Positions 1-64,000 of a stretch of DNA of 64,000 bases are shown here, piece after piece. This DNA is from Oscillospiraceae bacterium (GTDB lineage Bacteria; Bacillota; Clostridia; Oscillospirales; JAAYXM01). Location of the stretch: NCBI GenBank assembly GCA_015067485.1, contig SVMJ01000008.1, positions 1 to 64,000 on the forward strand, read 5' to 3'. Both the position numbers and the translations under genes were made by a program. Position 1 is the first letter of the stretch. Each line of letters begins with the position of its first letter. A model generated the notes under the pieces. That model made no database searches. It had not been told where the DNA came from and saw only the letters and a program-made list of their open reading frames with translations.

Positions 1-54
1 GTTGCCCCGACTAGAACCTGAATCTAGCGCGTCTGCCGATTCCGCCATATCCGC
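1..54 (-). tRNA. tRNA-Leu(CAG), 3' part outside window
   Basis: On the minus strand the sequence begins GCGGATA (acceptor strand) at position 54. It has a leucine-type long D-arm and an anticodon stem CTAGA/TCTAG around the loop TTCAGGT, which gives anticodon CAG. The variable arm has just begun when the window ends, so the T-arm and 3' acceptor strand cannot be checked. The large class II layout and the anticodon agree on leucine. Confidence 0.85.
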
Positions 55-66
55 GTTTACTACGAT

Positions 67-95
67 AGTATACCAAAGGGGCGGGTGGATGTCAA
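67..95 (-). promoter_or_regulatory. Sigma-A promoter of tRNA-Leu
   Basis: TTGACA (95-90) and TATACT (72-67) are separated by 17 bases on the minus strand. The tRNA 5' end lies 12 bases beyond the -10 box, a normal distance for a short tRNA leader. Confidence 0.8.
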
Positions 96-117
96 GATTT
101 TTTCGCAAATATTTTGA

Positions 118-157
118 GCGAAAAAAGAACTGCCCGCGTTTTGCTTCGGGCAGTTCT
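118..157 (-). terminator. Intrinsic terminator after the HAD phosphatase gene
   Basis: Perfect 11-base inverted repeat AGAACTGCCCG/CGGGCAGTTCT (126-136 and 147-157). On the minus strand it is followed by a run of T. It lies just past the stop of the HAD gene and ahead of the tRNA promoter. Confidence 0.85.
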
Positions 158-163
158 GAGATG

Positions 164-832
164 TTATTTTATCCTTTCAAGCAGGCGGACGAAACTGTCG
201 CCGACACCGATATATTCGTTGGAAACAGCTTCTATACCGGCTGCGTCGAAGTTGTTTTCATCAAACACGCCAACGGTTTGAAAGCCTGCTTTGGATGCGG
301 TTTGGAGCGCGACAAAGGAGTCTTCAAAAACCCATGTGTCTTCGCGGGATGTTCCCATGTATGTTTCAGCAGCGATGAAAACATCCGGATGGGATTTATC
401 TTTTCCTACATCTGCACAGGAAATGATTTTTGGGATGTAATTGTCTAAACCAAAACGATCAAAAATGGTGCGGATAAGATCCGGCATGGACGCGGAAGCG
501 ACGCACATCTTGATTCCTTTTGATTTCAAATGCTCCAACAATTCTTTTACTCCCGGCTTAAGTGCTGCTTCCTTTTTGTAAAATTCTGTACAGAACTCGG
601 TCATCATGTGGTAGATTTCATCAGGACCGCTGCCGAAGCCGAATGCGTCATAAAGCATTTTACTGGCATCGACAAACGTTACGGTGCGTACTGCCTTTTG
701 CATATCAAGATTGGGAAGAAACGAGGTATCATTTAAATACATTTCACCGAGTTTTTCCCAAAGTCGTTTCCAAAAACCGAGGGAGTCGATCAGTGTGCCG
801 TCAAGATCGAAAATCGCGCCTTTGATGTTCAT
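164..832 (-). CDS. HAD-superfamily hydrolase (beta-phosphoglucomutase/phosphatase-like)
   Basis: Cytosolic 222-residue phosphohydrolase or phosphomutase of HAD subfamily IA; the substrate cannot be told from sequence. The catalytic motif FDLDGT has the nucleophile Asp9 and acid/base Asp11. A helical cap follows, then a motif II Ser in VASAS, motif III Lys in GKDKSHP, and the metal-binding acidic pair in FEDS. The start at 832 is chosen because GGAG sits nine bases upstream; a start seven codons earlier has no such site. It lies downstream of the acyl carrier protein gene in the same orientation, with a hairpin between, and ends at a strong terminator. Homologs include sugar-phosphate phosphatases and beta-phosphoglucomutase. 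Confidence 0.85.
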   Translation of the reverse strand: MNIKGAIFDLDGTLIDSLGFWKRLWEKLGEMYLNDTSFLPNLDMQKAVRTVTFVDASKMLYDAFGFGSGPDEIYHMMTEFCTEFYKKEAALKPGVKELLEHLKSKGIKMCVASASMPDLIRTIFDRFGLDNYIPKIISCADVGKDKSHPDVFIAAETYMGTSREDTWVFEDSFVALQTASKAGFQTVGVFDENNFDAAGIEAVSNEYIGVGDSFVRLLERIK

Positions 833-858
833 AAAAGTTTCTCCTTTGTACATAAAAT

Positions 859-882
859 CAGCGCCGACATTGCGCGGCGCTG
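859..882 (-). terminator. Hairpin between acpP and the HAD gene (weak terminator or processing site)
   Basis: Perfect eight-base inverted repeat CAGCGCCG/CGGCGCTG with an eight-base loop, directly after the acpP stop on the minus strand. It is followed only by ATTTTATG, so the T-tract is poor. It would let acpP be made in excess of the downstream gene by partial termination or 3' protection (inference). Confidence 0.5.
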
Positions 883-888
883 AAAAGT

Positions 889-1116
889 TTACTGCTTGGA
901 TTCGATATATGTAACAATATCACCGATGGTCTTGAGATTGAACGCATCTTCATCGCTGATCTCGACTCCGTATTCTTCTTCAAAGGTCATCATCAGTTCC
1001 ACGATGTCGAGCGAATCCGCGCCCAGATCCTTGATGATGTCGGTTTCAGTGGTGATGCTGTCAGCATCGACACTCAGTTGTTCTGCCAAAAGTTCTCTCA
1101 GTTTTTCGAGTACCAT
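889..1116 (-). CDS. acpP: Acyl carrier protein
   Basis: 75-residue acidic carrier that holds growing acyl chains on a 4'-phosphopantetheine arm during type II fatty acid synthesis. The attachment site is Ser35 in the GADSLD motif, and the length and four-helix pattern are those of AcpP. AGGAGG sits eight bases before the ATG. A consensus promoter lies 35 bases upstream. It stands apart from other fatty acid genes: plsX and rnc, which often flank acpP in bacteria, lie together at about 58.4-60.1 kb without it. Confidence 0.95.
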   Translation of the reverse strand: MVLEKLRELLAEQLSVDADSITTETDIIKDLGADSLDIVELMMTFEEEYGVEISDEDAFNLKTIGDIVTYIESKQ

Positions 1117-1150
1117 ATCTTCATCCTCCTAAAATCATTCTGATGCTTCT

Positions 1151-1180
1151 ATTATAAAGAAAAGAGCGCCTCTTTGTCAA
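1151..1180 (-). promoter_or_regulatory. Sigma-A promoter of acpP
   Basis: TTGACA (1180-1175) and TATAAT (1156-1151) on the minus strand, both perfect, with an 18-base spacer. This fits a highly expressed gene. Confidence 0.8.
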
Positions 1181-1291
1181 GCGGTAAGCAAAATATCCGA
1201 CAAGCATACCGCGATCAATATTTGGAATGGTTTTTTTGGAAAATATCCATCATTTCTTTGCAAAATTAGAGAAATTTCATCGAATCTACCA

Positions 1292-1320
1292 TTGCAAAAA
1301 AATAACTCTAATGGTACAAT
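1292..1320 (+). promoter_or_regulatory. Probable promoter of the malic enzyme gene
   Basis: TTGCAA (1292-1297) and TACAAT (1315-1320) with 17-base spacing, 38 bases before the start codon. The -35 box is weak. Confidence 0.55.
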
Positions 1321-1358
1321 GTGTATATCGATTAAAAATTATATCGGAGGTACATACA

Positions 1359-2531
1359 ATGGATTACAAAAAGCAAGCATTGATCTCCCACGAAGAGTGG
1401 CAGGGCAAGATCGAAGTTACTTGCCGTTGCCCGGTCGCAACGAAGGACGATCTTTCGGTCGCATACACCCCGGGTGTTGCAGAACCGTGCCTCAAGATCA
1501 GCGAAGATGTTGATCTGAGCTACAAGTACACCCGCCGTGGCAACCTGGTCGCTGTCGTTACCGACGGTACCGCAGTTCTCGGTCTGGGTGACATCGGTCC
1601 GGAAGCAGGTATGCCGGTTATGGAAGGCAAGTGCGTTCTGTTCAAGGCATTCGGCGATGTTGATGCATTCCCGCTCTGCGTCCGCTCCAAAGACGTTGAC
1701 GAAATCGTCAGAACCATCGAACTGCTCGCAGGCAGCTTCGGCGGCATCAACCTGGAAGACATCTCCGCTCCGCGCTGCTTTGAAATCGAACGCAGACTGA
1801 AAGAAGTTTGCGACATTCCGATCTTCCACGACGACCAGCACGGTACCGCTGTTGTTTCCGCAGCAGCAATGATCGGTGCATGCCGTCTCACTAAGAAGGA
1901 CATCGGCGATTTGAAGGCTGTCGTTTCCGGCGCAGGCGCAGCAGCAATCGCTGTTACCCGTTTGCTCATGGCTCTCGGTCTCAAGGAAGTTATCCTGTGC
2001 GACCGTAAGGGCGCTATCTATGAAGGCCGCGACGGTCTGAACCCGGAAAAAGAAGCAATGGCTAAGATCACCAACAAGAACAAAGTCGCAGGCTCCTTGG
2101 CAGACGTCATGGTAGGTGCAGACGTTGTCTTCGGTCTCTCGGGTCCCGGCATCATCACGCAGGACATGGTCCGCTCCATGAACAAAGACCCGATGGTCTT
2201 CGTTATGAGTAACCCGACTCCGGAAATCTTCCCGGATGAAGCACTCGCAGCAGGTGCAGCAGTTGTCGGTACCGGCCGTAGTGACTTCCCGAACCAGATC
2301 AACAACCTGCTCGCATTCCCGGGCATCTTCCGCGGTGCTTTGGATGTTCGCGCTTCCGATATCAACGACGAAATGAAGGTTGCAGCAGCATACGCAATCG
2401 CAAACCTCATTCCGGAAGAAGAACTCCGCGCAGACCGCATCATCATCGAGCCGACCGATCCGAAGGTTGCTCCGGCAGTTGCAGCAGCAGTTGCAGAAGC
2501 AGCACGCAAGACCGGCGTTGCAAGACTGTAA
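1359..2531 (+). CDS. Malic enzyme (oxaloacetate-decarboxylating malate dehydrogenase)
   Basis: Converts malate to pyruvate and CO2 with reduction of NAD(P); 390 residues, the short bacterial form without a phosphotransacetylase tail. Visible features are the catalytic Tyr36 in AYTPGVAEP, Lys91 in MEGK, metal ligands Glu133/Asp134 (EDISAP) and Asp158 (HDDQHGTA), and a Rossmann loop SGAGAAA. The start at 1359 is chosen from GGAGG nine bases before the ATG; upstream in-frame codons would cover the promoter. Codon use is strongly biased, as in other highly expressed genes here. It is monocistronic, ending at a strong terminator. NAD versus NADP preference is not decided. Confidence 0.95.
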   Translation: MDYKKQALISHEEWQGKIEVTCRCPVATKDDLSVAYTPGVAEPCLKISEDVDLSYKYTRRGNLVAVVTDGTAVLGLGDIGPEAGMPVMEGKCVLFKAFGDVDAFPLCVRSKDVDEIVRTIELLAGSFGGINLEDISAPRCFEIERRLKEVCDIPIFHDDQHGTAVVSAAAMIGACRLTKKDIGDLKAVVSGAGAAAIAVTRLLMALGLKEVILCDRKGAIYEGRDGLNPEKEAMAKITNKNKVAGSLADVMVGADVVFGLSGPGIITQDMVRSMNKDPMVFVMSNPTPEIFPDEALAAGAAVVGTGRSDFPNQINNLLAFPGIFRGALDVRASDINDEMKVAAAYAIANLIPEEELRADRIIIEPTDPKVAPAVAAAVAEAARKTGVARL

Positions 2532-2542
2532 GTCGAAACTTG

Positions 2543-2576
2543 AAAAAGAGCCTTTCAGCCGAAAGGCTCTTTTTTG
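2543..2576 (+). terminator. Terminator of the malic enzyme gene
   Basis: Stem AAAGAGCCTTTC/GAAAGGCTCTTT with a four-base loop and a T run, 12 bases after the stop codon. Confidence 0.9.
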
Positions 2577-2605
2577 TGTTTAGTGATTCGTTTTCAGTTT
2601 TTAGT

Positions 2606-3127
2606 TTATGCGAAAAAGAGACGGACTGCGAAGGCGGCGGCGGTGGCGGCGGCGAGATCTGAAATCAAAGCGGCGGGGATGGCATAGCGTGTGTTTTTGA
2701 GTTTCAGCGCGCCGAAGTAGATAGCGGTCACGTAGAATGTAGTTTCACTGGAACCCAGCATGGTGGCGGCGATGCGTCCGACGGTGGAATCTGCGCCGTG
2801 GATACGCATGATATCGGTCCCAACCGCGAGTGCGGCACTGCCCGAAAGGGGACGGATGAGCCCGAGCGGTGCACATTCGGACGGGATGCCGAGAAGCGAT
2901 GTGATGGGGCTAAGCAGACGCACGAGAAATTCCATCGCGCCCGATGCGCGAAAGAGAGAGATTGCGGAGAGTAGTAACACGATGGGCGGTAAAATTTTGA
3001 GTGCGGTGTTGAGTCCTTCCGACGCGCCGCGCAGGAGTGCGGGGAACAGGTCGACTTTTTTGATGAGCGCGTAAACGCCCACGAAACCCAAAATGAGTGG
3101 GATCAAAAGGGATGAAAACAGATTCAT
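2606..3127 (-). CDS. spmB: Spore maturation protein B
   Basis: 173-residue membrane protein of the nucleoside-recognition (Gate) fold, required with SpmA for normal spore core dehydration and heat resistance in Bacillus and Clostridium. Hydrophobic helices fill most of the chain. The family motif region includes PLSGSAALAVGTD and the segment LGSSETTFY. The ATG overlaps the spmA stop by four bases, so the pair is translationally coupled. In B. subtilis the pair follows dacB; here the carboxypeptidase gene lies elsewhere at 10.7-11.8 kb. No T-rich terminator is evident between it and the malic enzyme terminator. Confidence 0.92.
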   Translation of the reverse strand: MNLFSSLLIPLILGFVGVYALIKKVDLFPALLRGASEGLNTALKILPPIVLLLSAISLFRASGAMEFLVRLLSPITSLLGIPSECAPLGLIRPLSGSAALAVGTDIMRIHGADSTVGRIAATMLGSSETTFYVTAIYFGALKLKNTRYAIPAALISDLAAATAAAFAVRLFFA

Positions 3128-3705
3128 TTACATCTCCGCACCTTTCGCAAAAGAAGTACCGCTAAAATCCCGACTGCTTGGGAGACCAATGTGGCAAACC
3201 AGACTGCGGGCAAGATGTCAAATGGCGCGGATGCGCCTTGGGCTGCGCGGATGGCGGCGACTGTGGTGGGAATGAGTTGCAAGGACGATGTATTGATGAC
3301 CACCAGCATACACAGATCGTGGGATGCTTCTTTGGACCCCGACAAGCGCTGCAGTCCTTCCGCCGCGCGGATTCCGGCGGGCGTTGCGGCATTGCCGAGC
3401 CCCAGCAGGTTTGCGGAGACGTTGGTCGCAAGGTGCGAGAGTGTGGATTCATCATCTTTTGCGGAAGGGAAGAGTTTTTTGAGGACGGGGCGCAAAGCAC
3501 GCGCAAGTTTTTCGGACAGTCCTGCTTCTTTCATCACTTCCATCACACCGCACCACAGCATCATCATGCCGGTGATACCGAGCACGGTGGAAACACCGCT
3601 TTCTGCGCCTTCGATCAGAGCGGTGGAAAGCGAAGAGATGTTTCCGCTCAAGATTGCGAAAAGTATTGAAATTACAATGAGAACCACCCAAATCCATCCC
3701 AACAT
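3124..3705 (-). CDS. spmA: Spore maturation protein A
   Basis: 193-residue integral membrane protein, partner of SpmB in spore core dehydration. It begins with MLGWIWVVLI and carries the conserved segment NLLGLGNAATPAGI. The start at 3705 is preceded by AAAGGT; a longer upstream reading frame would run through the divergent abrB-type promoter and lacks a ribosome site. First gene of spmA-spmB, divergent from the AbrB-type regulator gene. I could not find a convincing sporulation-sigma promoter upstream. Confidence 0.92.
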   Translation of the reverse strand: MLGWIWVVLIVISILFAILSGNISSLSTALIEGAESGVSTVLGITGMMMLWCGVMEVMKEAGLSEKLARALRPVLKKLFPSAKDDESTLSHLATNVSANLLGLGNAATPAGIRAAEGLQRLSGSKEASHDLCMLVVINTSSLQLIPTTVAAIRAAQGASAPFDILPAVWFATLVSQAVGILAVLLLRKVRRCK

Positions 3706-3744
3706 TTGGAAACACGACCTTTCGAAAAATAACAAAAATTGGAA

Positions 3745-3772
3745 TTGACAAATAAAGGGAAAATGATATACT
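3745..3772 (+). promoter_or_regulatory. Sigma-A promoter of the AbrB-type regulator
   Basis: TTGACA (3745-3750) and TATACT (3767-3772), 16-base spacer, 36 bases before the start codon. Confidence 0.7.
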
Positions 3773-3808
3773 AATAATGCAAACCAACAGAAAACGGGAG
3801 GTTTTGAC

Positions 3809-4048
3809 ATGAAAACAACGGGGATTACAAGAAAAATCGACGAACTTGGTCGTATCGTTCTTCCCATCGAATTGCGTAAGCAGTTTGGGATTGATGTGAA
3901 AGACTCGCTTGAAATTTATGTGGATGGCGATCGCATTATTCTGCGCAAGAAGAAGGATGCTTGTATCTTTTGCGGGAAGAGTAAAGGACTTGTAGAATTC
4001 AAAGACCAAATGGTCTGCGAAAATTGTATTGCGGAGTTGAGTAAATAG
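3809..4048 (+). CDS. AbrB/SpoVT-family transition-state regulator with C-terminal four-cysteine knuckle
   Basis: 79-residue DNA-binding protein. The N-terminal half is a typical swapped-hairpin AbrB domain (TGITRKIDELGRIVLPIELR), the fold that dimerises and binds AT-rich promoter DNA. Residues 52-73 carry CxxC and CxxC (Cys52, 55, 70, 73), which suggests a small zinc-binding knuckle in place of the longer C-terminal domain of B. subtilis AbrB. GGGAGG precedes the ATG. Its TAG stop shares one base with the GTG start of mnmE. By family it would repress stationary-phase or sporulation genes; targets cannot be read from here. Confidence 0.88.
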   Translation: MKTTGITRKIDELGRIVLPIELRKQFGIDVKDSLEIYVDGDRIILRKKKDACIFCGKSKGLVEFKDQMVCENCIAELSK

Positions 4049-5382
4049 TGGATACCATTGCAGCAGTCTGTACCGGTACGGGTGCAGTCGGTATTCTTCG
4101 TATCAGCGGTGATATGGCGAAAACCGTGGCGAGCCGTGTGTTTTCCGGGCAACTCAACACGCCGCGCATGATGGCTTACGGCGCGTTTTTGGATGCGTCG
4201 GGCAATATTGTGGATCGCGGGCTTGCGGTTTGGTTTTCTGCGCCCAACAGTTACACGGGCGAAGACGTAGTGGAACTGCATTGCCACGGCTCCCGCGTTG
4301 CGATGTCGAGCATTTTGGAAGCGTGCTTTGCATCAGGTGCCCGTGCGGCAAAACCCGGGGAATTTACCCGCCGCGCGTTCTTAAACGGAAAGATGGATTT
4401 GACACAGGCGGAAGCGGTGATGGATCTCATCGATGCGGAGACCGAAGCCGCCGCGAAAAATGCCGCGGCACAACTTGACGGCGAGATCGGAAAGGGTCTC
4501 GATTCCCTGCGTGACCGTTTGCTCGATATTGCCGCCGCATTCTCTGCATATGTGGATTATCCGGAAGACGGGATCGATGAGCCCGAAGTCGCGTCCGGGC
4601 TTGAAGGCATTGCGGAAAAACTCGAGAAACTTGCAGCATCTTACGCACAGGGCAAGATTTTGAAAGATGGGGTAAAGACCGCGCTGATCGGTCGCCCGAA
4701 CGTTGGGAAAAGTTCTCTGCTGAATGCCCTTGTGGGATTTGACCGCAGTATTGTGACCGACCGTGCAGGGACCACGCGTGACACGGTGGAAGAATCCGCT
4801 ATGGTGGGCGGTGTCAGACTGCGCTTGGTGGATACTGCAGGAATGCGTGAGACCGACGATGCTATTGAGCAGGAAGGTGTTTCAAGAAGCACGAACGCCG
4901 CAGAGCGTGCAGATTTGCTTTTGTGCGTGTTTGATGTGGCGCAGGCACTCGGTGAAGAAGATCTTCGCATTTGCGAACTGGCAAAAGGGAAGTGCGCCAT
5001 CGCGGTCGTGAATAAGAGCGATCTTGCGGCACAGTTTGAGATGAGTACGCTTGAGCCGTATTTCGGCGATCGGATCGTGGAAATCAGCGCAAAAGAGAGA
5101 CATGGTTTGGATGCACTTGGTGCGTGCATTTCCGAAACGCTCGCGGTCAAAACCATTCCGTGTGACGGGTCGGTCATTACCAATGCGCGGCACATGGCGG
5201 CAACGAAAGAGGCCGCACTGCGTGTGCGCGATGCGCTGAATGCGCTTGCAGGTGGGCTTACCCCGGATGTTGCGGTAGGTGAGATCGAGCAGGCGATCGC
5301 ACTACTCGGTGAAATCACGGGGAAAACCGCGACCGATGCGGTGCTCACGCGAATCTTTGAACGCTTCTGCGTGGGAAAATAA
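4048..5382 (+). CDS. mnmE: tRNA uridine-5-carboxymethylaminomethyl modification GTPase
   Basis: 444-residue GTPase that acts with MnmG to modify the wobble uridine (U34) of several tRNAs. An N-terminal tetrahydrofolate-binding domain (about 1-115) is followed by a helical domain, an inserted G domain with GRPNVGKSS, DTAGM and NKSD, and the C-terminal CxGK motif (CVGK) at the very end. Length is normal. Translation starts at GTG 4048, overlapping the regulator stop, with GGAG about 11 bases upstream. mnmE often neighbours rnpA, yidC and mnmG; here it does not. Confidence 0.95.
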   Translation: MDTIAAVCTGTGAVGILRISGDMAKTVASRVFSGQLNTPRMMAYGAFLDASGNIVDRGLAVWFSAPNSYTGEDVVELHCHGSRVAMSSILEACFASGARAAKPGEFTRRAFLNGKMDLTQAEAVMDLIDAETEAAAKNAAAQLDGEIGKGLDSLRDRLLDIAAAFSAYVDYPEDGIDEPEVASGLEGIAEKLEKLAASYAQGKILKDGVKTALIGRPNVGKSSLLNALVGFDRSIVTDRAGTTRDTVEESAMVGGVRLRLVDTAGMRETDDAIEQEGVSRSTNAAERADLLLCVFDVAQALGEEDLRICELAKGKCAIAVVNKSDLAAQFEMSTLEPYFGDRIVEISAKERHGLDALGACISETLAVKTIPCDGSVITNARHMAATKEAALRVRDALNALAGGLTPDVAVGEIEQAIALLGEITGKTATDAVLTRIFERFCVGK

Positions 5383-5414
5383 GAACCTCGTTGTGCCAAA
5401 GGTATAATAGGAAC

Positions 5415-5450
5415 AAAAAACAGAGATGCAAATTGCATCTCTGTTTTTTT
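5415..5450. terminator. Bidirectional terminator between mnmE and the XRE gene
   Basis: Perfect stem CAGAGATGCAA/TTGCATCTCTG (5421-5442) flanked by an A run on one side and a T run on the other. It serves the convergent mnmE and XRE genes. Confidence 0.9.
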
Positions 5451-5691
5451 AATCTTCTTCAATATCAATAATCTTTGAAGCTTTTACGCCGAGGGCTTTT
5501 GCGATGGTAAATAATGCTTTCAATGATGGGCAGTAGGGTAAATTCGGACTTTCCAACTGGCTGATATATGAGAGTGTAAGTCCTGTGTGTTCTGCTAATT
5601 CTGCTTGGGTCATGCCGGATTTTCTGCGGTAGTATCCGATCTTAATACCGATATCGAGCAGGACACCTTTGTACTCGTTCTCATTGAGCAT
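5449..5691 (-). CDS. XRE-family helix-turn-helix repressor
   Basis: 80-residue protein that is almost entirely a Cro/CI-type helix-turn-helix (RRKSGMTQAELAEHTGLTLS, then YISQLE). The start at 5691 is chosen because AGGAG lies nine bases upstream; a longer frame starts six codons earlier. It diverges from a gene for a secreted copper-amine-oxidase-N-domain protein. The boxes AGTGAGTAAAA found at its own start and at the divergent start make it a likely local repressor (inference). The block 5.4-7.9 kb is visibly AT-richer than its surroundings. Confidence 0.88.
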   Translation of the reverse strand: MLNENEYKGVLLDIGIKIGYYRRKSGMTQAELAEHTGLTLSYISQLESPNLPYCPSLKALFTIAKALGVKASKIIDIEED

Positions 5692-5799
5692 TTTACTCAC
5701 TCCTATCAAATAATTATAGGATATTTATTATTTTAAACTATTGACATTCAAAATAAAACTTGATATTATTGAGTAAATACTCATTAATAGTGAGTAAAA
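5691..5799. promoter_or_regulatory. Divergent control region with repeated AGTGAGTAAAA boxes
   Basis: AGTGAGTAAAA occurs on the plus strand at 5789-5799 and on the minus strand at 5701-5691, where it spans the XRE ribosome site to start. Between them GAGTA-AA-TACTC (5771-5782) is an inverted repeat. The plus-strand promoter is TTGACA (5741-5746), 17 bases, TATTAT (5764-5769), so the boxes fall at its transcription start. On the minus strand TATAAT is at 5718-5713, with a weak -35. The operator role is inferred. Confidence 0.55.
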
Positions 5800-5819
5800 A
5801 CTTTGAAAGAGGCGAGTGT

Positions 5820-6680
5820 ATGAAGAAAAAGGTTGTTGGGGTACTGCTTGCAGTAAGTATGGCAGTGTCAGCAGTGGGGGCTACTGCGGTGGAGATAAAC
5901 AGTTACTCCGAGCGATTGACTGTTTATTATGACGGCGTCAATGTATACGAAAACTCGGTCAATCAGCCGTGTATTATTAATGACCGTACCATGGTTCCGC
6001 TCAGACCGATTTTTGAAGCAATGGGCTGGGGAGAGGAGAACATCTCTTTCGATGAAGCGACTGCGACTGCAGTTTTCTCCATGAATGGAATTTCCTGCGC
6101 ATTTATCAACGAGAATCATGTTGCAGTTAAAACACAGGATGATGGAACACAAGCAGAATACGAACTTGATGTTCCTGCAGTGATTCACAACGGAAATTTT
6201 TACATTCCCCTCCGCGCTTTTTGTAATATTTGGGGCGTGGAGATTACGTGGAATGATGCCAGCAGAAGTGTCTACATCACAAAAACTATGATGGAAGATA
6301 ACTCGGATTCAGTACCGGAAGCGGAAGAAGACAACACAGTTGTGGAGGAAACACCTTCTGAAGCAGAAGATGTTGTGATTGAGGAAAAGCCGGAGAAAAC
6401 AACGATCTCTCAAGCAGACGCAGTTGCACAAGTGCAAGAGTTAGTGGGCGATGATTATACCACTTCCCCGGAATATTCCTTTGAGTATAATGGGAAAACC
6501 TATTATCAGATTGCAGTAAATGCAAAGATTGTTGATGAATTTACCGGTGAACAATGGACGTCGAAAGTATCCAACTACATCATCTCCGAAGACGGGAAAG
6601 AAGTGTTCGAAGGGTATTACAACCAAGAAACCGGTGTTCTGTCTAACTATGAAGAAGAAACAGGAAGTGCAGAAGAATAG
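5820..6680 (+). CDS. Secreted protein with copper-amine-oxidase N-terminal domain
   Basis: 286 residues. A signal peptide (KKK, hydrophobic stretch, Ala-rich cleavage near residue 21) is followed by a copper-amine-oxidase N-domain (about 25-155), recognisable by DRTMVPLRPIFEAMG and the second half FYIPLRAFCNIWG. In Clostridia this domain is a common cell-surface module, not an enzyme. An acidic Glu-rich linker (about 160-200) leads to a C-terminal domain (about 200-280) resembling PepSY-like folds, family uncertain. It starts at 5820 after AGAGG. It is followed after 24 bases by the amidase-like gene, so the two are probably co-transcribed under the XRE protein. Confidence 0.8.
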   Translation: MKKKVVGVLLAVSMAVSAVGATAVEINSYSERLTVYYDGVNVYENSVNQPCIINDRTMVPLRPIFEAMGWGEENISFDEATATAVFSMNGISCAFINENHVAVKTQDDGTQAEYELDVPAVIHNGNFYIPLRAFCNIWGVEITWNDASRSVYITKTMMEDNSDSVPEAEEDNTVVEETPSEAEDVVIEEKPEKTTISQADAVAQVQELVGDDYTTSPEYSFEYNGKTYYQIAVNAKIVDEFTGEQWTSKVSNYIISEDGKEVFEGYYNQETGVLSNYEEETGSAEE

Positions 6681-6704
6681 AGAAAACGAAGGGAGTTTTG
6701 AAAT

Positions 6705-7937
6705 ATGAAACGTTTGATGAGTTTTTTTCTGACAATATGTTTACTTTTGTCTGTTGTTGCAAGCTCGACATTAACAGTTTCGGCTGCTGCCACATACGAT
6801 GTGGGAAAAGCGATGAATTATGCAGCAAACCATTGGAACGATGGAAAAGGATTGTGTGCTGAATTTGTTTCCAATTGTGTTCAGGCGGGCGGGCTGAACA
6901 TTAAGACGATGCTTGGAACAAAAAGTTGCTGGGACGCAATTATAAATAAAACAGGTCTTTCAGGGAAAAACTTGACATTGAATTCGCAAGGATATGTTAC
7001 AAAAGGGAATAATGGCAGTTTACTCGCGAAAGGCGACGTAGTTATTCAATGGTGTTACACTTGTAATTTAAGACCCCATATCCTTATTTGCGGTGGATAT
7101 GATTCAAAAGGGTATGCAACTTTTTATGCACATAATGGAGCGTTGAATAACCGAATTTACAGATTTAGTACGAATTCACAACACAAGAAGACCTGTAACA
7201 TTGGGGCAAAAGTTCTTCAACTAAGTAAATTATCTTCAAAAAGTGTTTCCAATGGGAATCAGTCATCCGTTTCACCGGCACCTACCTCTAATCTTAAGGT
7301 TAACCTGACAAGTTATCCGACAAGCATTGCGAAAGGCAGTTCGTATGGTTTGCGCGGAAGTGTAACATCCAACTACAAAATCACGTCAGTTAAGGGGTAT
7401 ATTATCAATTCGAGCGGAAAAGCAGTCCAGAGTACAAGTGAAACCCCGAATTCCACATCGATGGATATTCGATACTCGAAGATCAATAATAATCTTGTAT
7501 TTGGAAATTTGTCGGCCGGGAACTACACTTTGAAAGTAGTGGCGAAAGATGCTTACGGAAAAGAGAAAACGTGGAGCACGAGTTTTACAGTAAAAGCGCC
7601 TGCTTCTGTTTCCAAAAATCCGGATTCTACATTGAAAATTGAGTTGACGAGTTATCCGACAAGTATTGCGAAAGGGAAGTCATACGGTCTGCGTGGTAGT
7701 GTAACATCAAATTACAAGATTTCTTGGGTTAAGGGATATATTCTTAACTCAAGTGGGAAGATTGTGCAAGATACATTGGACACTCCGAATGCAACTTCTA
7801 TGGACATCCGCTATGCAAAAGTGAATGACAACTTGTTATTCAATAAGCTGGCGAAAGGAACATACACACTAAAAGTGGTCGCACGCGATACTTATGGAAA
7901 GGAAGTTACCTGGTCCAAACAATTCAAAGTGAAATAA
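6705..7937 (+). CDS. Secreted amidase-like (NlpC/P60-superfamily) cysteine hydrolase with two C-terminal repeats
   Basis: 410 residues with a signal peptide (cleavage near VSAAA, residue 29). Residues 30-170 resemble the amidase/CHAP/NlpC group of papain-like cell-wall hydrolases: Cys51 in LCAEFVSNCVQAGG as candidate nucleophile, His125 in RPHILICGGYD, and polar His143/Asn144 in YAHNGA. A Ser-rich linker precedes two 101-residue tandem repeats (197-297 and 310-410) of about 70% identity, each opening L-K-x-x-LTSYPTSIAKG and probably an immunoglobulin-like binding fold. The substrate is presumed peptidoglycan. It lies downstream of the copper-amine-oxidase-domain gene. A strong terminator follows. 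Confidence 0.75.
   Translation: MKRLMSFFLTICLLLSVVASSTLTVSAAATYDVGKAMNYAANHWNDGKGLCAEFVSNCVQAGGLNIKTMLGTKSCWDAIINKTGLSGKNLTLNSQGYVTKGNNGSLLAKGDVVIQWCYTCNLRPHILICGGYDSKGYATFYAHNGALNNRIYRFSTNSQHKKTCNIGAKVLQLSKLSSKSVSNGNQSSVSPAPTSNLKVNLTSYPTSIAKGSSYGLRGSVTSNYKITSVKGYIINSSGKAVQSTSETPNSTSMDIRYSKINNNLVFGNLSAGNYTLKVVAKDAYGKEKTWSTSFTVKAPASVSKNPDSTLKIELTSYPTSIAKGKSYGLRGSVTSNYKISWVKGYILNSSGKIVQDTLDTPNATSMDIRYAKVNDNLLFNKLAKGTYTLKVVARDTYGKEVTWSKQFKVK
7293..7934 (+). repeat. Tandem intragenic repeat encoding two 101-residue wall-protein modules
   Basis: Copies at 7293-7595 and 7632-7934 are similar at DNA level as well as protein level, for example in the stretch encoding YGLRGSVTSNYKI. This indicates a fairly recent duplication inside the gene. 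Confidence 0.85.
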
Positions 7938-7938
7938 G

Positions 7939-7974
7939 AAAAAACCGTCTTTGCGTTTGCAAAGGCGGTTTTTG
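7939..7974 (+). terminator. Terminator of the secreted amidase gene
   Basis: Stem ACCGTCTTTGC/GCAAAGGCGGT with one G-T pair, followed by TTTTTG. Confidence 0.85.
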
Positions 7975-7976
7975 TA

Positions 7977-8016
7977 TAAAAAGAAAACCGCCGAAAGAAT
8001 TTCTTTCGGCGGTTTT
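7977..8016 (-). terminator. Terminator of the small P-loop gene
   Basis: Sixteen-base near-perfect stem AAAACCGCCGAAAGAA/TTCTTTCGGCGGTTTT (7984-8016), T-rich on the minus-strand side. It sits back to back with the preceding plus-strand terminator. Confidence 0.85.
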
Positions 8017-8025
8017 GATTTTGTC

Positions 8026-8436
8026 TTAGAAGAATTTTTTGATGTTGTCAGTTGCAGTCTTTTCGTCAGCACTGATGGTGGTAACGAAGTTGATGTTGTT
8101 TTCTTTGCCAAATTCTTCGATCCATGCAAGGAAGTCTTCTGCTTCTTCGACAGAGTCGCTCTTTGCGACTTTGTAGAGACTGTCGATGAAGATATCCGAA
8201 ATATCAAAGTTCCCGGAATACAGACCGCAGATGAATGCCTTGAGGCGTTCATAGCTGGTGATCGGGAAGTTTGAAACGTCAACCAAACGCACGCGATGGC
8301 TGATGTCGTAAGTCAGTTTATTGCCGCGCTCAATGCAAACGACGGTATTTGCGTCGTCTTTCACTGCTGCATTGGCAAGTTCAATAATTTGTTTTGTTTT
8401 TCCGTGTCCCTGAAGACCCATGATTACTTTGATCAT
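8026..8436 (-). CDS. Small P-loop NTPase of unknown function
   Basis: 136 residues with a Walker A motif at the extreme N-terminus (GLQGHGKT, residues 7-14) and a Walker B-like hydrophobic strand ending in Asp (ISDIFIDSLY). There is no transmembrane segment and no partner domain. Length and motif layout resemble compact RecA-like or kinase-like P-loops. Similar clostridial proteins have, to my recollection, sometimes been labelled PilT-like, but no pilus gene is nearby. The start at 8436 follows GGAGG by eight bases; an upstream frame extension lacks a site. It has its own promoter and terminator. Function not recognised. Confidence 0.7.
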   Translation of the reverse strand: MIKVIMGLQGHGKTKQIIELANAAVKDDANTVVCIERGNKLTYDISHRVRLVDVSNFPITSYERLKAFICGLYSGNFDISDIFIDSLYKVAKSDSVEEAEDFLAWIEEFGKENNINFVTTISADEKTATDNIKKFF

Positions 8437-8458
8437 GAAATGATCCTCCTTTTCAATG

Positions 8459-8475
8459 AGCACAAGGTGTGCTCG
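8459..8475. promoter_or_regulatory. Inverted repeat in the P-loop gene leader
   Basis: GAGCAC-aaggt-GTGCTC, a perfect six-base inverted repeat between the promoter and the ribosome binding site. It could be an operator or a leader hairpin; no T-tract follows. Confidence 0.35.
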
Positions 8476-8489
8476 TGTTTGTTATCTTT

Positions 8490-8518
8490 ATCATAGCACA
8501 TCTTGCACAAAAACTCAA
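8490..8518 (-). promoter_or_regulatory. Promoter of the small P-loop gene
   Basis: TTGAGT (8518-8513) and TATGAT (8495-8490) on the minus strand with a 17-base spacer. Confidence 0.6.
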
Positions 8519-8547
8519 TCGCAATTTTAGAATTTTTTGAAAAAATT

Positions 8548-9879
8548 TTATGCGTCCAAGCGAGAGCGCAGCGCCGCGGTGGAATCTTCGTATCCGGGCT
8601 TGCCCAAAAGTGCGAACATATTCTTCTTATACGCTTCCACGCCCGGCTGGTTGAACGGGTTGACACCAAGGAAATAGCCGGAGAGACCGCAAGCGAATTC
8701 GAAGAAGTAGACCAGCGCACCAAAGGAAGCTGCGTCGGTGCGTTCCATGCTGATTTCGATATTCGGGACACCGCCGTCTACGTGTGCGAGAACCGTGCCA
8801 AGAAATGCCTGGCGGTTGACATGTGCCATATTGACCCCTGCCAGGAAATTGAGCCCGTCAAGATTATCTTCGGTTGCACCGATGACCACGTTGTGGTTCG
8901 GATTTTCAATGGTAACAATGGTTTCAAACAAAGTGCGTTCGCCTTCCTGGATGTACTGACCCATGGAGTGCAGATCTGCAGTGAAGTCGACCGATGCGGG
9001 GAAGAGACCTTTGCCGTCTTTGCCTTCGCTTTCGCCGAAGAGTTGTTTCCACCACTCCGCCATGAAACGGAAGCGCGGTTCGAAGCAGCCGAGAATCTCG
9101 GTCTTCTTTGCATCGCGGTACAGAAGATTACGTGCGCCGACGTAACGCCATGCCGGGTTTTCAAACGATTCATCAGCGATGAGCGCCTGCATGGTCTTCT
9201 CAGTGGAATCCATCATCGCATCGATGTCTACGCCTGCGACTGCGATCGGCAAAAGCCCTACCGGAGTCAAAACCGAGTAACGACCGCCGACGTTGTCGGG
9301 AATGACGAACGTTTCATAGCCTTCGCTGTCCGCCAAACTCTTGAGCGCGCCGCGTGCTTTATCGGTGGTAGCATAGATACGCTCTTTTGCGCCGCCTTTA
9401 CCGTAGCGTTCTTCAAGCATGGTCTTGAAAATGCGGAATGCGATCGCGGGTTCGGTGGTGGTGCCGGATTTGGAGATGACATTCACCGAGAAATCGCGGG
9501 TACCGATCAGCTCTACGATCTCGGTCAAATAATCACCGCTGATGTTATTGCCAACGAAGTAGATTTCAGGCGTGTTTTTGGGAAGTTGGTTATAATACGG
9601 ACTCTTTAAGAGTTCAATCGCCGCACGGGCGCCGAGATAGGATCCGCCGATTCCGATGACCAGCAGGACTTCGGAAGTGTCTTGGATCTTCTTTGCCACC
9701 GCTTTGATGCGCGAGAATTCTTCCTTGTCATAATCGCGCGGCAGGGTGAGCCAGCCGAGATAGTCGTTTCCGGCACCGATGCCTTCTACCAGCGTGTGGT
9801 GTGCGGATTTCATCTCGTCCGAAATCGAACGGAGCGCTTCTTCAGAGACCGCGTACTTGGTGGAAACTTTGATTGCCAT
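8548..9879 (-). CDS. pgi: Glucose-6-phosphate isomerase
   Basis: 443-residue glycolytic enzyme interconverting glucose-6-phosphate and fructose-6-phosphate in the cytosol. Family signatures are present: [11 protein letters not shown], the sugar-phosphate-binding [20 protein letters not shown], and near the end [13 protein letters not shown], which carries the catalytic Lys. The length is that of the short bacterial form. GAGG precedes the ATG. It follows the TrhA-like gene by 12 bases, so both are read from the promoter at 10557-10585. No clear terminator lies between its stop and the next gene's promoter. Confidence 0.97.
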
Positions 9880-9891
9880 GAAAACCCCTCC

Positions 9892-10536
9892 TCAGAGTAG
9901 ATATAGATAAATGGAAAGAAAGTGCAGAACACTTCCTAATAAAACAAAGAAATGCCAAATCGAATGAATGTAACGGGCTTTTTTGCCAAAACCGTATATA
10001 ATCGCTCCGACTGTGTAGAAAATCCCGCCTGTGAGCAGGAGCAGAAATCCGTTCCAGGGTAAAGCTGCAAGGAGTGGACGAATGGCAAAGATGATGACCC
10101 AACCCATGCACAAATAACAAATCATCGCGAATACTTTGAAGCGTTCGACGCTGATTGCGCTGAGTGTGATCCCGAGGATCGCCGCGCCCCAAACGATGCT
10201 AAGCAGAGCCCAACCGAGCGGACCTTGGAGCCCGAGTAGCGTGTAGGGGGTATATGTCCCTGCGATGAGAAGATAGATGCTACAATGATCCAACACGCGA
10301 AAGACCACTTTCGCGCGGTTGACTTTGAGCGCGTGATAGAGTGTGGACATGGTATAAAGCACGGTCATGGATGCACCGTAAATCGCGCCTGCGACGATTT
10401 CCAAGACTGAGTTTGCTCGGATCACACAAAGGACTAACGCAAGCACACCGAAGAGTGCGCCGAGACCGTGTGAGATGGAACTGACCAGTTCTTCTCCGAG
10501 AGAGTATGCGGGGATGAGTTTCTTTGCGTTTGACAT
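9892..10536 (-). CDS. Hemolysin III / TrhA-type PAQR membrane protein
   Basis: 214 residues with about seven transmembrane helices. PAQR-family signatures are SSISHGLGALFG, STLYHAL, RVLDHCSIYLLIAGTYTP and the C-terminal HSIWHFFVLLGSVLHF. Their conserved His/Asp/Ser residues are thought to bind zinc as in ceramidase-like PAQR enzymes. B. cereus hemolysin III and E. coli TrhA belong to the family; TrhA has been linked to membrane-lipid energy homeostasis. First gene of a pair with pgi, under a TAGACA/TATAAT promoter. The annotation as a hemolysin should not be taken literally. Confidence 0.9.
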   Translation of the reverse strand: MSNAKKLIPAYSLGEELVSSISHGLGALFGVLALVLCVIRANSVLEIVAGAIYGASMTVLYTMSTLYHALKVNRAKVVFRVLDHCSIYLLIAGTYTPYTLLGLQGPLGWALLSIVWGAAILGITLSAISVERFKVFAMICYLCMGWVIIFAIRPLLAALPWNGFLLLLTGGIFYTVGAIIYGFGKKARYIHSIWHFFVLLGSVLHFLSIYLYLL

Positions 10537-10556
10537 GGGACATGCCTCCTTTTCTT

Positions 10557-10585
10557 ATTATAACAGAGTATATCACAAATGTCTA
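10557..10585 (-). promoter_or_regulatory. Promoter of the TrhA-pgi operon
   Basis: TAGACA (10585-10580) and TATAAT (10562-10557) with a 17-base spacer, 20 bases before the start codon. Confidence 0.7.
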
Positions 10586-10644
10586 ATAGAACCTACCGAC
10601 AGGATGTAACACAAATCGTTGAGATATATCTACCGCGTCGCCAC

Positions 10645-10678
10645 GAAAAAAAACGGGTCTACCGACCCGCTTTTTTAA
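10645..10678 (-). terminator. Terminator of the D,D-carboxypeptidase gene
   Basis: CGGGTC-tacc-GACCCG (10654-10669), with a T run on the minus-strand side and also on the plus-strand side, so it can stop both directions. Confidence 0.8.
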
Positions 10679-11802
10679 TAGAGAAGGAATTTTTGGAGCA
10701 TTTTGAAAAAGATTTGCGAGAACGTAAGGCGCGGAACTTCACATGCGGCAACGATGGGGATGGAAGCGAGCACCTCGTCTTTGCAGGTTACGGTGAGTTC
10801 ACCAAGGGTTTGACCGACTTCGACCGGAGCATGGACGGACTCGGCGAGTGTGATGGTGTGGGTAACATCGCCGAGTTGTGATTTTTCCACCAATACCTTC
10901 GGCTCATTTGCAAAGACGGTGGACACGGTGGGAGCGTTTCCAAGTTTTACCGGAACGGGCGAGAGCGTTTGGTTTGCGGTAGAGTCATAGAGAGAAAAGT
11001 TTGCAAATCCGTAATCCAAGAGTTTTGCCGCACTCGAGAACCGATCTGCCGATGTGGGAGCCGCCATGACCGCCGCGATGAGTTCCATCCCGTCGCGCTC
11101 TGCGGTTGCGGACATACAGTACTTCGCGGCATCGGTCGAGCCGGTTTTGAGTCCTGTGATGCCGCGGTAGGACTTGAGCAGTTTGTTGGTGTTGGTGAGC
11201 CCAAACGTTCCATCTCGCAGAGTGTCCATCCAAATATTGGTGTAGCGTCGGATCGCGTCGTGCTTTAACAGTTCGCGCGACATGAGTGCAATATCGTGTG
11301 CGCTCGTCAAGTGATTCTCATCGGGAAGACCCGTACAGTTTACAAAATTGGTATCATTCATTCCGAGTTCTTTCGCACGCTGATTCATCAGCGAGATAAA
11401 CCCTTCTAAACTCCCTGCGACGTGCTCGGCAAGCGCGACGGATGAGTCGTTTCCCGATGCGATCACGGTGGCTTTGAGCATATCTTCCATACTCATGGTT
11501 TCGCCCGGTTCCAAATACACTTGCGATCCGCCCATGCTTGCCGCAAGCGGACTGACGCTGACTGTGTCATTCATGCTGATTTTGCCTGCTTCGATTGCTT
11601 CCATGACAAGCAGTAGTGTCATGATTTTGGTAACACTTGCGGGCTGGAGTTTTTCGTGCGGATTTTTTTCATAAAGAATACTTCCGGTATCACGCTCCAT
11701 CAAAACAGCGGTTTGTGCCGGGATTTCGGGGGCAACGGGGGCTGCATGCGCCATGGGGAGAAGGAGTGTGATGAGAAGAATGATGGCAAGTGATCGTTTC
11801 AT
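10675..11802 (-). CDS. D-alanyl-D-alanine carboxypeptidase (DacF/DacB-type PBP5 family)
   Basis: 375 residues. A signal peptide ends near MAHA (residue 20). The peptidase S11 domain has the catalytic tetrad SVTK (Ser56, Lys59), SGN (116-118) and KTG (219-221). A PBP5-type C-terminal beta domain follows (about 270-350). The tail IFFKMLQKFLL is the amphipathic membrane anchor. The enzyme trims the terminal D-alanine of peptidoglycan pentapeptides outside the membrane. The start at 11802 has GGAGG six bases upstream. Several spore-forming species use paralogs (DacB, DacF) for cortex synthesis; which one this is cannot be decided because the spm genes are not adjacent. Confidence 0.93.
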   Translation of the reverse strand: MKRSLAIILLITLLLPMAHAAPVAPEIPAQTAVLMERDTGSILYEKNPHEKLQPASVTKIMTLLLVMEAIEAGKISMNDTVSVSPLAASMGGSQVYLEPGETMSMEDMLKATVIASGNDSSVALAEHVAGSLEGFISLMNQRAKELGMNDTNFVNCTGLPDENHLTSAHDIALMSRELLKHDAIRRYTNIWMDTLRDGTFGLTNTNKLLKSYRGITGLKTGSTDAAKYCMSATAERDGMELIAAVMAAPTSADRFSSAAKLLDYGFANFSLYDSTANQTLSPVPVKLGNAPTVSTVFANEPKVLVEKSQLGDVTHTITLAESVHAPVEVGQTLGELTVTCKDEVLASIPIVAACEVPRLTFSQIFFKMLQKFLLY

Positions 11803-11952
11803 GGGAACCTCCATTTCTCGCGCAGGGAGAGCGCGCTCCGCAACTTTCGGCTTACGGATGGCCGAATTTTATAATTTACTTGCGTTTGATAGGGGAAATA
11901 CTTTATAATATATTTGGAGTAGTATCACATTAGAACCGCAAGGAGAATCCCG

Positions 11953-13236
11953 ATGAGAGTAGCATTTTATACTTTGGGTTGTAAAGTGAATCAAGTGGAG
12001 ACACAATCTCTGATGCGGATGTTCCGTGAAGCGGGGCACACGGTTGTTGCACCCGAAGACCGCGCGGATGCTTTTGTCGTGAACACTTGCACCGTTACCG
12101 CGGTGAGTGATAAAAAATCCCGTCAATTGCTCCGTCGTATCCGCAGGGAAAACCCGAATGCCATCATTGCGGCTTGCGGGTGTTTTCCGCAGACCGATCC
12201 CAAAGCGGCGGAAGAACTCGGATGTTGCGATATCATTTTGGGAACGGGAGACCGCGCTCAGGTGGTGCGCTTGGTGGAAGAGAGAAAAAAGGAATATACC
12301 AATGTAGGCGATGCACTTGTGCGGAAAGAGTTTGAGATCTTACCTGTTGGAACCGATACGGGTCATACCCGTGCGATGTTGAAAGTGGAAGATGGGTGTG
12401 AAAATTTCTGCACCTACTGTGTCATCCCGTTTGCGCGCGGCAGAGTCCGCTCCGAACCGATGGAATCCGCACTCAGACAAGCGCGGGAACTCGCAGACGC
12501 AGGATACCGCGAGATCGTGGTCACGGGGATTGAGATCTCCTCTTACGGGAAAGATCTGGACGGGGTTACTCTGATCGATTTATTGAAGGGACTTTGTGAG
12601 ACCGTGCCGAATGTGCGCATCCGTCTCGGGTCGCTTGAACCGCGCACGATTACCGAAGAATTTTGCAAAGTACTCAGTACATATAATAATTTATGTCCGC
12701 AGTTTCACCTGTCGCTTCAGAGTGGATGTGATACCACACTAAAGCGCATGAACCGAAAATATGATATGGAACGTTACCGTGCGTCGGTATCTCTCTTGCG
12801 GAGATACTTTTCAAGCTGTGCGATCACCACCGATTTGATTTGCGGATTCCCGGGTGAGACTGAAGAAGAATTTTCCGAGACATTGCAAAACATCGAACAG
12901 ATCGGATTTTCCGCAATGCATATTTTCCCGTATTCCAAGCGCGCGGGGACACGTGCGGCAAAGATGTCGGATCAAATTATAAAAGCGGAAAAGGAAGCGC
13001 GTGTAAGGCGTGCAAGTGAAGTGGCGAAAGAAACGCGCACGCGGTACTTACAGTCGCTCCTTGGCAAAACGGTTTCGGTTTTGTTTGAGGAAGAAGAAAA
13101 CGGAGCGTGGCGCGGACACAGCAAAGAATATATCTTGGTCGAAGTGAAAAGTGAGACTTCGCTCAAAAACCAAGTGCTTGATGTGGAAATTTTAGAGATT
13201 TTGGGAAATGAATCTTTGATTGGGAGAGTCATATGA
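11953..13236 (+). CDS. mtaB: tRNA (N6-threonylcarbamoyladenosine37-C2) methylthiotransferase
   Basis: 427-residue radical SAM enzyme that converts t6A37 to ms2t6A37 in ANN-decoding tRNAs. The N-terminal UPF0004 domain has cysteines in TLGCKVN, NTCTV and CGCFPQ for the second iron-sulfur cluster. The radical SAM core has CENFCTYC, and a C-terminal TRAM domain is present. MtaB rather than MiaB is indicated by the TLGCKVNQ start. AAGGAG precedes the ATG. A weak TTGCGT-18-TATAAT (11880-11909) may be its promoter. First gene of a six-gene operon; its stop overlaps murB by four bases. Confidence 0.93.
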   Translation: MRVAFYTLGCKVNQVETQSLMRMFREAGHTVVAPEDRADAFVVNTCTVTAVSDKKSRQLLRRIRRENPNAIIAACGCFPQTDPKAAEELGCCDIILGTGDRAQVVRLVEERKKEYTNVGDALVRKEFEILPVGTDTGHTRAMLKVEDGCENFCTYCVIPFARGRVRSEPMESALRQARELADAGYREIVVTGIEISSYGKDLDGVTLIDLLKGLCETVPNVRIRLGSLEPRTITEEFCKVLSTYNNLCPQFHLSLQSGCDTTLKRMNRKYDMERYRASVSLLRRYFSSCAITTDLICGFPGETEEEFSETLQNIEQIGFSAMHIFPYSKRAGTRAAKMSDQIIKAEKEARVRRASEVAKETRTRYLQSLLGKTVSVLFEEEENGAWRGHSKEYILVEVKSETSLKNQVLDVEILEILGNESLIGRVI

Positions 13237-14126
13237 AAGAGCTTTTGGGAGTGCTCGGTCAAAACCCTGCGCTGACTGTGAAAACAGAAGAGCCGATGAG
13301 TCGGCATACTTCCTTTCAAATCGGCGGTCCTGCGGAAGTTATGGTGGAAGCAGAGACTGCGGATGCTGCGCGCTTTGCGTTGAGCATCTTGAAGGAGTAC
13401 GAAGTTCCGTATCTGATTTTGGGAAAGGGAAGCAATCTCCTGGTTTCGGATGCAGGAATTTCGGGCGCAGTGGTTAAACTAAATGATACATCCTGCGTGC
13501 GTCAGGATTGCCGTATCACCGCAGGTGCGGGGATTCAACTTAGTAAACTCGCGGTCTTTGCGCAAAAGGAAGGACTTTCGGGGCTTGCGTTCTCGTTCGG
13601 AATCCCCGGAACACTTGGAGGCGCGTGCATGATGAATGCGGGCGCATACGGCGGTGAGATGAAAGATGTGGTGGTGAAAACCGTCTGTCTTGACGCGGAT
13701 TTGAATGAAATCGTTTTGCAAGGAGAGGAACACCGCTTCGGTTACCGAGAGAGCGTGTTCAAAGAAATGCCCAAGTGCTTAATTTTATCGACTGAGATGA
13801 TGCTTGTAGCAAGTGATCCTGCGCTCATTCGCGCGGAGATGGATGACTACGCATCCCGCCGTCGCGAAAAACAGCCGCTGGAATATCCGAGCGCGGGCAG
13901 TGTATTCAAACGCCCGGAAGGGAAGTTCGCAGGTGCTTTGATTGAACAATGCGGACTCAAGGGCAAGCAGATTGGCGGTGCACAGGTGTCGGAAAAACAC
14001 GCGGGATTCATCGTGAACCGCGGGGGCGCGACTTGCGACGATGTGTTGCGGCTCATTGAACTGATACAGGAAACCGTGATGAGAGAAACGGGCGTTATGC
14101 TCGAATGTGAAATCTGCAGGGTGTAG
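13233..14126 (+). CDS. murB: UDP-N-acetylenolpyruvoylglucosamine reductase
   Basis: 297-residue FAD enzyme that reduces UDP-GlcNAc-enolpyruvate to UDP-MurNAc, the second committed step of peptidoglycan synthesis. The FAD-binding domain shows HTSFQIGG, ILGKGSNLLVSD and GIPGTLGGACMMNAGAYG. The C-terminal domain has the catalytic Ser in SAGSVFKRP and Glu near the end. This is the shorter type II form, usual in Gram-positives. The ATGA overlap with mtaB implies translational coupling. The genomic link murB-rapZ-yvcK-whiA is conserved in Firmicutes. Confidence 0.97.
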   Translation: MKELLGVLGQNPALTVKTEEPMSRHTSFQIGGPAEVMVEAETADAARFALSILKEYEVPYLILGKGSNLLVSDAGISGAVVKLNDTSCVRQDCRITAGAGIQLSKLAVFAQKEGLSGLAFSFGIPGTLGGACMMNAGAYGGEMKDVVVKTVCLDADLNEIVLQGEEHRFGYRESVFKEMPKCLILSTEMMLVASDPALIRAEMDDYASRRREKQPLEYPSAGSVFKRPEGKFAGALIEQCGLKGKQIGGAQVSEKHAGFIVNRGGATCDDVLRLIELIQETVMRETGVMLECEICRV

Positions 14127-14134
14127 GAGGAAGT

Positions 14135-14998
14135 ATGGAATTTTTGATCGTGTCCGGGATGTCCGGAGCAGGAAAGAGCCGCGCGGTCGCGGTATTTGAA
14201 GATTTGGGGTATTATTGTGTGGACAATATGCCGCCACAATTGATCCCGCGTTTTGCGGAGATGTGCGTTGCGGCGGAAGGCAGATTCGAAAAGGCGGTTT
14301 TGGTGGTCGACACCCGAAATGGAACGGATTTTGATGAACTGTTCACCGCACTCGAACAACTGCACGGGCTCAACTGCACCTATCAGATTTTGTATTTTGA
14401 AGCGTCGGCCGAGACCATCATCAGCCGCCAGCGTGAAACCAGAAGAAAACACCCCATGCAGCAAGCGGGGATGAGTATGCAGGAAGCGGTGGAGCAGGAG
14501 ATGGGCGCACTCGCAGGAGTGCGCGCTCGCGCGGATTATATCATTAACACGACCGCGATGAGCACCGCAGGCTTGCGTCAGCACTTGCTCGAGTTGTTTG
14601 TGCAGGGAAAAGAGCGTGACCGCTCTATGTCCATTCACGTGATGTCGTTTGGGTTTAAGTACGGCGTTCCGCCCGAAGTGGATGTCATGTTCGACGTACG
14701 ATTCCTTCCCAATCCGTTTTATATCATGGACTTGCGCATGAAGACGGGACTTGAGAAAGAAGTGGAATCCTATGTGTTGGAAAATCCGAACACCACAGAA
14801 TTTTTGGATCGATTATACCCGCTCATCGATTATCTGATCCCACAATATATTGAAGAAGGAAAAACATCTATCGTATTTGGCATCGGTTGTACGGGCGGAA
14901 AACACCGCTCGGTCGTTTTAACAGAACAGCTCAATCGCCATATCGCGGAGCGCGGATACCACACTACGACAGTGCATCGCGATATCGGACGCGAATAG
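14135..14998 (+). CDS. rapZ: RapZ/YvcJ-family nucleotide-binding protein
   Basis: 287 residues with a Walker A motif GMSGAGKS at residues 8-15 and a Walker B-like VLVVDTRNG. The C-terminal domain ends with the conserved IGCTGGKHRSV loop. In E. coli RapZ guides RNase E to the GlmZ RNA in response to glucosamine-6-phosphate; in B. subtilis YvcJ binds and hydrolyses nucleotides and influences competence. The RNA-adapter role is not established for Gram-positives. GGAGG precedes the ATG. It lies between murB and yvcK in the conserved cluster, which suggests a link to cell-wall precursor supply. Confidence 0.95.
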   Translation: MEFLIVSGMSGAGKSRAVAVFEDLGYYCVDNMPPQLIPRFAEMCVAAEGRFEKAVLVVDTRNGTDFDELFTALEQLHGLNCTYQILYFEASAETIISRQRETRRKHPMQQAGMSMQEAVEQEMGALAGVRARADYIINTTAMSTAGLRQHLLELFVQGKERDRSMSIHVMSFGFKYGVPPEVDVMFDVRFLPNPFYIMDLRMKTGLEKEVESYVLENPNTTEFLDRLYPLIDYLIPQYIEEGKTSIVFGIGCTGGKHRSVVLTEQLNRHIAERGYHTTTVHRDIGRE

Positions 14999-15007
14999 GA
15001 GGAAACT

Positions 15008-15973
15008 ATGGACGGAAACGGTCAGATCGTGGCAATCGGCGGTGGAACAGGTCTTTCCACCATGTTACGAGGGCTGAAACGCTATACCGATCAGATCACC
15101 GCGATCGTTACGGTAGCGGACGACGGTGGCGGATCGGGCGTTTTGCGAGAAGATTTGCGGATGCTCCCGCCGGGCGATATCCGTAACTGTGCGATCGCAC
15201 TTTCCAATGCAGAGCCTACCATGGAGGCACTCTTAAACTATCGATTTTCGGAAGGTGGACTTTCGGGTCAGAGTTTCGGGAATCTGTTCCTTGCAGCACT
15301 CAATGGGGTCACCGGCTCGTTCTATCAGGCGGTGCGCTATATGAGCGAAGTTTTGGCGATCACGGGGAAAGTGCTCCCGGTTACTGTGGAAGATATCCGT
15401 TTGGAAGCCGAGTTTGAAAACGGAGTTTGTGTTTTGGGTGAGTCCAAAATCTTCCAAGCCAAGAAAGAACAGGAAAGCCCCATTCGCCGTGTGCGCTTGA
15501 TTCCCGAGCATCCGCCGGCACTACAGGAGAGTTTGGATGCAATCGAGAAGGCAGACCTTCTGATTTTGGGCCCGGGCAGTTTGTACACCAGTATTCTGCC
15601 AAATCTTTTGGTAGACGGTGTTGTGGATGCAATCACACGTTCCAATGCGAAAAAAGTATATGTCTGCAACGTGATGACGCAGGAGGGTGAAACCGAAGGG
15701 TACACCGCGTTTGATCACGTGCAGGCACTCTTCGATCATGCGGGGGTCAAGTTGTTTGACTGTTGTTTGGTGAATAGCACTCCGGTCAGTCAGGCACTTC
15801 TGGATAAGTACCGTGTGGAAGATGCGTGCGAGACCGTGGTAGATCAAGAACGGTTTGAGAGAGCGGGGGTCCGGTTGTACCGCTATCCGCTTATCGAAGA
15901 AAATCAGGATTTTGCGCGACATGACCCTGACTTGCTCGCACGCGCGATTCTACAACTGTTACAGGAGAGATAA
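15008..15973 (+). CDS. yvcK: YvcK/CofD-like protein (gluconeogenesis and morphology factor)
   Basis: 321-residue cytosolic protein of the CofD-like fold. The nucleotide-sugar-binding loop GGGTGLSTMLRGLK is near the N-terminus, followed by VADDGGGSG and the C-terminal GPGSLYTSILPNLL. In B. subtilis YvcK is required for normal shape on gluconeogenic carbon sources, is phosphorylated by PrkC, and binds UDP-sugars. GGAGG lies eight bases before the ATG. Its place directly before whiA is standard in Firmicutes and Actinobacteria. Confidence 0.95.
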   Translation: MDGNGQIVAIGGGTGLSTMLRGLKRYTDQITAIVTVADDGGGSGVLREDLRMLPPGDIRNCAIALSNAEPTMEALLNYRFSEGGLSGQSFGNLFLAALNGVTGSFYQAVRYMSEVLAITGKVLPVTVEDIRLEAEFENGVCVLGESKIFQAKKEQESPIRRVRLIPEHPPALQESLDAIEKADLLILGPGSLYTSILPNLLVDGVVDAITRSNAKKVYVCNVMTQEGETEGYTAFDHVQALFDHAGVKLFDCCLVNSTPVSQALLDKYRVEDACETVVDQERFERAGVRLYRYPLIEENQDFARHDPDLLARAILQLLQER

Positions 15974-15976
15974 ATC

Positions 15977-16876
15977 ATGACGTTCAGCGCACAAGTAAAA
16001 ACCGAATTATGCAAGATTCCCATCGAGCAGGAAAAATGTGCGCTTGCGGAACTGTGCGGAATCACTTTGTTTGCCCAGGCATTTGATGCACGAGGTCTCC
16101 GTATCGTAACGGGGAGTGCCGAGTTTGCAGGGCGTATTTCAAAACTCTTCAAACTCCTGTTCGGGTTTGATTTTGATAAGAAAATCACCCCGCTTGGGAC
16201 GCCCAAGAAGTTCAGTCTCATCATACAAAACCGTGATAAACTCGCGGTTTTGTATGATGCATTCGGGTTTGATTTGGAAACTACCCATATCATCCGCCTC
16301 AATGCGGCGCTTGTGGAAGACGACCGTACCCGTGCCGCATTCCTGCGCGGCGTATTTTTGGCAGGTGGCTCGGTTTCCGACCCTGAAACGGCGTATCATA
16401 TGGAATTCGTTACATCGCATTATCAACTCAGCCGTGAGATATTGGCCCTGCTCCCCGAAGTGGAAATTCAGGCGAAATGCGTGACGCGAAAAGGAAATTA
16501 TGTCATCTATCTGAAAGAAAGCCGCATGATCGAAGATATGCTCACGCTGATCGGTGCGCCCATCTCTGCGATGCATATGATGGAGACCAAGATGTATAAG
16601 GAACTGCGTAACAGTATCAATCGGAAAAATAACTTTGAAAATGCGAATTTTATGAAAATGCTCGATACTGCTGCCGGGCAAATCGCGGCATTTGAGAAAT
16701 TGGATTTGGATGCACTTCCCGAAAAACTCAGAGAAGCAGCACAGGTACGCATCGACCATCCGGATAAAACCATGACCGAACTGTGTGAAATTTTGGGAAA
16801 CGGAGTCACCAAATCGGGGCTGAACCATCGGTTCCGTAAACTGATGGCAATGGCAAATGAGGGGGAAGAAACATGA
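15977..16876 (+). CDS. whiA: DNA-binding protein WhiA
   Basis: 299 residues. An N-terminal LAGLIDADG-like domain without nuclease residues (two repeats; FLRGVFLAGGSVSDPE marks the second) is followed by a C-terminal helix-turn-helix (about 225-295) containing the conserved NRKNNFENANFMK linker region. WhiA controls sporulation septation in Streptomyces and influences division and chromosome segregation in B. subtilis. The start at 15977 follows AGGAGA. It overlaps dnaE by four bases (ATGA). Confidence 0.95.
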   Translation: MTFSAQVKTELCKIPIEQEKCALAELCGITLFAQAFDARGLRIVTGSAEFAGRISKLFKLLFGFDFDKKITPLGTPKKFSLIIQNRDKLAVLYDAFGFDLETTHIIRLNAALVEDDRTRAAFLRGVFLAGGSVSDPETAYHMEFVTSHYQLSREILALLPEVEIQAKCVTRKGNYVIYLKESRMIEDMLTLIGAPISAMHMMETKMYKELRNSINRKNNFENANFMKMLDTAAGQIAAFEKLDLDALPEKLREAAQVRIDHPDKTMTELCEILGNGVTKSGLNHRFRKLMAMANEGEET

Positions 16877-19800
16877 GCGGATTTGCCCACCTGCATGTAC
16901 ATAGTGAATACAGTTTGCTCGACGGCGCTTGTAGAATCAAGGGTTTGATTGCGCGTGCAAAAGAATTAGGACAAACCTCGGTTGCCATCACCGACCACGG
17001 CGTGATGTACGGTGTGGTGGAATTTTACGAAGAAGCCAAACGGGAAGGAATCCGTCCCATCATCGGGTGTGAAGTCTATGTCGCACCGCGTTCGCGTTTT
17101 GATAAAGTGCACGGGCTCGATTCGGAAGCCGCGCACTTGGTTTTGCTTTGCAAAAATGAAGTGGGGTATCAGAACCTGATTCGTATGGTGAGTTGCGGGT
17201 TTACTGAGGGATTTTACAACCGCCCGCGTGTTGATCTGGAGCTTCTGCGCGAAAATTCAGAAGGATTGATTTGTCTTTCTGCCTGCCTTGCGGGAACTAT
17301 TCCGCGAATGCTGGAACGCGGGGATTACGACGGGGCAAAGGAATATGCGATTACCCTTCACGAGATTTTCGGGGAAGGGAACTTCTATCTGGAAGTGCAG
17401 GACCACGGCATCCCCGAACAAAAAGCAATTAACCGTGATTTGTTCCGTCTTTCCGAAGAACTCGGGATTCCAACGGTTGTCACCAATGACGTACACTATC
17501 TGACACGTGAAGACTCTTACGTGCAGGATGTTTTGATGTGCGTGCAAATGAATAAAACACTCGACGATCCGAACCGTATGAAGTTTGCGACCGAAGAGTT
17601 CTATCTCAAAGACGAAGATGAGATGCGCGCACTCTTCCCGAATCATCCGGAAGCAATTCAGAACACCGCGAAAATTGCGGAGATGTGCGACCTTGAGTTC
17701 ACATTCGGAAAGTATCACTTACCGCATTATGACGTGCCGGGTGAATTTTCCGATTCTACCGCATATTTCCGCTATCTTGTGGAAAAGGGATTCTCCGAGC
17801 GGTTCTCGAACCCGCCCAAAGAATACCGCGAGCGTCTGGAATATGAAATGGACATGATTGCGACCATGGGATATGTGGATTATTTCATCATCGTATGGGA
17901 TTTCATCCGCTTTGCGAAGCAAAACGGGATCCCGGTCGGACCCGGACGCGGAAGCGCGGCGGGAAGCCTGGTGTCGTATTGTTTGAATATCACCAGCATC
18001 GATCCGATGAAATACAATCTCTATTTTGAACGCTTCTTAAATCCGGAACGCGTGAGTATGCCCGATATCGATATCGACTTCTGCTACGTGCGTCGTCAGG
18101 AAGTCATTGACTATGTTGTGGCAAAATACGGGACAGACCGTGTGGCACAGATCGTAACGTTTGGAACCATGGCGGCACGCGGTGCTGTGCGTGATGTCGG
18201 GCGCGTGCTGGGCGTTTCCTATGGGGAAGTGGATGCGGTCGCAAAACAGATTCCGTATGAACTGAAAATGACCATTGAAAAAGCGCTTCAAGTGTCGAAA
18301 CCCTTGCGCGAAATGTATGAAAACGATGCACGTATCGGTCGTTTGATCGATACTGCAAAGGCACTCGAAGGAATGCCGCGCCACGCATCAACCCATGCGG
18401 CAGGTGTGGTCATCACTGCAAACCCTGTGGATCATTATGTTCCGCTTGCAAAGAACGACGAAGCGATCGTGACCCAGTTCCCAATGACCACGCTCGAACG
18501 TTTGGGACTTCTAAAAATGGACTTTTTGGGGCTTCGAAACCTGACCGTTTTGCGCGATGCACAGACCATGGTGCAAAAACACACCCCGGGATTTTTGATT
18601 GACGAGATTGATGACCATGATGCGGAGACCTTTGCGATGCTTGCACAGGGCAAAACCGCGGGCGTGTTCCAGCTGGAAAGTGCGGGGATGACGAGCGTGG
18701 TGGTTGGTATGAAGCCGCAATCCATTGAAGAGATCACCGCGATCGTGGCGCTCTACCGACCGGGTCCGATGGACTCCATTCCGCATTATATCGATTGCAA
18801 ATACCACCCCGAAAAAATTACCTATAAACATCCGTGGCTCAAGGATATCCTGGAAGTTACCTATGGCTGTATTGTTTATCAGGAACAGGTCATGGACATC
18901 TTCCGTAAAATTGCGGGCTATTCGCTGGGACGAGCGGACATGGTCCGCCGTGCGATTTCCAAGAAAAAGGAAAAAGAAATTTTGCGTGAACGCGAAAACT
19001 TTGTGCACGGAAACCCTGAAGAAGGAATCCCGGGCGCAAAGGGCAACGGGATCTCTGAGCGTATCGCAAATGAGATTTTTGATGAGATCGTAGCATTCGC
19101 AAATTATGCGTTCAACAAAGCGCACGCGGCGGCGTATGCCATGGTGTCTTACCAGACCGCGTATATGAAATGCCATTACCCCAAGGAATACATGGCGGCA
19201 CTGCTCACGTCTGTTTTGGACAGTAGCAGTAAAATCACAGAATACATCGCACAGTGCCGTGAGATGGGGCTCCGTTTGCTTCCGCCGGATATCAATGAAT
19301 CGTATGATGATTTCACCGTGAGCGGAACACACATTCGCTTCGGACTTGCCGCGATTAAGAACATCGGGCGCGGTATGGTTCGGATCGTGGTGCAAGAGCG
19401 TGAGAGCAATGGACCATTTACTTCGCTGCAGGATTTCTGCGAGCGTATGAGCGAGCGAGAACTCAACCGCCGTGCGGTGGAAAATCTCATCAAATGCGGT
19501 GCGTTTGACCGTTTTGGTGCGCGCAGTCAGCATTTGCAGATTTATGATAAACTGCTTGATGAGATCTCTTACAACAAGAGCAAAAATGTGGAAGGGCAGA
19601 TGGACCTGTTCTCGATGGGCGGGGAAGAGACCAAAGTACTCGGCGTGGTCGCGCTTCCGAATGTTCCCGAGTTCGATAAAAAGGAATTGCTTGCAATGGA
19701 GCGCGAGACCGCAGGGTTGTATCTCTCGGGGCATCCGCTGGATGACTATACCGCGCAACTGAAACAGAAACGGATCACACCGATTGCAGAGTTGCTCGCA

Positions 19801-20340
19801 GACGCGAGTGCCGAGAATTTACAGCACCGCTTCCGTGATGGACAAGTGATTCTGATCGCAGGCGCGATCTCCGAGTTCAAGACCAAGACCACGAGAAATC
19901 AGAATCTGATGGCGTATGTTACGCTGGAAGATGTTTCAGGCTCCATGGAAATCATCGTGTTCCCGAATGTATTGGGTGAATGCCGAAGCGTTCTCAAAGA
20001 AGACGCACTGGTGCTCGTTCGTGGTCGCGTGAGTGTACGAGACGAAGGAAATCCGCAGATTATCTGCGACTCGGCAGAGCCGTTGTCGCTTGAGACCACT
20101 TCGAAACCCGTGGAAAAAAACGAACAAACGGGAGAGAAATTATATCTGCGCGTGAAGACTGCAGACGATGAGACCTTTGTGATCTTGAAGGAACTGCTCT
20201 CTGCATTCCCGGGCAGTCGTACCGCGATTTTGTATGTGGAAGACAGCGGGCGCCGTCTCAAATGCGAAATTGCGGACGATGCACGCCTTCTCACACGCAT
20301 TACAGAGTTTTTAGGCGAAGAGAACGTGGTATTGAAGTAA
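16873..20340 (+). CDS. dnaE: DNA polymerase III subunit alpha
   Basis: 1155-residue replicative polymerase. The N-terminal PHP domain (HLHVHSEYSLLDG) is followed by a palm with catalytic aspartates in PDIDIDF, the thumb and fingers, a tandem helix-hairpin-helix region, and an OB domain (about 1000-1080) starting near VILIAGAIS. Length is that of the DnaE1 type. It lacks a DnaQ-like exonuclease insertion, so it is not PolC. Firmicutes usually also carry PolC, expected elsewhere. Last gene of the mtaB operon, coupled to whiA by an ATGA overlap; pfkA follows with its own promoter. Confidence 0.96.
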   Translation: MSGFAHLHVHSEYSLLDGACRIKGLIARAKELGQTSVAITDHGVMYGVVEFYEEAKREGIRPIIGCEVYVAPRSRFDKVHGLDSEAAHLVLLCKNEVGYQNLIRMVSCGFTEGFYNRPRVDLELLRENSEGLICLSACLAGTIPRMLERGDYDGAKEYAITLHEIFGEGNFYLEVQDHGIPEQKAINRDLFRLSEELGIPTVVTNDVHYLTREDSYVQDVLMCVQMNKTLDDPNRMKFATEEFYLKDEDEMRALFPNHPEAIQNTAKIAEMCDLEFTFGKYHLPHYDVPGEFSDSTAYFRYLVEKGFSERFSNPPKEYRERLEYEMDMIATMGYVDYFIIVWDFIRFAKQNGIPVGPGRGSAAGSLVSYCLNITSIDPMKYNLYFERFLNPERVSMPDIDIDFCYVRRQEVIDYVVAKYGTDRVAQIVTFGTMAARGAVRDVGRVLGVSYGEVDAVAKQIPYELKMTIEKALQVSKPLREMYENDARIGRLIDTAKALEGMPRHASTHAAGVVITANPVDHYVPLAKNDEAIVTQFPMTTLERLGLLKMDFLGLRNLTVLRDAQTMVQKHTPGFLIDEIDDHDAETFAMLAQGKTAGVFQLESAGMTSVVVGMKPQSIEEITAIVALYRPGPMDSIPHYIDCKYHPEKITYKHPWLKDILEVTYGCIVYQEQVMDIFRKIAGYSLGRADMVRRAISKKKEKEILRERENFVHGNPEEGIPGAKGNGISERIANEIFDEIVAFANYAFNKAHAAAYAMVSYQTAYMKCHYPKEYMAALLTSVLDSSSKITEYIAQCREMGLRLLPPDINESYDDFTVSGTHIRFGLAAIKNIGRGMVRIVVQERESNGPFTSLQDFCERMSERELNRRAVENLIKCGAFDRFGARSQHLQIYDKLLDEISYNKSKNVEGQMDLFSMGGEETKVLGVVALPNVPEFDKKELLAMERETAGLYLSGHPLDDYTAQLKQKRITPIAELLADASAENLQHRFRDGQVILIAGAISEFKTKTTRNQNLMAYVTLEDVSGSMEIIVFPNVLGECRSVLKEDALVLVRGRVSVRDEGNPQIICDSAEPLSLETTSKPVEKNEQTGEKLYLRVKTADDETFVILKELLSAFPGSRTAILYVEDSGRRLKCEIADDARLLTRITEFLGEENVVLK

Positions 20341-20347
20341 ATTTCCC

Positions 20348-20375
20348 TTTACTTTTTTTCGTTTGCGTGTATACT
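20348..20375 (+). promoter_or_regulatory. Probable promoter of pfkA
   Basis: TTTACT (20348-20353) and TATACT (20370-20375), 16-base spacer. A second TATAAT at 20377-20382 overlaps the same region without a good -35. Confidence 0.5.
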
Positions 20376-20427
20376 ATATAATAGAGTAGTTTCGTCGGGA
20401 AGGTCCGATGAAGAAGGAGAGAAAACC

Positions 20428-21399
20428 ATGGGAAAAATCAATCGAATCGGGGTTTTGACGAGCGGCGGTGATGCACCCGGCATGAATGCGGCAATCCGCG
20501 CGGTCGTGCGTGCTTCCGCATATTACGGCATTACCTGTCTTGGGATTCATAGAGGATATAACGGACTCATCAACGGCGACATCGTTACAATGGATGCGCG
20601 TAGTGTTAACGGGGTGATTGCGCGTGGCGGTACCATGCTGTATACCGCGCGCTGCCCGGAATTCATGACCGAAGAAGGCATTAAGAAAGCGGTCGGGACT
20701 TGCAAGTATCTGGGGATTGACGGCATTATCGCAATCGGCGGCGACGGTACGTTCCGCGGCGCACGTGATCTTGCAAATCACGGCATTTCCACCATCGGCA
20801 TCCCTGCAACCATCGACAACGACATTGCATCCACCCAGTACAGCATCGGGTTTGATACCGCGTGCAACACGGCTCAGGATGCGATCGATAAACTGCGTGA
20901 TACCATGCAGTCTCACGAGCGTTGCTCTGTGGTAGAAGTCATGGGTCGTAACGCGGGACATCTCGCACTCCATGTTGGCATCGCATGCGGCGCAACCGCA
21001 ATTTTGGTCCCGGAAAAGGAACTCGATGTTGAAAAAGACATCATTGAGAAAATTCGCCAAGGTCGCATCAATAAGAGATCTCACTTCATTATCATTGTTG
21101 CGGAAGGTGTAGGCAGTGGTGTCGAAGTGGCAGAAAAGATCAAAGCAGAAACCGGCATCGATGCGCGCGTTACCACCTTGGGTCACATTCAGCGTGGCGG
21201 TAGTCCGTCGGCGACCGACCGTGTCTGGGCAACCCGTATGGGTGAGTTTGCGGTCTCCGGTCTGCTCGCAGGTAAGAGCAACCGCGTGGTGTGTGTTGTG
21301 AACAATGAACTCATCGACGTGGATATCAACGAAGCACTCCAAATGAACAAAGATATTCAGGGGGAACTTTATCAGACCTCCAAAATGATGGCGGTATAG
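20428..21399 (+). CDS. pfkA: ATP-dependent 6-phosphofructokinase
   Basis: 323-residue glycolytic kinase that phosphorylates fructose-6-phosphate. It contains the start motif LTSGGDAPGMNAAIRAVVR, the nucleotide loop GGDGTFRGA with Gly at the position that separates ATP from pyrophosphate users, the catalytic segment PATIDND, and the MGRNAGHLAL and HIQRGGSPSATDR signatures. Length fits the allosteric bacterial PfkA. GGAG precedes the ATG. Codon use is biased. It is closed by a strong terminator. Confidence 0.97.
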   Translation: MGKINRIGVLTSGGDAPGMNAAIRAVVRASAYYGITCLGIHRGYNGLINGDIVTMDARSVNGVIARGGTMLYTARCPEFMTEEGIKKAVGTCKYLGIDGIIAIGGDGTFRGARDLANHGISTIGIPATIDNDIASTQYSIGFDTACNTAQDAIDKLRDTMQSHERCSVVEVMGRNAGHLALHVGIACGATAILVPEKELDVEKDIIEKIRQGRINKRSHFIIIVAEGVGSGVEVAEKIKAETGIDARVTTLGHIQRGGSPSATDRVWATRMGEFAVSGLLAGKSNRVVCVVNNELIDVDINEALQMNKDIQGELYQTSKMMAV

Positions 21400-21407
21400 T
21401 CAACGAA

Positions 21408-21441
21408 CAAAGACCGAATGGGAAAACCATTCGGTCTTTTT
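21408..21441 (+). terminator. Terminator of pfkA
   Basis: Stem AAAGACCGAATGG/CCATTCGGTCTTT with a short A-rich loop and a T run. Confidence 0.9.
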
Positions 21442-21445
21442 GTTG

Positions 21446-21474
21446 TTGCCAAGGGAAGACAGATGTGGTAAAAT
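21446..21474 (+). promoter_or_regulatory. Promoter of the aminotransferase-trpS-tagO run
   Basis: TTGCCA (21446-21451) and TAAAAT (21469-21474), 17-base spacer, directly after the pfkA terminator. Confidence 0.6.
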
Positions 21475-21505
21475 ATTGGGTGTATCTACCAAGGAGGCGA
21501 TCTAC

Positions 21506-22696
21506 TTGAATTTCAAGTTTTCAGAACGTATTTCCACGTTGCAGCCGTCTGCAATCCGTGAGATCTTGAAAGTAACGCAAGATCCTACTGTCATTTCCTT
21601 TGCGGCAGGAAATCCCGCGCCCGAGAGTTTCCCTGCAGCGGAGATGGCGTCCATTGCGGCTGAGATTTTTGCAAACAATGCAGCCAGTGCGCTTCAGTAC
21701 GGGGTAACCGAAGGTTACGGTCCGCTCAAAGAACTCACCGCGAAGCGCATGAAAGAAAAATATAACATTGGGCGCACATTTGACGACATCATCATCACCA
21801 GTGGCGGTCAGCAAGCGATTGAGATGCTCACCAAGGCGTTGGTCAACGAAGGTGATGTCATCCTTTGCGAAATGCCGAGTTTTATCGGCGCGCTCAATGC
21901 ATTCCGTTCTTATAACGCAAAACTCATCGGGATTCCGATGGACCATGACGGAATGGATATGGAGGTGCTCGAGCGCACGCTGCAGACCACGCAGAATGTC
22001 AAATTCATCTATACCATCCCGACCTTCCAAAACCCGTCCGGACACGTGATGAGTTTAGAGCGCAGAAAGAAACTTTTAGAACTTGCACAGAAGTACAACG
22101 TTCTGATTTTGGAAGACAGCCCGTACTTTGAACTGCGTTTTGCGGGCGAGTATGTCCCGCCCATCAAGAGCATGGATGAGACCGGGTGCGTTCTGTTCTC
22201 GGGGTCTTACTCCAAAATCCTTGCACCGGGTATCCGTATCGGTTTTGCAATCGCACCGAAAGAACTCATCTCGAAACTCACCGTTGCAAAGCAGGTGAGT
22301 GACGTACATACCAACCTGTTCTTCCAGATGATCGCGGCGGAATATCTGAAGCGTTATGATCTGGATGCACATATCGCAAAAATCTGCGATCTCTACCGCA
22401 CCCGTGCGGAACTCATGTGCAACCGAATCGATGAGAAATTCGGCGGCAAGGTGCAGTACGTCCGTCCGACCGGCGGTCTGTTTTTGTGGTGTTCGCTCCC
22501 CGAAGGCTATGATTCCATGGACTTCTGCCGTAAGACCGGCGAGAAGAAAGTGGTCGCGGTCCCGGGTAGTTCGTTCTCCATTGATGAGCGCGAAATAACT
22601 CCGTCGTTCCGCATGAACTACTCGCTGCCGAGTGAAGAGCAGATCTGCAAGGGCATTGATCTGATGGCAGAAGTATTGCACGATTACGTAAAATAA
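21506..22696 (+). CDS. PLP-dependent aminotransferase, class I/II (2-aminoadipate/aromatic-type)
   Basis: 396-residue fold-type I aminotransferase. The PLP lysine is in the segment SGSYSKILAPGIRIGF (Lys of SYSK). Substrate-binding features are FAAGNPAPESFP near the N-terminus and TIPTFQNPSGHVM. It is the MocR/LysN-like group without the helix-turn-helix, which transaminates 2-aminoadipate, branched or aromatic amino acids; the exact substrate is open. The start is taken as TTG 21506 because AAGGAGG lies eight bases upstream; an earlier frame extension overlaps the promoter. Followed 15 bases later by trpS. Confidence 0.88.
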   Translation: MNFKFSERISTLQPSAIREILKVTQDPTVISFAAGNPAPESFPAAEMASIAAEIFANNAASALQYGVTEGYGPLKELTAKRMKEKYNIGRTFDDIIITSGGQQAIEMLTKALVNEGDVILCEMPSFIGALNAFRSYNAKLIGIPMDHDGMDMEVLERTLQTTQNVKFIYTIPTFQNPSGHVMSLERRKKLLELAQKYNVLILEDSPYFELRFAGEYVPPIKSMDETGCVLFSGSYSKILAPGIRIGFAIAPKELISKLTVAKQVSDVHTNLFFQMIAAEYLKRYDLDAHIAKICDLYRTRAELMCNRIDEKFGGKVQYVRPTGGLFLWCSLPEGYDSMDFCRKTGEKKVVAVPGSSFSIDEREITPSFRMNYSLPSEEQICKGIDLMAEVLHDYVK

Positions 22697-22711
22697 GAGG
22701 AGAGCATTCTC

Positions 22712-23704
22712 ATGGATAAGAAAATCGTTTTTTCCGGAATCCAGCCGTCGGGGGATATTTCCCTTGGTAACTACATCGGCGCGCTGAGAAACTGGGTTGA
22801 GATTCAGCATGACTATCACTGCCTGTACTGTGCGGTGGATATGCATGCAATCACCGTCCGTCAGGACCCGAAGAAACTGCGCGAGCAGTCCCTTGCGGTC
22901 ATTGCACTGCTCATTGCGTGCGGGCTTGATCCGAAAGAAAATATTATGTACATCCAAAGCCAGGTGCCGCAGCACGCGGAACTTGCATGGGTACTCAACT
23001 GCTACACCATGTATGGGGAACTCTCCCGCATGACCCAGTTTAAGGACAAATCGCAGAAGCACTCAGACAACGTCAATGCGGGGCTGTTTGACTACCCGGT
23101 TTTGATGGCGGCGGATATCCTGCTCTATCAAGCGGATCTGGTTCCGATCGGACATGATCAAAAACAGCATTTGGAACTGGCGCGCAACATCGCGGAACGC
23201 TTTAATGGCATTTACGGCGATGTGTTCACCGTCCCGGACGGATACATCCCGAAAGTCGGCGGTCGTATCATGAGTTTGGCAGAGCCCGAGAAGAAGATGT
23301 CCAAGTCCGACCCGAACGTGAATGCGCGTATTTTGATGCTGGATGAACCCGATGCTATCATGCGTAAATTCAAACGCGCGGTTACCGACAGCGAAGCGCA
23401 GGTGGTCTACCGCGAAGGCAAGCACGGCATCAACAACCTGATGACTATTTATTCCATTGCGACCGGAAAAAGTTTTTCCGAGATCGAAGCGGAATTTGAC
23501 GACAAGGGTTACGGCGAGTTCAAACCTGCGGTCGGTGAAGCGGTTGTGGAACTGCTCCGACCCATTCGTGAAAAGACATTGGAACTGATGAAAGAAAAAG
23601 ATTATCTGATGAGCATTTGCACCGAGAATGCGCTTCGTGCATCCGCACTTGCGGAACGAACCATGCGGAAAGTGCGTAAAAAAGTGGGATTTGTTCAAAG
23701 ATAA
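22712..23704 (+). CDS. trpS: Tryptophanyl-tRNA synthetase
   Basis: 330-residue class I synthetase charging tRNA-Trp. The HIGH-equivalent is PSGDISLGNYIGA and the KMSKS loop is KKMSKSDPN. Both are in the short TrpRS arrangement. GAGGAG precedes the ATG. No T-box leader is present because it follows the aminotransferase gene after 15 bases, so it appears to share that gene's promoter. Confidence 0.97.
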   Translation: MDKKIVFSGIQPSGDISLGNYIGALRNWVEIQHDYHCLYCAVDMHAITVRQDPKKLREQSLAVIALLIACGLDPKENIMYIQSQVPQHAELAWVLNCYTMYGELSRMTQFKDKSQKHSDNVNAGLFDYPVLMAADILLYQADLVPIGHDQKQHLELARNIAERFNGIYGDVFTVPDGYIPKVGGRIMSLAEPEKKMSKSDPNVNARILMLDEPDAIMRKFKRAVTDSEAQVVYREGKHGINNLMTIYSIATGKSFSEIEAEFDDKGYGEFKPAVGEAVVELLRPIREKTLELMKEKDYLMSICTENALRASALAERTMRKVRKKVGFVQR

Positions 23705-23718
23705 AAGGAGTTTTTACA

Positions 23719-24786
23719 ATGTCCGGAATTGATTTGAAAATCGTTTTGTGGGCGTTTGCGGCGTTTGTGGCGGCAGGTGTTATTTCGTTTGCTACTACAC
23801 CGATCGTCAAAACGCTTGCACATAAAGTGGGTGCGATCGATGTTCCGAAGGACGAGCGCAGAATGCATTCGTCTCCCATTCCGCGTATGGGCGGGCTTGC
23901 AATCTTCCTTGGCTTTTTGCTCTCGGTTTTGGTCTTTGTCCCAATCGGAAGACAGATGCAGGGGATTCTGCTTGGCGCGGTCGTCATTGTGATTTTGGGG
24001 ATTGTGGATGATATCATGGCGCTTCCCGCATTGTTCAAACTCATCGTACAGATCACTGCGGCGCTTATCGTGGTGTGGCACGGCACGGTGATTGAGGCAA
24101 TCACCAACCCGAATCTGATGAGTGATGCAGTTCACCTGCATTTGGGCGCATGGGCGGTGCCTGTCACCGTAATTTGGATCGTTGCGATCACAAACGCGGT
24201 CAATCTCATTGACGGGCTTGACGGACTTGCGGTGGGTGTTTCTTCCATTGCATCCATTTCTTTGCTCGTCATTGCGATTATCGTGTCCGAACAAGGTGTC
24301 GCGATGATCATGGCGGCGCTGGCAGGCGCGTGTATCGGATTCTTGCCGTATAACTTCAACCCGGCTAAAATTTTCATGGGCGACACGGGCTCTACTTTCC
24401 TTGGATTTATTTTGGCGTGTATGTCCATCCAAGGACTGTTCAAGTTCTATGCGGTGGTATCCTTTGCGGTTCCGTTCTTGATTTTGGGGCTTCCGCTTTT
24501 TGATACCGCGGTTGCCATCGGTCGCCGCATTTTACACGGGAAAAACCCCATGTCTCCGGACCGTGGACATGTGCACCACAGACTGATCGACATGGGATTC
24601 AATCAAAAGCAATCGGTTGCGATTTTGTATATGATGAGCGGTCTTTTGGGACTGAGTGCGGTGGTGCTCACCTCGAGTGGGGAACTGCGTGCGATCATGC
24701 TCATCGTTGCAATTTTGCTTGCATTTGTTATTGGTTACAAGATTTTCAAAGAACTCAGCCGCGACAAAGATGATAACGAAGAATAA
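23719..24786 (+). CDS. Undecaprenyl-phosphate GlcNAc-1-phosphate transferase (TagO/WecA family)
   Basis: 355-residue polytopic membrane enzyme of the MraY superfamily that starts surface-polymer synthesis by moving a HexNAc-1-phosphate onto undecaprenyl phosphate. Conserved cytosolic loops are visible: RRMHSSPIPRMGG, DDIMALP, NAVNLIDGLDGLA, KIFMGDTGST, and HVHHRLI, which is the HIHH motif marking GlcNAc-type rather than MurNAc-pentapeptide substrates. About ten helices. Converges with wecC, whose product makes a uronic acid donor for such polymers. Two hairpins follow. Confidence 0.92.
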   Translation: MSGIDLKIVLWAFAAFVAAGVISFATTPIVKTLAHKVGAIDVPKDERRMHSSPIPRMGGLAIFLGFLLSVLVFVPIGRQMQGILLGAVVIVILGIVDDIMALPALFKLIVQITAALIVVWHGTVIEAITNPNLMSDAVHLHLGAWAVPVTVIWIVAITNAVNLIDGLDGLAVGVSSIASISLLVIAIIVSEQGVAMIMAALAGACIGFLPYNFNPAKIFMGDTGSTFLGFILACMSIQGLFKFYAVVSFAVPFLILGLPLFDTAVAIGRRILHGKNPMSPDRGHVHHRLIDMGFNQKQSVAILYMMSGLLGLSAVVLTSSGELRAIMLIVAILLAFVIGYKIFKELSRDKDDNEE

Positions 24787-24793
24787 GAACCCG

Positions 24794-24828
24794 ACCCGAT
24801 ATCGCAATCAATGATTGCGATCGGGTAC
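24794..24828 (+). terminator. Hairpin after the TagO-like gene
   Basis: ACCCGA..TCGCAATCA / TGATTGCGA TCGGGT with a two-base bulge. Strong stem but no T run, so it is probably an RNA-end stabiliser upstream of the true terminator. Confidence 0.5.
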
Positions 24829-24854
24829 CCCGGAACCTTGTTGTATTCACAATA

Positions 24855-24895
24855 AAAAACACGGTCAAGCAGTTGCTTGACCGTGTATCTTTTTT
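24855..24895. terminator. Bidirectional terminator between the TagO-like gene and wecC
   Basis: Thirteen-base perfect stem ACACGGTCAAGCA/TGCTTGACCGTGT (24860-24887) flanked by A-rich and T-rich runs, between convergent genes. Confidence 0.9.
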
Positions 24896-26090
24896 ATCTC
24901 ATCAGCCCAATGCAATCAAAGAACGGCTTTTTCGCAATGGTTTGTTTGCCGTTTTTGAATTCATCGTGTGCCAAAGTGATGACCGAGAAGTCCGCCTGCG
25001 CAATCGCGTCTTCCAAGGAAAGGTTTCGGATGCCTTCGATGGTGTCAACCGCTGCATTCGGTTCACAGCAAATCACCTTATGTCCCAAGTCTTCCAGCGC
25101 GTGTGCCATCACAATCGACGGGCTTTCGCGCAAGTCGTCAACATTTGGCTTGTACGCCATACCAAGCACCGCAACGGTTGCGTTGGGGGCGAGTTCGTGC
25201 ACTTTGTTTGCCACATAGAACGGCTTGGAATCGTTTTCCTGACGTGCCGCCAAAATCAGCGGAGTGGTGTCTTCAAAACGCTCGTGGATAAACCACGGAT
25301 CAACCGCGATACAATGCCCGCCAACACCTGCACCCGGGGTCAGGATGTTGACACGCGGGTGGCAGTTTGCCAGTTCGATGAGCTCGAACACATCGATCCC
25401 GAGCGGATCGCAAATCATAGAGAGTTCGTTTGCAAATGCGATGTTGATGTCGCGGTAGGTATTTTCACAGAGTTTGCACATCTCGGCGGTAATGTCGTTT
25501 GTAACGTGGAGTTTGCCTCCGTCTACGAGTTTGGAGTAGATTTCGACAACGTGCGCTGCCGCTTCCGGGGAGGATGCACCGATGATACGGTCATTCTCAC
25601 GGAGCTCCACCAGCATACGACCCGGGATGATGCGTTCGGGGCAATGTGCGGTGTAAAACTCATCGCGGGAAAGCCCGCTGGATTCTTCCAAAACCTTTGC
25701 CATACGCTCGGTGGTGAGCGGCGGGACGGTGGATTCCAAAATGACCAGCGCGCCTTTTTTCATTGCGGCACCGACGGTTGCCGCTGCAGAATCCACATAC
25801 TTGAGATCTGCACGGCGCTTGCCGTTTTCCACCGAAAACGGGGTGGGAACGCAAATGATGTACGCATCGGAAGACGGGCAAACGTCCGAGAAAGTCAAAC
25901 GACCCGAAGAGATTGCTTCGGTGAGTGCTTCCTGAAGGCCCGGCTCTACAATGTGAAGTTTGCCTGCACGGAGAGATTCCAAAACGGTCGGGTTGACATC
26001 AAAGCCGCAAACATCGAAACCGCTACGCGCCAAAGTGATGGCGGTGGGAAGACCGATGTAGCCCATCCCGACGACTGTGATGGTTTTCAT
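24894..26090 (-). CDS. wecC: UDP-N-acetyl-D-mannosamine dehydrogenase
   Basis: 398-residue nucleotide-sugar dehydrogenase that oxidises the C6 of UDP-ManNAc to the uronic acid in two NAD steps. N-terminal Rossmann loop VGMGYIGLP, central helical domain, and catalytic Cys in GVGGHCIAVDPWF. That wording is typical of WecC/TuaD-like HexNAc dehydrogenases rather than UDP-glucose dehydrogenase. It follows metK by 15 bases on the same strand. A UDP-GlcNAc 2-epimerase partner is not in the window. With the convergent TagO-like gene it suggests a ManNAcA-containing surface polymer (inference). Confidence 0.9.
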   Translation of the reverse strand: MKTITVVGMGYIGLPTAITLARSGFDVCGFDVNPTVLESLRAGKLHIVEPGLQEALTEAISSGRLTFSDVCPSSDAYIICVPTPFSVENGKRRADLKYVDSAAATVGAAMKKGALVILESTVPPLTTERMAKVLEESSGLSRDEFYTAHCPERIIPGRMLVELRENDRIIGASSPEAAAHVVEIYSKLVDGGKLHVTNDITAEMCKLCENTYRDINIAFANELSMICDPLGIDVFELIELANCHPRVNILTPGAGVGGHCIAVDPWFIHERFEDTTPLILAARQENDSKPFYVANKVHELAPNATVAVLGMAYKPNVDDLRESPSIVMAHALEDLGHKVICCEPNAAVDTIEGIRNLSLEDAIAQADFSVITLAHDEFKNGKQTIAKKPFFDCIGLMR

Positions 26091-26105
26091 ATGACTCCTC
26101 CTAAC

Positions 26106-27290
26106 TTATCGAGCCGCCGCACGAAGCGTGTCTACCATATCCAAACGCTCCCACGGCAAATCCAGATCAGAACGGCCGAAATGTCCGTATGCCGCGGTCT
26201 GGCGGTAAAGCGGACGGCGCAAGTCAAAATACGAAATGATCTTGGACGGGCGCATATCAAACTTCTCGCGGATGAGTTCAGCGAGTGCCGCATCCGAAAT
26301 CACACCGGTTCCGCGGGTGTCCACGAAGACAGAGACCGGATGAGCAACGCCGATTGCGTATGCAAGCTGAACTTCACAACGCTTTGCAAGACCGGCGCCT
26401 ACGATATTCTTTGCGATATAGCGTGCCATATACGCTGCCGAACGGTCCACCTTGGTCGGGTCCTTGCCCGAGAAAGCACCACCGCCGTGGCTTGCATAGC
26501 CACCGTATGTATCAACAATGATCTTACGACCGGTGAGACCCGAGTCGCCCTGCGGTCCGCCAATGACGAAACGACCGGTCGGATTGATGTAGATCTTGGT
26601 GTCTTTGTCCATATATTCCTTCGGCATGATCGGATCGATCACGGTCTCAATCAGAGCATCACGCAAAACAGAGAGAGAAACGTCTGCATGATGCTGTGCC
26701 GAGAGCACGACGGTGTCGCAACGCGCGATACTGCCGTCTTCGTTGTAAGAGAAGGTTACCTGGCTCTTTCCGTCCGGATAGAGAAAGTCCACTTCGCCGC
26801 GCTTTCTCACTTCCGCAAGACGGCGGGACAGACGGTGTGCATAGGTGATGGGCGCCGGCATCAGTGTATCGGTCTCATCACAGGCAAACCCGAACATCAT
26901 GCCCTGGTCGCCTGCACCGATCTGATTTGCGCTGTCGCTCGACTCGGTTTTGAATTCGTCCGAGTTATTGACACCCATTGCGATATCGGATGACTGTTCG
27001 TCAATGGAAGTCAGCACCGCGCAAGTCTTATAGTCGAAACCCGCATCCGCACCGCAGTAGCCGATCTCTTCGATGGTCTTGCGTGCGATGGAGGGGATGT
27101 CTACATAACAGTCGGTGGTGATCTCGCCCATGACGAGTGCCATGCCGGTAGTTACCACGGTTTCACAGGCGACGCGTGCGTTCGGGTCGTTTGCGAGAAT
27201 CGCATCAAGCACCGCATCGGAGATTTGGTCGCAGACTTTGTCCGGATGTCCTTCGGTAACAGATTCAGATGTAAATTGCTTTTTCAACAT
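26106..27290 (-). CDS. metK: S-adenosylmethionine synthetase
   Basis: 394-residue enzyme making SAM from methionine and ATP. Signatures [10 protein letters not shown] and GGGAFSGKD are present, with the N-terminal [16 protein letters not shown] motif. ATG 27290 is chosen; a TTG two codons upstream is possible. The ribosome site GGAATG is weak for so basic a gene. The 5' leader is short and holds no SAM riboswitch. First gene of metK-wecC, divergent from radC. Confidence 0.96.
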
Positions 27291-27324
27291 AATCAATCAT
27301 TCCATTCATAATAATACACAATAT

Positions 27325-27352
27325 AGTATATCATAAAATGGCGAGAAAACAA
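27325..27352 (-). promoter_or_regulatory. Promoter of metK-wecC
   Basis: TTGTTT (27352-27347) and TATACT (27330-27325) with a 16-base spacer on the minus strand. Confidence 0.55.
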
Positions 27353-27390
27353 GAGCGAAAAACAAGTTTCGTCAAGATCTGTCGAGCGTA

Positions 27391-27419
27391 TTGACCGCAA
27401 CTCGCTTTTTTGTTACAAT
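27391..27419 (+). promoter_or_regulatory. Promoter of radC-uvrB-uvrA
   Basis: TTGACC (27391-27396) and TACAAT (27414-27419) with 17-base spacing. An imperfect repeat CGAAA-N6-TTTCG lies just upstream at 27356-27371. Confidence 0.65.
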
Positions 27420-27456
27420 ATTTATATAAAAATAAGTGGAAAAGGAAGTTGTTTCA

Positions 27457-28167
27457 ATGGCTGTTGGGCATCGCGATAGAGTGAGAAAACGCTTTCAGAC
27501 AGATGATATCAATGAGTTGCCGGAAGTAACTATTTTGGAAGCATATCTGCACAGTATCGTCCGTCGAAAAGACACGCGGGCGCTGGCAGATCGTTTGCTC
27601 GAAGAATTCGGCTCTTTTGCGCAAATCGTGGATGCTCCGATTGAATCTTTGATGGAAGTGAAAGGCGTCGGCGAGACCGTCGCATCACAGATTAAAATGC
27701 TACCTGCGTATATGCGTCTGTATATGCGCGGGAAATTGATGTGCCATGAAATCATTTCAAACGAGGATGAAGCAGGAGAAGTGTTGACTCCGTATTTCAT
27801 CGGTGAAACCAATGAAGTGGTGTACGCGATGTATCTCAACAATATGGGGAAACTGCTTGGGTGCGACCGCCTTGCGGAAGGTTCAGAGAATGCGGTTGCA
27901 CTCACCGTGCGAAAGGTGCTGGCCGGCGCACTCAAGTATCACGCCACAGGCGTGATTTTGGCACACAACCATCCGGGCGGTAACGCGCTTCCGTCTGCTG
28001 CGGACATCGAACTGACAAAAAAACTGCAGGATGTTTTATTCGAGTCCAATTTGACTTTAGTGGACCATTTGATTTTTGACGATGTCGATTTCATCGCACT
28101 TCGCACCTGCATCGAGCATGGTATCTGGTCAAGCGGATTGGATTATCTCGGGAACGGAGCACGATAG
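27457..28167 (+). CDS. radC: RadC-family JAB-domain protein
   Basis: 236 residues. N-terminal helix-hairpin-helix region (about 15-90) including VKGVGETVASQI, then a C-terminal MPN/JAB metallopeptidase-like domain with the metal motif HNHPGG followed by Asp (SAAD). The family is named for a repair phenotype later traced to another gene, so its true activity is uncertain. The start at 27457 follows GGAAG; a start seven codons upstream is less likely. Here it leads an operon with uvrB directly abutting, which supports a DNA-metabolism role. Confidence 0.9.
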   Translation: MAVGHRDRVRKRFQTDDINELPEVTILEAYLHSIVRRKDTRALADRLLEEFGSFAQIVDAPIESLMEVKGVGETVASQIKMLPAYMRLYMRGKLMCHEIISNEDEAGEVLTPYFIGETNEVVYAMYLNNMGKLLGCDRLAEGSENAVALTVRKVLAGALKYHATGVILAHNHPGGNALPSAADIELTKKLQDVLFESNLTLVDHLIFDDVDFIALRTCIEHGIWSSGLDYLGNGAR

Positions 28168-30129
28168 ATGGGCGAGTTTCAAATCGTATCGCAATATCAA
28201 CCGAGCGGCGACCAGCCGCAAGCCATTGATGCGTTGGCGCACGGGGTGGAGATCGGACTCTCCGAACAGACACTTCTGGGTGTTACAGGCTCGGGCAAAA
28301 CCTATACCATTGCAAATCTGATCCAGCGTGTGCAAAAACCCACGCTGGTTCTTGCACATAATAAAATCCTTGCCGCGCAGTTGTGTTCGGAATTTCGTGA
28401 GTTTTTCCCCAATAACGCGGTGGAATATTTTGTGTCTTATTTTGACTACTATCAGCCGGAAGCATACATTCCGCACACGGATACCTATATCGAAAAAGAT
28501 TCCGCAACCAACCAGGAAATCGACCGTTTGCGTCACAGCGCAACATCCTCGCTTTCCGAGCGTCGAGACGTCATCATTGTGGCAAGCGTCTCGTGCATTT
28601 ACGGTTTGGGCGACCCAATCGATTATCAGAATATGGTGCTCTCTTTGCGCAAAGGTCAGGAGATCTCGCGCGAAAAGATTTTGCAGCGTTTGGTGGATAT
28701 CCGCTACGAACGCAACGACATCGCGTTTGCGCGTAATAAATTCCGCGTGCGCGGCGATGTGGTCGAGATGTTCCCGGTCTACTCGAGCGACCGCGCCATT
28801 CGAGTTGAACTGTTTGGGGATGAAGTGGAACGCATCTCCGAAATTAATGTGCTCACGGGAAGCCCGCTTCGTGAACTCATGCACGTCGCAGTTTATCCTG
28901 CGTCGCACTATGTCGCATCTCCCGAGAAGATGGCACGCGCCATCGACGAGATTTTAGAAGAGATGGAAGTGCGCGTCAAAGAATTTGAAGAAAACGGGCA
29001 ACTCATCGAAGCGCAACGCATCCGCCAGCGTACTTTATATGATGTGGAAATGTTGCAAGAACTCGGCTACTGCAACGGAATCGAAAACTACTCTCGCGTC
29101 ATCAGCGGGAGACGGCCCGGAAGTCCGCCGTATACTTTGATGGACTATTTCCCCGATGATTTTCTGCTCGTGGTGGACGAGTCCCATGTAACGCTTCCGC
29201 AGGTGCGCGGAATGTATGCGGGGGACCGCTCCCGAAAGGATACTTTGGTCAAATTCGGATTCCGTCTGCCGTCGGCATATGACAACCGTCCGCTCAATTT
29301 TGAAGAGTTCCAGCAGCACATCAATCAAGTGGTTTATGTGTCTGCAACACCCGGTGAGTACGAAAAAAGCCGTAGCGCACAAGTGGTGGAACAACTCATC
29401 CGCCCGACGGGACTGCTCGACCCGGAAATCTCGGTCCGACCGGTGGACGGGCAAATCGACGATCTGGTGGGCGAAATCAATGCGCGTATCAGTCAAAACG
29501 AACGCGTGCTCATCACTACACTCACCAAAAAGATGGCGGAAGATCTCACTTCCTATTTGGAGAATTTGGGCATCAAAGTCCGTTATCTGCACCACGATGT
29601 GGAAACCATCGAGCGTATGGAACTCATCCGCGATCTGCGTTTGGGTGAGTTTGATGTTCTCATCGGAATCAACCTGCTGCGCGAAGGGCTCGACATCCCG
29701 GAGGTTTCTTTGGTCGCGATTCTGGATGCGGACAAAGAAGGATTTTTGCGCAGTGAAACATCACTCATTCAGACCATCGGTCGTGCCGCGCGAAACGACC
29801 ACGGCACGGTCATTCTGTATGCGGACACGGTAACCGATTCCATGGCGCGCGCCATCAAAGAGACCGAGCGCCGTCGCACATTGCAGAAACAGTACAACGA
29901 TAAGCACGGAATCGTGCCGAAAACCATCTCGAAACAAGTTCACGACATTATTGAAATTTCGCAGGAAAGCAAAGAAACTTCACGCATGAGCGACAAAGAA
30001 CGCGTCGCACATATCCGCGATTTAGAACAGGCAATGAAAGAAGCCGCAAAACTGCTTGACTTTGAATATGCGGCGGTCTTGCGCGACCAAATCATCAAGT
30101 TGCGTGGAGAATCGGAGAAAACAAAATGA
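28168..30129 (+). CDS. uvrB: Excinuclease ABC subunit B
   Basis: 653-residue helicase-like damage-verification subunit of nucleotide excision repair. Walker A GVTGSGKT, the beta-hairpin region [18 protein letters not shown]-like motif DESH, motif [11 protein letters not shown], and a C-terminal UVR domain (about 615-650) that contacts UvrC. It starts at ATG 28168 with no gap after the radC stop and overlaps uvrA by four bases. uvrC is not in the window. No clear LexA box was found. Confidence 0.98.
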
Positions 30130-32966
30130 ACCAACATATTTTCATCAAAGGTGCAAAAGAGCACAATCTCAAGAATATCGATGTTACCATACCGCGCGAC
30201 AAACTGGTGGTCATCACCGGGCTTTCCGGCTCGGGAAAATCCAGCCTTGCGTTTGACACGGTGTATGCGGAGGGGCAGCGACGCTATGTGGAGTCGCTTT
30301 CTTCCTATGCGCGTATGTTCTTGGGACGGATGGAAAAACCCGATGTGGATTATATCCAAGGGCTTTCGCCGGCCATCGCGATCGATCAGAAAACCACATC
30401 GAAAAACCCGCGTTCGACCGTGGGTACTGTGACCGAAATCTATGACTATCTGCGCTTGCTTTGGGCGCGTATCGGTGTACCGCATTGTCCCAAGTGCGGA
30501 AAAGAGATTCGTCAGCAAACCATCGACCAAATCATCGACAAGGTGATGGAACTCCCCGAAGGAAGCAAATTACAGATTCTTGCTCCCATTGTACGCGGCA
30601 GAAAAGGCGAACACCAAAAAGTGTTTGAAGACGCAAAGAAATCGGGCTACGTTCGCGTTCGTGTAGATGGGAATCTCTATGACCTTTCCGAACAGATCAC
30701 GCTTGAAAAGAATAAGAAACACCACATCGAAATTGTGGTCGACCGTTTGGTGGTGCGCTCCGATATCCGCAGCCGTGCGACCGACTCGGTGGAAATCGCG
30801 GCGAAACTTTCGGGCGGGCTGGTGATCGTGGATGTCATCGGCGGGGAAGAATTGCTCTTTTCGCAAAACTACGCTTGCGACGATTGCGGAATCAGCATCG
30901 AAGAACTCACTCCGCGTATGTTCTCATTCAATAACCCGTATGGGGCATGTCCCGATTGCACGGGCTTGGGGACTTGGATGAAACTTGACCCCGATCTCGT
31001 CATTCCAAATCCCACGCTTTCCATTGTGGAAGGTGCAATCAATGTTTCGCATTGGAAAAAGGCAGAACCGGGTAGCATCTCGCGGATGTATTACGACGGG
31101 CTGATGAAAAAGTATGGGTTTACCTTGGAGACTCCCATTGAAGAGATGCCGCAGGAGACTGTGGATGCAATTCTCTACGGCACCAAGGGCGAAAAAATTG
31201 AACTCACGTATGACAAATCCTACGGCAGCGGCACCTACACGCAGGCGTTTGAAGGCGTCATCGGGAACATGGAACGCAGATACCGTGAAACGGGAAGCGA
31301 AGCCATGCGTACCGAGATCGAAGAATTCATGTCCAATGTGGAATGCCCCACTTGCAAAGGAAAGCGTCTGAAAAAAGAAGCGCTTGCGGTTACCGTGGGA
31401 GGCATCAACATTATGGAAATGACCGAGATGTCGGTGGGCAAAGCGTTGAAGTTCATTGAAGCACTTCCCGAAAAACTCACACCACGTGAAATGCAGATCG
31501 CAGAGCGCGTGATCAAGGAAGTCAAAACCCGTTTGGGGTTTCTCAAAAGTGTGGGGCTCCAGTATCTCACGCTGGCACGAAGCGCGGGAACTCTGTCGGG
31601 CGGCGAGAGCCAACGCATCCGTTTGGCGACCCAGATCGGCTCTGCGCTGATGGGAGTACTTTATATCCTGGACGAGCCGTCTATCGGGCTCCATCAAAGA
31701 GACAATGACAAACTGCTCGCAACGCTCAAGCGTTTGCGTGATCTGGGGAATACGCTGCTTGTGGTCGAACATGACGAAGACACCATGAGAGAGGCGGATT
31801 TCATCATCGATGTCGGTCCGGGGGCGGGGGTTCACGGCGGCGAGATCGTTGCAGCGGGAACGCCCGAAGAGATTATGGCGTGTGAAAAATCCATTACGGG
31901 TCAGTATCTGAGCGGAAACAAGAAAATTCCCGTGCCGAAAAAACGCCGTGAAGGCAACGGTAAGCGTCTGAAGATCATCGGTGCTTCCGAAAACAACCTG
32001 AAGAACATTGATGTTTCCATCCCGCTTGGGACATTCACCTGCGTTACGGGTGTTTCGGGATCAGGGAAATCGTCTTTGGTCAATGAGATTTTGTACAAAA
32101 ACCTGGCATCGCAGTTGAATCGCAGTAAAGACCGACCTGGGAAATTTGAAAAGATGGAAGGACTCGAGCACTTGGACAAAGTCATCGCCATCGATCAGTC
32201 TCCCATCGGACGCACACCGCGTTCCAATCCTGCGACTTATACAGGTTTATTCGGCGAAATCCGAAACTTGTTTGCATCCACCGCAGATGCCAAAATGCGT
32301 GGGTATAACAGCGGAAGATTCTCGTTCAATGTCCGTGGCGGGCGTTGCGAAGCGTGCGCGGGAGATGGGCTGGTTAAAATCGAAATGCACTTTCTCCCCG
32401 ATATTTATGTGCCGTGTGATGTTTGCGGCGGAAAACGCTACAACCGCGAAACGCTGGAAGTGCGTTACAAGGGCAAAAACATCCATGAAGTGCTTGAAAT
32501 GACCTGCGAAGAGGCGTATGAATTTTTTAAGAACCTGCCCAAATTGGAGCGTTGGCTCAAAACACTCAATGATGTGGGTCTTGGCTATGTCAAACTCGGA
32601 CAGGCGTCCACAACCCTTTCGGGCGGTGAAGCACAGCGCGTAAAACTGGCTACCGAACTTTCTAAACGCAGTACGGGCAAGACCGTCTATATCTTGGACG
32701 AACCCACCACAGGTCTTCATACCGCGGATGTGAAACGCCTGATTGAGATGCTGGATAAATTGGTGGATGCCGGGAATACTGTAATTGTCATCGAACACAA
32801 TCTCGATGTCATCAAAACAGCAGACCACATTATTGATCTCGGTCCTGAGGGCGGTGATGGCGGCGGCACCGTAGTATGTTGCGGAACACCCGAAGAAGTC
32901 GCCGCGGTCAAAGAATCGTATACCGGGCATTATCTGGAAAAACTCTTAGACAAGAAGAACGGTTGA
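30126..32966 (+). CDS. uvrA: Excinuclease ABC subunit A
   Basis: 946-residue ABC-type ATPase that scans DNA for lesions and loads UvrB. Two nucleotide-binding modules have Walker [12 protein letters not shown] and [11 protein letters not shown], and signature motifs LSGGESQRI and LSGGEAQRV. Two C4 zinc modules are visible: CDDC-x20-CPDC and CEAC-x20-CDVC. Full length. Translationally coupled to uvrB. Its TGA stop lies inside the -35 box of the rubredoxin promoter. Confidence 0.98.
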
Positions 32967-32991
32967 CACAGGGAAAACTGTGTGATAAATT
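32963..32991 (+). promoter_or_regulatory. Promoter of the rubredoxin gene
   Basis: TTGACA (32963-32968) with TAAATT (32986-32991) at 17 bases. The -35 overlaps the uvrA stop codon. The -10 is weak. Confidence 0.5.
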
Positions 32992-33027
32992 AAGGTTACA
33001 AACCAAATTTTTATGAGGTGAAGGACT

Positions 33028-33186
33028 ATGGCAAAATATGCATGCACTGTTTGTGGATATGTTTATGACGAAGAACTCGGCGATGCCGATCTGGGAATTG
33101 CACCCGGCACCCTTTGGGAAGATGTTCCGGATACCTTTGTCTGCCCGCTTTGCGGCGTAGGCAAAGAAGATTTTGCAGAAGAATAA
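33028..33186 (+). CDS. Rubredoxin
   Basis: 52-residue one-iron electron carrier. The iron is held by four cysteines in two loops, CTVCGY near the N-terminus and CPLCGV near the C-terminus, with the usual aromatic core and the GDADLGIAPGT linker. It passes electrons in anaerobe detoxification of oxygen and peroxide (for example to rubrerythrin or flavodiiron proteins), but no partner is nearby. GAGGTGAAGG precedes the ATG. It has its own promoter and terminator. Confidence 0.95.
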   Translation: MAKYACTVCGYVYDEELGDADLGIAPGTLWEDVPDTFVCPLCGVGKEDFAEE

Positions 33187-33194
33187 CATATCGA

Positions 33195-33238
33195 AATACG
33201 CCGCCTAGGGAAGACGCCCTCAAGCGGCGTATTTTTTA
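33195..33238 (+). terminator. Terminator of the rubredoxin gene
   Basis: Stem ATACGCCGC/GCGGCGTAT enclosing a smaller AGGG/CCCT hairpin, followed by TTTTTT. Confidence 0.85.
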
Positions 33239-33252
33239 GAAAGGAATTCCAT

Positions 33253-35097
33253 ATGAAACTTTATCGAAACGATGCGCCGATTTGCTTCGCAAAAAGCGAA
33301 CTCGAGCGTATTCTTCCGCAGATGACAGATGCGGATCTTAGCGGACTTCAATTGGGGCTACTCCAAGATTTTCCGCAGATCACACCCAAGAACACTGCGC
33401 CGACTCCGCTTGACGATGAAATCTATCTCAATGTTTCCGGCTTTTGCGGCATCATCGCAGGTAACAATCCGCGCGCAGTTCTGATTGCGGCGTACCGTTA
33501 TCTCACCGAACTTGGCGTCCGTTTTTTGAATGTGGGGCGTGACGGGGAGAAAATTCCGAAGACTTGTGATGAAACACATACTGTGAAGATTCATGAAATC
33601 CCGTCTTATCGCCATCGCGGGGTATGCATTGAAGGCGCGGTCAGCGTAGAAAACGTGATCGAGATGGTGGATTTCCTGCCCAAACTCGGCATGAATACAT
33701 ACTTCATCCAGTTCCGCGAAGCGCATACCTTTTTTGAACGTTGGTACAGCCATACATTCAACCTGTTTGCGGATCATCCCGAATATACCGTGGAAGAGTC
33801 CCGCGCATATGTGCGCGATGTGGAAAATGCAATGCGTGAACGCGGTATCGTCTATCAGGCGGTGGGACATGGATGGACTTGTGAGCCGTTTGGTGTCCCG
33901 GGTCTCGGTTGGGATAAATGGACCGATGAAATCGCACCCGAAGTGCTGGAAAATTTCGCAATGGTAAACGGGGTTCGCGGACTTGCTGACGGAATCACAC
34001 TCAACACCCATGCGTGCTATTCTAATCCGAAAGTGCGTCAGACCATCATCGACGATATTTGTCGTTATGTAAAAGACCATCCCACGCTGAACGTGTTGCA
34101 TTTCTGGCTGGCTGACGGGGTCAACTGCGTTTGCGAATGTGAAAATTGCAAAAAAATGCGCCCGTCCGATATGTATATCACGTTGCTCAACGACATTGAC
34201 GAAGCACTCGCAAAGCAGGGAAGCGATATCAAAGTGGTCTTCCTGTTGTATCTCGATCTGCTTTGGCCGCCACTTGAGCAAAAACTCAAAAATCCCGACC
34301 GCTTTATCATGATGTTCGCACCCATTACCCGTTCGTATAATTCGGGGTTTGGCGGGGGAGATGCGGTTCCGGAGCTCGACCCCTATGTGTACAACGACAT
34401 CATCCTGCCGAATGAGCCGAGCAAGAATGTGGCATACCTGCGCGCTTGGCAGGAAGCATTCGGGGGCGACTCGTTTGATTACGACTACCACTATATGTGG
34501 GCGTTTGCGTATGATCCGGGCATGATCAAACTCGCCCGCGTGCTCTCGGAAGACATCAAGAATTTGAAAGTGCTGGGTCTTGACGGGTTCATCAGTTGCC
34601 AGATCGGACGCGTCATGTTTCCAAACGGGTTGAATATGACCGTGATGGGGAAAACCCTGTGGGATCGTACCGCGTCGTTTGAGAATATCTGCGCCGAGTA
34701 TTTCCGAGACTGTTATGGGGAGCAAGGAGAACAGATTCAGACCTATTTGGGAGAACTTTCCACCCGTTTCTCCGCGTTGGATCTTGAAGTGTACAACTTT
34801 TCGGGAAGTAACGGCAGTGCATTTGAACCCAATCCCGAAAAGGCAAAAGCCGCAGCGGAAACCCGTGCGTTTTTGGAAGCACAACCTGCGTTTTCCGATC
34901 GCGCGCTGGAAATGCATAGACAGTACTGCATCAAGTTGTGCGGTCTGATGGAAGCACTCTACTTGGGTGATGACGCTTTGGGCAAGGCAAAAGCGGAAGT
35001 CTTGCGCCGCCATGTTTGGGAAACCGAAAAAGAGTTCCAAAACATCTTTGACGGTTGGAGTTATGAAAACGTCTACAGAACTCTGTGGAAAATCTAA
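33253..35097 (+). CDS. DUF4838-domain protein, glycoside-hydrolase-like
   Basis: 614 residues. An N-terminal alpha/beta domain (about 45-115) resembles the non-catalytic domain before GH20 and alpha-glucuronidase barrels, with GNNPRAVLIAAYRYLTELGV. The central barrel (about 120-440) is the DUF4838 type, with CVCECENCKKM and YNDIILPNEP. The C-terminal helical region is unassigned. Members are found with carbohydrate-active enzymes, but no activity is established to my knowledge. No signal peptide is visible, so it appears cytosolic. GAAAGGAATTCC precedes the ATG. It lies 15 bases beyond the rubredoxin terminator without a visible promoter of its own. Confidence 0.75.
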   Translation: MKLYRNDAPICFAKSELERILPQMTDADLSGLQLGLLQDFPQITPKNTAPTPLDDEIYLNVSGFCGIIAGNNPRAVLIAAYRYLTELGVRFLNVGRDGEKIPKTCDETHTVKIHEIPSYRHRGVCIEGAVSVENVIEMVDFLPKLGMNTYFIQFREAHTFFERWYSHTFNLFADHPEYTVEESRAYVRDVENAMRERGIVYQAVGHGWTCEPFGVPGLGWDKWTDEIAPEVLENFAMVNGVRGLADGITLNTHACYSNPKVRQTIIDDICRYVKDHPTLNVLHFWLADGVNCVCECENCKKMRPSDMYITLLNDIDEALAKQGSDIKVVFLLYLDLLWPPLEQKLKNPDRFIMMFAPITRSYNSGFGGGDAVPELDPYVYNDIILPNEPSKNVAYLRAWQEAFGGDSFDYDYHYMWAFAYDPGMIKLARVLSEDIKNLKVLGLDGFISCQIGRVMFPNGLNMTVMGKTLWDRTASFENICAEYFRDCYGEQGEQIQTYLGELSTRFSALDLEVYNFSGSNGSAFEPNPEKAKAAAETRAFLEAQPAFSDRALEMHRQYCIKLCGLMEALYLGDDALGKAKAEVLRRHVWETEKEFQNIFDGWSYENVYRTLWKI

Positions 35098-35100
35098 GAC

Positions 35101-35137
35101 AAAAAACTGCTGTGTCATTCGACACAGCAGTTTTTTT
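35101..35137. terminator. Bidirectional terminator between the DUF4838 gene and folT
   Basis: Perfect stem AACTGCTGTGTC/GACACAGCAGTT with four-base loop, flanked by A and T runs, between convergent genes. Confidence 0.9.
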
Positions 35138-35138
35138 G

Positions 35139-35666
35139 TTAAATTTGATGACGGGTAACGGAGTTTACCACTTTCAGCACCAGGAAGATTAAAGTAACTT
35201 CCAAGGGCAGAAGGATCAGGTTTTTGCCCAGTCGCGCGGGAAGCATGGCAAGGTATCCTTCACCGTACAGTCCTGCAAGCCAGTAGGTGTTGAGCAAAAG
35301 GTTTAAGAAGATGTTGATACATGCTTTTGATACGATCACGCGCCACAGTTTCAGTTTTTTCTTGTAGAGAAAGAGACCGAAGACCAAGCCGGTCAGCATG
35401 GTGGTGAGCACGATGCCGAAATGGATGGGTGCGGGATTGGGACGCAGGAAGTATGCCAGAAAATCGGCAAGACCTGCGCCGATGAATGCAGCACTCGGAC
35501 CGAGTAGCATACCCATTACAGCAAGCGGCAAGTACGTGAATGTGAACTTGACCGACGGCGTGATGTAGACCGCACAGAAGTTGAGCACTACATATACCGC
35601 AATCATCAGTGCACACGTGGTGATACCGCGAATCTTCCTCAGTTCGCGCATGGATGAAAGAAACAT
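35139..35666 (-). CDS. folT: Folate-specific ECF transporter substrate-binding component
   Basis: 175-residue membrane protein, the S-component that binds folate and joins a shared energy-coupling module (EcfA, EcfA', EcfT), which is not in the window. Six hydrophobic segments; the N-terminal MREL-RKIRGITTCALMIA helix includes the small-residue surface that docks on EcfT. The folate assignment is from family resemblance and from the THF riboswitch upstream. The start at 35666 follows GGAGGGGG, which is itself buried in a hairpin. Confidence 0.88.
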   Translation of the reverse strand: MFLSSMRELRKIRGITTCALMIAVYVVLNFCAVYITPSVKFTFTYLPLAVMGMLLGPSAAFIGAGLADFLAYFLRPNPAPIHFGIVLTTMLTGLVFGLFLYKKKLKLWRVIVSKACINIFLNLLLNTYWLAGLYGEGYLAMLPARLGKNLILLPLEVTLIFLVLKVVNSVTRHQI

Positions 35667-35669
35667 AAA

Positions 35670-35711
35670 AACCCCCTCCTTTGGCATTTAGTTACCACAA
35701 AGAGGGGGGTT
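35670..35711 (-). promoter_or_regulatory. Shine-Dalgarno-sequestering hairpin of folT
   Basis: In the mRNA AACCCCCCUCUUUG (35711-35698) can pair with CAAAGGAGGGGGUU (35683-35670), 13 of 14 positions with one wobble and one mismatch. This hides the folT ribosome site. It lies between the riboswitch and the start codon, so folate control is probably at translation. Confidence 0.7.
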
Positions 35712-35725
35712 CAAACCTTCCATGT

Positions 35726-35826
35726 GGCAGCGGGATGCGGAATCTGTACGGCAGCGCATTGGCGCTTTCGTCTGCGCAACAACTCCCCGTTTGCACAGCA
35801 CTTCACCCACAGAGACCTACTCTGCC
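35726..35826 (-). promoter_or_regulatory. Tetrahydrofolate (THF) riboswitch
   Basis: 101 bases on the minus strand between a P1 stem GGCAG/CTGCC. In order it shows GAGTAGG, GGTGAAGTG, a stem CTGTGCAA/TTGCGCAG around GGGGA, ACGAA, a GCGC-loop-GCGC hairpin and the 3' block TCCGCATCCCGCTGCC. The order and wording match the THF riboswitch consensus as I remember it. It stands directly upstream of folT, the classic target. Confidence 0.85.
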
Positions 35827-35838
35827 CTGACAGGAAAT

Positions 35839-35867
35839 ATTATACACCTGTATTCATAGGTTTGCAA
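35839..35867 (-). promoter_or_regulatory. Promoter of the THF riboswitch-folT transcript
   Basis: TTGCAA (35867-35862) and TATAAT (35844-35839) with 17-base spacing. Transcription would begin about six bases before the aptamer P1. Confidence 0.65.
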
Positions 35868-35875
35868 GGTTTTCT

Positions 35876-38464
35876 TTATTTTGTTGCAACTGTGAGCGCG
35901 CTTCCGTTAAAATCCACGATGATCTCGGTGTGCGGAGCAAGGTCTTCCGCGAGAATCGTTTTGCCCACCAGGGTTTCCACACGGCTCTGCAGGAACCGTT
36001 TGAGCGGACGCGCACCGTAGATCGGATCATAGCCGGAATCGATGACAAACTCCTTTGCTGCATCGGTCATGGAAAGGGTGAGTTGCTTTGCGGAAAGACG
36101 TTTTTGCAGATCAACCAGCAAGAGATCCACGATTTGCGTGATTTCGGCTTTGGTGAGCGGTTTGTAGAACACGGTGGCATCCAAACGGTTGAGAAACTCG
36201 GGACGGAACTGCAACTTCAGCAAGGAAGAGACACGGTTGCGGGTCTCTTCTGTGATCTCGCCGTTTGCACCGATGCCGTCTAAAATTTCACCGGATCCCA
36301 AATTGGAAGTCAAGATCAAAATGGTGTTTTTGAAATCCACCGTGCGACCTTGGGAATCGGTGATGCGCCCGTCATCCAGTACCTGGAGTAGTACGTGGAA
36401 CACGTCGGGGTGTGCCTTTTCCACTTCGTCAAACAGAACCACCGAGTATGGGCGTTTGCGCACCGCTTCGGTGAGTTGTCCTCCTTCTTCGTATCCGATG
36501 TATCCGGGAGGCGCACCGATCAGACGAGAGACCGCGTGCTTTTCCATATACTCGCTCATGTCGATACGGATCAGACTGCGCTCGTCATCGAAGAGTGCTT
36601 CGGCAAGTGCTTTCGCAAGTTCGGTTTTGCCCACGCCCGTGGGACCCAAGAACAGGAACGAGCCGATCGGGCGTTTGGGATCACCGATACCGGCACGCGA
36701 GCGGATAATCGCATCTGCCACTTCGCGTACCGCTTGGTCTTGTCCGATGACGCGCTGATGTAAAATGTCGTCCAGATGCAAGAGTTTTTCACGCTCGCCC
36801 TCCATGAGTTTGGCGACCGGGATTCCCGTCCATCTGCCCACAATGCGGGCGATTTCTTCTTCGGTGACTTTATCACGGAGCAGGGGGTCCGCTTGTGCAG
36901 TTTCCGCAAGCGCTTCTTCGCTTTCCAATTCTTTCTTGAGTTCGGGGAGACGACCGTATTTGAGTTCTGCTGCGCGGTTTAAGTCATACTTCATCTCGGC
37001 TTGCTCAATTTCCGCGTTGATCTGTTCCAGTTCTTCGCGGAGTTTCTGCACCTTGTTGATGGCGTTCTTTTCGTTTTCCCATCGCGCTTTCATTTCGTGG
37101 AACTCAGAGCGTAGTTGCGCGAGTTCCTTTTGAATCTCTGCGAGGTGTTCTTTGGACAAAGAATCCGTCTCTTTTTTGAGCGCGGCTTCTTCGATTTCAT
37201 ACTGCATGATTTTGCGCGATGCTTCGTCGAGCTCCTGCGGCATAGAATCCATCTCGGTACGGATCATGGCGCACGCTTCGTCCACCAAGTCGATTGCCTT
37301 GTCGGGAAGGTATCGGTCTGCAATATAGCGGTTGGACAGAGTGGCCGCAGCAATGAGTGCCTGGTCATGGATCTGTACCCCGTGATATACTTCGTAGCGT
37401 TCTTTCAGACCACGCAGGATGGAGATGGTGTCTTCCACAGTCGGTTCATCCACCAAGACCGGCTGGAATCTGCGCTCGAGTGCTGCATCTTTTTCGATAT
37501 ACAGGCGGTATTCGTTGAGCGTGGTTGCGCCGATACAATGGAGTTCACCGCGTGCCAGCAAAGGCTTTAAGAGATTCCCTGCATCCATCGCACCGTCGGT
37601 TTTTCCCGCACCCACGATGGTGTGCAGTTCGTCAATGAAGAGAATGATGCGACCTTCACTTTTCTTGACCTCTTCCAGAACCGCTTTCAGGCGTTCTTCA
37701 AATTCACCGCGGAATTTTGCACCCGCGATCAGCGCACCCATATCAAGTGAGAAGATACTGCGGTCTTTGAGCGACGCCGGTACATCTCCGCGCACGATAC
37801 GAAGCGCAAGTCCTTCTGCGATGGCGGTCTTGCCTACGCCCGGTTCACCGATCAGCACCGGGTTGTTTTTGGTCTTGCGCGAAAGGATACGGATGACGTT
37901 GCGAATTTCCTGGTCGCGACCGATGACCGGGTCCAACTTCTGATTGCGTGCGAGTGCGACAAGGTCAGTCGCATATTTTCCAAGCGCATCATAAGTGTCT
38001 TCCGGAGTGTCATTGGTCACACGGGCATTCCCACGCACCGCGGAGAGTGCTTTTAGGAATCCGTCTTTGGTGATTTGGTATAAGCGGAAAAATTCGCGCA
38101 CGGAATCGCTTGGATGCTCCAAGAGCCCGAGCATGAGATGCTCGACCGAAATATAGTCGTCCTTCATGCGCTTTGCCTGGGTTTCCGCAAAGGCGAGTGC
38201 GCGGTCGAGCGACTGGGAGAGATAGACGTTGGATTGATTTGCAAGTTTGGGGAGTTTCTCAATCTCTTTTCGCAGAGTTGCGGTGGCGGAATCAAGCTCC
38301 ACATTCATCGCGGTAAAAAGCTGCGGGATGAGCCCCTGCTCTTGAGTTGAGAGCGCATAAAGCAAATGGATTTGATCGACCTGCGTGTTTCCGTATTCTA
38401 CAGCAAGGCGTTGAGCAGACTGCAGCACTTCAAGAGATTTTTGTGTTAAGTTCTGTGCATTCAT
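35876..38464 (-). CDS. clpB: ATP-dependent disaggregase ClpB
   Basis: 862-residue AAA+ chaperone that extracts polypeptides from aggregates with DnaK. Clp N-domain (about 1-145); first AAA module with GEPGVGKT and DELHTI; the ClpB-specific middle coiled coil (about 400-520, rich in Glu/Lys) that distinguishes it from ClpC; second AAA module with GPTGVGKTE and DEVEKAH; ClpB C-terminal domain. The start at 38464 follows AGGAGG by eight bases. It is the second gene of an operon with an RHH protein gene only 12 bases upstream. No CIRCE or CtsR-like operator is seen. Confidence 0.96.
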
Positions 38465-38476
38465 CAAAAGCACCTC

Positions 38477-39112
38477 CTAATAAATCAAGGGATTTCTGCG
38501 CCGATATTCGGCATAACGCGATCCGATCAAGCGAATGTTAGCTGGATCGTCAAAAAACAGTTTCAAGGAAGAGTCAAACAAAGTGATATACTTTGCACAC
38601 GCATCCGCAAGGGTCTCGGCATCTGCCGAGAGTTCGTTTGTATAGAGTTTTCTCACAAAGCGGTTGGGGGAGATTTCGTATGAAATGTTTTTGCCAAGGA
38701 CGGTTTGTTCCAGTCGTGCCCACTCAATGTAGAACCGTGTCAAATGTTCCAGCAGGGCAGGACTCTTCGTGCGAAAGAACACGCGCAGTTCCCCAAATGC
38801 ATCCGACTGATCGCGATATAGCGCGAGTTGATAGCGGATGGTGGGGTTGTATTTATACCGCAGGGAACTTTGCAGAGATAGCATGGAGTCGCCCTGTTGC
38901 AAATTGAGTTTGAATCCGTCGATCATGCGGATCGCGTTCTCCAAATGCGAGAAGATGTCCGACATCCGCTTTTCCGGAGTGGTGAGCGAAAGAGATTCTG
39001 CCAAAAGTTGATTGATCATATTGCTGCGACTGGTTCCGTGCGTATAGGCAAGGCGGTCCACTTCTTCCACCAAACGGTCCATCAAAACCAGACTGTATAC
39101 ACTTTTACTCAT
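38477..39112 (-). CDS. Ribbon-helix-helix protein with unknown C-terminal domain, upstream of clpB
   Basis: 211 residues. Residues 1-45 look like a CopG/MetJ-type ribbon-helix-helix: a beta strand KSVYSLVLMDRLVEEVDRLA followed by THGTSRSNMINQLLAESL. Residues about 50-210 form an alpha-helical domain that I do not recognise, with many aromatic and charged residues. The start at 39112 follows AAGGATG; an upstream extension would cross the promoter. The -35 region carries a perfect eight-base inverted repeat. Its position directly before clpB suggests a transcription factor controlling itself and clpB, perhaps with the C-terminal domain sensing stress. This is inference. Confidence 0.75.
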   Translation of the reverse strand: MSKSVYSLVLMDRLVEEVDRLAYTHGTSRSNMINQLLAESLSLTTPEKRMSDIFSHLENAIRMIDGFKLNLQQGDSMLSLQSSLRYKYNPTIRYQLALYRDQSDAFGELRVFFRTKSPALLEHLTRFYIEWARLEQTVLGKNISYEISPNRFVRKLYTNELSADAETLADACAKYITLFDSSLKLFFDDPANIRLIGSRYAEYRRRNPLIY

Positions 39113-39140
39113 CAGATCACATCCTTTTCTTTCTGAGTTT

Positions 39141-39168
39141 AGTATAACACGGTTTAATAATTTGTCAA
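39141..39168 (-). promoter_or_regulatory. Promoter of the RHH-clpB operon
   Basis: TTGACA (39168-39163) and TATACT (39146-39141) with 16-base spacing on the minus strand, 29 bases before the start codon. Confidence 0.75.
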
Positions 39169-39177
39169 TCAAATTAT
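39157..39177. promoter_or_regulatory. Candidate operator over the RHH-clpB promoter
   Basis: ATAATTTG-tcaat-CAAATTAT is a perfect eight-base inverted repeat with a five-base centre. It covers the -35 box of the RHH-clpB promoter and lies about 20 bases upstream of the divergent rsuA-type promoter. RHH dimers commonly bind such repeats. AT-rich composition makes chance occurrence possible. Confidence 0.5.
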
Positions 39178-39195
39178 ATAAATTTTTAAACAAAG

Positions 39196-39224
39196 TTTAC
39201 AAAAAGGAGAAGATGTGATACACT
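39196..39224 (+). promoter_or_regulatory. Promoter of the pseudouridine synthase gene
   Basis: TTTACA (39196-39201) and TACACT (39219-39224) with 17-base spacing. Confidence 0.6.
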
Positions 39225-39249
39225 GATGGAGATTGAAAGGAGGTGCGAT

Positions 39250-39975
39250 ATGGCTGGGTTTCGTTTGGATCGCCTGCTCAGCGCGAGCGGAAAGTACACG
39301 CGGAGCGAAGCGAAGGATCTGATCCGAAAAGGGAAGGTTACGGTCGACGGAGTTTGTGTTACAAAGGCGGAAACAAAGTGTGAAGACCTTGCAGATATTA
39401 TCGTGTGCGGCGTACCCCTGAATTTCAGAGAATATCATTATATTATGCTCAACAAACCTGCGGGTGTTTTGTCGGCAACCGAAGACCGACGGGATACGGT
39501 AGCGTTGGAGCTACTCTCTGAGCAGTATCGCGCACTGAAACTATTTCCTGCGGGAAGACTGGACAAAGACGCGGAAGGTTTTTTGCTTCTCACCAATGAC
39601 GGGAAACTTGCACATGGGTTGATGAGTCCGCGTCGTCATGTGGATAAATGTTATTATGTGAGAGTAGCCGGAAGTCTCGATGACACCGATTGCACCGCGT
39701 TTGAACACGGGGTCATCATCGACGGGGATTATCAAACCATGCCGGCAAAACTCGAGATTTTGAAGAGCGGAGATGAGTCTGAGGCGTGCGTTACCGTGCA
39801 GGAAGGCAGATTCCACCAGGTAAAGAAGATGTTTCTCTCACGTGGGAAATGCGTGCTTTATCTCAAACGCCTTTCCATTGCGGGCGTGCGTTTGGATGAC
39901 GCTCTGAACCCCGGGGAATACCGCGTGCTCACCGAAGAGGAAGAAGCACAGATGAAACGGGAGATCGAGTCTTAA
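39250..39975 (+). CDS. RsuA/RluB-family pseudouridine synthase
   Basis: 241 residues. N-terminal S4 RNA-binding domain (about 1-60, RLDRLLSASGKYTRSEAK) and a C-terminal pseudouridine synthase domain with the catalytic Asp in FPAGRLDKDAEGFLLLTND. The length and S4 spacing fit RsuA, which makes pseudouridine 516 in 16S rRNA, or a close 23S enzyme of the RluB/E/F group. The start at 39250 follows GGAGG by six bases; an upstream frame extension is disregarded. Divergent from the RHH-clpB operon. Confidence 0.9.
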   Translation: MAGFRLDRLLSASGKYTRSEAKDLIRKGKVTVDGVCVTKAETKCEDLADIIVCGVPLNFREYHYIMLNKPAGVLSATEDRRDTVALELLSEQYRALKLFPAGRLDKDAEGFLLLTNDGKLAHGLMSPRRHVDKCYYVRVAGSLDDTDCTAFEHGVIIDGDYQTMPAKLEILKSGDESEACVTVQEGRFHQVKKMFLSRGKCVLYLKRLSIAGVRLDDALNPGEYRVLTEEEEAQMKREIES

Positions 39976-40110
39976 CAAGGCAGATTGCACAAAGGATGAT
40001 AGAAAGATTTGTTACTTCCGTGACTATACGGGAGTGAAAAAACATGGTATCATGGTATACATAAAGAAAAGGCTATTTATGCCCGAAAGAAATATTGGAG
40101 GTTGCTCACA

Positions 40111-41223
40111 ATGTCTAGTTTGTCCTTGAAAAACATTTATAAGCGTTTTGCCGGCGGCGTAACTGCAGTTTCCGATTTCAACATTGATATCGAAGACAAA
40201 GAGTTCGTCATTTTGGTTGGTCCGTCCGGTTGCGGTAAGTCCACCACTCTGCGTATGATCGCAGGTTTGGAAGAGATTTCCGAAGGTGAACTCTACATCG
40301 ATGACACTTTGGTCAACGATATCGCACCGAAGGATCGCGACATCGCAATGGTGTTCCAGAACTACGCTTTGTATCCGCATATGACCGTTTATGAAAACAT
40401 GGCATTCGGTCTGAAACTCCGCAAGACCCCGAAGGATGAAATCCGCCGCCGTGTTGAAGAAGCAGCACGCATCTTGGAAATCGACCACTTGCTCGACCGT
40501 AAGCCGAAGGCTCTCTCCGGTGGTCAGCGTCAGCGTGTCGCACTCGGTCGTGCAATCGTTCGTCAGCCGAAGGTCTTCCTGCTTGACGAACCGCTTTCCA
40601 ATCTCGACGCAAAGCTCCGTGCTTCCATGCGTTCCGAGCTTTCCAAACTCCATCAGAAGTTGGCAACCACCTTCATCTACGTTACCCACGACCAGGTCGA
40701 AGCAATGACCATGGGTACCCGTATCGTTGTTATGAAGGACGGTTTCGTTCAGCAGATCGCTGCTCCGGATGTTCTTTACAACACTCCGGCAAATCTCTTC
40801 GTTGCAACCTTCATGGGTTCTCCGCAGATGAACACCTTCGAAGCAAAGCTCACTGAAGAAAACGGCGTAACCTACGCTTGCTTCGGCGATGTTAAGATTG
40901 CTCTGCCGGAAGGCAAGGGCAGAAAGCCGGAAGTTCTTTCCTACATCGGCAAGGAAGTCATCTTGGGCATCCGTCCGGAAGACATCCATGACGAAGAAAT
41001 CTTCCTCAGCCAGTATCCGGATGCACAGGCAGATGCAGTTGTTGACGTCTCCGAAATGATGGGTGCTGAAACCCATTTGCATCTTAACTGCGCAGGTATC
41101 AACATGGTTGCTCGCGTTTCCCCGCGTGCACACACCAAGATCGGCGACAACATCAAGATCGTCTTCAACACAAACAAGATCCATCTCTTCGACAAGGAAA
41201 CCGAAAAGGTTATCACCAACTAA
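40111..41223 (+). CDS. Sugar ABC transporter ATP-binding protein (MsmX/UgpC type)
   Basis: 370-residue ATPase of the CUT1 carbohydrate importers. Walker A GPSGCGKST, signature LSGGQRQRV, Walker B VFLLDEPLSNLD, switch His in THDQ. A C-terminal OB/TOBE regulatory domain (about 240-365) includes GIRPEDIH. No permease or binding-protein gene is near, as for MsmX, which serves several importers. It has the strongest codon bias in the neighbourhood, implying high expression. GGAGG precedes the ATG; a possible GTGAAA-16-TATACA promoter is at 40034-40061. Terminator at 41323-41358. Confidence 0.93.
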   Translation: MSSLSLKNIYKRFAGGVTAVSDFNIDIEDKEFVILVGPSGCGKSTTLRMIAGLEEISEGELYIDDTLVNDIAPKDRDIAMVFQNYALYPHMTVYENMAFGLKLRKTPKDEIRRRVEEAARILEIDHLLDRKPKALSGGQRQRVALGRAIVRQPKVFLLDEPLSNLDAKLRASMRSELSKLHQKLATTFIYVTHDQVEAMTMGTRIVVMKDGFVQQIAAPDVLYNTPANLFVATFMGSPQMNTFEAKLTEENGVTYACFGDVKIALPEGKGRKPEVLSYIGKEVILGIRPEDIHDEEIFLSQYPDAQADAVVDVSEMMGAETHLHLNCAGINMVARVSPRAHTKIGDNIKIVFNTNKIHLFDKETEKVITN

Positions 41224-41259
41224 GTTTTCGTGGAAAGCGCCTCAAAGCAACTCGCTTTC

Positions 41260-41533
41260 GGCGGCTTCAGTTAGGGAGAAAATGGTTTTGGACCGTTCTT
41301 TTCCGCAAATACTGCATCAAAAAAACACCGTAATCCGTCAGATTACGGTGTTTTTGTTCTTTGTCTTTGCGAAAAAGTTCACGCCCAAAACTGCTACGCA
41401 TCCTAAAACGAGGATTTCGTGATTCGGAGCGAGCAAAAATTGCGAGAGAATCCTGGCGGATCTTGAGCGATTTTTGGGATGCTACGGACTCGAAATACCG
41501 TTTTAGGACAATTGATCCCTAACTGAAGACGCC
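41260..41533. repeat. Inverted terminal copies flanking a long stem-loop
   Basis: GGCGGCTTCAGTTAGGGA (41260-41277) and its reverse complement at 41516-41533 match at 17 of 18 positions. Each is bordered on its outer side by a GCGCC/GGCG hairpin. Inside, 41401-41508 folds back on itself with conserved blocks such as CCTAAAACG, ATTTCG and CAAAAAT on both arms. Confidence 0.75.
41323..41358 (+). terminator. Terminator of the MsmX-type ATPase gene
   Basis: AACACCGTAATC-cgtca-GATTACGGTGTT followed by a T run, about 100 bases after the stop codon. Confidence 0.85.
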
Positions 41534-41568
41534 GTTGGCGCTTTTTTAGATTGTTTACATTCTTGTCA

Positions 41569-41597
41569 TTGATTTTTCGACAAAAGTTTGCTATGAT
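41569..41597 (+). promoter_or_regulatory. Probable promoter of the CdaR-type regulator gene
   Basis: TTGATT (41569-41574) and TATGAT (41592-41597), 17-base spacer. ATGATAAT (41593-41600) and ATTATCAT (41618-41625) form a perfect inverted repeat across the start of transcription. Confidence 0.5.
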
Positions 41598-41637
41598 AAT
41601 ATATGTGTATAACTAAAATTATCATGGGGTGGTTTTG

Positions 41638-42726
41638 ATGTCCGGAAGAATGTTGCAGAGTGTTGTATTACAGATGAAGGAAGCAACAGATCGTATCATC
41701 GGCGTGTTGGATGCATCCGGTGCCGTGATCGCTTGTACCAACCTGTCTAAGATGGGGGAAAACAACGAACGCGCACTTAGTCTTTTGGAATCTGCGGAAA
41801 CATGTGTGAAAAATAGCGGCTTCACCTACAAAGCACTTGCCTCATGGGGTATGCGCATCGACTACGCCGTGTTCGTGGAAGGGGAAGACGCACTTGCGGA
41901 AAGCCTGTGTCAGATGGCTGCAGTTGCGCTGAATAGTGCAAAGAAGTTCTACGACGAAAAACACGACAAAGCAACTTTCGTGAAAAACATCATTTTGGAT
42001 AATATTCTCCCGGGCGATATCTATGTCCGCTCGAACGAACTGAACTTTGCGACTGATGTTCCCCGCGTGGTCTTTTTGATCCGTCAAACCGATAAGACCG
42101 ACATTGCCGCGGTGGACGTTTTGGAGAATCTCTTCCCGGATAAGCAGCAGGATTTCGTTCTCAGCGTGAGCGAGAGCGATTTGGTGCTGGTCAAGGAAGT
42201 GCGCGCCAATGCGGGTGCGAAGGAATTTGTCAAACTGGCAAAGACCATTGAAGAAACACTCAATTCCGAACTGTTTGTGAAAACCGTCATCGGCATCGGT
42301 ACGGTTGCACCGAGTCTCAAAGACCTGTCGGTTTCCTATAAGGAAGCACAGAGCGCACTCGAAGTCGGAAAAGTGTTTGATACCGAGAAGAACATCATCA
42401 GTTATGAAAACCTGGGCATCGGGCGCTTGATTTATCAGCTCCCGACAACCCTGTGTGAGATGTTCCTTTCCGAAGTGTTCAAAAAGAGCTCGATCGATGC
42501 GCTGGATCAGGAAACTCTGTTCACCATTCAGAAATTCTTTGAAAATAACTTGAACGTTTCCGAGACCTCTCGTAAACTCTTCGTTCACCGTAACACTCTG
42601 GTTTATCGCTTGGAGAAGATCAAGAAAATCACCGGTTTGGATTTGCGTGAATTTGACCATGCGATCGTCTTCAAAGTCGCTTTGATGGTTAAGAAATACT
42701 TATCGAACAACGAGATCGCTTTTTAA
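41638..42726 (+). CDS. CdaR/PucR-family transcriptional regulator
   Basis: 362 residues. The N-terminal part (about 1-125) has an unidentified sensor-like domain; the middle (about 130-270) resembles the degenerate GGDEF-like domain of CdaR proteins. The C-terminal helix-turn-helix of PucR type (about 290-360) contains FFENNLNVSETSRKLFVHRN and TLVYRLEKIKKITGLD. Homologs control carbohydrate-acid or purine use. GGGGTGG precedes the ATG 41638. It lies 31 bases before ftsE on the same strand, so it may be co-transcribed with the division operon. Confidence 0.85.
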   Translation: MSGRMLQSVVLQMKEATDRIIGVLDASGAVIACTNLSKMGENNERALSLLESAETCVKNSGFTYKALASWGMRIDYAVFVEGEDALAESLCQMAAVALNSAKKFYDEKHDKATFVKNIILDNILPGDIYVRSNELNFATDVPRVVFLIRQTDKTDIAAVDVLENLFPDKQQDFVLSVSESDLVLVKEVRANAGAKEFVKLAKTIEETLNSELFVKTVIGIGTVAPSLKDLSVSYKEAQSALEVGKVFDTEKNIISYENLGIGRLIYQLPTTLCEMFLSEVFKKSSIDALDQETLFTIQKFFENNLNVSETSRKLFVHRNTLVYRLEKIKKITGLDLREFDHAIVFKVALMVKKYLSNNEIAF

Positions 42727-42757
42727 GCATTTACGATAGAAAGGAAGGCCTTTGTAT

Positions 42758-43447
42758 ATGGTCAGACTGTTGGACGTGTGCAAGGTATATGAAAACGGCA
42801 CACCTGCGCTGAAAGGGATTAACCTTCAGATCGATGACGGCGAGTTTGTCTTTTTGGTTGGGTCATCTGCGTCGGGAAAATCCACACTTGTCAAGACACT
42901 TACGAGTGAAGTGAAAATGACTTCCGGTCGCGGTATCATCAACGGATTCAATCTTAATAAAATCAAAGACAAAGACATCCCAAAACTCCGCAGAACCATT
43001 GGTATCGTGTTTCAGGATTTCCGCTTGATCGAAAAGAAAAGTGTATATGAAAATGTCGCATTTGCGATGCGTGCGGTGGGGGCACCCCCTCGTGCGATCA
43101 AAAAACGCGTGATGTATGTCTTGCGTCTGGTAGGTCTGGACCACAAAGCTGCTTGTCTTCCGAAACAACTTTCGGGTGGTGAACAGCAGCGTGTGGCAGT
43201 CGCACGTGCGCTGGTCAATAATCCCCGAATGATCATTGCAGACGAACCGACCGGCAACCTTGACCCGAAGATGTCGATGGATATCATGCGTCTGCTCGAA
43301 CAAATCAATGCACTCGGCACCACGATTCTGGTTGTCACCCATGAACGTGAGTTGGTCAATGCGTTCTCCAAACGCGTGGTAGCGATTGGAGAAGGGCGCA
43401 TCATCAGTGACAAGACAGGTGGGTATTATCAAGATGAAATTGTATAA
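42758..43447 (+). CDS. ftsE: Cell division ATP-binding protein FtsE
   Basis: 229-residue cytosolic ATPase that works with FtsX to switch on peptidoglycan hydrolases at the septum. Walker A GSSASGKST, signature LSGGEQQRV, Walker B MIIADEPTGNLDP. Length is standard. The ATG at 42758 follows GGAAGG by nine bases; a TTG two codons earlier is too close to the site. It overlaps ftsX by 14 bases. Confidence 0.95.
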   Translation: MVRLLDVCKVYENGTPALKGINLQIDDGEFVFLVGSSASGKSTLVKTLTSEVKMTSGRGIINGFNLNKIKDKDIPKLRRTIGIVFQDFRLIEKKSVYENVAFAMRAVGAPPRAIKKRVMYVLRLVGLDHKAACLPKQLSGGEQQRVAVARALVNNPRMIIADEPTGNLDPKMSMDIMRLLEQINALGTTILVVTHERELVNAFSKRVVAIGEGRIISDKTGGYYQDEIV

Positions 43448-44321
43448 TATTTCTTATTTTTTCCGTGAAGCATTTTCCAGTATCTTTACCCACCGCCTGA
43501 TGAGCGTTGCGGCGACCGGCGTCATCATGGCGTGTCTGCTCTTGATGGGCAGTTTCACCTTGCTTTCGGTCAATATTGAGCACATGCTCGAAGAAGTGGA
43601 AGCAAAAAACCAGGTGGTGGTTTTTGTCAATGAAACCTATACCGCAGAGCAAGCACAAGCCATCGCGGCTGATGTCAAAGCGGTGGAAAATGTAGTGGAT
43701 GCACAGTATGTCTCGCGCGAACAAGCACTCGAAGAATTCCGTGTGGAACTCGGCGAAGACAGTAGTTTGCTTGACGGGCTTGGAAACGACAATCCGCTTC
43801 GCAACCGCTACGTTATCACCATGAAAGATCAGGCACTCACCCAGCAAACCGCAAACCTGCTTCGCAAAGTTGAGGGCGTTGCGGATGTGCAGTCACGTGC
43901 CGACATCTCGGACAAAATCGTGCAGTTGCGTCACATTGTGTCGGCAGTTTGCATCGTTTTGATTCTGATGTTGTTTGCGGTTTCGGTGTTCATTATTTCC
44001 AATACGGTAAACCTTACCATTTTCAACCGCAAGGAAGAAATTGCGATTATGAAAATGGTCGGTGCGGGAAACGGCTTTGTCCGCGCTCCCTTTATGCTCG
44101 AAGGCATGATTCTCGGTGCGGCAGGTGCGCTGGTTGCGTACTTGTTGCAGTGGGGACTCTATGAATATCTGATCGGTGTGGTTCTGGCGGACTTCTCGAT
44201 TTTCTCCATGATCGGTTTCGGTGAAACCGCAGGCATGATCGCGATTTTGTTCGCGGTGGTGGGGATTTTGGTCGGAAGCATCGGAAGCGGTATCACCATG
44301 CGGAAATATCTCCGTGTGTGA
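43434..44321 (+). CDS. ftsX: Cell division protein FtsX
   Basis: 295-residue membrane partner of FtsE. One helix near residues 22-45, an extracellular domain (about 50-165), then three helices in the second half, the type used to contact a periplasmic or wall hydrolase activator. The start at 43434 lies within the ftsE end and follows AGGTGGG. The next gene encodes a coiled-coil M23 protein, the expected extracellular partner. Confidence 0.95.
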   Translation: MKLYNISYFFREAFSSIFTHRLMSVAATGVIMACLLLMGSFTLLSVNIEHMLEEVEAKNQVVVFVNETYTAEQAQAIAADVKAVENVVDAQYVSREQALEEFRVELGEDSSLLDGLGNDNPLRNRYVITMKDQALTQQTANLLRKVEGVADVQSRADISDKIVQLRHIVSAVCIVLILMLFAVSVFIISNTVNLTIFNRKEEIAIMKMVGAGNGFVRAPFMLEGMILGAAGALVAYLLQWGLYEYLIGVVLADFSIFSMIGFGETAGMIAILFAVVGILVGSIGSGITMRKYLRV

Positions 44322-44382
44322 TGACAGTATTCCCCAAATATTCCGTAGCACCCGTGTTAGACTCTATGACGGAGGTGTAAAA

Positions 44383-45576
44383 ATGAAACAAAAGCATATT
44401 CGGATTGTTGCATCGGTAATCGCCATTGTGTTAGCACTTCTGCTGATCTTGCCGTTTGTTTTGGATATTTTCCTGTCGACTCAGGCATCTGCGGCAAATA
44501 CGGTAAACAGTTTGAATCAAAAACTGGATGACCTTGAGAAAAAGCAGGCAGATCTGCAAAAGAAGATCAAAAATATCGATCAGCAGCAGAAAAGCGTGCA
44601 GGAAAAGAAAGCCGCACTTGATGAAAAAATTAAACTCACCAACTCGGAAATCTCTGCGATCAATGAGTTGATTTCGGCACTTGATGCGGAAATTGCGCAA
44701 AACCAAGCGGAAATCGATGCGTTGCAGGCAGATGTGGATCAAAAGTATAATCTCTTCAAGGAACGTGTCCGTGTCATGGAAGAAGAGGGTAGCGTATCTT
44801 ATCTGAGCGTCGTGCTCTCTGCAGACAGTTTCGCCAGTATGCTCTCCCGTGCCGAGATCATCAACAACATCATCGATCACGATAAGAAGCTGATCGACGG
44901 GGTCAAGGCGGCAAAGGCAAAGATTGAAGAGCAGCAGGCAAAGGTGGAGGCGGACAAGAAAGTCCAGACCGATGCCAAAGCCAAGCTGGATACGAAAAAG
45001 AAATCTCTGCAGGGCCAAAAATCCGAGGCAAATCAGCTCTTAACTACGCTCAATACGCAGGAAGAAGCATACAAAAAAGCGTATAACGAAGCGGAAAAAG
45101 CGATGAACAGCGCAAAATCCGAACTGAAGAAGCTGCTCGGAACTTCGAGTAGTTCTTCGAGTTCTACTTATACCAGTATCAAATTCACTTGGCCGACGCC
45201 GGGCTATTCCCGTATCACATCCCCGTATGGCACGCGTATGGACCCGATTTTCAAGACCAAGAAAATGCATACCGGCGTCGATATCGGCGCACCGATGGGT
45301 GCATCCATTGTCGCGGCGGCGGCAGGTAAAGTTGTGGTTGCGGGCTGGTCATCCAAGGGTTACGGCAACTACGTTGTCATCCAGCACGAAGGCTCGTTTA
45401 GTACCTTGTACGCGCATATGAGTAAGATCCTGGTCAAGAAGGGGCAGACGGTCAGCAAAGGCACCGCAATCGGGAAAGTCGGTTCTACCGGCTATTCCAC
45501 CGGTCCGCACTTGCACTTTGAAGTGCTCATCAACGGTGATGACGTCAACCCGATGAAGTATTACAGCAAGGGGTAA
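44383..45576 (+). CDS. Coiled-coil M23 peptidase (EnvC/PcsB-like murein hydrolase or activator)
   Basis: 397 residues. Signal anchor (about 7-32), a long coiled coil rich in Gln/Lys/Glu (about 38-260), a Ser-rich hinge, and a C-terminal LytM/M23 domain (about 275-395). Zinc ligands are visible: His and Asp in HTGVDIG and His-x-His in GPHLHFEV, plus an upstream SPYGTRMDP. With these intact it may be an active endopeptidase, unlike EnvC whose LytM domain is degenerate. The start at 44383 follows GGAGG. Its order after ftsEX suggests its coiled coil is pulled by FtsX. Confidence 0.92.
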   Translation: MKQKHIRIVASVIAIVLALLLILPFVLDIFLSTQASAANTVNSLNQKLDDLEKKQADLQKKIKNIDQQQKSVQEKKAALDEKIKLTNSEISAINELISALDAEIAQNQAEIDALQADVDQKYNLFKERVRVMEEEGSVSYLSVVLSADSFASMLSRAEIINNIIDHDKKLIDGVKAAKAKIEEQQAKVEADKKVQTDAKAKLDTKKKSLQGQKSEANQLLTTLNTQEEAYKKAYNEAEKAMNSAKSELKKLLGTSSSSSSSTYTSIKFTWPTPGYSRITSPYGTRMDPIFKTKKMHTGVDIGAPMGASIVAAAAGKVVVAGWSSKGYGNYVVIQHEGSFSTLYAHMSKILVKKGQTVSKGTAIGKVGSTGYSTGPHLHFEVLINGDDVNPMKYYSKG

Positions 45577-45581
45577 AAGAG

Positions 45582-46772
45582 ATGAAAAAACGCTCGATTA
45601 CAACAACGATCGCGTTGATGTTGCTTGCGGCGACCGTGAGTTTCAGCATCACACTCTCTGTGTGCAGCAGACGCTTCGATGATCAACTCAAAAATCTCGA
45701 TGCGCTGATCTCCGAGCATGAGAAGATCGCAGAAGTCCAGACCGCGATCGACCAGTACTATGTCAACGAATACGACCGCGAAGCAGTTACTGAAGGCGCG
45801 GCAGTCGGTATGGTAGCATATTTGGGTGATCGTTGGTCATACTATCTAAATCCCGAACAGTATCAAGAATTCCAAAAGAGCCTGAACAACCAAATGGTCG
45901 GCATCGGAGTCAACGTTTTGGAAGACACCGAAACAGGCGGGATTTTGGTGGTAGGCGTCTACAAAAAATCCCCGGCCGAAAAAGGCGGTCTCAAAGTACA
46001 TGACATAGTAACGCATGTTGACGGGATCGCAGTTCCTGAACTCGGCTACGAGCAGGCGGTCAACATGATCCGCGGACACGAGGGAACCAAGGTGAAACTG
46101 ACCGTGCTTTCTCCGAACGGAAAGCAGACCGTGCGCGAAATCACGCGCCGTCAGCTGGAAGTGGAATCGGTTACATCACAGATTTTGGATGGAAACATCG
46201 GCTATATTCAAATCACAAATTTTGATCTCAATGTGGACAAAAAGGTCATCGATACCGTGGAAAAAATGCAAAAAGCAAATGTTAACGGTTTGATTTTCGA
46301 TGTACGCAATAATCCGGGCGGGTTCTTGCAGACCATGCTCAATATGCTCGATCAACTGCTTCCGGATTGCGTGATGTTAAAGCAGGTCGACAAAGCGGGC
46401 AACGAAGAAGTTTACCGCTCGGATGCGGAAGAAATCCAAATCCCGATGGCGGTACTCGTCAACGGCAACAGCATCAGCGCGGCAGAGTTTTTCGCGGCAT
46501 CTTTGCAAGAGCACGGAAAGGGCATCGTCGTGGGTATGCCCACCACAGGTAAGGGCTGTTCGCAAACTCCCATTCCGCTCTCTGACGGATCGGCGATCGT
46601 GTTGTCGACCGATAAGTATTACACCGCGGGTGGGATCGATCTCGCGGCGCAGGGTGGCATTCAGCCGGATGTCAAGGTGGAACTCACAAACGAAGAAATG
46701 CGTGCAAACTACACACGCCCACTCACCGAAGACCGGCAGGTACAAGCCGCAATCGAAGTGCTCACAAAATAA
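45582..46772 (+). CDS. C-terminal processing peptidase, S41 family
   Basis: 396-residue serine protease. N-terminal membrane anchor (about 8-28), a PDZ domain (about 100-185, with VGVYKKSPAEKGGLKVHD), and the catalytic core with Ser299 (SISAAEF) and Lys324 (TTGKG) forming the Ser-Lys dyad. It lies five bases after the M23 gene, so it probably trims or degrades wall enzymes of the same operon, as CtpA/Prc proteins do elsewhere. A sporulation role like that of CtpB is an alternative. Terminator follows. Confidence 0.92.
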   Translation: MKKRSITTTIALMLLAATVSFSITLSVCSRRFDDQLKNLDALISEHEKIAEVQTAIDQYYVNEYDREAVTEGAAVGMVAYLGDRWSYYLNPEQYQEFQKSLNNQMVGIGVNVLEDTETGGILVVGVYKKSPAEKGGLKVHDIVTHVDGIAVPELGYEQAVNMIRGHEGTKVKLTVLSPNGKQTVREITRRQLEVESVTSQILDGNIGYIQITNFDLNVDKKVIDTVEKMQKANVNGLIFDVRNNPGGFLQTMLNMLDQLLPDCVMLKQVDKAGNEEVYRSDAEEIQIPMAVLVNGNSISAAEFFAASLQEHGKGIVVGMPTTGKGCSQTPIPLSDGSAIVLSTDKYYTAGGIDLAAQGGIQPDVKVELTNEEMRANYTRPLTEDRQVQAAIEVLTK

Positions 46773-46814
46773 AAAACAGGAAGCACGACTTTGGTCGCGC
46801 TTCCTGCCTTTTTG
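46771..46814 (+). terminator. Terminator of the ftsEX-ctpA operon
   Basis: CAGGAAGC/GCTTCCTG (46777-46784 and 46799-46806) around an inner CGAC/GTCG pairing, then CCTTTTT. Confidence 0.8.
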
Positions 46815-46832
46815 AAAGCTCTGACTGGGGAC

Positions 46833-46861
46833 TTGACAGTTTGTCCGTTCTTTTATATAAT
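46833..46861 (+). promoter_or_regulatory. Consensus sigma-A promoter of greA
   Basis: TTGACA (46833-46838) and TATAAT (46856-46861), both perfect, 17-base spacer. The leader to the ATG is about 68 bases and AT-rich. Confidence 0.85.
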
Positions 46862-46935
46862 ACTTGTTATTGGCTTTGAAAAATTCATATATTTTCATCA
46901 AATATAGATATTTTTGAATTAAAGGAGTATCTGTC

Positions 46936-47403
46936 ATGCAAAAAGTATATAAATTGTCGAAAGCGCGTTTTCAGGAACTTCAGGAAGAACTGGAGTATAT
47001 GAAAACCGTCCGCGAACGCGAAGTCGCGGATCAGATCAAGGAAGCGCGTTCCTTTGGTGATCTCTCGGAAAACAGCGAGTACGATGAGGCAAAGAACGAG
47101 CAGGGGAAACTCTATTCCCGTATCGCCGAAGTGGAAAACATTTTGGCAAACTGCGAAGTGATGGAAGAAACCGTAGCATCCGGCACGGTCAAGACCGGTT
47201 GTCATGTTACCGTTTTGGATATGGACGACAACACCGAAGAAGACTACCAGTTGGTAGGTTCGCAGGAAGCAGATCCGTATCAGAGACGCATCTCGGAAGA
47301 ATCTCCGTTCGGCAAGGCACTTCTTGATGCAAAGGAAGGCGACATCGTTTCTGTCGTTGCACCGGCAGGAACTTTGCATTATAAAGTCATTAAGATCCAC
47401 TAA
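46936..47403 (+). CDS. greA: Transcription elongation factor GreA
   Basis: 155-residue factor that restarts backtracked RNA polymerase by stimulating transcript cleavage. N-terminal coiled coil (about 5-75) with the acidic tip in DLSENSEYDEAK, and a C-terminal FKBP-like domain with PFGKALLDAKEGD. AAAGGAG precedes the ATG. The pairing greA-lysS is common in Firmicutes. A GC hairpin with a poor T-tract separates them. Confidence 0.96.
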   Translation: MQKVYKLSKARFQELQEELEYMKTVREREVADQIKEARSFGDLSENSEYDEAKNEQGKLYSRIAEVENILANCEVMEETVASGTVKTGCHVTVLDMDDNTEEDYQLVGSQEADPYQRRISEESPFGKALLDAKEGDIVSVVAPAGTLHYKVIKIH

Positions 47404-47410
47404 AATTCAT

Positions 47411-47437
47411 CGGGAGCGTTTTGCTCCCGTCTGTTTT
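47411..47437 (+). terminator. Weak hairpin between greA and lysS
   Basis: CGGGAGC-gtttt-GCTCCCG followed by TCTGTTTT; the interrupted T-tract suggests partial termination, letting lysS be read from the greA promoter. Confidence 0.5.
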
Positions 47438-47462
47438 GTGATACCAAGAAGGAGGAATCAGG

Positions 47463-48965
47463 ATGTCTGAACAGACCGTTATGCCGGAAGAAATGGAACA
47501 AACCGCTGAAGAATTAAGCGAGGTTCTGAAGGTCCGTCGTGAAAAATTGGATAAGTTGGTAGAAGAAGGGAAAAACCCGTTCGAAACCGTTACATATGAC
47601 CAAACCCATCACTCCAAAGAAATCATCGATAACTTCGATACCATGGAAGGGATGGAAGTCAGTTTGGCCGGTCGTATGATGAGCCGCCGCGATATGGGTA
47701 AGGCGTTCTTCTGCGATTTGCTTGACCGCGATGGTAAGATCCAGCTTTACGTCCGTATCAACGACGTCGGCGAAGAAGAATTTGCTCGCTTTAAGAAGTT
47801 TGACATTGGCGACATTATCGGCATCCGTGGTACCGTCTTCCGCACCCGTCGCGGTGAGATCTCGGTCCATTGTACCCATGTTGAAATGCTCTCCAAGTCC
47901 CTAAAGCCGCTTCCGGAAAAGTATCACGGGCTGAAAGACCAGGATCTCCGTTACCGTCAGCGCTATGTTGATCTCATTGTCAACCCGGAAGTCAAGGATA
48001 CATTCCAGATCCGTTCTCAGATCTTCCGCGAAATCCGTAATTATATGGATGCGCGCGGATTCATGGAAGTTGACACCCCGGTTCTCCATACCTTGGAAAT
48101 TGGTGCGGCAGCACGTCCGTTTGTCACCCATCACAACACGCTCGATATCCCGATGTATCTGCGTATCGAGACCGAACTGTATCTCAAACGCTTGATCGTC
48201 GGTGGTTTGGAGCGTGTTTACGAAATGGGTCGCATCTTCCGTAACGAAGGTATGAGTGTCAAGCACAATCCGGAATTTACCAGCATGGAAGTTTATCAGG
48301 CATATGCAGACTTCCGTGATATGATGGATCTTACCGAAGATCTCTATGTCCACTTGACCCGTACCATCTGCAAGACCGATGTCATCCCGTATCAGGATCA
48401 GATAATCAATATGGCATCCCCGTGGGAACGTCTTACCATGGTGGAAGCAGTGCAGAAGTACGCAGGTGTGGATTACAACTCCTGGGCAGACGATGCGGCG
48501 GCACGCGCAGAAGCGGAAGCTCGTAATGTCCATGTCGAGAAAAACGCAACTCGTGGCGAAGTGCTGGTTGCATTCTTCGAAGAATTTGTCGAAGAACAAT
48601 TGATTCAGCCGACCTTTATTTATGATTACCCGGTTGAAATCTCTCCGCTCGCAAAGCGTCGTGCAGATAACCCGCTCTTTACCGAGCGTTTTGAGTTCTT
48701 CATCTATGCGCGCGAAATGGGCAACGCATTCTCCGAACTCAACGACCCGATCGACCAGCGTGAACGTTTCGAAAAGCAGGTTGCAGAGCGCCGTGCACAA
48801 GGTGTCAATGCAGAAGTGGATGAAGACTTCCTCAATGCTTTGGAATACGGCATGCCGCCGACAGGTGGTCTGGGCATCGGCATCGACCGTTTGGTCATGC
48901 TGCTCACCAACAGCCCGTCCATCCGCGACGTACTGCTCTTCCCAACCATGAAACCGGAGAAATAA
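47463..48965 (+). CDS. lysS: Lysyl-tRNA synthetase, class II
   Basis: 500-residue synthetase. An N-terminal OB anticodon-binding domain (about 65-170) precedes the class II core with motif 1 in the RNYMDARGFMEVDTP region, motif 2 FRNEGMSVKHNPEF and motif 3 GLGIGIDRLVMLL. AAGGAGG precedes the ATG. Its codon use is strongly biased. Terminator after the gene. Confidence 0.97.
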   Translation: MSEQTVMPEEMEQTAEELSEVLKVRREKLDKLVEEGKNPFETVTYDQTHHSKEIIDNFDTMEGMEVSLAGRMMSRRDMGKAFFCDLLDRDGKIQLYVRINDVGEEEFARFKKFDIGDIIGIRGTVFRTRRGEISVHCTHVEMLSKSLKPLPEKYHGLKDQDLRYRQRYVDLIVNPEVKDTFQIRSQIFREIRNYMDARGFMEVDTPVLHTLEIGAAARPFVTHHNTLDIPMYLRIETELYLKRLIVGGLERVYEMGRIFRNEGMSVKHNPEFTSMEVYQAYADFRDMMDLTEDLYVHLTRTICKTDVIPYQDQIINMASPWERLTMVEAVQKYAGVDYNSWADDAAARAEAEARNVHVEKNATRGEVLVAFFEEFVEEQLIQPTFIYDYPVEISPLAKRRADNPLFTERFEFFIYAREMGNAFSELNDPIDQRERFEKQVAERRAQGVNAEVDEDFLNALEYGMPPTGGLGIGIDRLVMLLTNSPSIRDVLLFPTMKPEK

Positions 48966-48971
48966 AAAAGA

Positions 48972-49007
48972 TAACCCAAGATGCCATAGGTGTCTTGGGT
49001 TGTTTTC
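48972..49007 (+). terminator. Terminator of lysS
   Basis: AACCCAAGA/TCTTGGGTT (48973-48981 and 48993-49001) followed by GTTTT. Confidence 0.8.
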
Positions 49008-49035
49008 GTGGATTTTTACAAAGGAGTATTGGGAA

Positions 49036-50634
49036 ATGAAAGCATGTGTGATTCAGCCGCCGTATTCAAGAGATACATCGTATTCGGACGAGTATTTTGC
49101 ATATAAACTTCAAAAACTCGACGAATGTGATGCGAGTATGGACATCATTGTGCTTCCTGAGTACAGCGATGTGCCGTGTGCAACATCCACATTGGAAGAA
49201 ACGCTTTTCTATCATAAAAAGTACATTCAAACTTTGCTTGATAAGTGTGTGGAGACCGCGAAGCGATGCAGTGCAAATGTGTTTGTAAACGCACTTTTTG
49301 ACATTGGCGGAAATTATCGCAACACTACCTATGCGTTCAACAAGCGTGGGGAATTGGTTGGACAGTATTTCAAAAAACACTTGCCGCCGCTTGAACTCGA
49401 AGTGTTGAACCTGGATTCGGATTATACATTTGAATTCTCCGAACCGTATGTGATTGAAATTGACGGGCTCCGCTACGGGTTTCTTACCTGCTATGACTTC
49501 TATTTCTATGAAGCGTTTGCGCGAATTGCGCGTGAGAAAGTGGATATTATCATCGGCTGTTCTTTGCAGAGAAGTGACAGCCATGATGCGATTGAGATCA
49601 TGTGCCGATTCCTTGCGTATCAGACCAATGCATATGTCCTGCGTTCGTCTGTCAGTTTCGGGGAAGATTCTTTGGTTTGTGGTGCAAGCATGATCGTATC
49701 GCCGAAGGGAGAAGTCCTTGCAAACATGTATGGGAAATTCGGTATGGCGACCGCAGAATTTGATCCTGCGGACAAATACTATAAACCCGCTGGCTATGGA
49801 AATCCCGATGCTCCGCATTACGAGTATATTGAATACGGGCGCAAACCGTGGCAATATCGTCCTGCGGGAAGTGCTGTGATTCAAAACGAAGAACAACTCG
49901 GATACCCGCGTGTTTGTGCACATCGTGGGTTCCACATCATTGCACCGGAAAACAGTATGCCGGCATTCGGCGCAGCAGTTGCAATGGGTGCGGAAGAAAT
50001 CGAATTCGACATATGGCCAACCGCAGATGGTGAAATCGTATCCTGCCACGACCGCGACATTGGTCGCATCAGCACAGGCGAAGGTGTTTTGGTGGAAAAG
50101 ACCTTTGAAGAGTTGAAGCGTTATGATTTTGGCGTGAAGGCAGGCGAAACATTCAAGGGAATGAAGATTCTCACGCTTGAAGATATTTTGCGTAAGTTTG
50201 CAGGGCTTGTTATTATGAACGTCCATGTCAAACCACTCAATTGTGTTGATCCGTATCCTGACCACTTGATGCGTAAAATCGTAGACTCGATTCGTAAGTA
50301 CAACTGTGAAAAGTACGTTTACCTGATGCTGGAAACCGATGTGCAGATCCGGCAGTTTAAGGAATATGCACCGGAGATTGCAGTGTGCGTCGGACATCTC
50401 AAGAGCCGTCCGTGGGAGATTGTGGACCGTGCGATTGAACTCGGTTGTGAAAAAGTACAGCTTTTTAAGCCGTATTACAACCAGGAAATGATCGATAAGG
50501 CACATGCACACGGAATCCGCTGTAATATGTTCTTCTCGGATGATGTGGAAGAAACAAAAGCGTTTTTGGAGATGGGGATTGACACCATCTTAACGAATGA
50601 TTATAATTTGATTTCACAGAGTGTTAAACGATAA
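49036..50634 (+). CDS. Nitrilase-family amidohydrolase fused to glycerophosphodiester phosphodiesterase
   Basis: 532 residues, two enzymes in one chain. Residues 1-275 are a carbon-nitrogen hydrolase: catalytic Glu42 (LPEYSD), Lys113 (YFKKHL) and Cys152 (LTCYDFYF). Residues 290-530 are a GDPD barrel: His296/Arg297 (AHRGF), Asn306 (PENS), Glu323/Asp325 (EIEFDIW) and His338 (CHDRD). All key residues are intact in both halves. There is no signal peptide. A natural guess is sequential breakdown of an amide-bearing phosphodiester, but the substrate is unknown. The start at 49036 follows AAAGGAG. It is followed by YgjV-type, DUF1292 and ZIP genes with short gaps. Confidence 0.9.
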   Translation: MKACVIQPPYSRDTSYSDEYFAYKLQKLDECDASMDIIVLPEYSDVPCATSTLEETLFYHKKYIQTLLDKCVETAKRCSANVFVNALFDIGGNYRNTTYAFNKRGELVGQYFKKHLPPLELEVLNLDSDYTFEFSEPYVIEIDGLRYGFLTCYDFYFYEAFARIAREKVDIIIGCSLQRSDSHDAIEIMCRFLAYQTNAYVLRSSVSFGEDSLVCGASMIVSPKGEVLANMYGKFGMATAEFDPADKYYKPAGYGNPDAPHYEYIEYGRKPWQYRPAGSAVIQNEEQLGYPRVCAHRGFHIIAPENSMPAFGAAVAMGAEEIEFDIWPTADGEIVSCHDRDIGRISTGEGVLVEKTFEELKRYDFGVKAGETFKGMKILTLEDILRKFAGLVIMNVHVKPLNCVDPYPDHLMRKIVDSIRKYNCEKYVYLMLETDVQIRQFKEYAPEIAVCVGHLKSRPWEIVDRAIELGCEKVQLFKPYYNQEMIDKAHAHGIRCNMFFSDDVEETKAFLEMGIDTILTNDYNLISQSVKR

Positions 50635-50646
50635 GTGGAGGAAGTT

Positions 50647-51180
50647 ATGGATCCGGTTAATCTGATTGCCCAAGGGTTTGGGCTGCTTGGTATGGCGTTT
50701 GCGTTTTGGTCATTCCAAAAGAAAGAGAACAATGCGTTTTTTATTTTGCAGGCACTGTGCGGTGTGATGTTTGCGATCAACTATGGAATGATCGGCGCGG
50801 TCTCCGGACTGCTGTTTAACCTTGCAGGCGTTCTGCGCGGATTCCTGTTTCGGAAAAGCGATCGTGTGACTTGGAAACTCATCGCGGTCGAAGCTGCGTT
50901 TTTGCTGTGTATCACAGTCTCGCTTGTGTTTTATACCAGAGGTGCGCTGCAGATCGTCCTGTCGCTCCTTACTTATTCCGCACTTGCGGCGGGGACTTAT
51001 GTTATGTGGACGGGAAGCGGCAAAAACATTCGTTATATCCAGTTGTTTTATGTTTCGCCCGCATGGCTGGTGTATAACATATTCAACTTTACCCTGGGCG
51101 GAATCCTTTGTGAGTCGTTTAATATGATTTCAGCGATCGTTTCTTTTATTCGCTACGGAAAAGACGGATTTGAACAATAG
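50647..51180 (+). CDS. YgjV-family inner membrane protein
   Basis: 177 residues with about six hydrophobic helices. Family-like features are FGLLGMAFAFWSFQKKENNAF near the N-terminus, LQALCGVMFAINYGMIGA and the C-terminal YNIFNFTLGGILCESFNMIS. The function of YgjV is not established; it is a conserved membrane protein of unknown transport or structural role. The start at 50647 is five bases after GGAGG; a GTG four codons earlier would overlap that site. Twelve bases after the nitrilase-GDPD gene. Confidence 0.75.
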   Translation: MDPVNLIAQGFGLLGMAFAFWSFQKKENNAFFILQALCGVMFAINYGMIGAVSGLLFNLAGVLRGFLFRKSDRVTWKLIAVEAAFLLCITVSLVFYTRGALQIVLSLLTYSALAAGTYVMWTGSGKNIRYIQLFYVSPAWLVYNIFNFTLGGILCESFNMISAIVSFIRYGKDGFEQ

Positions 51181-51196
51181 AAAGAGGTGTAAAACA

Positions 51197-51463
51197 ATGA
51201 GCCGCGATCACATTCTCGTTATGACAGACGAAAACGGCAAAAAGATCGAGTTTGAATTTCTCGATCAGATTGAATATAAAGGAAATCAATATGTCGTGCT
51301 CCTGCCGGTGGGGGAAGAAGACGATTTGGTTCTTATTCTTCAAATCGAATCAGAGGATGCAAAAAAGACCAGTTACATTGCAGTAGAAGATGAAGCGGTC
51401 GCAGATGCAGTGTATCATCTGTTCCGTGAACGTGCAAAAGATACCTTTGAATTTTTGGATTAA
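51197..51463 (+). CDS. DUF1292-family small protein
   Basis: 88-residue acidic protein of the DUF1292 (YrzB-like) family: strands ITDENGKKIEFEFLDQIEYKGNQYVVL-type core and the EDAKKT / FELD-type tail common to clostridial members. Function unknown. It starts at 51197 after AGAGGTG. In many Firmicutes the family sits near ruvX/alaS genes; here it lies in the run between YgjV and the ZIP transporter. Confidence 0.8.
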   Translation: MSRDHILVMTDENGKKIEFEFLDQIEYKGNQYVVLLPVGEEDDLVLILQIESEDAKKTSYIAVEDEAVADAVYHLFRERAKDTFEFLD

Positions 51464-51474
51464 ACGGTGATTTT

Positions 51475-52227
51475 ATGACTATGGTAATGCTCACCGCGCT
51501 CGGTGTTGGCGGCGCAACCGTCATCGGCGCGATAGTTGGTTTTTGTTTTAAGAATATCTCGCATAAATTTTCCGATATTATGTTATCGTTTGCCGCAGGT
51601 GTCATGCTTGCGGCTGCGGTGCTTGGACTGATTCTTCCGTCTGTGGAATACGGTGGAAAGTTTGGACTTGTGGTCACTGTGCTTGGTATTTTTGCAGGTG
51701 CTATCAGCCTTGCTGCGATCGACAAACTCGTTCCGCATTTACATAAACTGGTGGGTGTGGAAGATGAATCCCATGCCAATGCAAATTTGAGCAAAGTTTT
51801 GCTCTTTGTGGCGGCAATTGCGATCCACAATCTGCCCGAAGGAATTGCAGCAGGTGTCGGTTTCGGCTCGGATAACAATGCCCAGGCACTGCTTATTGCA
51901 GGCGGTATCGCACTCCAAAACATCCCGGAAGGCATGGTTATCATCGGACCGATGCTTGCGGCAGGCGTTTCCCCGAAAAGAACATTTTTCTGTGCGATGC
52001 TCACAGGACTTGTAGAAGTGTTCGGCACACTCATCGGATATTACGCGGTCAATATTGCATCTATCATTTTGCCGTTTGCACTTGCGTTTGCGGGCGGCAC
52101 GATGCTCTATGTCATCAGCGACGAAATGATCCCCGAAACCCACGCACACGGAAGTCAGCGCGGGGCGACTTTTGCGCTTTTGGTGGGCTTTTGCATCATG
52201 TTGATGACTGACACATTACTCGGATAG
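51475..52227 (+). CDS. ZIP-family divalent metal transporter
   Basis: 250 residues and eight predicted helices. The metal-binding helix IV motif HNLPEG and helix V motif QNIPEG are intact, with His-containing loop DESHANANL between helices III and IV. It imports zinc, iron or manganese, substrate undetermined. Ribosome site is modest (GGTGAT). No metal-regulator box was recognised upstream, and it appears to be the last gene of the run from 49.0 kb, ending at a strong terminator. Confidence 0.9.
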   Translation: MTMVMLTALGVGGATVIGAIVGFCFKNISHKFSDIMLSFAAGVMLAAAVLGLILPSVEYGGKFGLVVTVLGIFAGAISLAAIDKLVPHLHKLVGVEDESHANANLSKVLLFVAAIAIHNLPEGIAAGVGFGSDNNAQALLIAGGIALQNIPEGMVIIGPMLAAGVSPKRTFFCAMLTGLVEVFGTLIGYYAVNIASIILPFALAFAGGTMLYVISDEMIPETHAHGSQRGATFALLVGFCIMLMTDTLLG

Positions 52228-52255
52228 AAAAGAGCGGTAGCGTGCCGCTCTTTTT
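52228..52255 (+). terminator. Terminator of the ZIP gene
   Basis: AGAGCGG-tagcgtg-CCGCTCT followed by TTTTT. Confidence 0.85.
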
Positions 52256-52273
52256 CCGCATCAAAAAAGAAAT

Positions 52274-52302
52274 TTGAAATCTTTGTTTATTTGTGATATG
52301 CT
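52274..52302 (+). promoter_or_regulatory. Probable promoter of the downstream membrane-protein gene
   Basis: TTGAAA (52274-52279) and TATGCT (52297-52302), 17-base spacer. Confidence 0.45.
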
Positions 52303-52336
52303 ATTATATAACAGTTTTTGAAAAAGAGGCAGAGAC

Positions 52337-53011
52337 ATGAAGGGTAAGGATCAATACGGGCTGTTTGAAGTATTCCGCCCGGGTTATATGGAAGGGAGTT
52401 TCTTCTACAAATTCACATACTGGTTCAAGATGGTGTTTTGGTGTCATTTTCGGTACCATGCACTCTTTATCCTGATTGCAAGCGTGATGCTCGTGTGGCT
52501 TGTATGCGATTTATTCACCGACAATTATCATGATTTGGACTATGTTGTCGCGGGCGAGCAACTCGTGCTGAGTGAGCAGTTAGAAGAATTGAACGGGCAT
52601 CTTCTGGAAACGCTTGATGATGTTGACGGCGATGGGAAAGTTACCATTGGTCAGCAGATGCTTTGCACTTATGACGACGGGAGTACGGACACCGCATATG
52701 TGAACGGGCAGAAACTCGGTGTAACTTTTGCAGACGACAACATCGTGCTCTACATCATGGATCAAGACCTGATGGAGTTTTATGCATCCGACGGTGCGCT
52801 TGCACCGCTTGCGGATTTCGGCATCGTGTCGGACAGTACGTATTACGTCCGCGTGGATGCAAACAAACTCTTCCGTGAAAGCAAAATCCCATCGGGCAAC
52901 GGATGGTATATGGCGCTCAAGGTAGTGAATAAAGAGCGTGCAAAGGATGAAAAAATTCAAACAAAATACAGGGAAGCGGCGGAGATCATTGAGCGTTGTA
53001 TGATTTCCTAA
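52337..53011 (+). CDS. Membrane-anchored protein of unknown function with an EF-hand-like loop
   Basis: 224 residues. A cytosolic N-terminal stretch with aromatic residues (about 1-40), one membrane helix (about 41-60, FILIASVMLVWLVC), and an extracellular domain. At about residue 93 the sequence DVDGDGKVT matches the first eight positions of a calcium-binding EF-hand/dockerin loop, though position 12 is Gln. No signal cleavage site. I do not recognise the family. AGAGGC precedes the ATG. It starts the run leading to the TrmH-family, dprA and topA genes. Confidence 0.65.
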   Translation: MKGKDQYGLFEVFRPGYMEGSFFYKFTYWFKMVFWCHFRYHALFILIASVMLVWLVCDLFTDNYHDLDYVVAGEQLVLSEQLEELNGHLLETLDDVDGDGKVTIGQQMLCTYDDGSTDTAYVNGQKLGVTFADDNIVLYIMDQDLMEFYASDGALAPLADFGIVSDSTYYVRVDANKLFRESKIPSGNGWYMALKVVNKERAKDEKIQTKYREAAEIIERCMIS

Positions 53012-53030
53012 GAGAAAGGAGCAGAACGCC

Positions 53031-53786
53031 ATGGCACAACATGTGGAGAGTAAAACCAATGCAAAAGTCAAACATATGCGAAAACTTGGCGTGAGTCGTG
53101 CCTATCGGTATGAGTGCAACTCCTTTTTGTGCGATGGACTAAAACTGCTCGATGAAGCGGCACGGTCGGGTGCAAACATTCGACAAGTGTTTGTGGAAGA
53201 GACTGAACTTGAAAAACTTCTTTCAGGGCGTGATTGGCTATCTGAAGTTCCTGTCTATACTACGCCGGAGAGTGTCATGCGTTCCATGAGCTCGCTTGAT
53301 ACGCCGCAGTCGGTTTTATTTGAATGTGAAATGAATCTGTGCGCGTTTTGCGCAAAACCACGCATGATTTTGCTTGACCGGTTGCAGGATGTAGGCAATA
53401 TCGGAACCATCATCCGCACCGCAGATGCGTTTTCGCTCTCAGGTGTGGTACTGGACGGTTGTGCTGATCCGTATAATCCGAAAACCGTGCGCGCTGCAAT
53501 GGGCTCGATTTTCCGTGTTCCGCTAATGGAGTGCGACTGTCTTTCTGCAATTGATGCATATCGAGCGGCAGACGTTTCCGTCTATGCCGCGGTTTTAAGC
53601 GATACCGCCAAAAGCGTTTGTGCAATTGACTTGAAACGCGCGGCGGTCGTTGTTGGAAATGAAGGCGCAGGTGTGCGCGCGGAAGTCGCATCTTCTTGCG
53701 AGAATCTGATTATCCCGATGAGCGGGCAGGCGGAATCGCTGAATGTTGCGGTTGCTGCGGGAATTTTGATTTGGCAAATGAGTTGA
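53031..53786 (+). CDS. TrmH/SpoU-family RNA 2'-O-methyltransferase
   Basis: 251 residues. N-terminal substrate-binding domain of the L30e-like type (about 1-100), then a SPOUT catalytic domain with the deep trefoil knot. Motif 1 is DRLQDVGNIGTIIRTADAF, motif 2 VVGNEGAGV, motif 3 IPMSGQAESLNVAVAAGI. Related enzymes methylate ribose in 23S rRNA (RlmB, TsnR) or tRNA; the target here is open. AGAAAGGAG precedes the ATG. Confidence 0.92.
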   Translation: MAQHVESKTNAKVKHMRKLGVSRAYRYECNSFLCDGLKLLDEAARSGANIRQVFVEETELEKLLSGRDWLSEVPVYTTPESVMRSMSSLDTPQSVLFECEMNLCAFCAKPRMILLDRLQDVGNIGTIIRTADAFSLSGVVLDGCADPYNPKTVRAAMGSIFRVPLMECDCLSAIDAYRAADVSVYAAVLSDTAKSVCAIDLKRAAVVVGNEGAGVRAEVASSCENLIIPMSGQAESLNVAVAAGILIWQMS

Positions 53787-53798
53787 GGGGTGTTCACT

Positions 53799-54887
53799 TT
53801 GCACGAGTATTGGCTTTGGTTTGCAAATCTGAATATCAATCCACACGGAAAGAAACGCCTGCTTGAGCGGTTTGGAACCGTGGATAAGATTTACGATGCG
53901 AGGGCTCACGAATGCCGCGAAGTGATCGGGTTGACAAAGAATGATCTTGAAGCACTTTCCAATAAATCCATGCGCGCGGCAAAGAAAATCCTATCGGATT
54001 GCGAGCGGATTGGGGCTCAAATCTTAACGTTTGACTCACCCGAATATCCGAATTTACTTCGCGAAATCCCGATGCCTCCGTATGTGTTATATATACGCGG
54101 GACATTCCCGAACCTGGATGAAAAACTCGGAATCTCGATTGTCGGAACGCGAAAAGCGGACAAGTCGGGACTCGATATCGCTCATCGTTTTGCGGAAGAA
54201 CTCACCAATGCGGGAGCATACGTGATATCGGGTATGGCAGAAGGAATTGATGGTGCGGCAAACAGCGGCGCTCTTGCGACCGGCGGTGCAACCCTTGCGG
54301 TTTTGGGTTGCGGTGTGGATGTTGTGTATCCGACTCATCACGAACGTTTGATGCGTGAAATCATCGACCGTGGCGCGGTAGTAAGTGAATATCCTCCTGG
54401 AACACGCCCACTCGGATTTCATTTTCCCGTTCGCAACCGTATCTTGAGTGGACTCGCGCGCGGTGTTCTTGCAATTCAAGTCCCCATCAAAAGCGGTGCA
54501 CGTATCACGGTTGATTTTGCGATGCAGCAAAACCGTGATGTATTCGTGGTGCCGGGCAGTATCGACTCAAAACTCTATGTTACGAGTAACCGTCTGATTC
54601 AAGACGGCGCGAAAATGGTACTCTGTACAAATGATATTTTAGAAGAATATCAGTCAAGATTTCCGAATATCAGATTGTGCACGCCGAAAAACGGAGTGTC
54701 GGAGAAACACAACTTCTCTCCGGAAGAACAGAAGATCGTGGATGCGGTTGAGTTTCAGGATCTGTCGGTCGATGAGATCATTCGCGAGACCGGAATGGAT
54801 GCACAGACGGTTTTGGCAACATTGACTATGCTCGAACTACAGGGCGTTCTCACGCAGGATGCAGGGAAACGCTTTCATTTGAAATAA
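53799..54887 (+). CDS. dprA: DNA processing protein DprA
   Basis: 362 residues. N-terminal helical segment (about 1-65) and a Rossmann-like core with SIVGTRKADKSG, VISGMAEGIDGAA and the lipid-binding-like VEAPxxSGALxT region, then a C-terminal winged helix (about 300-360). In transformable bacteria it loads RecA on incoming single-stranded DNA. TTG at 53799 is chosen because GAGGGG ends eight bases upstream; a GTG three codons earlier overlaps that site. The order dprA-topA-trmFO is conserved in Firmicutes. Confidence 0.93.
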   Translation: MHEYWLWFANLNINPHGKKRLLERFGTVDKIYDARAHECREVIGLTKNDLEALSNKSMRAAKKILSDCERIGAQILTFDSPEYPNLLREIPMPPYVLYIRGTFPNLDEKLGISIVGTRKADKSGLDIAHRFAEELTNAGAYVISGMAEGIDGAANSGALATGGATLAVLGCGVDVVYPTHHERLMREIIDRGAVVSEYPPGTRPLGFHFPVRNRILSGLARGVLAIQVPIKSGARITVDFAMQQNRDVFVVPGSIDSKLYVTSNRLIQDGAKMVLCTNDILEEYQSRFPNIRLCTPKNGVSEKHNFSPEEQKIVDAVEFQDLSVDEIIRETGMDAQTVLATLTMLELQGVLTQDAGKRFHLK

Positions 54888-54910
54888 GGATTTTGAGGTG
54901 GAGAAACAAT

Positions 54911-57085
54911 ATGTCTTATCTTGTGATCGTGGAATCGCCCGCAAAGGCGAAGACCATCGGGAAATATCTCGGGAAAAACTATAAAGTAAAAGCGTCGATG
55001 GGACATCTGCGTGACTTGCCGAAAAGTCAGCTCGGGGTGGATATCGAAGCAGGGTTTGAACCGAAGTACCAAGCCATCAAAGGCAAGGGCGATCTCATCA
55101 AAGAACTGCGTAAATTGGCGGCATCCAGCGATGGCGTCTTTCTCGCAACCGACCCGGACCGCGAAGGTGAAGCGATTTCCTGGCACTTGCAGGAACTGTT
55201 AAAACTCGACCCCGCAACCACAAAGCGCGTAACGTTCAATGAAATCACCAAAAAGGTGGTCAAGGAAAGCATTGAAAATCCGCGTGAGATCGATGCAAAC
55301 TTAGTCGACGCACAACAGGCGCGCCGTATTTTGGACCGTATTGTGGGTTATAAACTTTCTCCGCTTCTGTGGAGAAAGATTCGCCGCGGACTTTCCGCAG
55401 GGCGTGTGCAATCGGTTGCAACTCGCCTGGTGGTCGACCGCGAAAACGAAATTCGCGCGTTCACTCCGCGCGAATACTGGTCGCTTGATGCGAAATTCTT
55501 GCGCGTGGCTCCGAATGTCGGAGAATTTGAAGCGCATTTCCACGGAACCGAAGATGGGAAACTCGATCCCGCATCTTTGGAACAAACTCAGAAAATCATG
55601 GCAGCGGTGGAGAAATCCAGCCCGTTTGTCAAACTCATCAAACGCGGAGAAAAGCAGAAATCGCCTGCGGCTCCGTTTATCACTTCCACGCTCCAGCAGG
55701 AAGCATCCCGCAAACTCGGGATGCCGCCGCGCCGTACCATGGCGATTGCACAGCAGTTGTATGAAGGTGTTGACATCGCAGGGCACGGCATGACCGGTCT
55801 GATTACCTATATGCGTACCGACTCGCTCCGTATTTCCACCGAAGCGGTCATGGCGGCACGCGATTACATCAAGGAAGTTTACGGGGCTGAATATTGCCCG
55901 ACTTCTTTCCGCGTGTACAAGACCAAAAGTAACGCGCAGGATGCGCACGAAGCCATCCGTCCGACCTCGGTTATTCTCACACCGGACAGTATCCGCGAGA
56001 GCTTGACGGGCGAGCAGTATAAATTGTATAAGATGATTTGGTCGCGCTTTGTTGCGTGCCAGATGACAAACTCGGTTTACGACACGCTGAGCGTGGACAT
56101 CGGGGCGGGGGAATATATCTTCCGTGCGACCAGCCAGCAGATGAAGTTCAAAGGCTTTGCGGCGGTTTATGTAGAAGGTCGCGACGAGGAAGAAGTTGAA
56201 AAAAACGCAACCCTTCCGGAACTCAATATGGGCGAGCCGCTCACGATCGAAGCACTTGATCCCGAACAACACTTTACCCAGCCGCCTGCCCGTTATACCG
56301 AGGCGAGTCTCATTCGTGCGATGGAAGAAAAAGGGATCGGGCGTCCGAGTACCTATGCCCCGACCATTTCGACCATCTTGGACCGTGAATATGTGGTGAA
56401 AGCAGACCGCGCACTTCGACCGACCACACTCGGCGAAGTAGTCAATACTTTGATGACCGAGCGCTTCCCTGATATTATCGACGTGGAATTCACCGCAAGT
56501 ATGGAAGAAAATCTCGACCGAATCGAGTCAGGTGAAGTCAACTGGAAGCAGACCTTGCAGGATTTCTATGGTGGTTTTGCGGAGAATCTTGAGAAAGCGG
56601 AAGCCGCGCTCAAAGATGAACGCATCAAAGTCCCCGAAGAAGAGACCGATGTGGTCTGCGAACTTTGTGGTCGTAAAATGGTGGTCAAAAGCGGACGCTT
56701 CGGTAAGTTCCTTGCGTGCCCAGGCTACCCCGAATGCAAAAATACCAAAGCCATCGTGGAAGAAACCCCGGGTGAATGCCCGATTTGCGCTGGCAAGATT
56801 CTCAAGAAAAAATCCAAGAACGGGTACGTCTATTACGGATGTGAAAAATTCCCGACTTGTACCTTTATGACTTGGGATGTTCCGCAAAAAGACCGTTGCG
56901 ATCTGTGCGGCAAGACTTTGTTCAAACGCTCGTTTGGGCGCGGAAAAGGCGCAACCAAGAAACTGGTCTGTGCAAATGAGCAATGTGAAAATTTTGTCCC
57001 GCAGGAAGTCCGCGAAAAGAAAGAGACCACGAAAAAGACCGCGACAAAGAAAACAACCAAGAAGAGCGCGAAAAAGGAGTCCTAA
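54911..57085 (+). CDS. topA: DNA topoisomerase I
   Basis: 724-residue type IA topoisomerase that relaxes negative supercoils. Toprim domain at the start ([17 protein letters not shown], with DPDREGEA for metal), catalytic Tyr in [10 protein letters not shown], and three C-terminal four-cysteine zinc ribbons (CELC-CPGYPEC; CPIC-CEKFPTC; CDLC-CANEQC). It ends in a Lys/Thr-rich tail that probably binds DNA. The start at 54911 follows GAGGTGGAG; an in-frame codon six earlier is less likely. Confidence 0.97.
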
Positions 57086-57086
57086 T

Positions 57087-58388
57087 ATGCTGAAAGCAAC
57101 TGTGATCGGTGCAGGTTTGGCAGGTTGTGAAGCCGCGTGGCAACTTGCAGAAGCCGGCATCCGGGTCACATTGATCGAAATGAAGCCAAACCGTATGACA
57201 CCGGCGCACCACAGTTCCGATATGGCGGAATTGGTGTGTTCCAATTCTCTGCGGAGCGACCAGTTGGAAAACGCGGTCGGTCTGCTGAAAGAAGAACTGC
57301 GCCACTTCGGCTCTTGTATCATGGCGTGTGCGGATGCAACCCGTGTCCCTGCAGGCGGCGCGCTTGCGGTGGACCGTGAAGGGTTTTCCGCACTTGTTAC
57401 AAAACGCATTTCCGAGCATGAGAATATCACGGTCGAGCGTCGTGAAGTTGTGGAGTTTCCGCAAGAGCGTCCGGTCATCATTGCAACCGGTCCGCTCACA
57501 AGTGATGCGCTTGCGGGAGAAATCGCGAAATTTTTCGGCGATGCTGAGTATTTAAGTTTCTACGATGCCGCAGCCCCCATCGTGAGTGCGGACAGTATCG
57601 ATATGGAATCTGCTTATTTTGCTTCCCGTTACGGAAGAGGTACGCCCGATTACATCAACTGCCCGATGAGTGAAGAAGAATACCGCGCGTTTTGGGAAGC
57701 GCTTACCGAAGCGGAAGAAGCGGAAGTGCACGGTTTTGAAGACAAGCGTGTATTTGAAGGCTGTATGCCGGTGGAAGTGATGGCACGCCGCGGGGCAGAA
57801 ACCCTGCTCTTCGGACCGCTCAAGCCCGTCGGACTTCCTGACCCGAAGACGGGGAAAGACCCGTTTGCGGTGGTTCAGCTCAGAAAAGACAATGGCGCAG
57901 GCAGTTTGTATAATCTGGTGGGATTTCAGACACATTTGAAGTTCCCTGAACAGAAGCGGGTGTTCTCTATGATTCCCGCGCTGAAAAATGCGGAGTTTGT
58001 TCGCTACGGTGTCATGCACCGCAATACATTCCTCAATTCACCGCGGCTTTTGTGCGATGACTTTTCCGCACGCATTGACCGAAATGTGTTCTTCGCAGGG
58101 CAAATGACCGGGGTGGAAGGATATGTGGAATCCACCGCGTCGGGTTTGGTCGCCGGTCGCGCTCTGGCGAGAAAACTTTTGGGGAAGGAGCCGATTTCTT
58201 ATCCGAAAGAGACTGCAATCGGTGCACTTTCCGCGTACATTAGTGATGAAGCAATCGAAAAATTCCAACCGATGAATATTAACTTCGGTTTGATGCCGCC
58301 GCTTGGCTACCGCGTAAAAGGGAAGCGAAACAAAAACGCGGAACTCTCCAAGCGTGCACTCGAAGCACTTGAGCAAATGGAGGGATAA
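57087..58388 (+). CDS. trmFO: Folate-dependent tRNA (uracil-54-C5)-methyltransferase
   Basis: 433-residue FAD enzyme that methylates U54 to ribothymidine in tRNA using methylene-tetrahydrofolate rather than SAM. Dinucleotide-binding motif [12 protein letters not shown] at the start, followed by [19 protein letters not shown] and the C-terminal [16 protein letters not shown]. The start is one base after the topA stop, with AAGGAG upstream. Its folate requirement gives a link to folT at 35 kb. Confidence 0.96.
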
Positions 58389-58393
58389 AACGG

Positions 58394-59386
58394 ATGAGAA
58401 TTATCGTTGACGCGATGGGTGGAGACCATGCGCCGGATGAGATCGTGCGCGGTGCTCTGCTTGCGAAAAAAGAATACGGGTTTGAAATCGTTTTGGTGGG
58501 GGATGAAGAACGCATCCGTCCGCTTGTCGGAAGTGAAGATGTTACCGTCATCCACGCGTCGGACGCGGTTACCATGGAAGATGACCCGACCACGGTTTTG
58601 CGCGCAAAGAAGGATGCATCTATGTTCGTCGCACTCCGCGCCCTTGCAAATGGGGAAGGTGATGCGGTTGTGAGCGCAGGTAATACCGGTGCACTCCTTG
58701 TCGGGGCGACCATGCTGGTCAAACGCATCCGTGGCATCCGCCGTGCCGCTTTGGCACTCACCATGCCCACCGCAACCGGGAAATGTATGCTGGTGGACTG
58801 TGGCGCAAATGTAGAATGCACACCAGCATATCTTCAACAGTTTGCGCTGATGGGCAGTTACTATGCCGAGCGTGTGCTGAAAATCGAAAATCCGCGCGTT
58901 GCACTGCTCAACAACGGCACCGAAGACCACAAGGGCCGTGAACTTGAGCGTGAGACCAATGCGTTGCTCAAGGAGACACAGAAAAATTACATCGGGAACC
59001 TGGAAGCACGCGAAGTGGTCATGGGTGGCGCAGACGTTGTGGTTACCGATGGATTTACCGGAAATGTTCTGCTCAAAACCGTGGAAGGCGCAGGACTCTT
59101 CTTTGCAGGCATGATCAAAGGCATGTTTAAAAAGAACCTGCTCACCAAACTCAGCGCACTCGCGGTGAAAAGCGGCATTATGGAACTCAAGTCTAAGATG
59201 GATTACAATGAAACCGGCGGCACTCCGCTGATGGGGCTTTCCCGTGCGGTCATCAAAGCCCACGGTTCTTCCAAGGCAGTCAGTATGAAAAATGCGATCC
59301 GCATCGCGGCAGAGTATGTGAACACCGGCATCATTGCAGACATCACGCGCGATATTGCAAAGCTCACCGTTGAAGGCGAAGAATAG
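58394..59386 (+). CDS. plsX: Phosphate acyltransferase PlsX
   Basis: 330-residue enzyme that transfers acyl groups from acyl carrier protein to phosphate, making acyl-phosphate for PlsY in phospholipid synthesis. Signatures are VDAMGGDHAPDEIV, VSAGNTGALL and TDGFTGNVLLKT. Full length. Ribosome site GGAGG. It precedes rnc directly; acpP, often between or near them, is at the other end of the window. Confidence 0.96.
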   Translation: MRIIVDAMGGDHAPDEIVRGALLAKKEYGFEIVLVGDEERIRPLVGSEDVTVIHASDAVTMEDDPTTVLRAKKDASMFVALRALANGEGDAVVSAGNTGALLVGATMLVKRIRGIRRAALALTMPTATGKCMLVDCGANVECTPAYLQQFALMGSYYAERVLKIENPRVALLNNGTEDHKGRELERETNALLKETQKNYIGNLEAREVVMGGADVVVTDGFTGNVLLKTVEGAGLFFAGMIKGMFKKNLLTKLSALAVKSGIMELKSKMDYNETGGTPLMGLSRAVIKAHGSSKAVSMKNAIRIAAEYVNTGIIADITRDIAKLTVEGEE

Positions 59387-59397
59387 GAGACTGTATC

Positions 59398-60081
59398 GTG
59401 AAGGAATTGCAGAAAACAATCGGCTATGAGTTTCGAGATAAAACACTTCTGAATACCGCACTTTCGCACAGCTCCTTCGTCAACGAATGTAAGACAAAAA
59501 ACTGTGTGAGCAACGAGCGTTTGGAATTCTTGGGTGACTCGGTACTCGGAGTTATCACCGCGACTTATTTATACCACGCATTCCCGGATGTCATGGAAGG
59601 GGAACTGACCAAAATGCGCTCCGCCTTGGTTTGTGAAGGTGCGCTTTGTGCCCGTGCCCGCGAAATCTCACTTGGGGACTATTTGCGCTTGGGTCGTGGG
59701 GAAGAAAGCGGCGGCGGAAGACAGCGTGATTCCATCCTGGCGGATGCTTTTGAAGCAGTCATTGGCGCGATTTACTTAGACGGCGGGGAAGAACCTGCGC
59801 GCAAATTCATCCATAAATTCGTGATTGGCGGTGCGGGCGAGGTGGATCCGCACGCGATCCGTGATTACAAAACCGCTCTGCAGGAAATCGTGCAGAAGAA
59901 CCCGGGCGAGAGTCTTTCTTATCGCACACTCGGTACTTGTGGACCCGACCATGATAAAAAGTTCCAGGTGGAAGTGCTACTCAATAGCAACGTGATTGGA
60001 CAGGGCGAAGGACACAGTAAAAAAGAAGCCGAACAAATGGCGGCAAAAAAAGCGCTTGCGCTCATGGGCATCGAGCGTTGA
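59398..60081 (+). CDS. rnc: Ribonuclease III
   Basis: 227-residue double-strand-specific endonuclease that processes rRNA and structured mRNA. Catalytic RNase III domain (about 5-145) with signature NERLEFLGDSVLGV, and a C-terminal double-stranded RNA-binding domain (about 155-225) ending GEGHSKKEAEQMAAKKAL. Starts with GTG 59398 after AGGAG. It overlaps the following radical SAM gene by four bases. Confidence 0.96.
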   Translation: MKELQKTIGYEFRDKTLLNTALSHSSFVNECKTKNCVSNERLEFLGDSVLGVITATYLYHAFPDVMEGELTKMRSALVCEGALCARAREISLGDYLRLGRGEESGGGRQRDSILADAFEAVIGAIYLDGGEEPARKFIHKFVIGGAGEVDPHAIRDYKTALQEIVQKNPGESLSYRTLGTCGPDHDKKFQVEVLLNSNVIGQGEGHSKKEAEQMAAKKALALMGIER

Positions 60082-61055
60082 GAAACTCAATTTTACCGAT
60101 TTTCTTATCCCATCAGGGTTGTCCGCACCAATGCGTTTTTTGTGACCAAACTGCGATTGCGGGGCAATCGGTTGCACCTGCAGATGTTTCAAGAATCATC
60201 GAAGAAGGTCTTGTAAAGTGCGCTCCGAAGATTCCGCAAGTGGCATTCTACGGGGGCAGCTTTACCGCGCTCCCTGAAAAAGAACAAACCGAGTTTTTGG
60301 ATGCGGTACGTCCGTTTTTGGATGCGGGAAAAGTTTGCGGCATCCGTCTCTCCACAAGACCCGATGCGATCGATGAAACGATTGCAAAACGGCTCAAAGC
60401 GGCAGGTGTGACAGAAGTAGAACTCGGCGCGCAGTCGATGGAAGATGCGGCGTTGAAAGCATCGGGGCGCGGGCATACCGCGACTGACACGGTATCGGCG
60501 GTACGGATTTTGAAGGAATACGGATTTTCAGTGGTTCTGCAAATGATGGTGGGACTTCCCGGTGAACAGAACTCGATCTATACTGCGCGGGAAATTGTCA
60601 AATTATCTCCCGATGCAGTACGTATCTACCCGATCGCGGTGGTAAAAGGAACACCTTTGGAGAGATTGTGGCGAGACGGAAAGTATGTCCCACTCACGCT
60701 CGAGCAAGGCGTCGAGATTTGCGCCAAACTTTCCGGGCTGTTTGAAGAACATCATATCCCTGTGATCCGTATGGGGCTGAACCCGAGTGAAACACTCGAG
60801 CAATCGGTGTGCGCAGGAGTATATCATCCTGCGTTTGGTGAGTTGGTTTTATCGGCACAGTATTACCAAAAAGCGCGAGGGCTTTTACAAGGGATACAGG
60901 GGAAAGTAACACTCATCGTGCCCCGTGGGCATACCTCCCGTATGGTGGGACAGAAACGGGAGAACATCCTGCGTTTGGAGCGTGAAATTGGCGTTCAGAT
61001 TGCAGTCAAAGAAGGAAATGTTCTGAATATGGAAATTGAAAGGGCATCGTGCTGA
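60078..61055 (+). CDS. Radical SAM protein, Elp3-like
   Basis: 325 residues. Radical SAM cluster motif CPHQCVFC (Cys15, 19, 22) close to the N-terminus, the glycine-rich FYGGSFTALP, and Elp3-type motifs LSTRPDAID and ELGAQSM. It lacks the Elp3 acetyltransferase domain. Proteins of this group directly after rnc are common in Clostridia; the reaction is not known to me. TTG 60078 overlaps the rnc stop. The gene's own stop codon lies in the loop of the terminator hairpin. Confidence 0.88.
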   Translation: MRNSILPIFLSHQGCPHQCVFCDQTAIAGQSVAPADVSRIIEEGLVKCAPKIPQVAFYGGSFTALPEKEQTEFLDAVRPFLDAGKVCGIRLSTRPDAIDETIAKRLKAAGVTEVELGAQSMEDAALKASGRGHTATDTVSAVRILKEYGFSVVLQMMVGLPGEQNSIYTAREIVKLSPDAVRIYPIAVVKGTPLERLWRDGKYVPLTLEQGVEICAKLSGLFEEHHIPVIRMGLNPSETLEQSVCAGVYHPAFGELVLSAQYYQKARGLLQGIQGKVTLIVPRGHTSRMVGQKRENILRLEREIGVQIAVKEGNVLNMEIERASC

Positions 61056-61074
61056 GGCACGATGCCCTTTTTTG
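61041..61074 (+). terminator. Terminator of the trmH-radical SAM run
   Basis: AGGGCATCGTGC-tgag-GCACGATGCCCT followed by TTTTTT. The TGA stop at 61053-61055 forms the loop. The stem can also serve the convergent minus-strand gene. Confidence 0.9.
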
Positions 61075-61078
61075 CTGC

Positions 61079-61909
61079 CTATTTGCAACAACCGATGTCT
61101 GTGTAATCTTCGTTGAAGTCGCAAATGTTCGGGGGGAAGAATTGGTCAAGCGGGAATTTGATTTTGCGGAACAAATCACACGGGGAGGATGAATCGCTAT
61201 TTGAACTGACACATTCCTTATCCGGGATGCAGAAGTCAAAGCTCGGCATGAGAAGCTGGGTTTCGCGCTCGAGGCGCACGATGGAGAACTGTCCCAAAGT
61301 AACATAGATGCGTTTGCAATCGCCGCCGACTACGATGTCATCACAGAAGCAGTCGGTGATGCACTTGGGCAGATCACACAAGGTCTCGCAGGGGCACGGG
61401 CACTTGCACGGGTCGATCAGTTTCATGTTGAGACAGACCGGGTCGAGTGCTTCCACAACACCGATGGGCATATTCGTTCCGCACTTGCACACATCTGCAG
61501 AACAACACGGTGTTTTCGAGTCAAAGGTACGTACACTTCCGTCGCTGCCGAACAGGATCACGCGCTTTTCATAAACAGCGAGACCGCACACTTCCTGCGG
61601 ACGGCTGTTGCAGACGGTTGCTTCTGCGGTGATGCGATAGAAGAATTTGATGTCGACCGAATAGAAGCCACGGTTGAATGTAACTTCCTGAACATCGATC
61701 TGGGTCCAGAGCAGTTCGGATTTACGACATTTTACCGAAGAGGCACATTCGATGATTTCCTGGCTTGCGCGTGTCGGGAAAACACGCAGGTCTTCGATAC
61801 ACTCTTTGTCACGGCAGGAATCATAAATGCGTTTGGTGTGGATACACACGGCTTCGCGGATCGGCGGAGTGTTTCCGCAAATCGGGCCGGGTAATACCTT
61901 GTCAGGCAT
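61079..61909 (-). CDS. Cysteine-rich conserved clostridial protein, possible spore coat component
   Basis: 276 residues with 28 cysteines. No signal peptide or membrane helix. The N-terminal half has CIHTKRIYDSCRDKECIEDLRVFPT and a beta-rich stretch; a Cys cluster (DPCKCPCPC, then CDLPKCITDCFC) fills the middle. Clostridial spore-formers share similar proteins, to my recollection mostly annotated hypothetical. The cysteine content, like that of many coat proteins, suggests disulfide cross-linking on the spore. It neighbours the germinant receptor operon. A CATAGACT sequence upstream resembles mother-cell sigma -10 boxes. Function is inferred only. AGGAGG precedes the ATG. Confidence 0.65.
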   Translation of the reverse strand: MPDKVLPGPICGNTPPIREAVCIHTKRIYDSCRDKECIEDLRVFPTRASQEIIECASSVKCRKSELLWTQIDVQEVTFNRGFYSVDIKFFYRITAEATVCNSRPQEVCGLAVYEKRVILFGSDGSVRTFDSKTPCCSADVCKCGTNMPIGVVEALDPVCLNMKLIDPCKCPCPCETLCDLPKCITDCFCDDIVVGGDCKRIYVTLGQFSIVRLERETQLLMPSFDFCIPDKECVSSNSDSSSPCDLFRKIKFPLDQFFPPNICDFNEDYTDIGCCK

Positions 61910-61989
61910 TGCAATACCTCCTGTTGCATGTTTTGAAGATCACCTTCAGTACAGTCTATGCAAGGAAGTAAAAACGGTGAAAAAAACGC

Positions 61990-63081
61990 CTATTTTGAAC
62001 CAAGCGTGTGCTTGTTTTTTCGTTTTGCCACGCTGAGCAGATAGATGAGGACGGGTAACAGTACTTGCAGGGGAAGTGCAACCGCAAGTGAAAAATCGGA
62101 TTCCAGTCTGGTGCGTAAAGAGAGCATATCGCGGTATAACACTTGTGTTATACCTGCGAGAAAGATTCCAAGCGGGAATACGATTGCGCGGTAATCGGGA
62201 AGCGCAAGAAAGTGCCTCAGTGCATTTGCAATGAAATAAAGCGCGAGCGAAACGCGGAAAAAGATCACCAGGGTCATCGAGACCGATGAGAGTATTTCAA
62301 GATGCTGAATAAAATTTCCCACGCCGCGGATGGAAAGTACGGTGAAGACCGGATAGGAATCCGACAAGATCCCACGTTCACCCAATGTCATGACGGTAAT
62401 CAAGGAAATTACGGTAAGAACCAAAGAGGTAGATGCTACGCCAAGGGGGATCGCGCGGGATGATTTTTTCTCAGACAAATGCGGATACAAAACAGTCAGC
62501 AAAAGCAGATCACCGAGTTGGTTTGTAAATACCGAGAGCGCACCACGCAGGAGTCCGAGCGGCTCGTTCGGGATAAGGGGAAGGAGTGCGTCGGGGGAGA
62601 GAAAGTTGATTCCGAGTAGTGAGAACACCAAGAACACCGCGAATACAAAAAGAATCGTAAAACTTCCCACACGTGCAATCGTTCCGATGCCCGCACGACA
62701 GGAACGAATCCCGATGAGAATGATCAGAGTGGGTAGGATCACGGTGGGGGTTTGGGAAAGCGCGGTGAGCTGATTGAACCGACCGAAAATCGAAAGGGAA
62801 GTCGCAATGCTCAGAAATGCATAGAGCGCCAGAATCAGCGTGATGAGTTTTCCGAGCGGTCGGGAAAATAATGTTTCAAGCGTCTCAAAAAAATCGTGCT
62901 TATGATGCATTGCACGGGCGAGCAAAAACGCAACAAATGTGGCAAGCAGTCCTGCAATCAGGTAGCAAAGCCAGACGAATCGGCCACAACCAGACGCGAA
63001 AAGCAGGCTGTAGCAGTTCCCTGTCAAAAACAAGAAACTGAGAAGAAACGCAGAGCGGGGAGAGATAGCATCAAGTTTCAT
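61990..63081 (-). CDS. Spore germinant receptor, GerAB-type permease subunit
   Basis: 363-residue integral membrane protein with about ten helices, of the GerAB branch of the amino-acid/polyamine transporter fold, which senses the germinant in the spore inner membrane. Family layout: short N-terminus MKLDAISPRSAFLLS, the ARA-rich second segment, and a C-terminus that ends soon after the tenth helix (KRKNKHTLGSK). It is third in the visible part of an operon GerAC-type, small protein, GerAB-type. A GerAA-type gene is expected outside the window. GGAGG precedes the ATG. Confidence 0.88.
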   Translation of the reverse strand: MKLDAISPRSAFLLSFLFLTGNCYSLLFASGCGRFVWLCYLIAGLLATFVAFLLARAMHHKHDFFETLETLFSRPLGKLITLILALYAFLSIATSLSIFGRFNQLTALSQTPTVILPTLIILIGIRSCRAGIGTIARVGSFTILFVFAVFLVFSLLGINFLSPDALLPLIPNEPLGLLRGALSVFTNQLGDLLLLTVLYPHLSEKKSSRAIPLGVASTSLVLTVISLITVMTLGERGILSDSYPVFTVLSIRGVGNFIQHLEILSSVSMTLVIFFRVSLALYFIANALRHFLALPDYRAIVFPLGIFLAGITQVLYRDMLSLRTRLESDFSLAVALPLQVLLPVLIYLLSVAKRKNKHTLGSK

Positions 63082-63093
63082 AAGTTCCTCCTG

Positions 63094-63303
63094 TCAGGAG
63101 ATGAAGAGTGAGAGCGCTGAACTCAGCGCGGTACCTCCGTGGTCGATTTGCATCCGATGTGCGGCGGGGAATGCGGAAAGGAGCGCAAGTGCGGAAAGGA
63201 ACAGATACAGTGCCTGCTCTTTTTTTGTCATGTGCCGACGGGATGCAAACCAGTCTGTCAGTAACAGAATCAGAAAGAGTAGCGGGATGAGAATATAATT
63301 CAT
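63094..63303 (-). CDS. Small two-helix membrane protein in the ger operon
   Basis: 69 residues. Two hydrophobic helices (about 3-17 and 30-46) with a basic loop SRRHMTKKEQ between, then a polar stretch and a short hydrophobic C-terminus. GGAGG lies inside the end of the GerAC-type gene and the ATGA start overlaps that gene's stop, so it is translationally coupled. Small two-helix D subunits encoded in ger operons of Bacillus modulate receptor function; this protein fits in size and topology. No sequence motif proves it. Confidence 0.7.
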   Translation of the reverse strand: MNYILIPLLFLILLLTDWFASRRHMTKKEQALYLFLSALALLSAFPAAHRMQIDHGGTALSSALSLFIS

Positions 63304-64000
63304 GCGGCATCCTCCGGATGATCGTGATACATTCCTGCGTGATGCAGGCGCACGAAAACATTTACGCGCGGGGGCGTGGGAGATGAGAAGTCAAGCAGAG
63401 AAGCAAACCCTTCCGCATATGCACGCGAGATGAATGCGGTGAGCTTTTTCTGCACGAGATCTTGCACCACAGTCTCGATATTGTTATTCTCGAGATCAAG
63501 ATAGAAATTTGCAGCGGAAACAGAAATCGAAAGGGTTACCGTTACGGCGTCTGTTTCTTTGGACACATGGCTTGAAAGGATCTCGAGAGAAACGGTGTGA
63601 TTTGGAGAAAGTTCCACCTTGGCAAGAAATCCGCCGGGATCGGTTTCGGTGAGCAGGGAAAGTGCGAGCACTTCATCGCCCGTGAGAGATGCGACGTGGT
63701 CGGTTTCACGATACACCACGCCGCCATCGATCGCAAGCGCTTGATCGGAGACAGTAACCTTCGGTAGTAACACACAGTCTCGTTCTGACAAATCCCGTGT
63801 GTACTCCCATAACTCCAGGTTTTGCAAACGGCGGGAAGAACTTCTGTTTTCCAAAATATTCAGACAATGTTCGCTCACCGAACTTGCGCCGGTTGTCTCG
63901 GTTTGGAATACGTTTTGTGCAGAAGTGTTGTGCGCCACCAAAAGCGCAGTATTAAGATACACTTCCCGTGTGCGGTTGAACAGATCCAGTACCGCATGTA
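63300..64000 (-). CDS. Spore germinant receptor, GerAC-type lipoprotein subunit (5' end outside window)
   Basis: The open frame enters from the window edge and gives about 233 residues of C-terminal part. It fits the Ger(x)C family: a domain with YLNTALLVAHN, then a middle region, then the C-terminal conserved domain with QDLVQKKLTAFISRAYAEG and a final beta strand. The N-terminal lipobox expected for membrane anchoring lies outside. It is the most upstream gene visible in the operon and overlaps the small membrane protein gene by four bases. Confidence 0.85.
   Translation of the reverse strand, partial: HAVLDLFNRTREVYLNTALLVAHNTSAQNVFQTETTGASSVSEHCLNILENRSSSRRLQNLELWEYTRDLSERDCVLLPKVTVSDQALAIDGGVVYRETDHVASLTGDEVLALSLLTETDPGGFLAKVELSPNHTVSLEILSSHVSKETDAVTVTLSISVSAANFYLDLENNNIETVVQDLVQKKLTAFISRAYAEGFASLLDFSSPTPPRVNVFVRLHHAGMYHDHPEDAA

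Follow-up and report, generated by a model that had tools for sequence, protein, structure and literature searches.

An element of 276 bp at positions 41259..41534 of the window (the whole 64,000-nucleotide stretch analysed, from positions 1 to 64,000 of contig SVMJ01000008.1 of an Oscillospiraceae bacterium) is very probably a non-autonomous, MITE-like mobile element, one of a family of about 275–280 bp whose members are inserted into intrinsic terminators with duplication of 2 bp. It is given here on the + strand, an arbitrary orientation for a sequence that is nearly dyad-symmetric, and it aligns with the copies in its own genome and with about 30 other full-length copies. It lies between the gene of an MsmX/UgpC-type sugar ABC transporter ATPase (40114..41223, + strand) and that of a CdaR/PucR-type transcription regulator (41638..42726, + strand), and contains no plausible gene of its own.

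The initial annotation of this region had left the choice between a MITE-like element and a structured RNA as one that could not be decided. Traits of both are indeed seen, and the question resolves in favour of a mobile element whose fold is conserved. We call the element MITE-like and mobile in view of its repetition at unrelated loci, its terminal inverted repeats, the target duplication and the empty site found in relatives. As the single strand also has a strongly covarying fold, neither reading excludes the other.

Ends, copies and distribution of the family

The element is bounded by 19-bp terminal inverted repeats, CGGCGGCTTCAGTTAGGGA on the left (41259..41277, + strand) and its inverse, with one mismatch, on the right (41516..41534, - strand). 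Within them lies the pair that had first drawn attention, the 18-base arm GGCGGCTTCAGTTAGGGA (41260–41277) and its inverse (41516–41533), which match at 17 of 18 positions and span 274 bases as described. Each end reads nGGCG, then eight variable, mutually complementary bases, then TAGGGA, and most full-length copies have 0–3 mismatches in these 19 bp. The length of the element is nearly constant across genera, at about 275–280 bp.

No second copy was seen in the window, in agreement with the initial annotation: TTCAGTTAGGGA is unique there, with about 0.14 chance matches expected at up to one mismatch. The own genome as a whole, a 1.37-Mb draft of 21 contigs that is 83% complete, holds about 8 copies, the window copy included. 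Among them are full-length copies on other contigs that are about 80% identical, a second subfamily at 68–70% identity, one internally deleted copy and one copy apparently broken by two contig ends. The search of the full genome and of relatives that had been proposed thus returned further copies in both, and the fallback reading of a single-copy, unconserved spacer does not hold for a sequence with this copy number, with a family in relatives and with a covarying fold.

By sequence search the element is carried by 13 of 147 genomes, own genome included, the weakest of these matches being probably due to chance. A covariance model of the left half extends the range to 80 of 394 sampled genomes and 39 of 168 genera of the order, and to other orders of the class Clostridia with matches down to E 1e-27; the model's E-values are approximate, and generic hairpins may account for the weakest matches of the order list as well as of the class list. 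Scanning named genomes with a pattern gave 70 stretches, nearly all of them from Clostridia/Oscillospiraceae metagenome assemblies and mostly of ruminant hindgut origin. A pattern search of viral contigs found no copy, and a distant BLAST search found none in phage and plasmid records. The near-complete genome G240 (99% complete, 3 contigs) contains 15 full copies of 277–280 bp.

Shortened copies are common (L010, L122, L250 and L251). The last two, which are solo ends in G240 (L250 at G240:C2, ~944617; L251 at G240:C3, ~46863), are identical 31-bp deletion derivatives, AGGGCGACACCGATAAGGATGTTTAAGCCCT, each lying again within a terminator, a different one in each case, with AA at either end. 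They stem either from two separate occurrences of one deletion, through a short repeat of GCC, or from movement of the 31-bp form itself. In the drafts G147, G010, G052 and G003 many contigs stop about 120–140 bp inside a copy, and the element therefore appears to be a frequent cause of assembly breaks.

Searches of Rfam at gathering and relaxed thresholds gave no convincing family over the element in 11 loci. Within the window the sole Rfam match is a THF (tetrahydrofolate) riboswitch, away from the element at 35726–35826 on the - strand (86.9 bits). The openly licensed literature yielded no description of an element that targets terminator loops, which is weak evidence of absence, and the family is apparently undescribed so far.

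Copies are found within split terminators

Most copies are flanked by two short, mutually pairing arms, which typically start in an A-tract and end in a T-tract. These arms differ from copy to copy even among elements that are 98–99% identical (L003, L004 and L005): those of L003 are AAAAAGGTCGAACCT.../...AGGTTCGACCTTTTTT, and those of L004 are AAAAGGACGCC.../...GGCGTCCTTTTT. For 35 full copies from many genomes, the mean pairing energy of a copy's own flanks is -15.7 kcal/mol as opposed to -7.5 kcal/mol for swapped flanks, and none of 10,000 permutations fell below -9.9 kcal/mol. The result was replicated in the 15 copies of G240, an independent genome (-14.3 compared to -8.1 kcal/mol, p < 1e-4).

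When the flanks are rejoined, a terminator-like hairpin is formed across the junction in 26 of the 35 copies (swapped mean 5.3, maximum 11) and in 11 of the 15 copies of G240 (swapped mean 3.4, maximum 8), that is, at 37 of 50 sites in both sets together. At L246, for instance, the rejoined site reads AAAAGAAGCC-TCTT-GGCTTCTTTT and is followed by a T-rich tail. Judged from their flanking sequences, the copies are inserted in different predicted intrinsic terminators, usually in the hairpin loop. About a quarter of the rejoined sites fail the terminator score; these are real exceptions, or else copies that are old or have been rearranged. One copy in G240 (L244, G240:C2, ~1220404) lies not in a loop but in the T-tract that immediately follows a complete terminator hairpin, and the junction of the window copy falls where an inner hairpin has its base, not exactly in the loop.

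In the window, the terminator that is split belongs to the upstream gene. Its 5' part (41234..41258, + strand) consists of the arm AAAGCGCC and an inner hairpin, AAAGC-AACTC-GCTTT, while its 3' part (41537..41547, + strand) consists of the arm GGCGC and a T-tract (GGCGCTTTTTT). The initial annotation had assigned a separate GCGCC/GGCG hairpin to each terminal arm; these bases are better accounted for by one long-range stem, AAAGCGCC (41234–41241) with GGCGCTTT (41537–41544), by which both parts of the terminator native to the host are joined.

Relatives provide the empty site. In one genome of the same genus (G001) and two of the same family (G003 and G002), a plain terminator without the element is found between the same two genes, as in GCATCCCGAGGC-GAAT-GCCTCGGGATGC-TTTTTTT. 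Its counterpart in the window is divided into AAAGCGCC at 41234–41241 and GGCGCTTTTTT at 41537–41547, and the sequence just downstream of the site is conserved between the window and G001.

The neighbouring genes of the copies form no consistent set, and the loci are non-homologous. A copy of the own genome (L003) and one of the distant G010 (L027) both adjoin the end of a glyoxalase gene with different terminator arms, and are possibly independent insertions at the same site.

A 2-bp duplication marks the junctions

The element in the window is bordered by TT on both sides (41257..41258 and 41535..41536, + strand). In 36 of 50 copies the 2 bases before the element are the same as those after it; AA or TT accounts for 32 of these cases, and TA and CA for the other four. 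Permutation and offset controls support the duplication: the number of matches peaks sharply at the exact junction, and shifted positions in those copies give no more than 17. Stretches of A or T are frequent in terminator loops, and part of the matches could therefore arise without any duplication. The TA and CA cases, four in all, and the sharp peak at the junction nonetheless argue that the 2-bp duplication is real.

The same dinucleotides could in principle be the 2-bp crossover sites of a small serine recombinase instead of a DDE-type target duplication. The predominance of AA or TT, which are the same dinucleotide read on either strand, agrees with such an enzyme, but TA and CA are also found, CA and AA even in one genome (L070 and L124 versus L077), and no recombinase gene was noticed in linkage to a copy in an unsystematic look. 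We therefore consider a serine recombinase unlikely and retain the reading of a MITE-like element with a target duplication.

The element is an inverted duplication with a covarying fold

The region of the element in the window folds at -139.3 kcal/mol, in comparison to -91.4 ± 5.1 kcal/mol for shuffled sequences (z = -9.4). In an alignment of 28 copies the structure comprises 103 pairs with 90.9% of cells paired, as opposed to 39–48% in a slid control in which the partners were moved by 1–3 columns, and 62 of the 103 pairs have changes on both sides. Covariance modelling of homologs, as suggested at the outset, thus reveals stems that covary strongly.

Two domains lie on either side of a very small central hairpin, TGC-TAC-GCA (41392..41400, + strand), whose pairs are unchanged in 28 of 28 copies. 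It forms the centre of dyad symmetry, where the matches of the half-unit model meet. Domain 1 (41285..41391, + strand), which is supported by covariation, is a GTTTTG...CAAAAC stem around a bidirectional terminator-like hairpin, AAAAACACCGTAATC-CGTCA-GATTACGGTGTTTTT, at its tip (41321..41355, + strand); in this tip 95.9% of cells are paired and 9 of 15 pairs are changed on both sides across the 28 copies. The hairpin had been noticed before and taken for the msmX terminator; it is present, but lies within the element as one of its parts and recurs in other copies. Domain 2 (41401..41508, + strand) corresponds to the 108-base fold-back of the initial annotation, which is borne out, and is the inverted homologue of domain 1, matched by the left-half model on the other strand.

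A unit of about 130 nt, duplicated in inverted orientation, makes up the element. The covariance model built from the left half finds the right half on the opposite strand in the window copy (43.5 bits, E 1.4e-8), in L003 (51.5 bits) and in others, and in L231 the two halves score almost equally (66.2 and 65.8 bits). Each half contains a terminal repeat and an A-tract/T-tract hairpin that resembles a bidirectional terminator. With an A-tract before the stem and a T-tract after it, the hairpins of both domains have the form of putative bidirectional terminators; a consensus terminator scan picked up the domain-1 hairpin only.

Wobble pairs were counted in both domains. In domain 1, G-U is rarer than A-C (8 versus 25), whereas in domain 2 it is commoner (93 versus 31). 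As these counts contradict each other between the domains and are not independent, we do not use them to assign an RNA strand.

A fold of this kind also calls to mind a structured non-coding or cis-regulatory RNA of the host, dispersed as a paralogous family, for which transposition would be incidental or ancient. The very strong covariation over the whole length, the conserved unpaired sequence blocks and the placement of copies directly 3' of genes would all fit this explanation. On the other hand, the copies occupy non-homologous loci without consistent neighbours and carry the 2-bp end duplication, shortened copies are common, the wobble counts favour neither RNA strand and no Rfam family matches, and we regard a host RNA as quite improbable. 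A mobile element that retains a conserved fold is our preferred reading.

Search for the enzyme that moves the element

No autonomous partner was detected through the terminal repeats: the own genome and four other carriers contain no pair of ends at IS length, a search limited by the collapse of copies at contig ends in these drafts, and in the near-complete G240 all paired ends are 277–280 bp apart, with none at IS length. As a partner may lie in another genome or in the missing part of the own genome, or may lack these ends, the element is named MITE-like and is not assigned to an IS family.

IS30 transposases make 2-bp duplications at palindromic targets. An IS30-type transposase (NF033563) was detected in none of 11 element-bearing genome entries, with control genomes positive, and is thus ruled out as the general mover. 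Y1 transposases have been proposed as the movers of REPINs. Only 3 of the 11 entries gave a hit to the Y1 transposase domain (Y1_Tnp, PF01797), and two of these three (G003 and G148) are apparently a single genome, their hit coordinates being identical; the domain is absent in the own genome, G050, G064, G092 and others. A Y1/RAYT transposase is ruled out as the general mover by this absence from most carrier genomes. Candidates for the mover are a transposase of an uncharacterised type, a domesticated enzyme and a recombinase that uses a 2-bp crossover.

These results also bear on the proposal that the element is REPIN-like, in which case a Y1 (RAYT/IS200-type) transposase from another locus of the genome would move a palindromic doublet in the form of single-stranded DNA. 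The doublet of inverted units, the cloverleaf-like fold, the compensatory changes and the lack of an autonomous copy are traits in common with REPINs and RAYT-associated REP doublets (PMC3116915). However, most carrier genomes are without a Y1 transposase, and the element targets terminators with a 2-bp duplication. IS200/IS605 elements are not known to have terminal inverted repeats or to duplicate 2 bp of their target, and REPINs are shorter than the element. This makes a REPIN-like origin very improbable.

Finally, although the outer and inner stems are continuous, it is scarcely credible that the outer stems are the element's own and the terminator-like flanks co-evolved in place without any insertion, as this is contradicted by 98–99% identical elements with unrelated outer stems and by the intact, element-free terminators between the same genes in relatives.

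Discussion

The element has the properties of bacterial MITEs, being short, non-coding, intergenic and multi-copy at unrelated loci, with terminal inverted repeats, a target duplication and a stable fold; it differs from them in targeting intrinsic terminators, in its whole-length covarying two-domain fold, in its near-constant length and in that no parent IS was found (PMC10969869). SPRITE of Streptococcus pneumoniae is likewise interspersed, resembles a Rho-independent terminator and is enriched behind genes, and consists of one terminator-like stem with a U-rich tract behind it; its ends are AAAA/TTTT, and no target duplication is known for it (PMC3049150). Our element, in contrast, lies inside another terminator and has 19-bp terminal repeats and two domains; with different ends, length and fold, it does not belong to SPRITE.

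IS1397 and IS621 insert into the loop of REP palindromes. Hairpin-forming DNA as a target is a trait that they share with the element (PMC1525189). Those insertion sequences are autonomous and enter one repeated sequence, whereas the terminators entered by the element have structure alone in common. Group IIC introns recognise intrinsic terminators, as the element does, but insert downstream of the hairpin, and are ribozymes with a reverse transcriptase; they are not known to make a target duplication. The element thus resembles MITEs in its apparent working, REPINs in its architecture and SPRITE in its position, with no known parent IS.

We propose that an enzyme acting in trans would insert the element into intrinsic terminators, with a preference for the hairpin loop, and that the insertion would duplicate 2 bp, mostly AA or TT. 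Because the target sequences differ and only their structure is common, the terminators are presumably chosen as hairpins. After insertion, folding of the element would reunite the split terminator arms at its base. Insertion is likely to be near-neutral or tolerated, since it occurs past the stop codon, supplies terminator-like hairpins of the element's own and allows the split stem to re-form, and a terminator as landing site probably spares host genes. The fold, in turn, may be kept because the moving enzyme recognises it, or because it sustains the termination of transcription.

More tentatively, both partners could be recognised by shape, that is, the folded two-domain element on one side and the exposed terminator hairpin loop on the other, by a host or orphan enzyme of neither the IS30 nor the Y1/RAYT type. 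The element might then be a safe-landing parasite, which replaces the terminator that it splits with its own.

The family is widespread mobile DNA of gut Clostridia with an unusual target, namely terminators of any sequence, mostly in the loop. If confirmed, it would be a natural example of structure-guided, near-neutral insertion and would help to explain why draft genomes of such bacteria break at a repeat of about 280 bp. Predicted terminators in these genomes may, in that case, be insertions, and the family would point to a hairpin-recognising enzyme.
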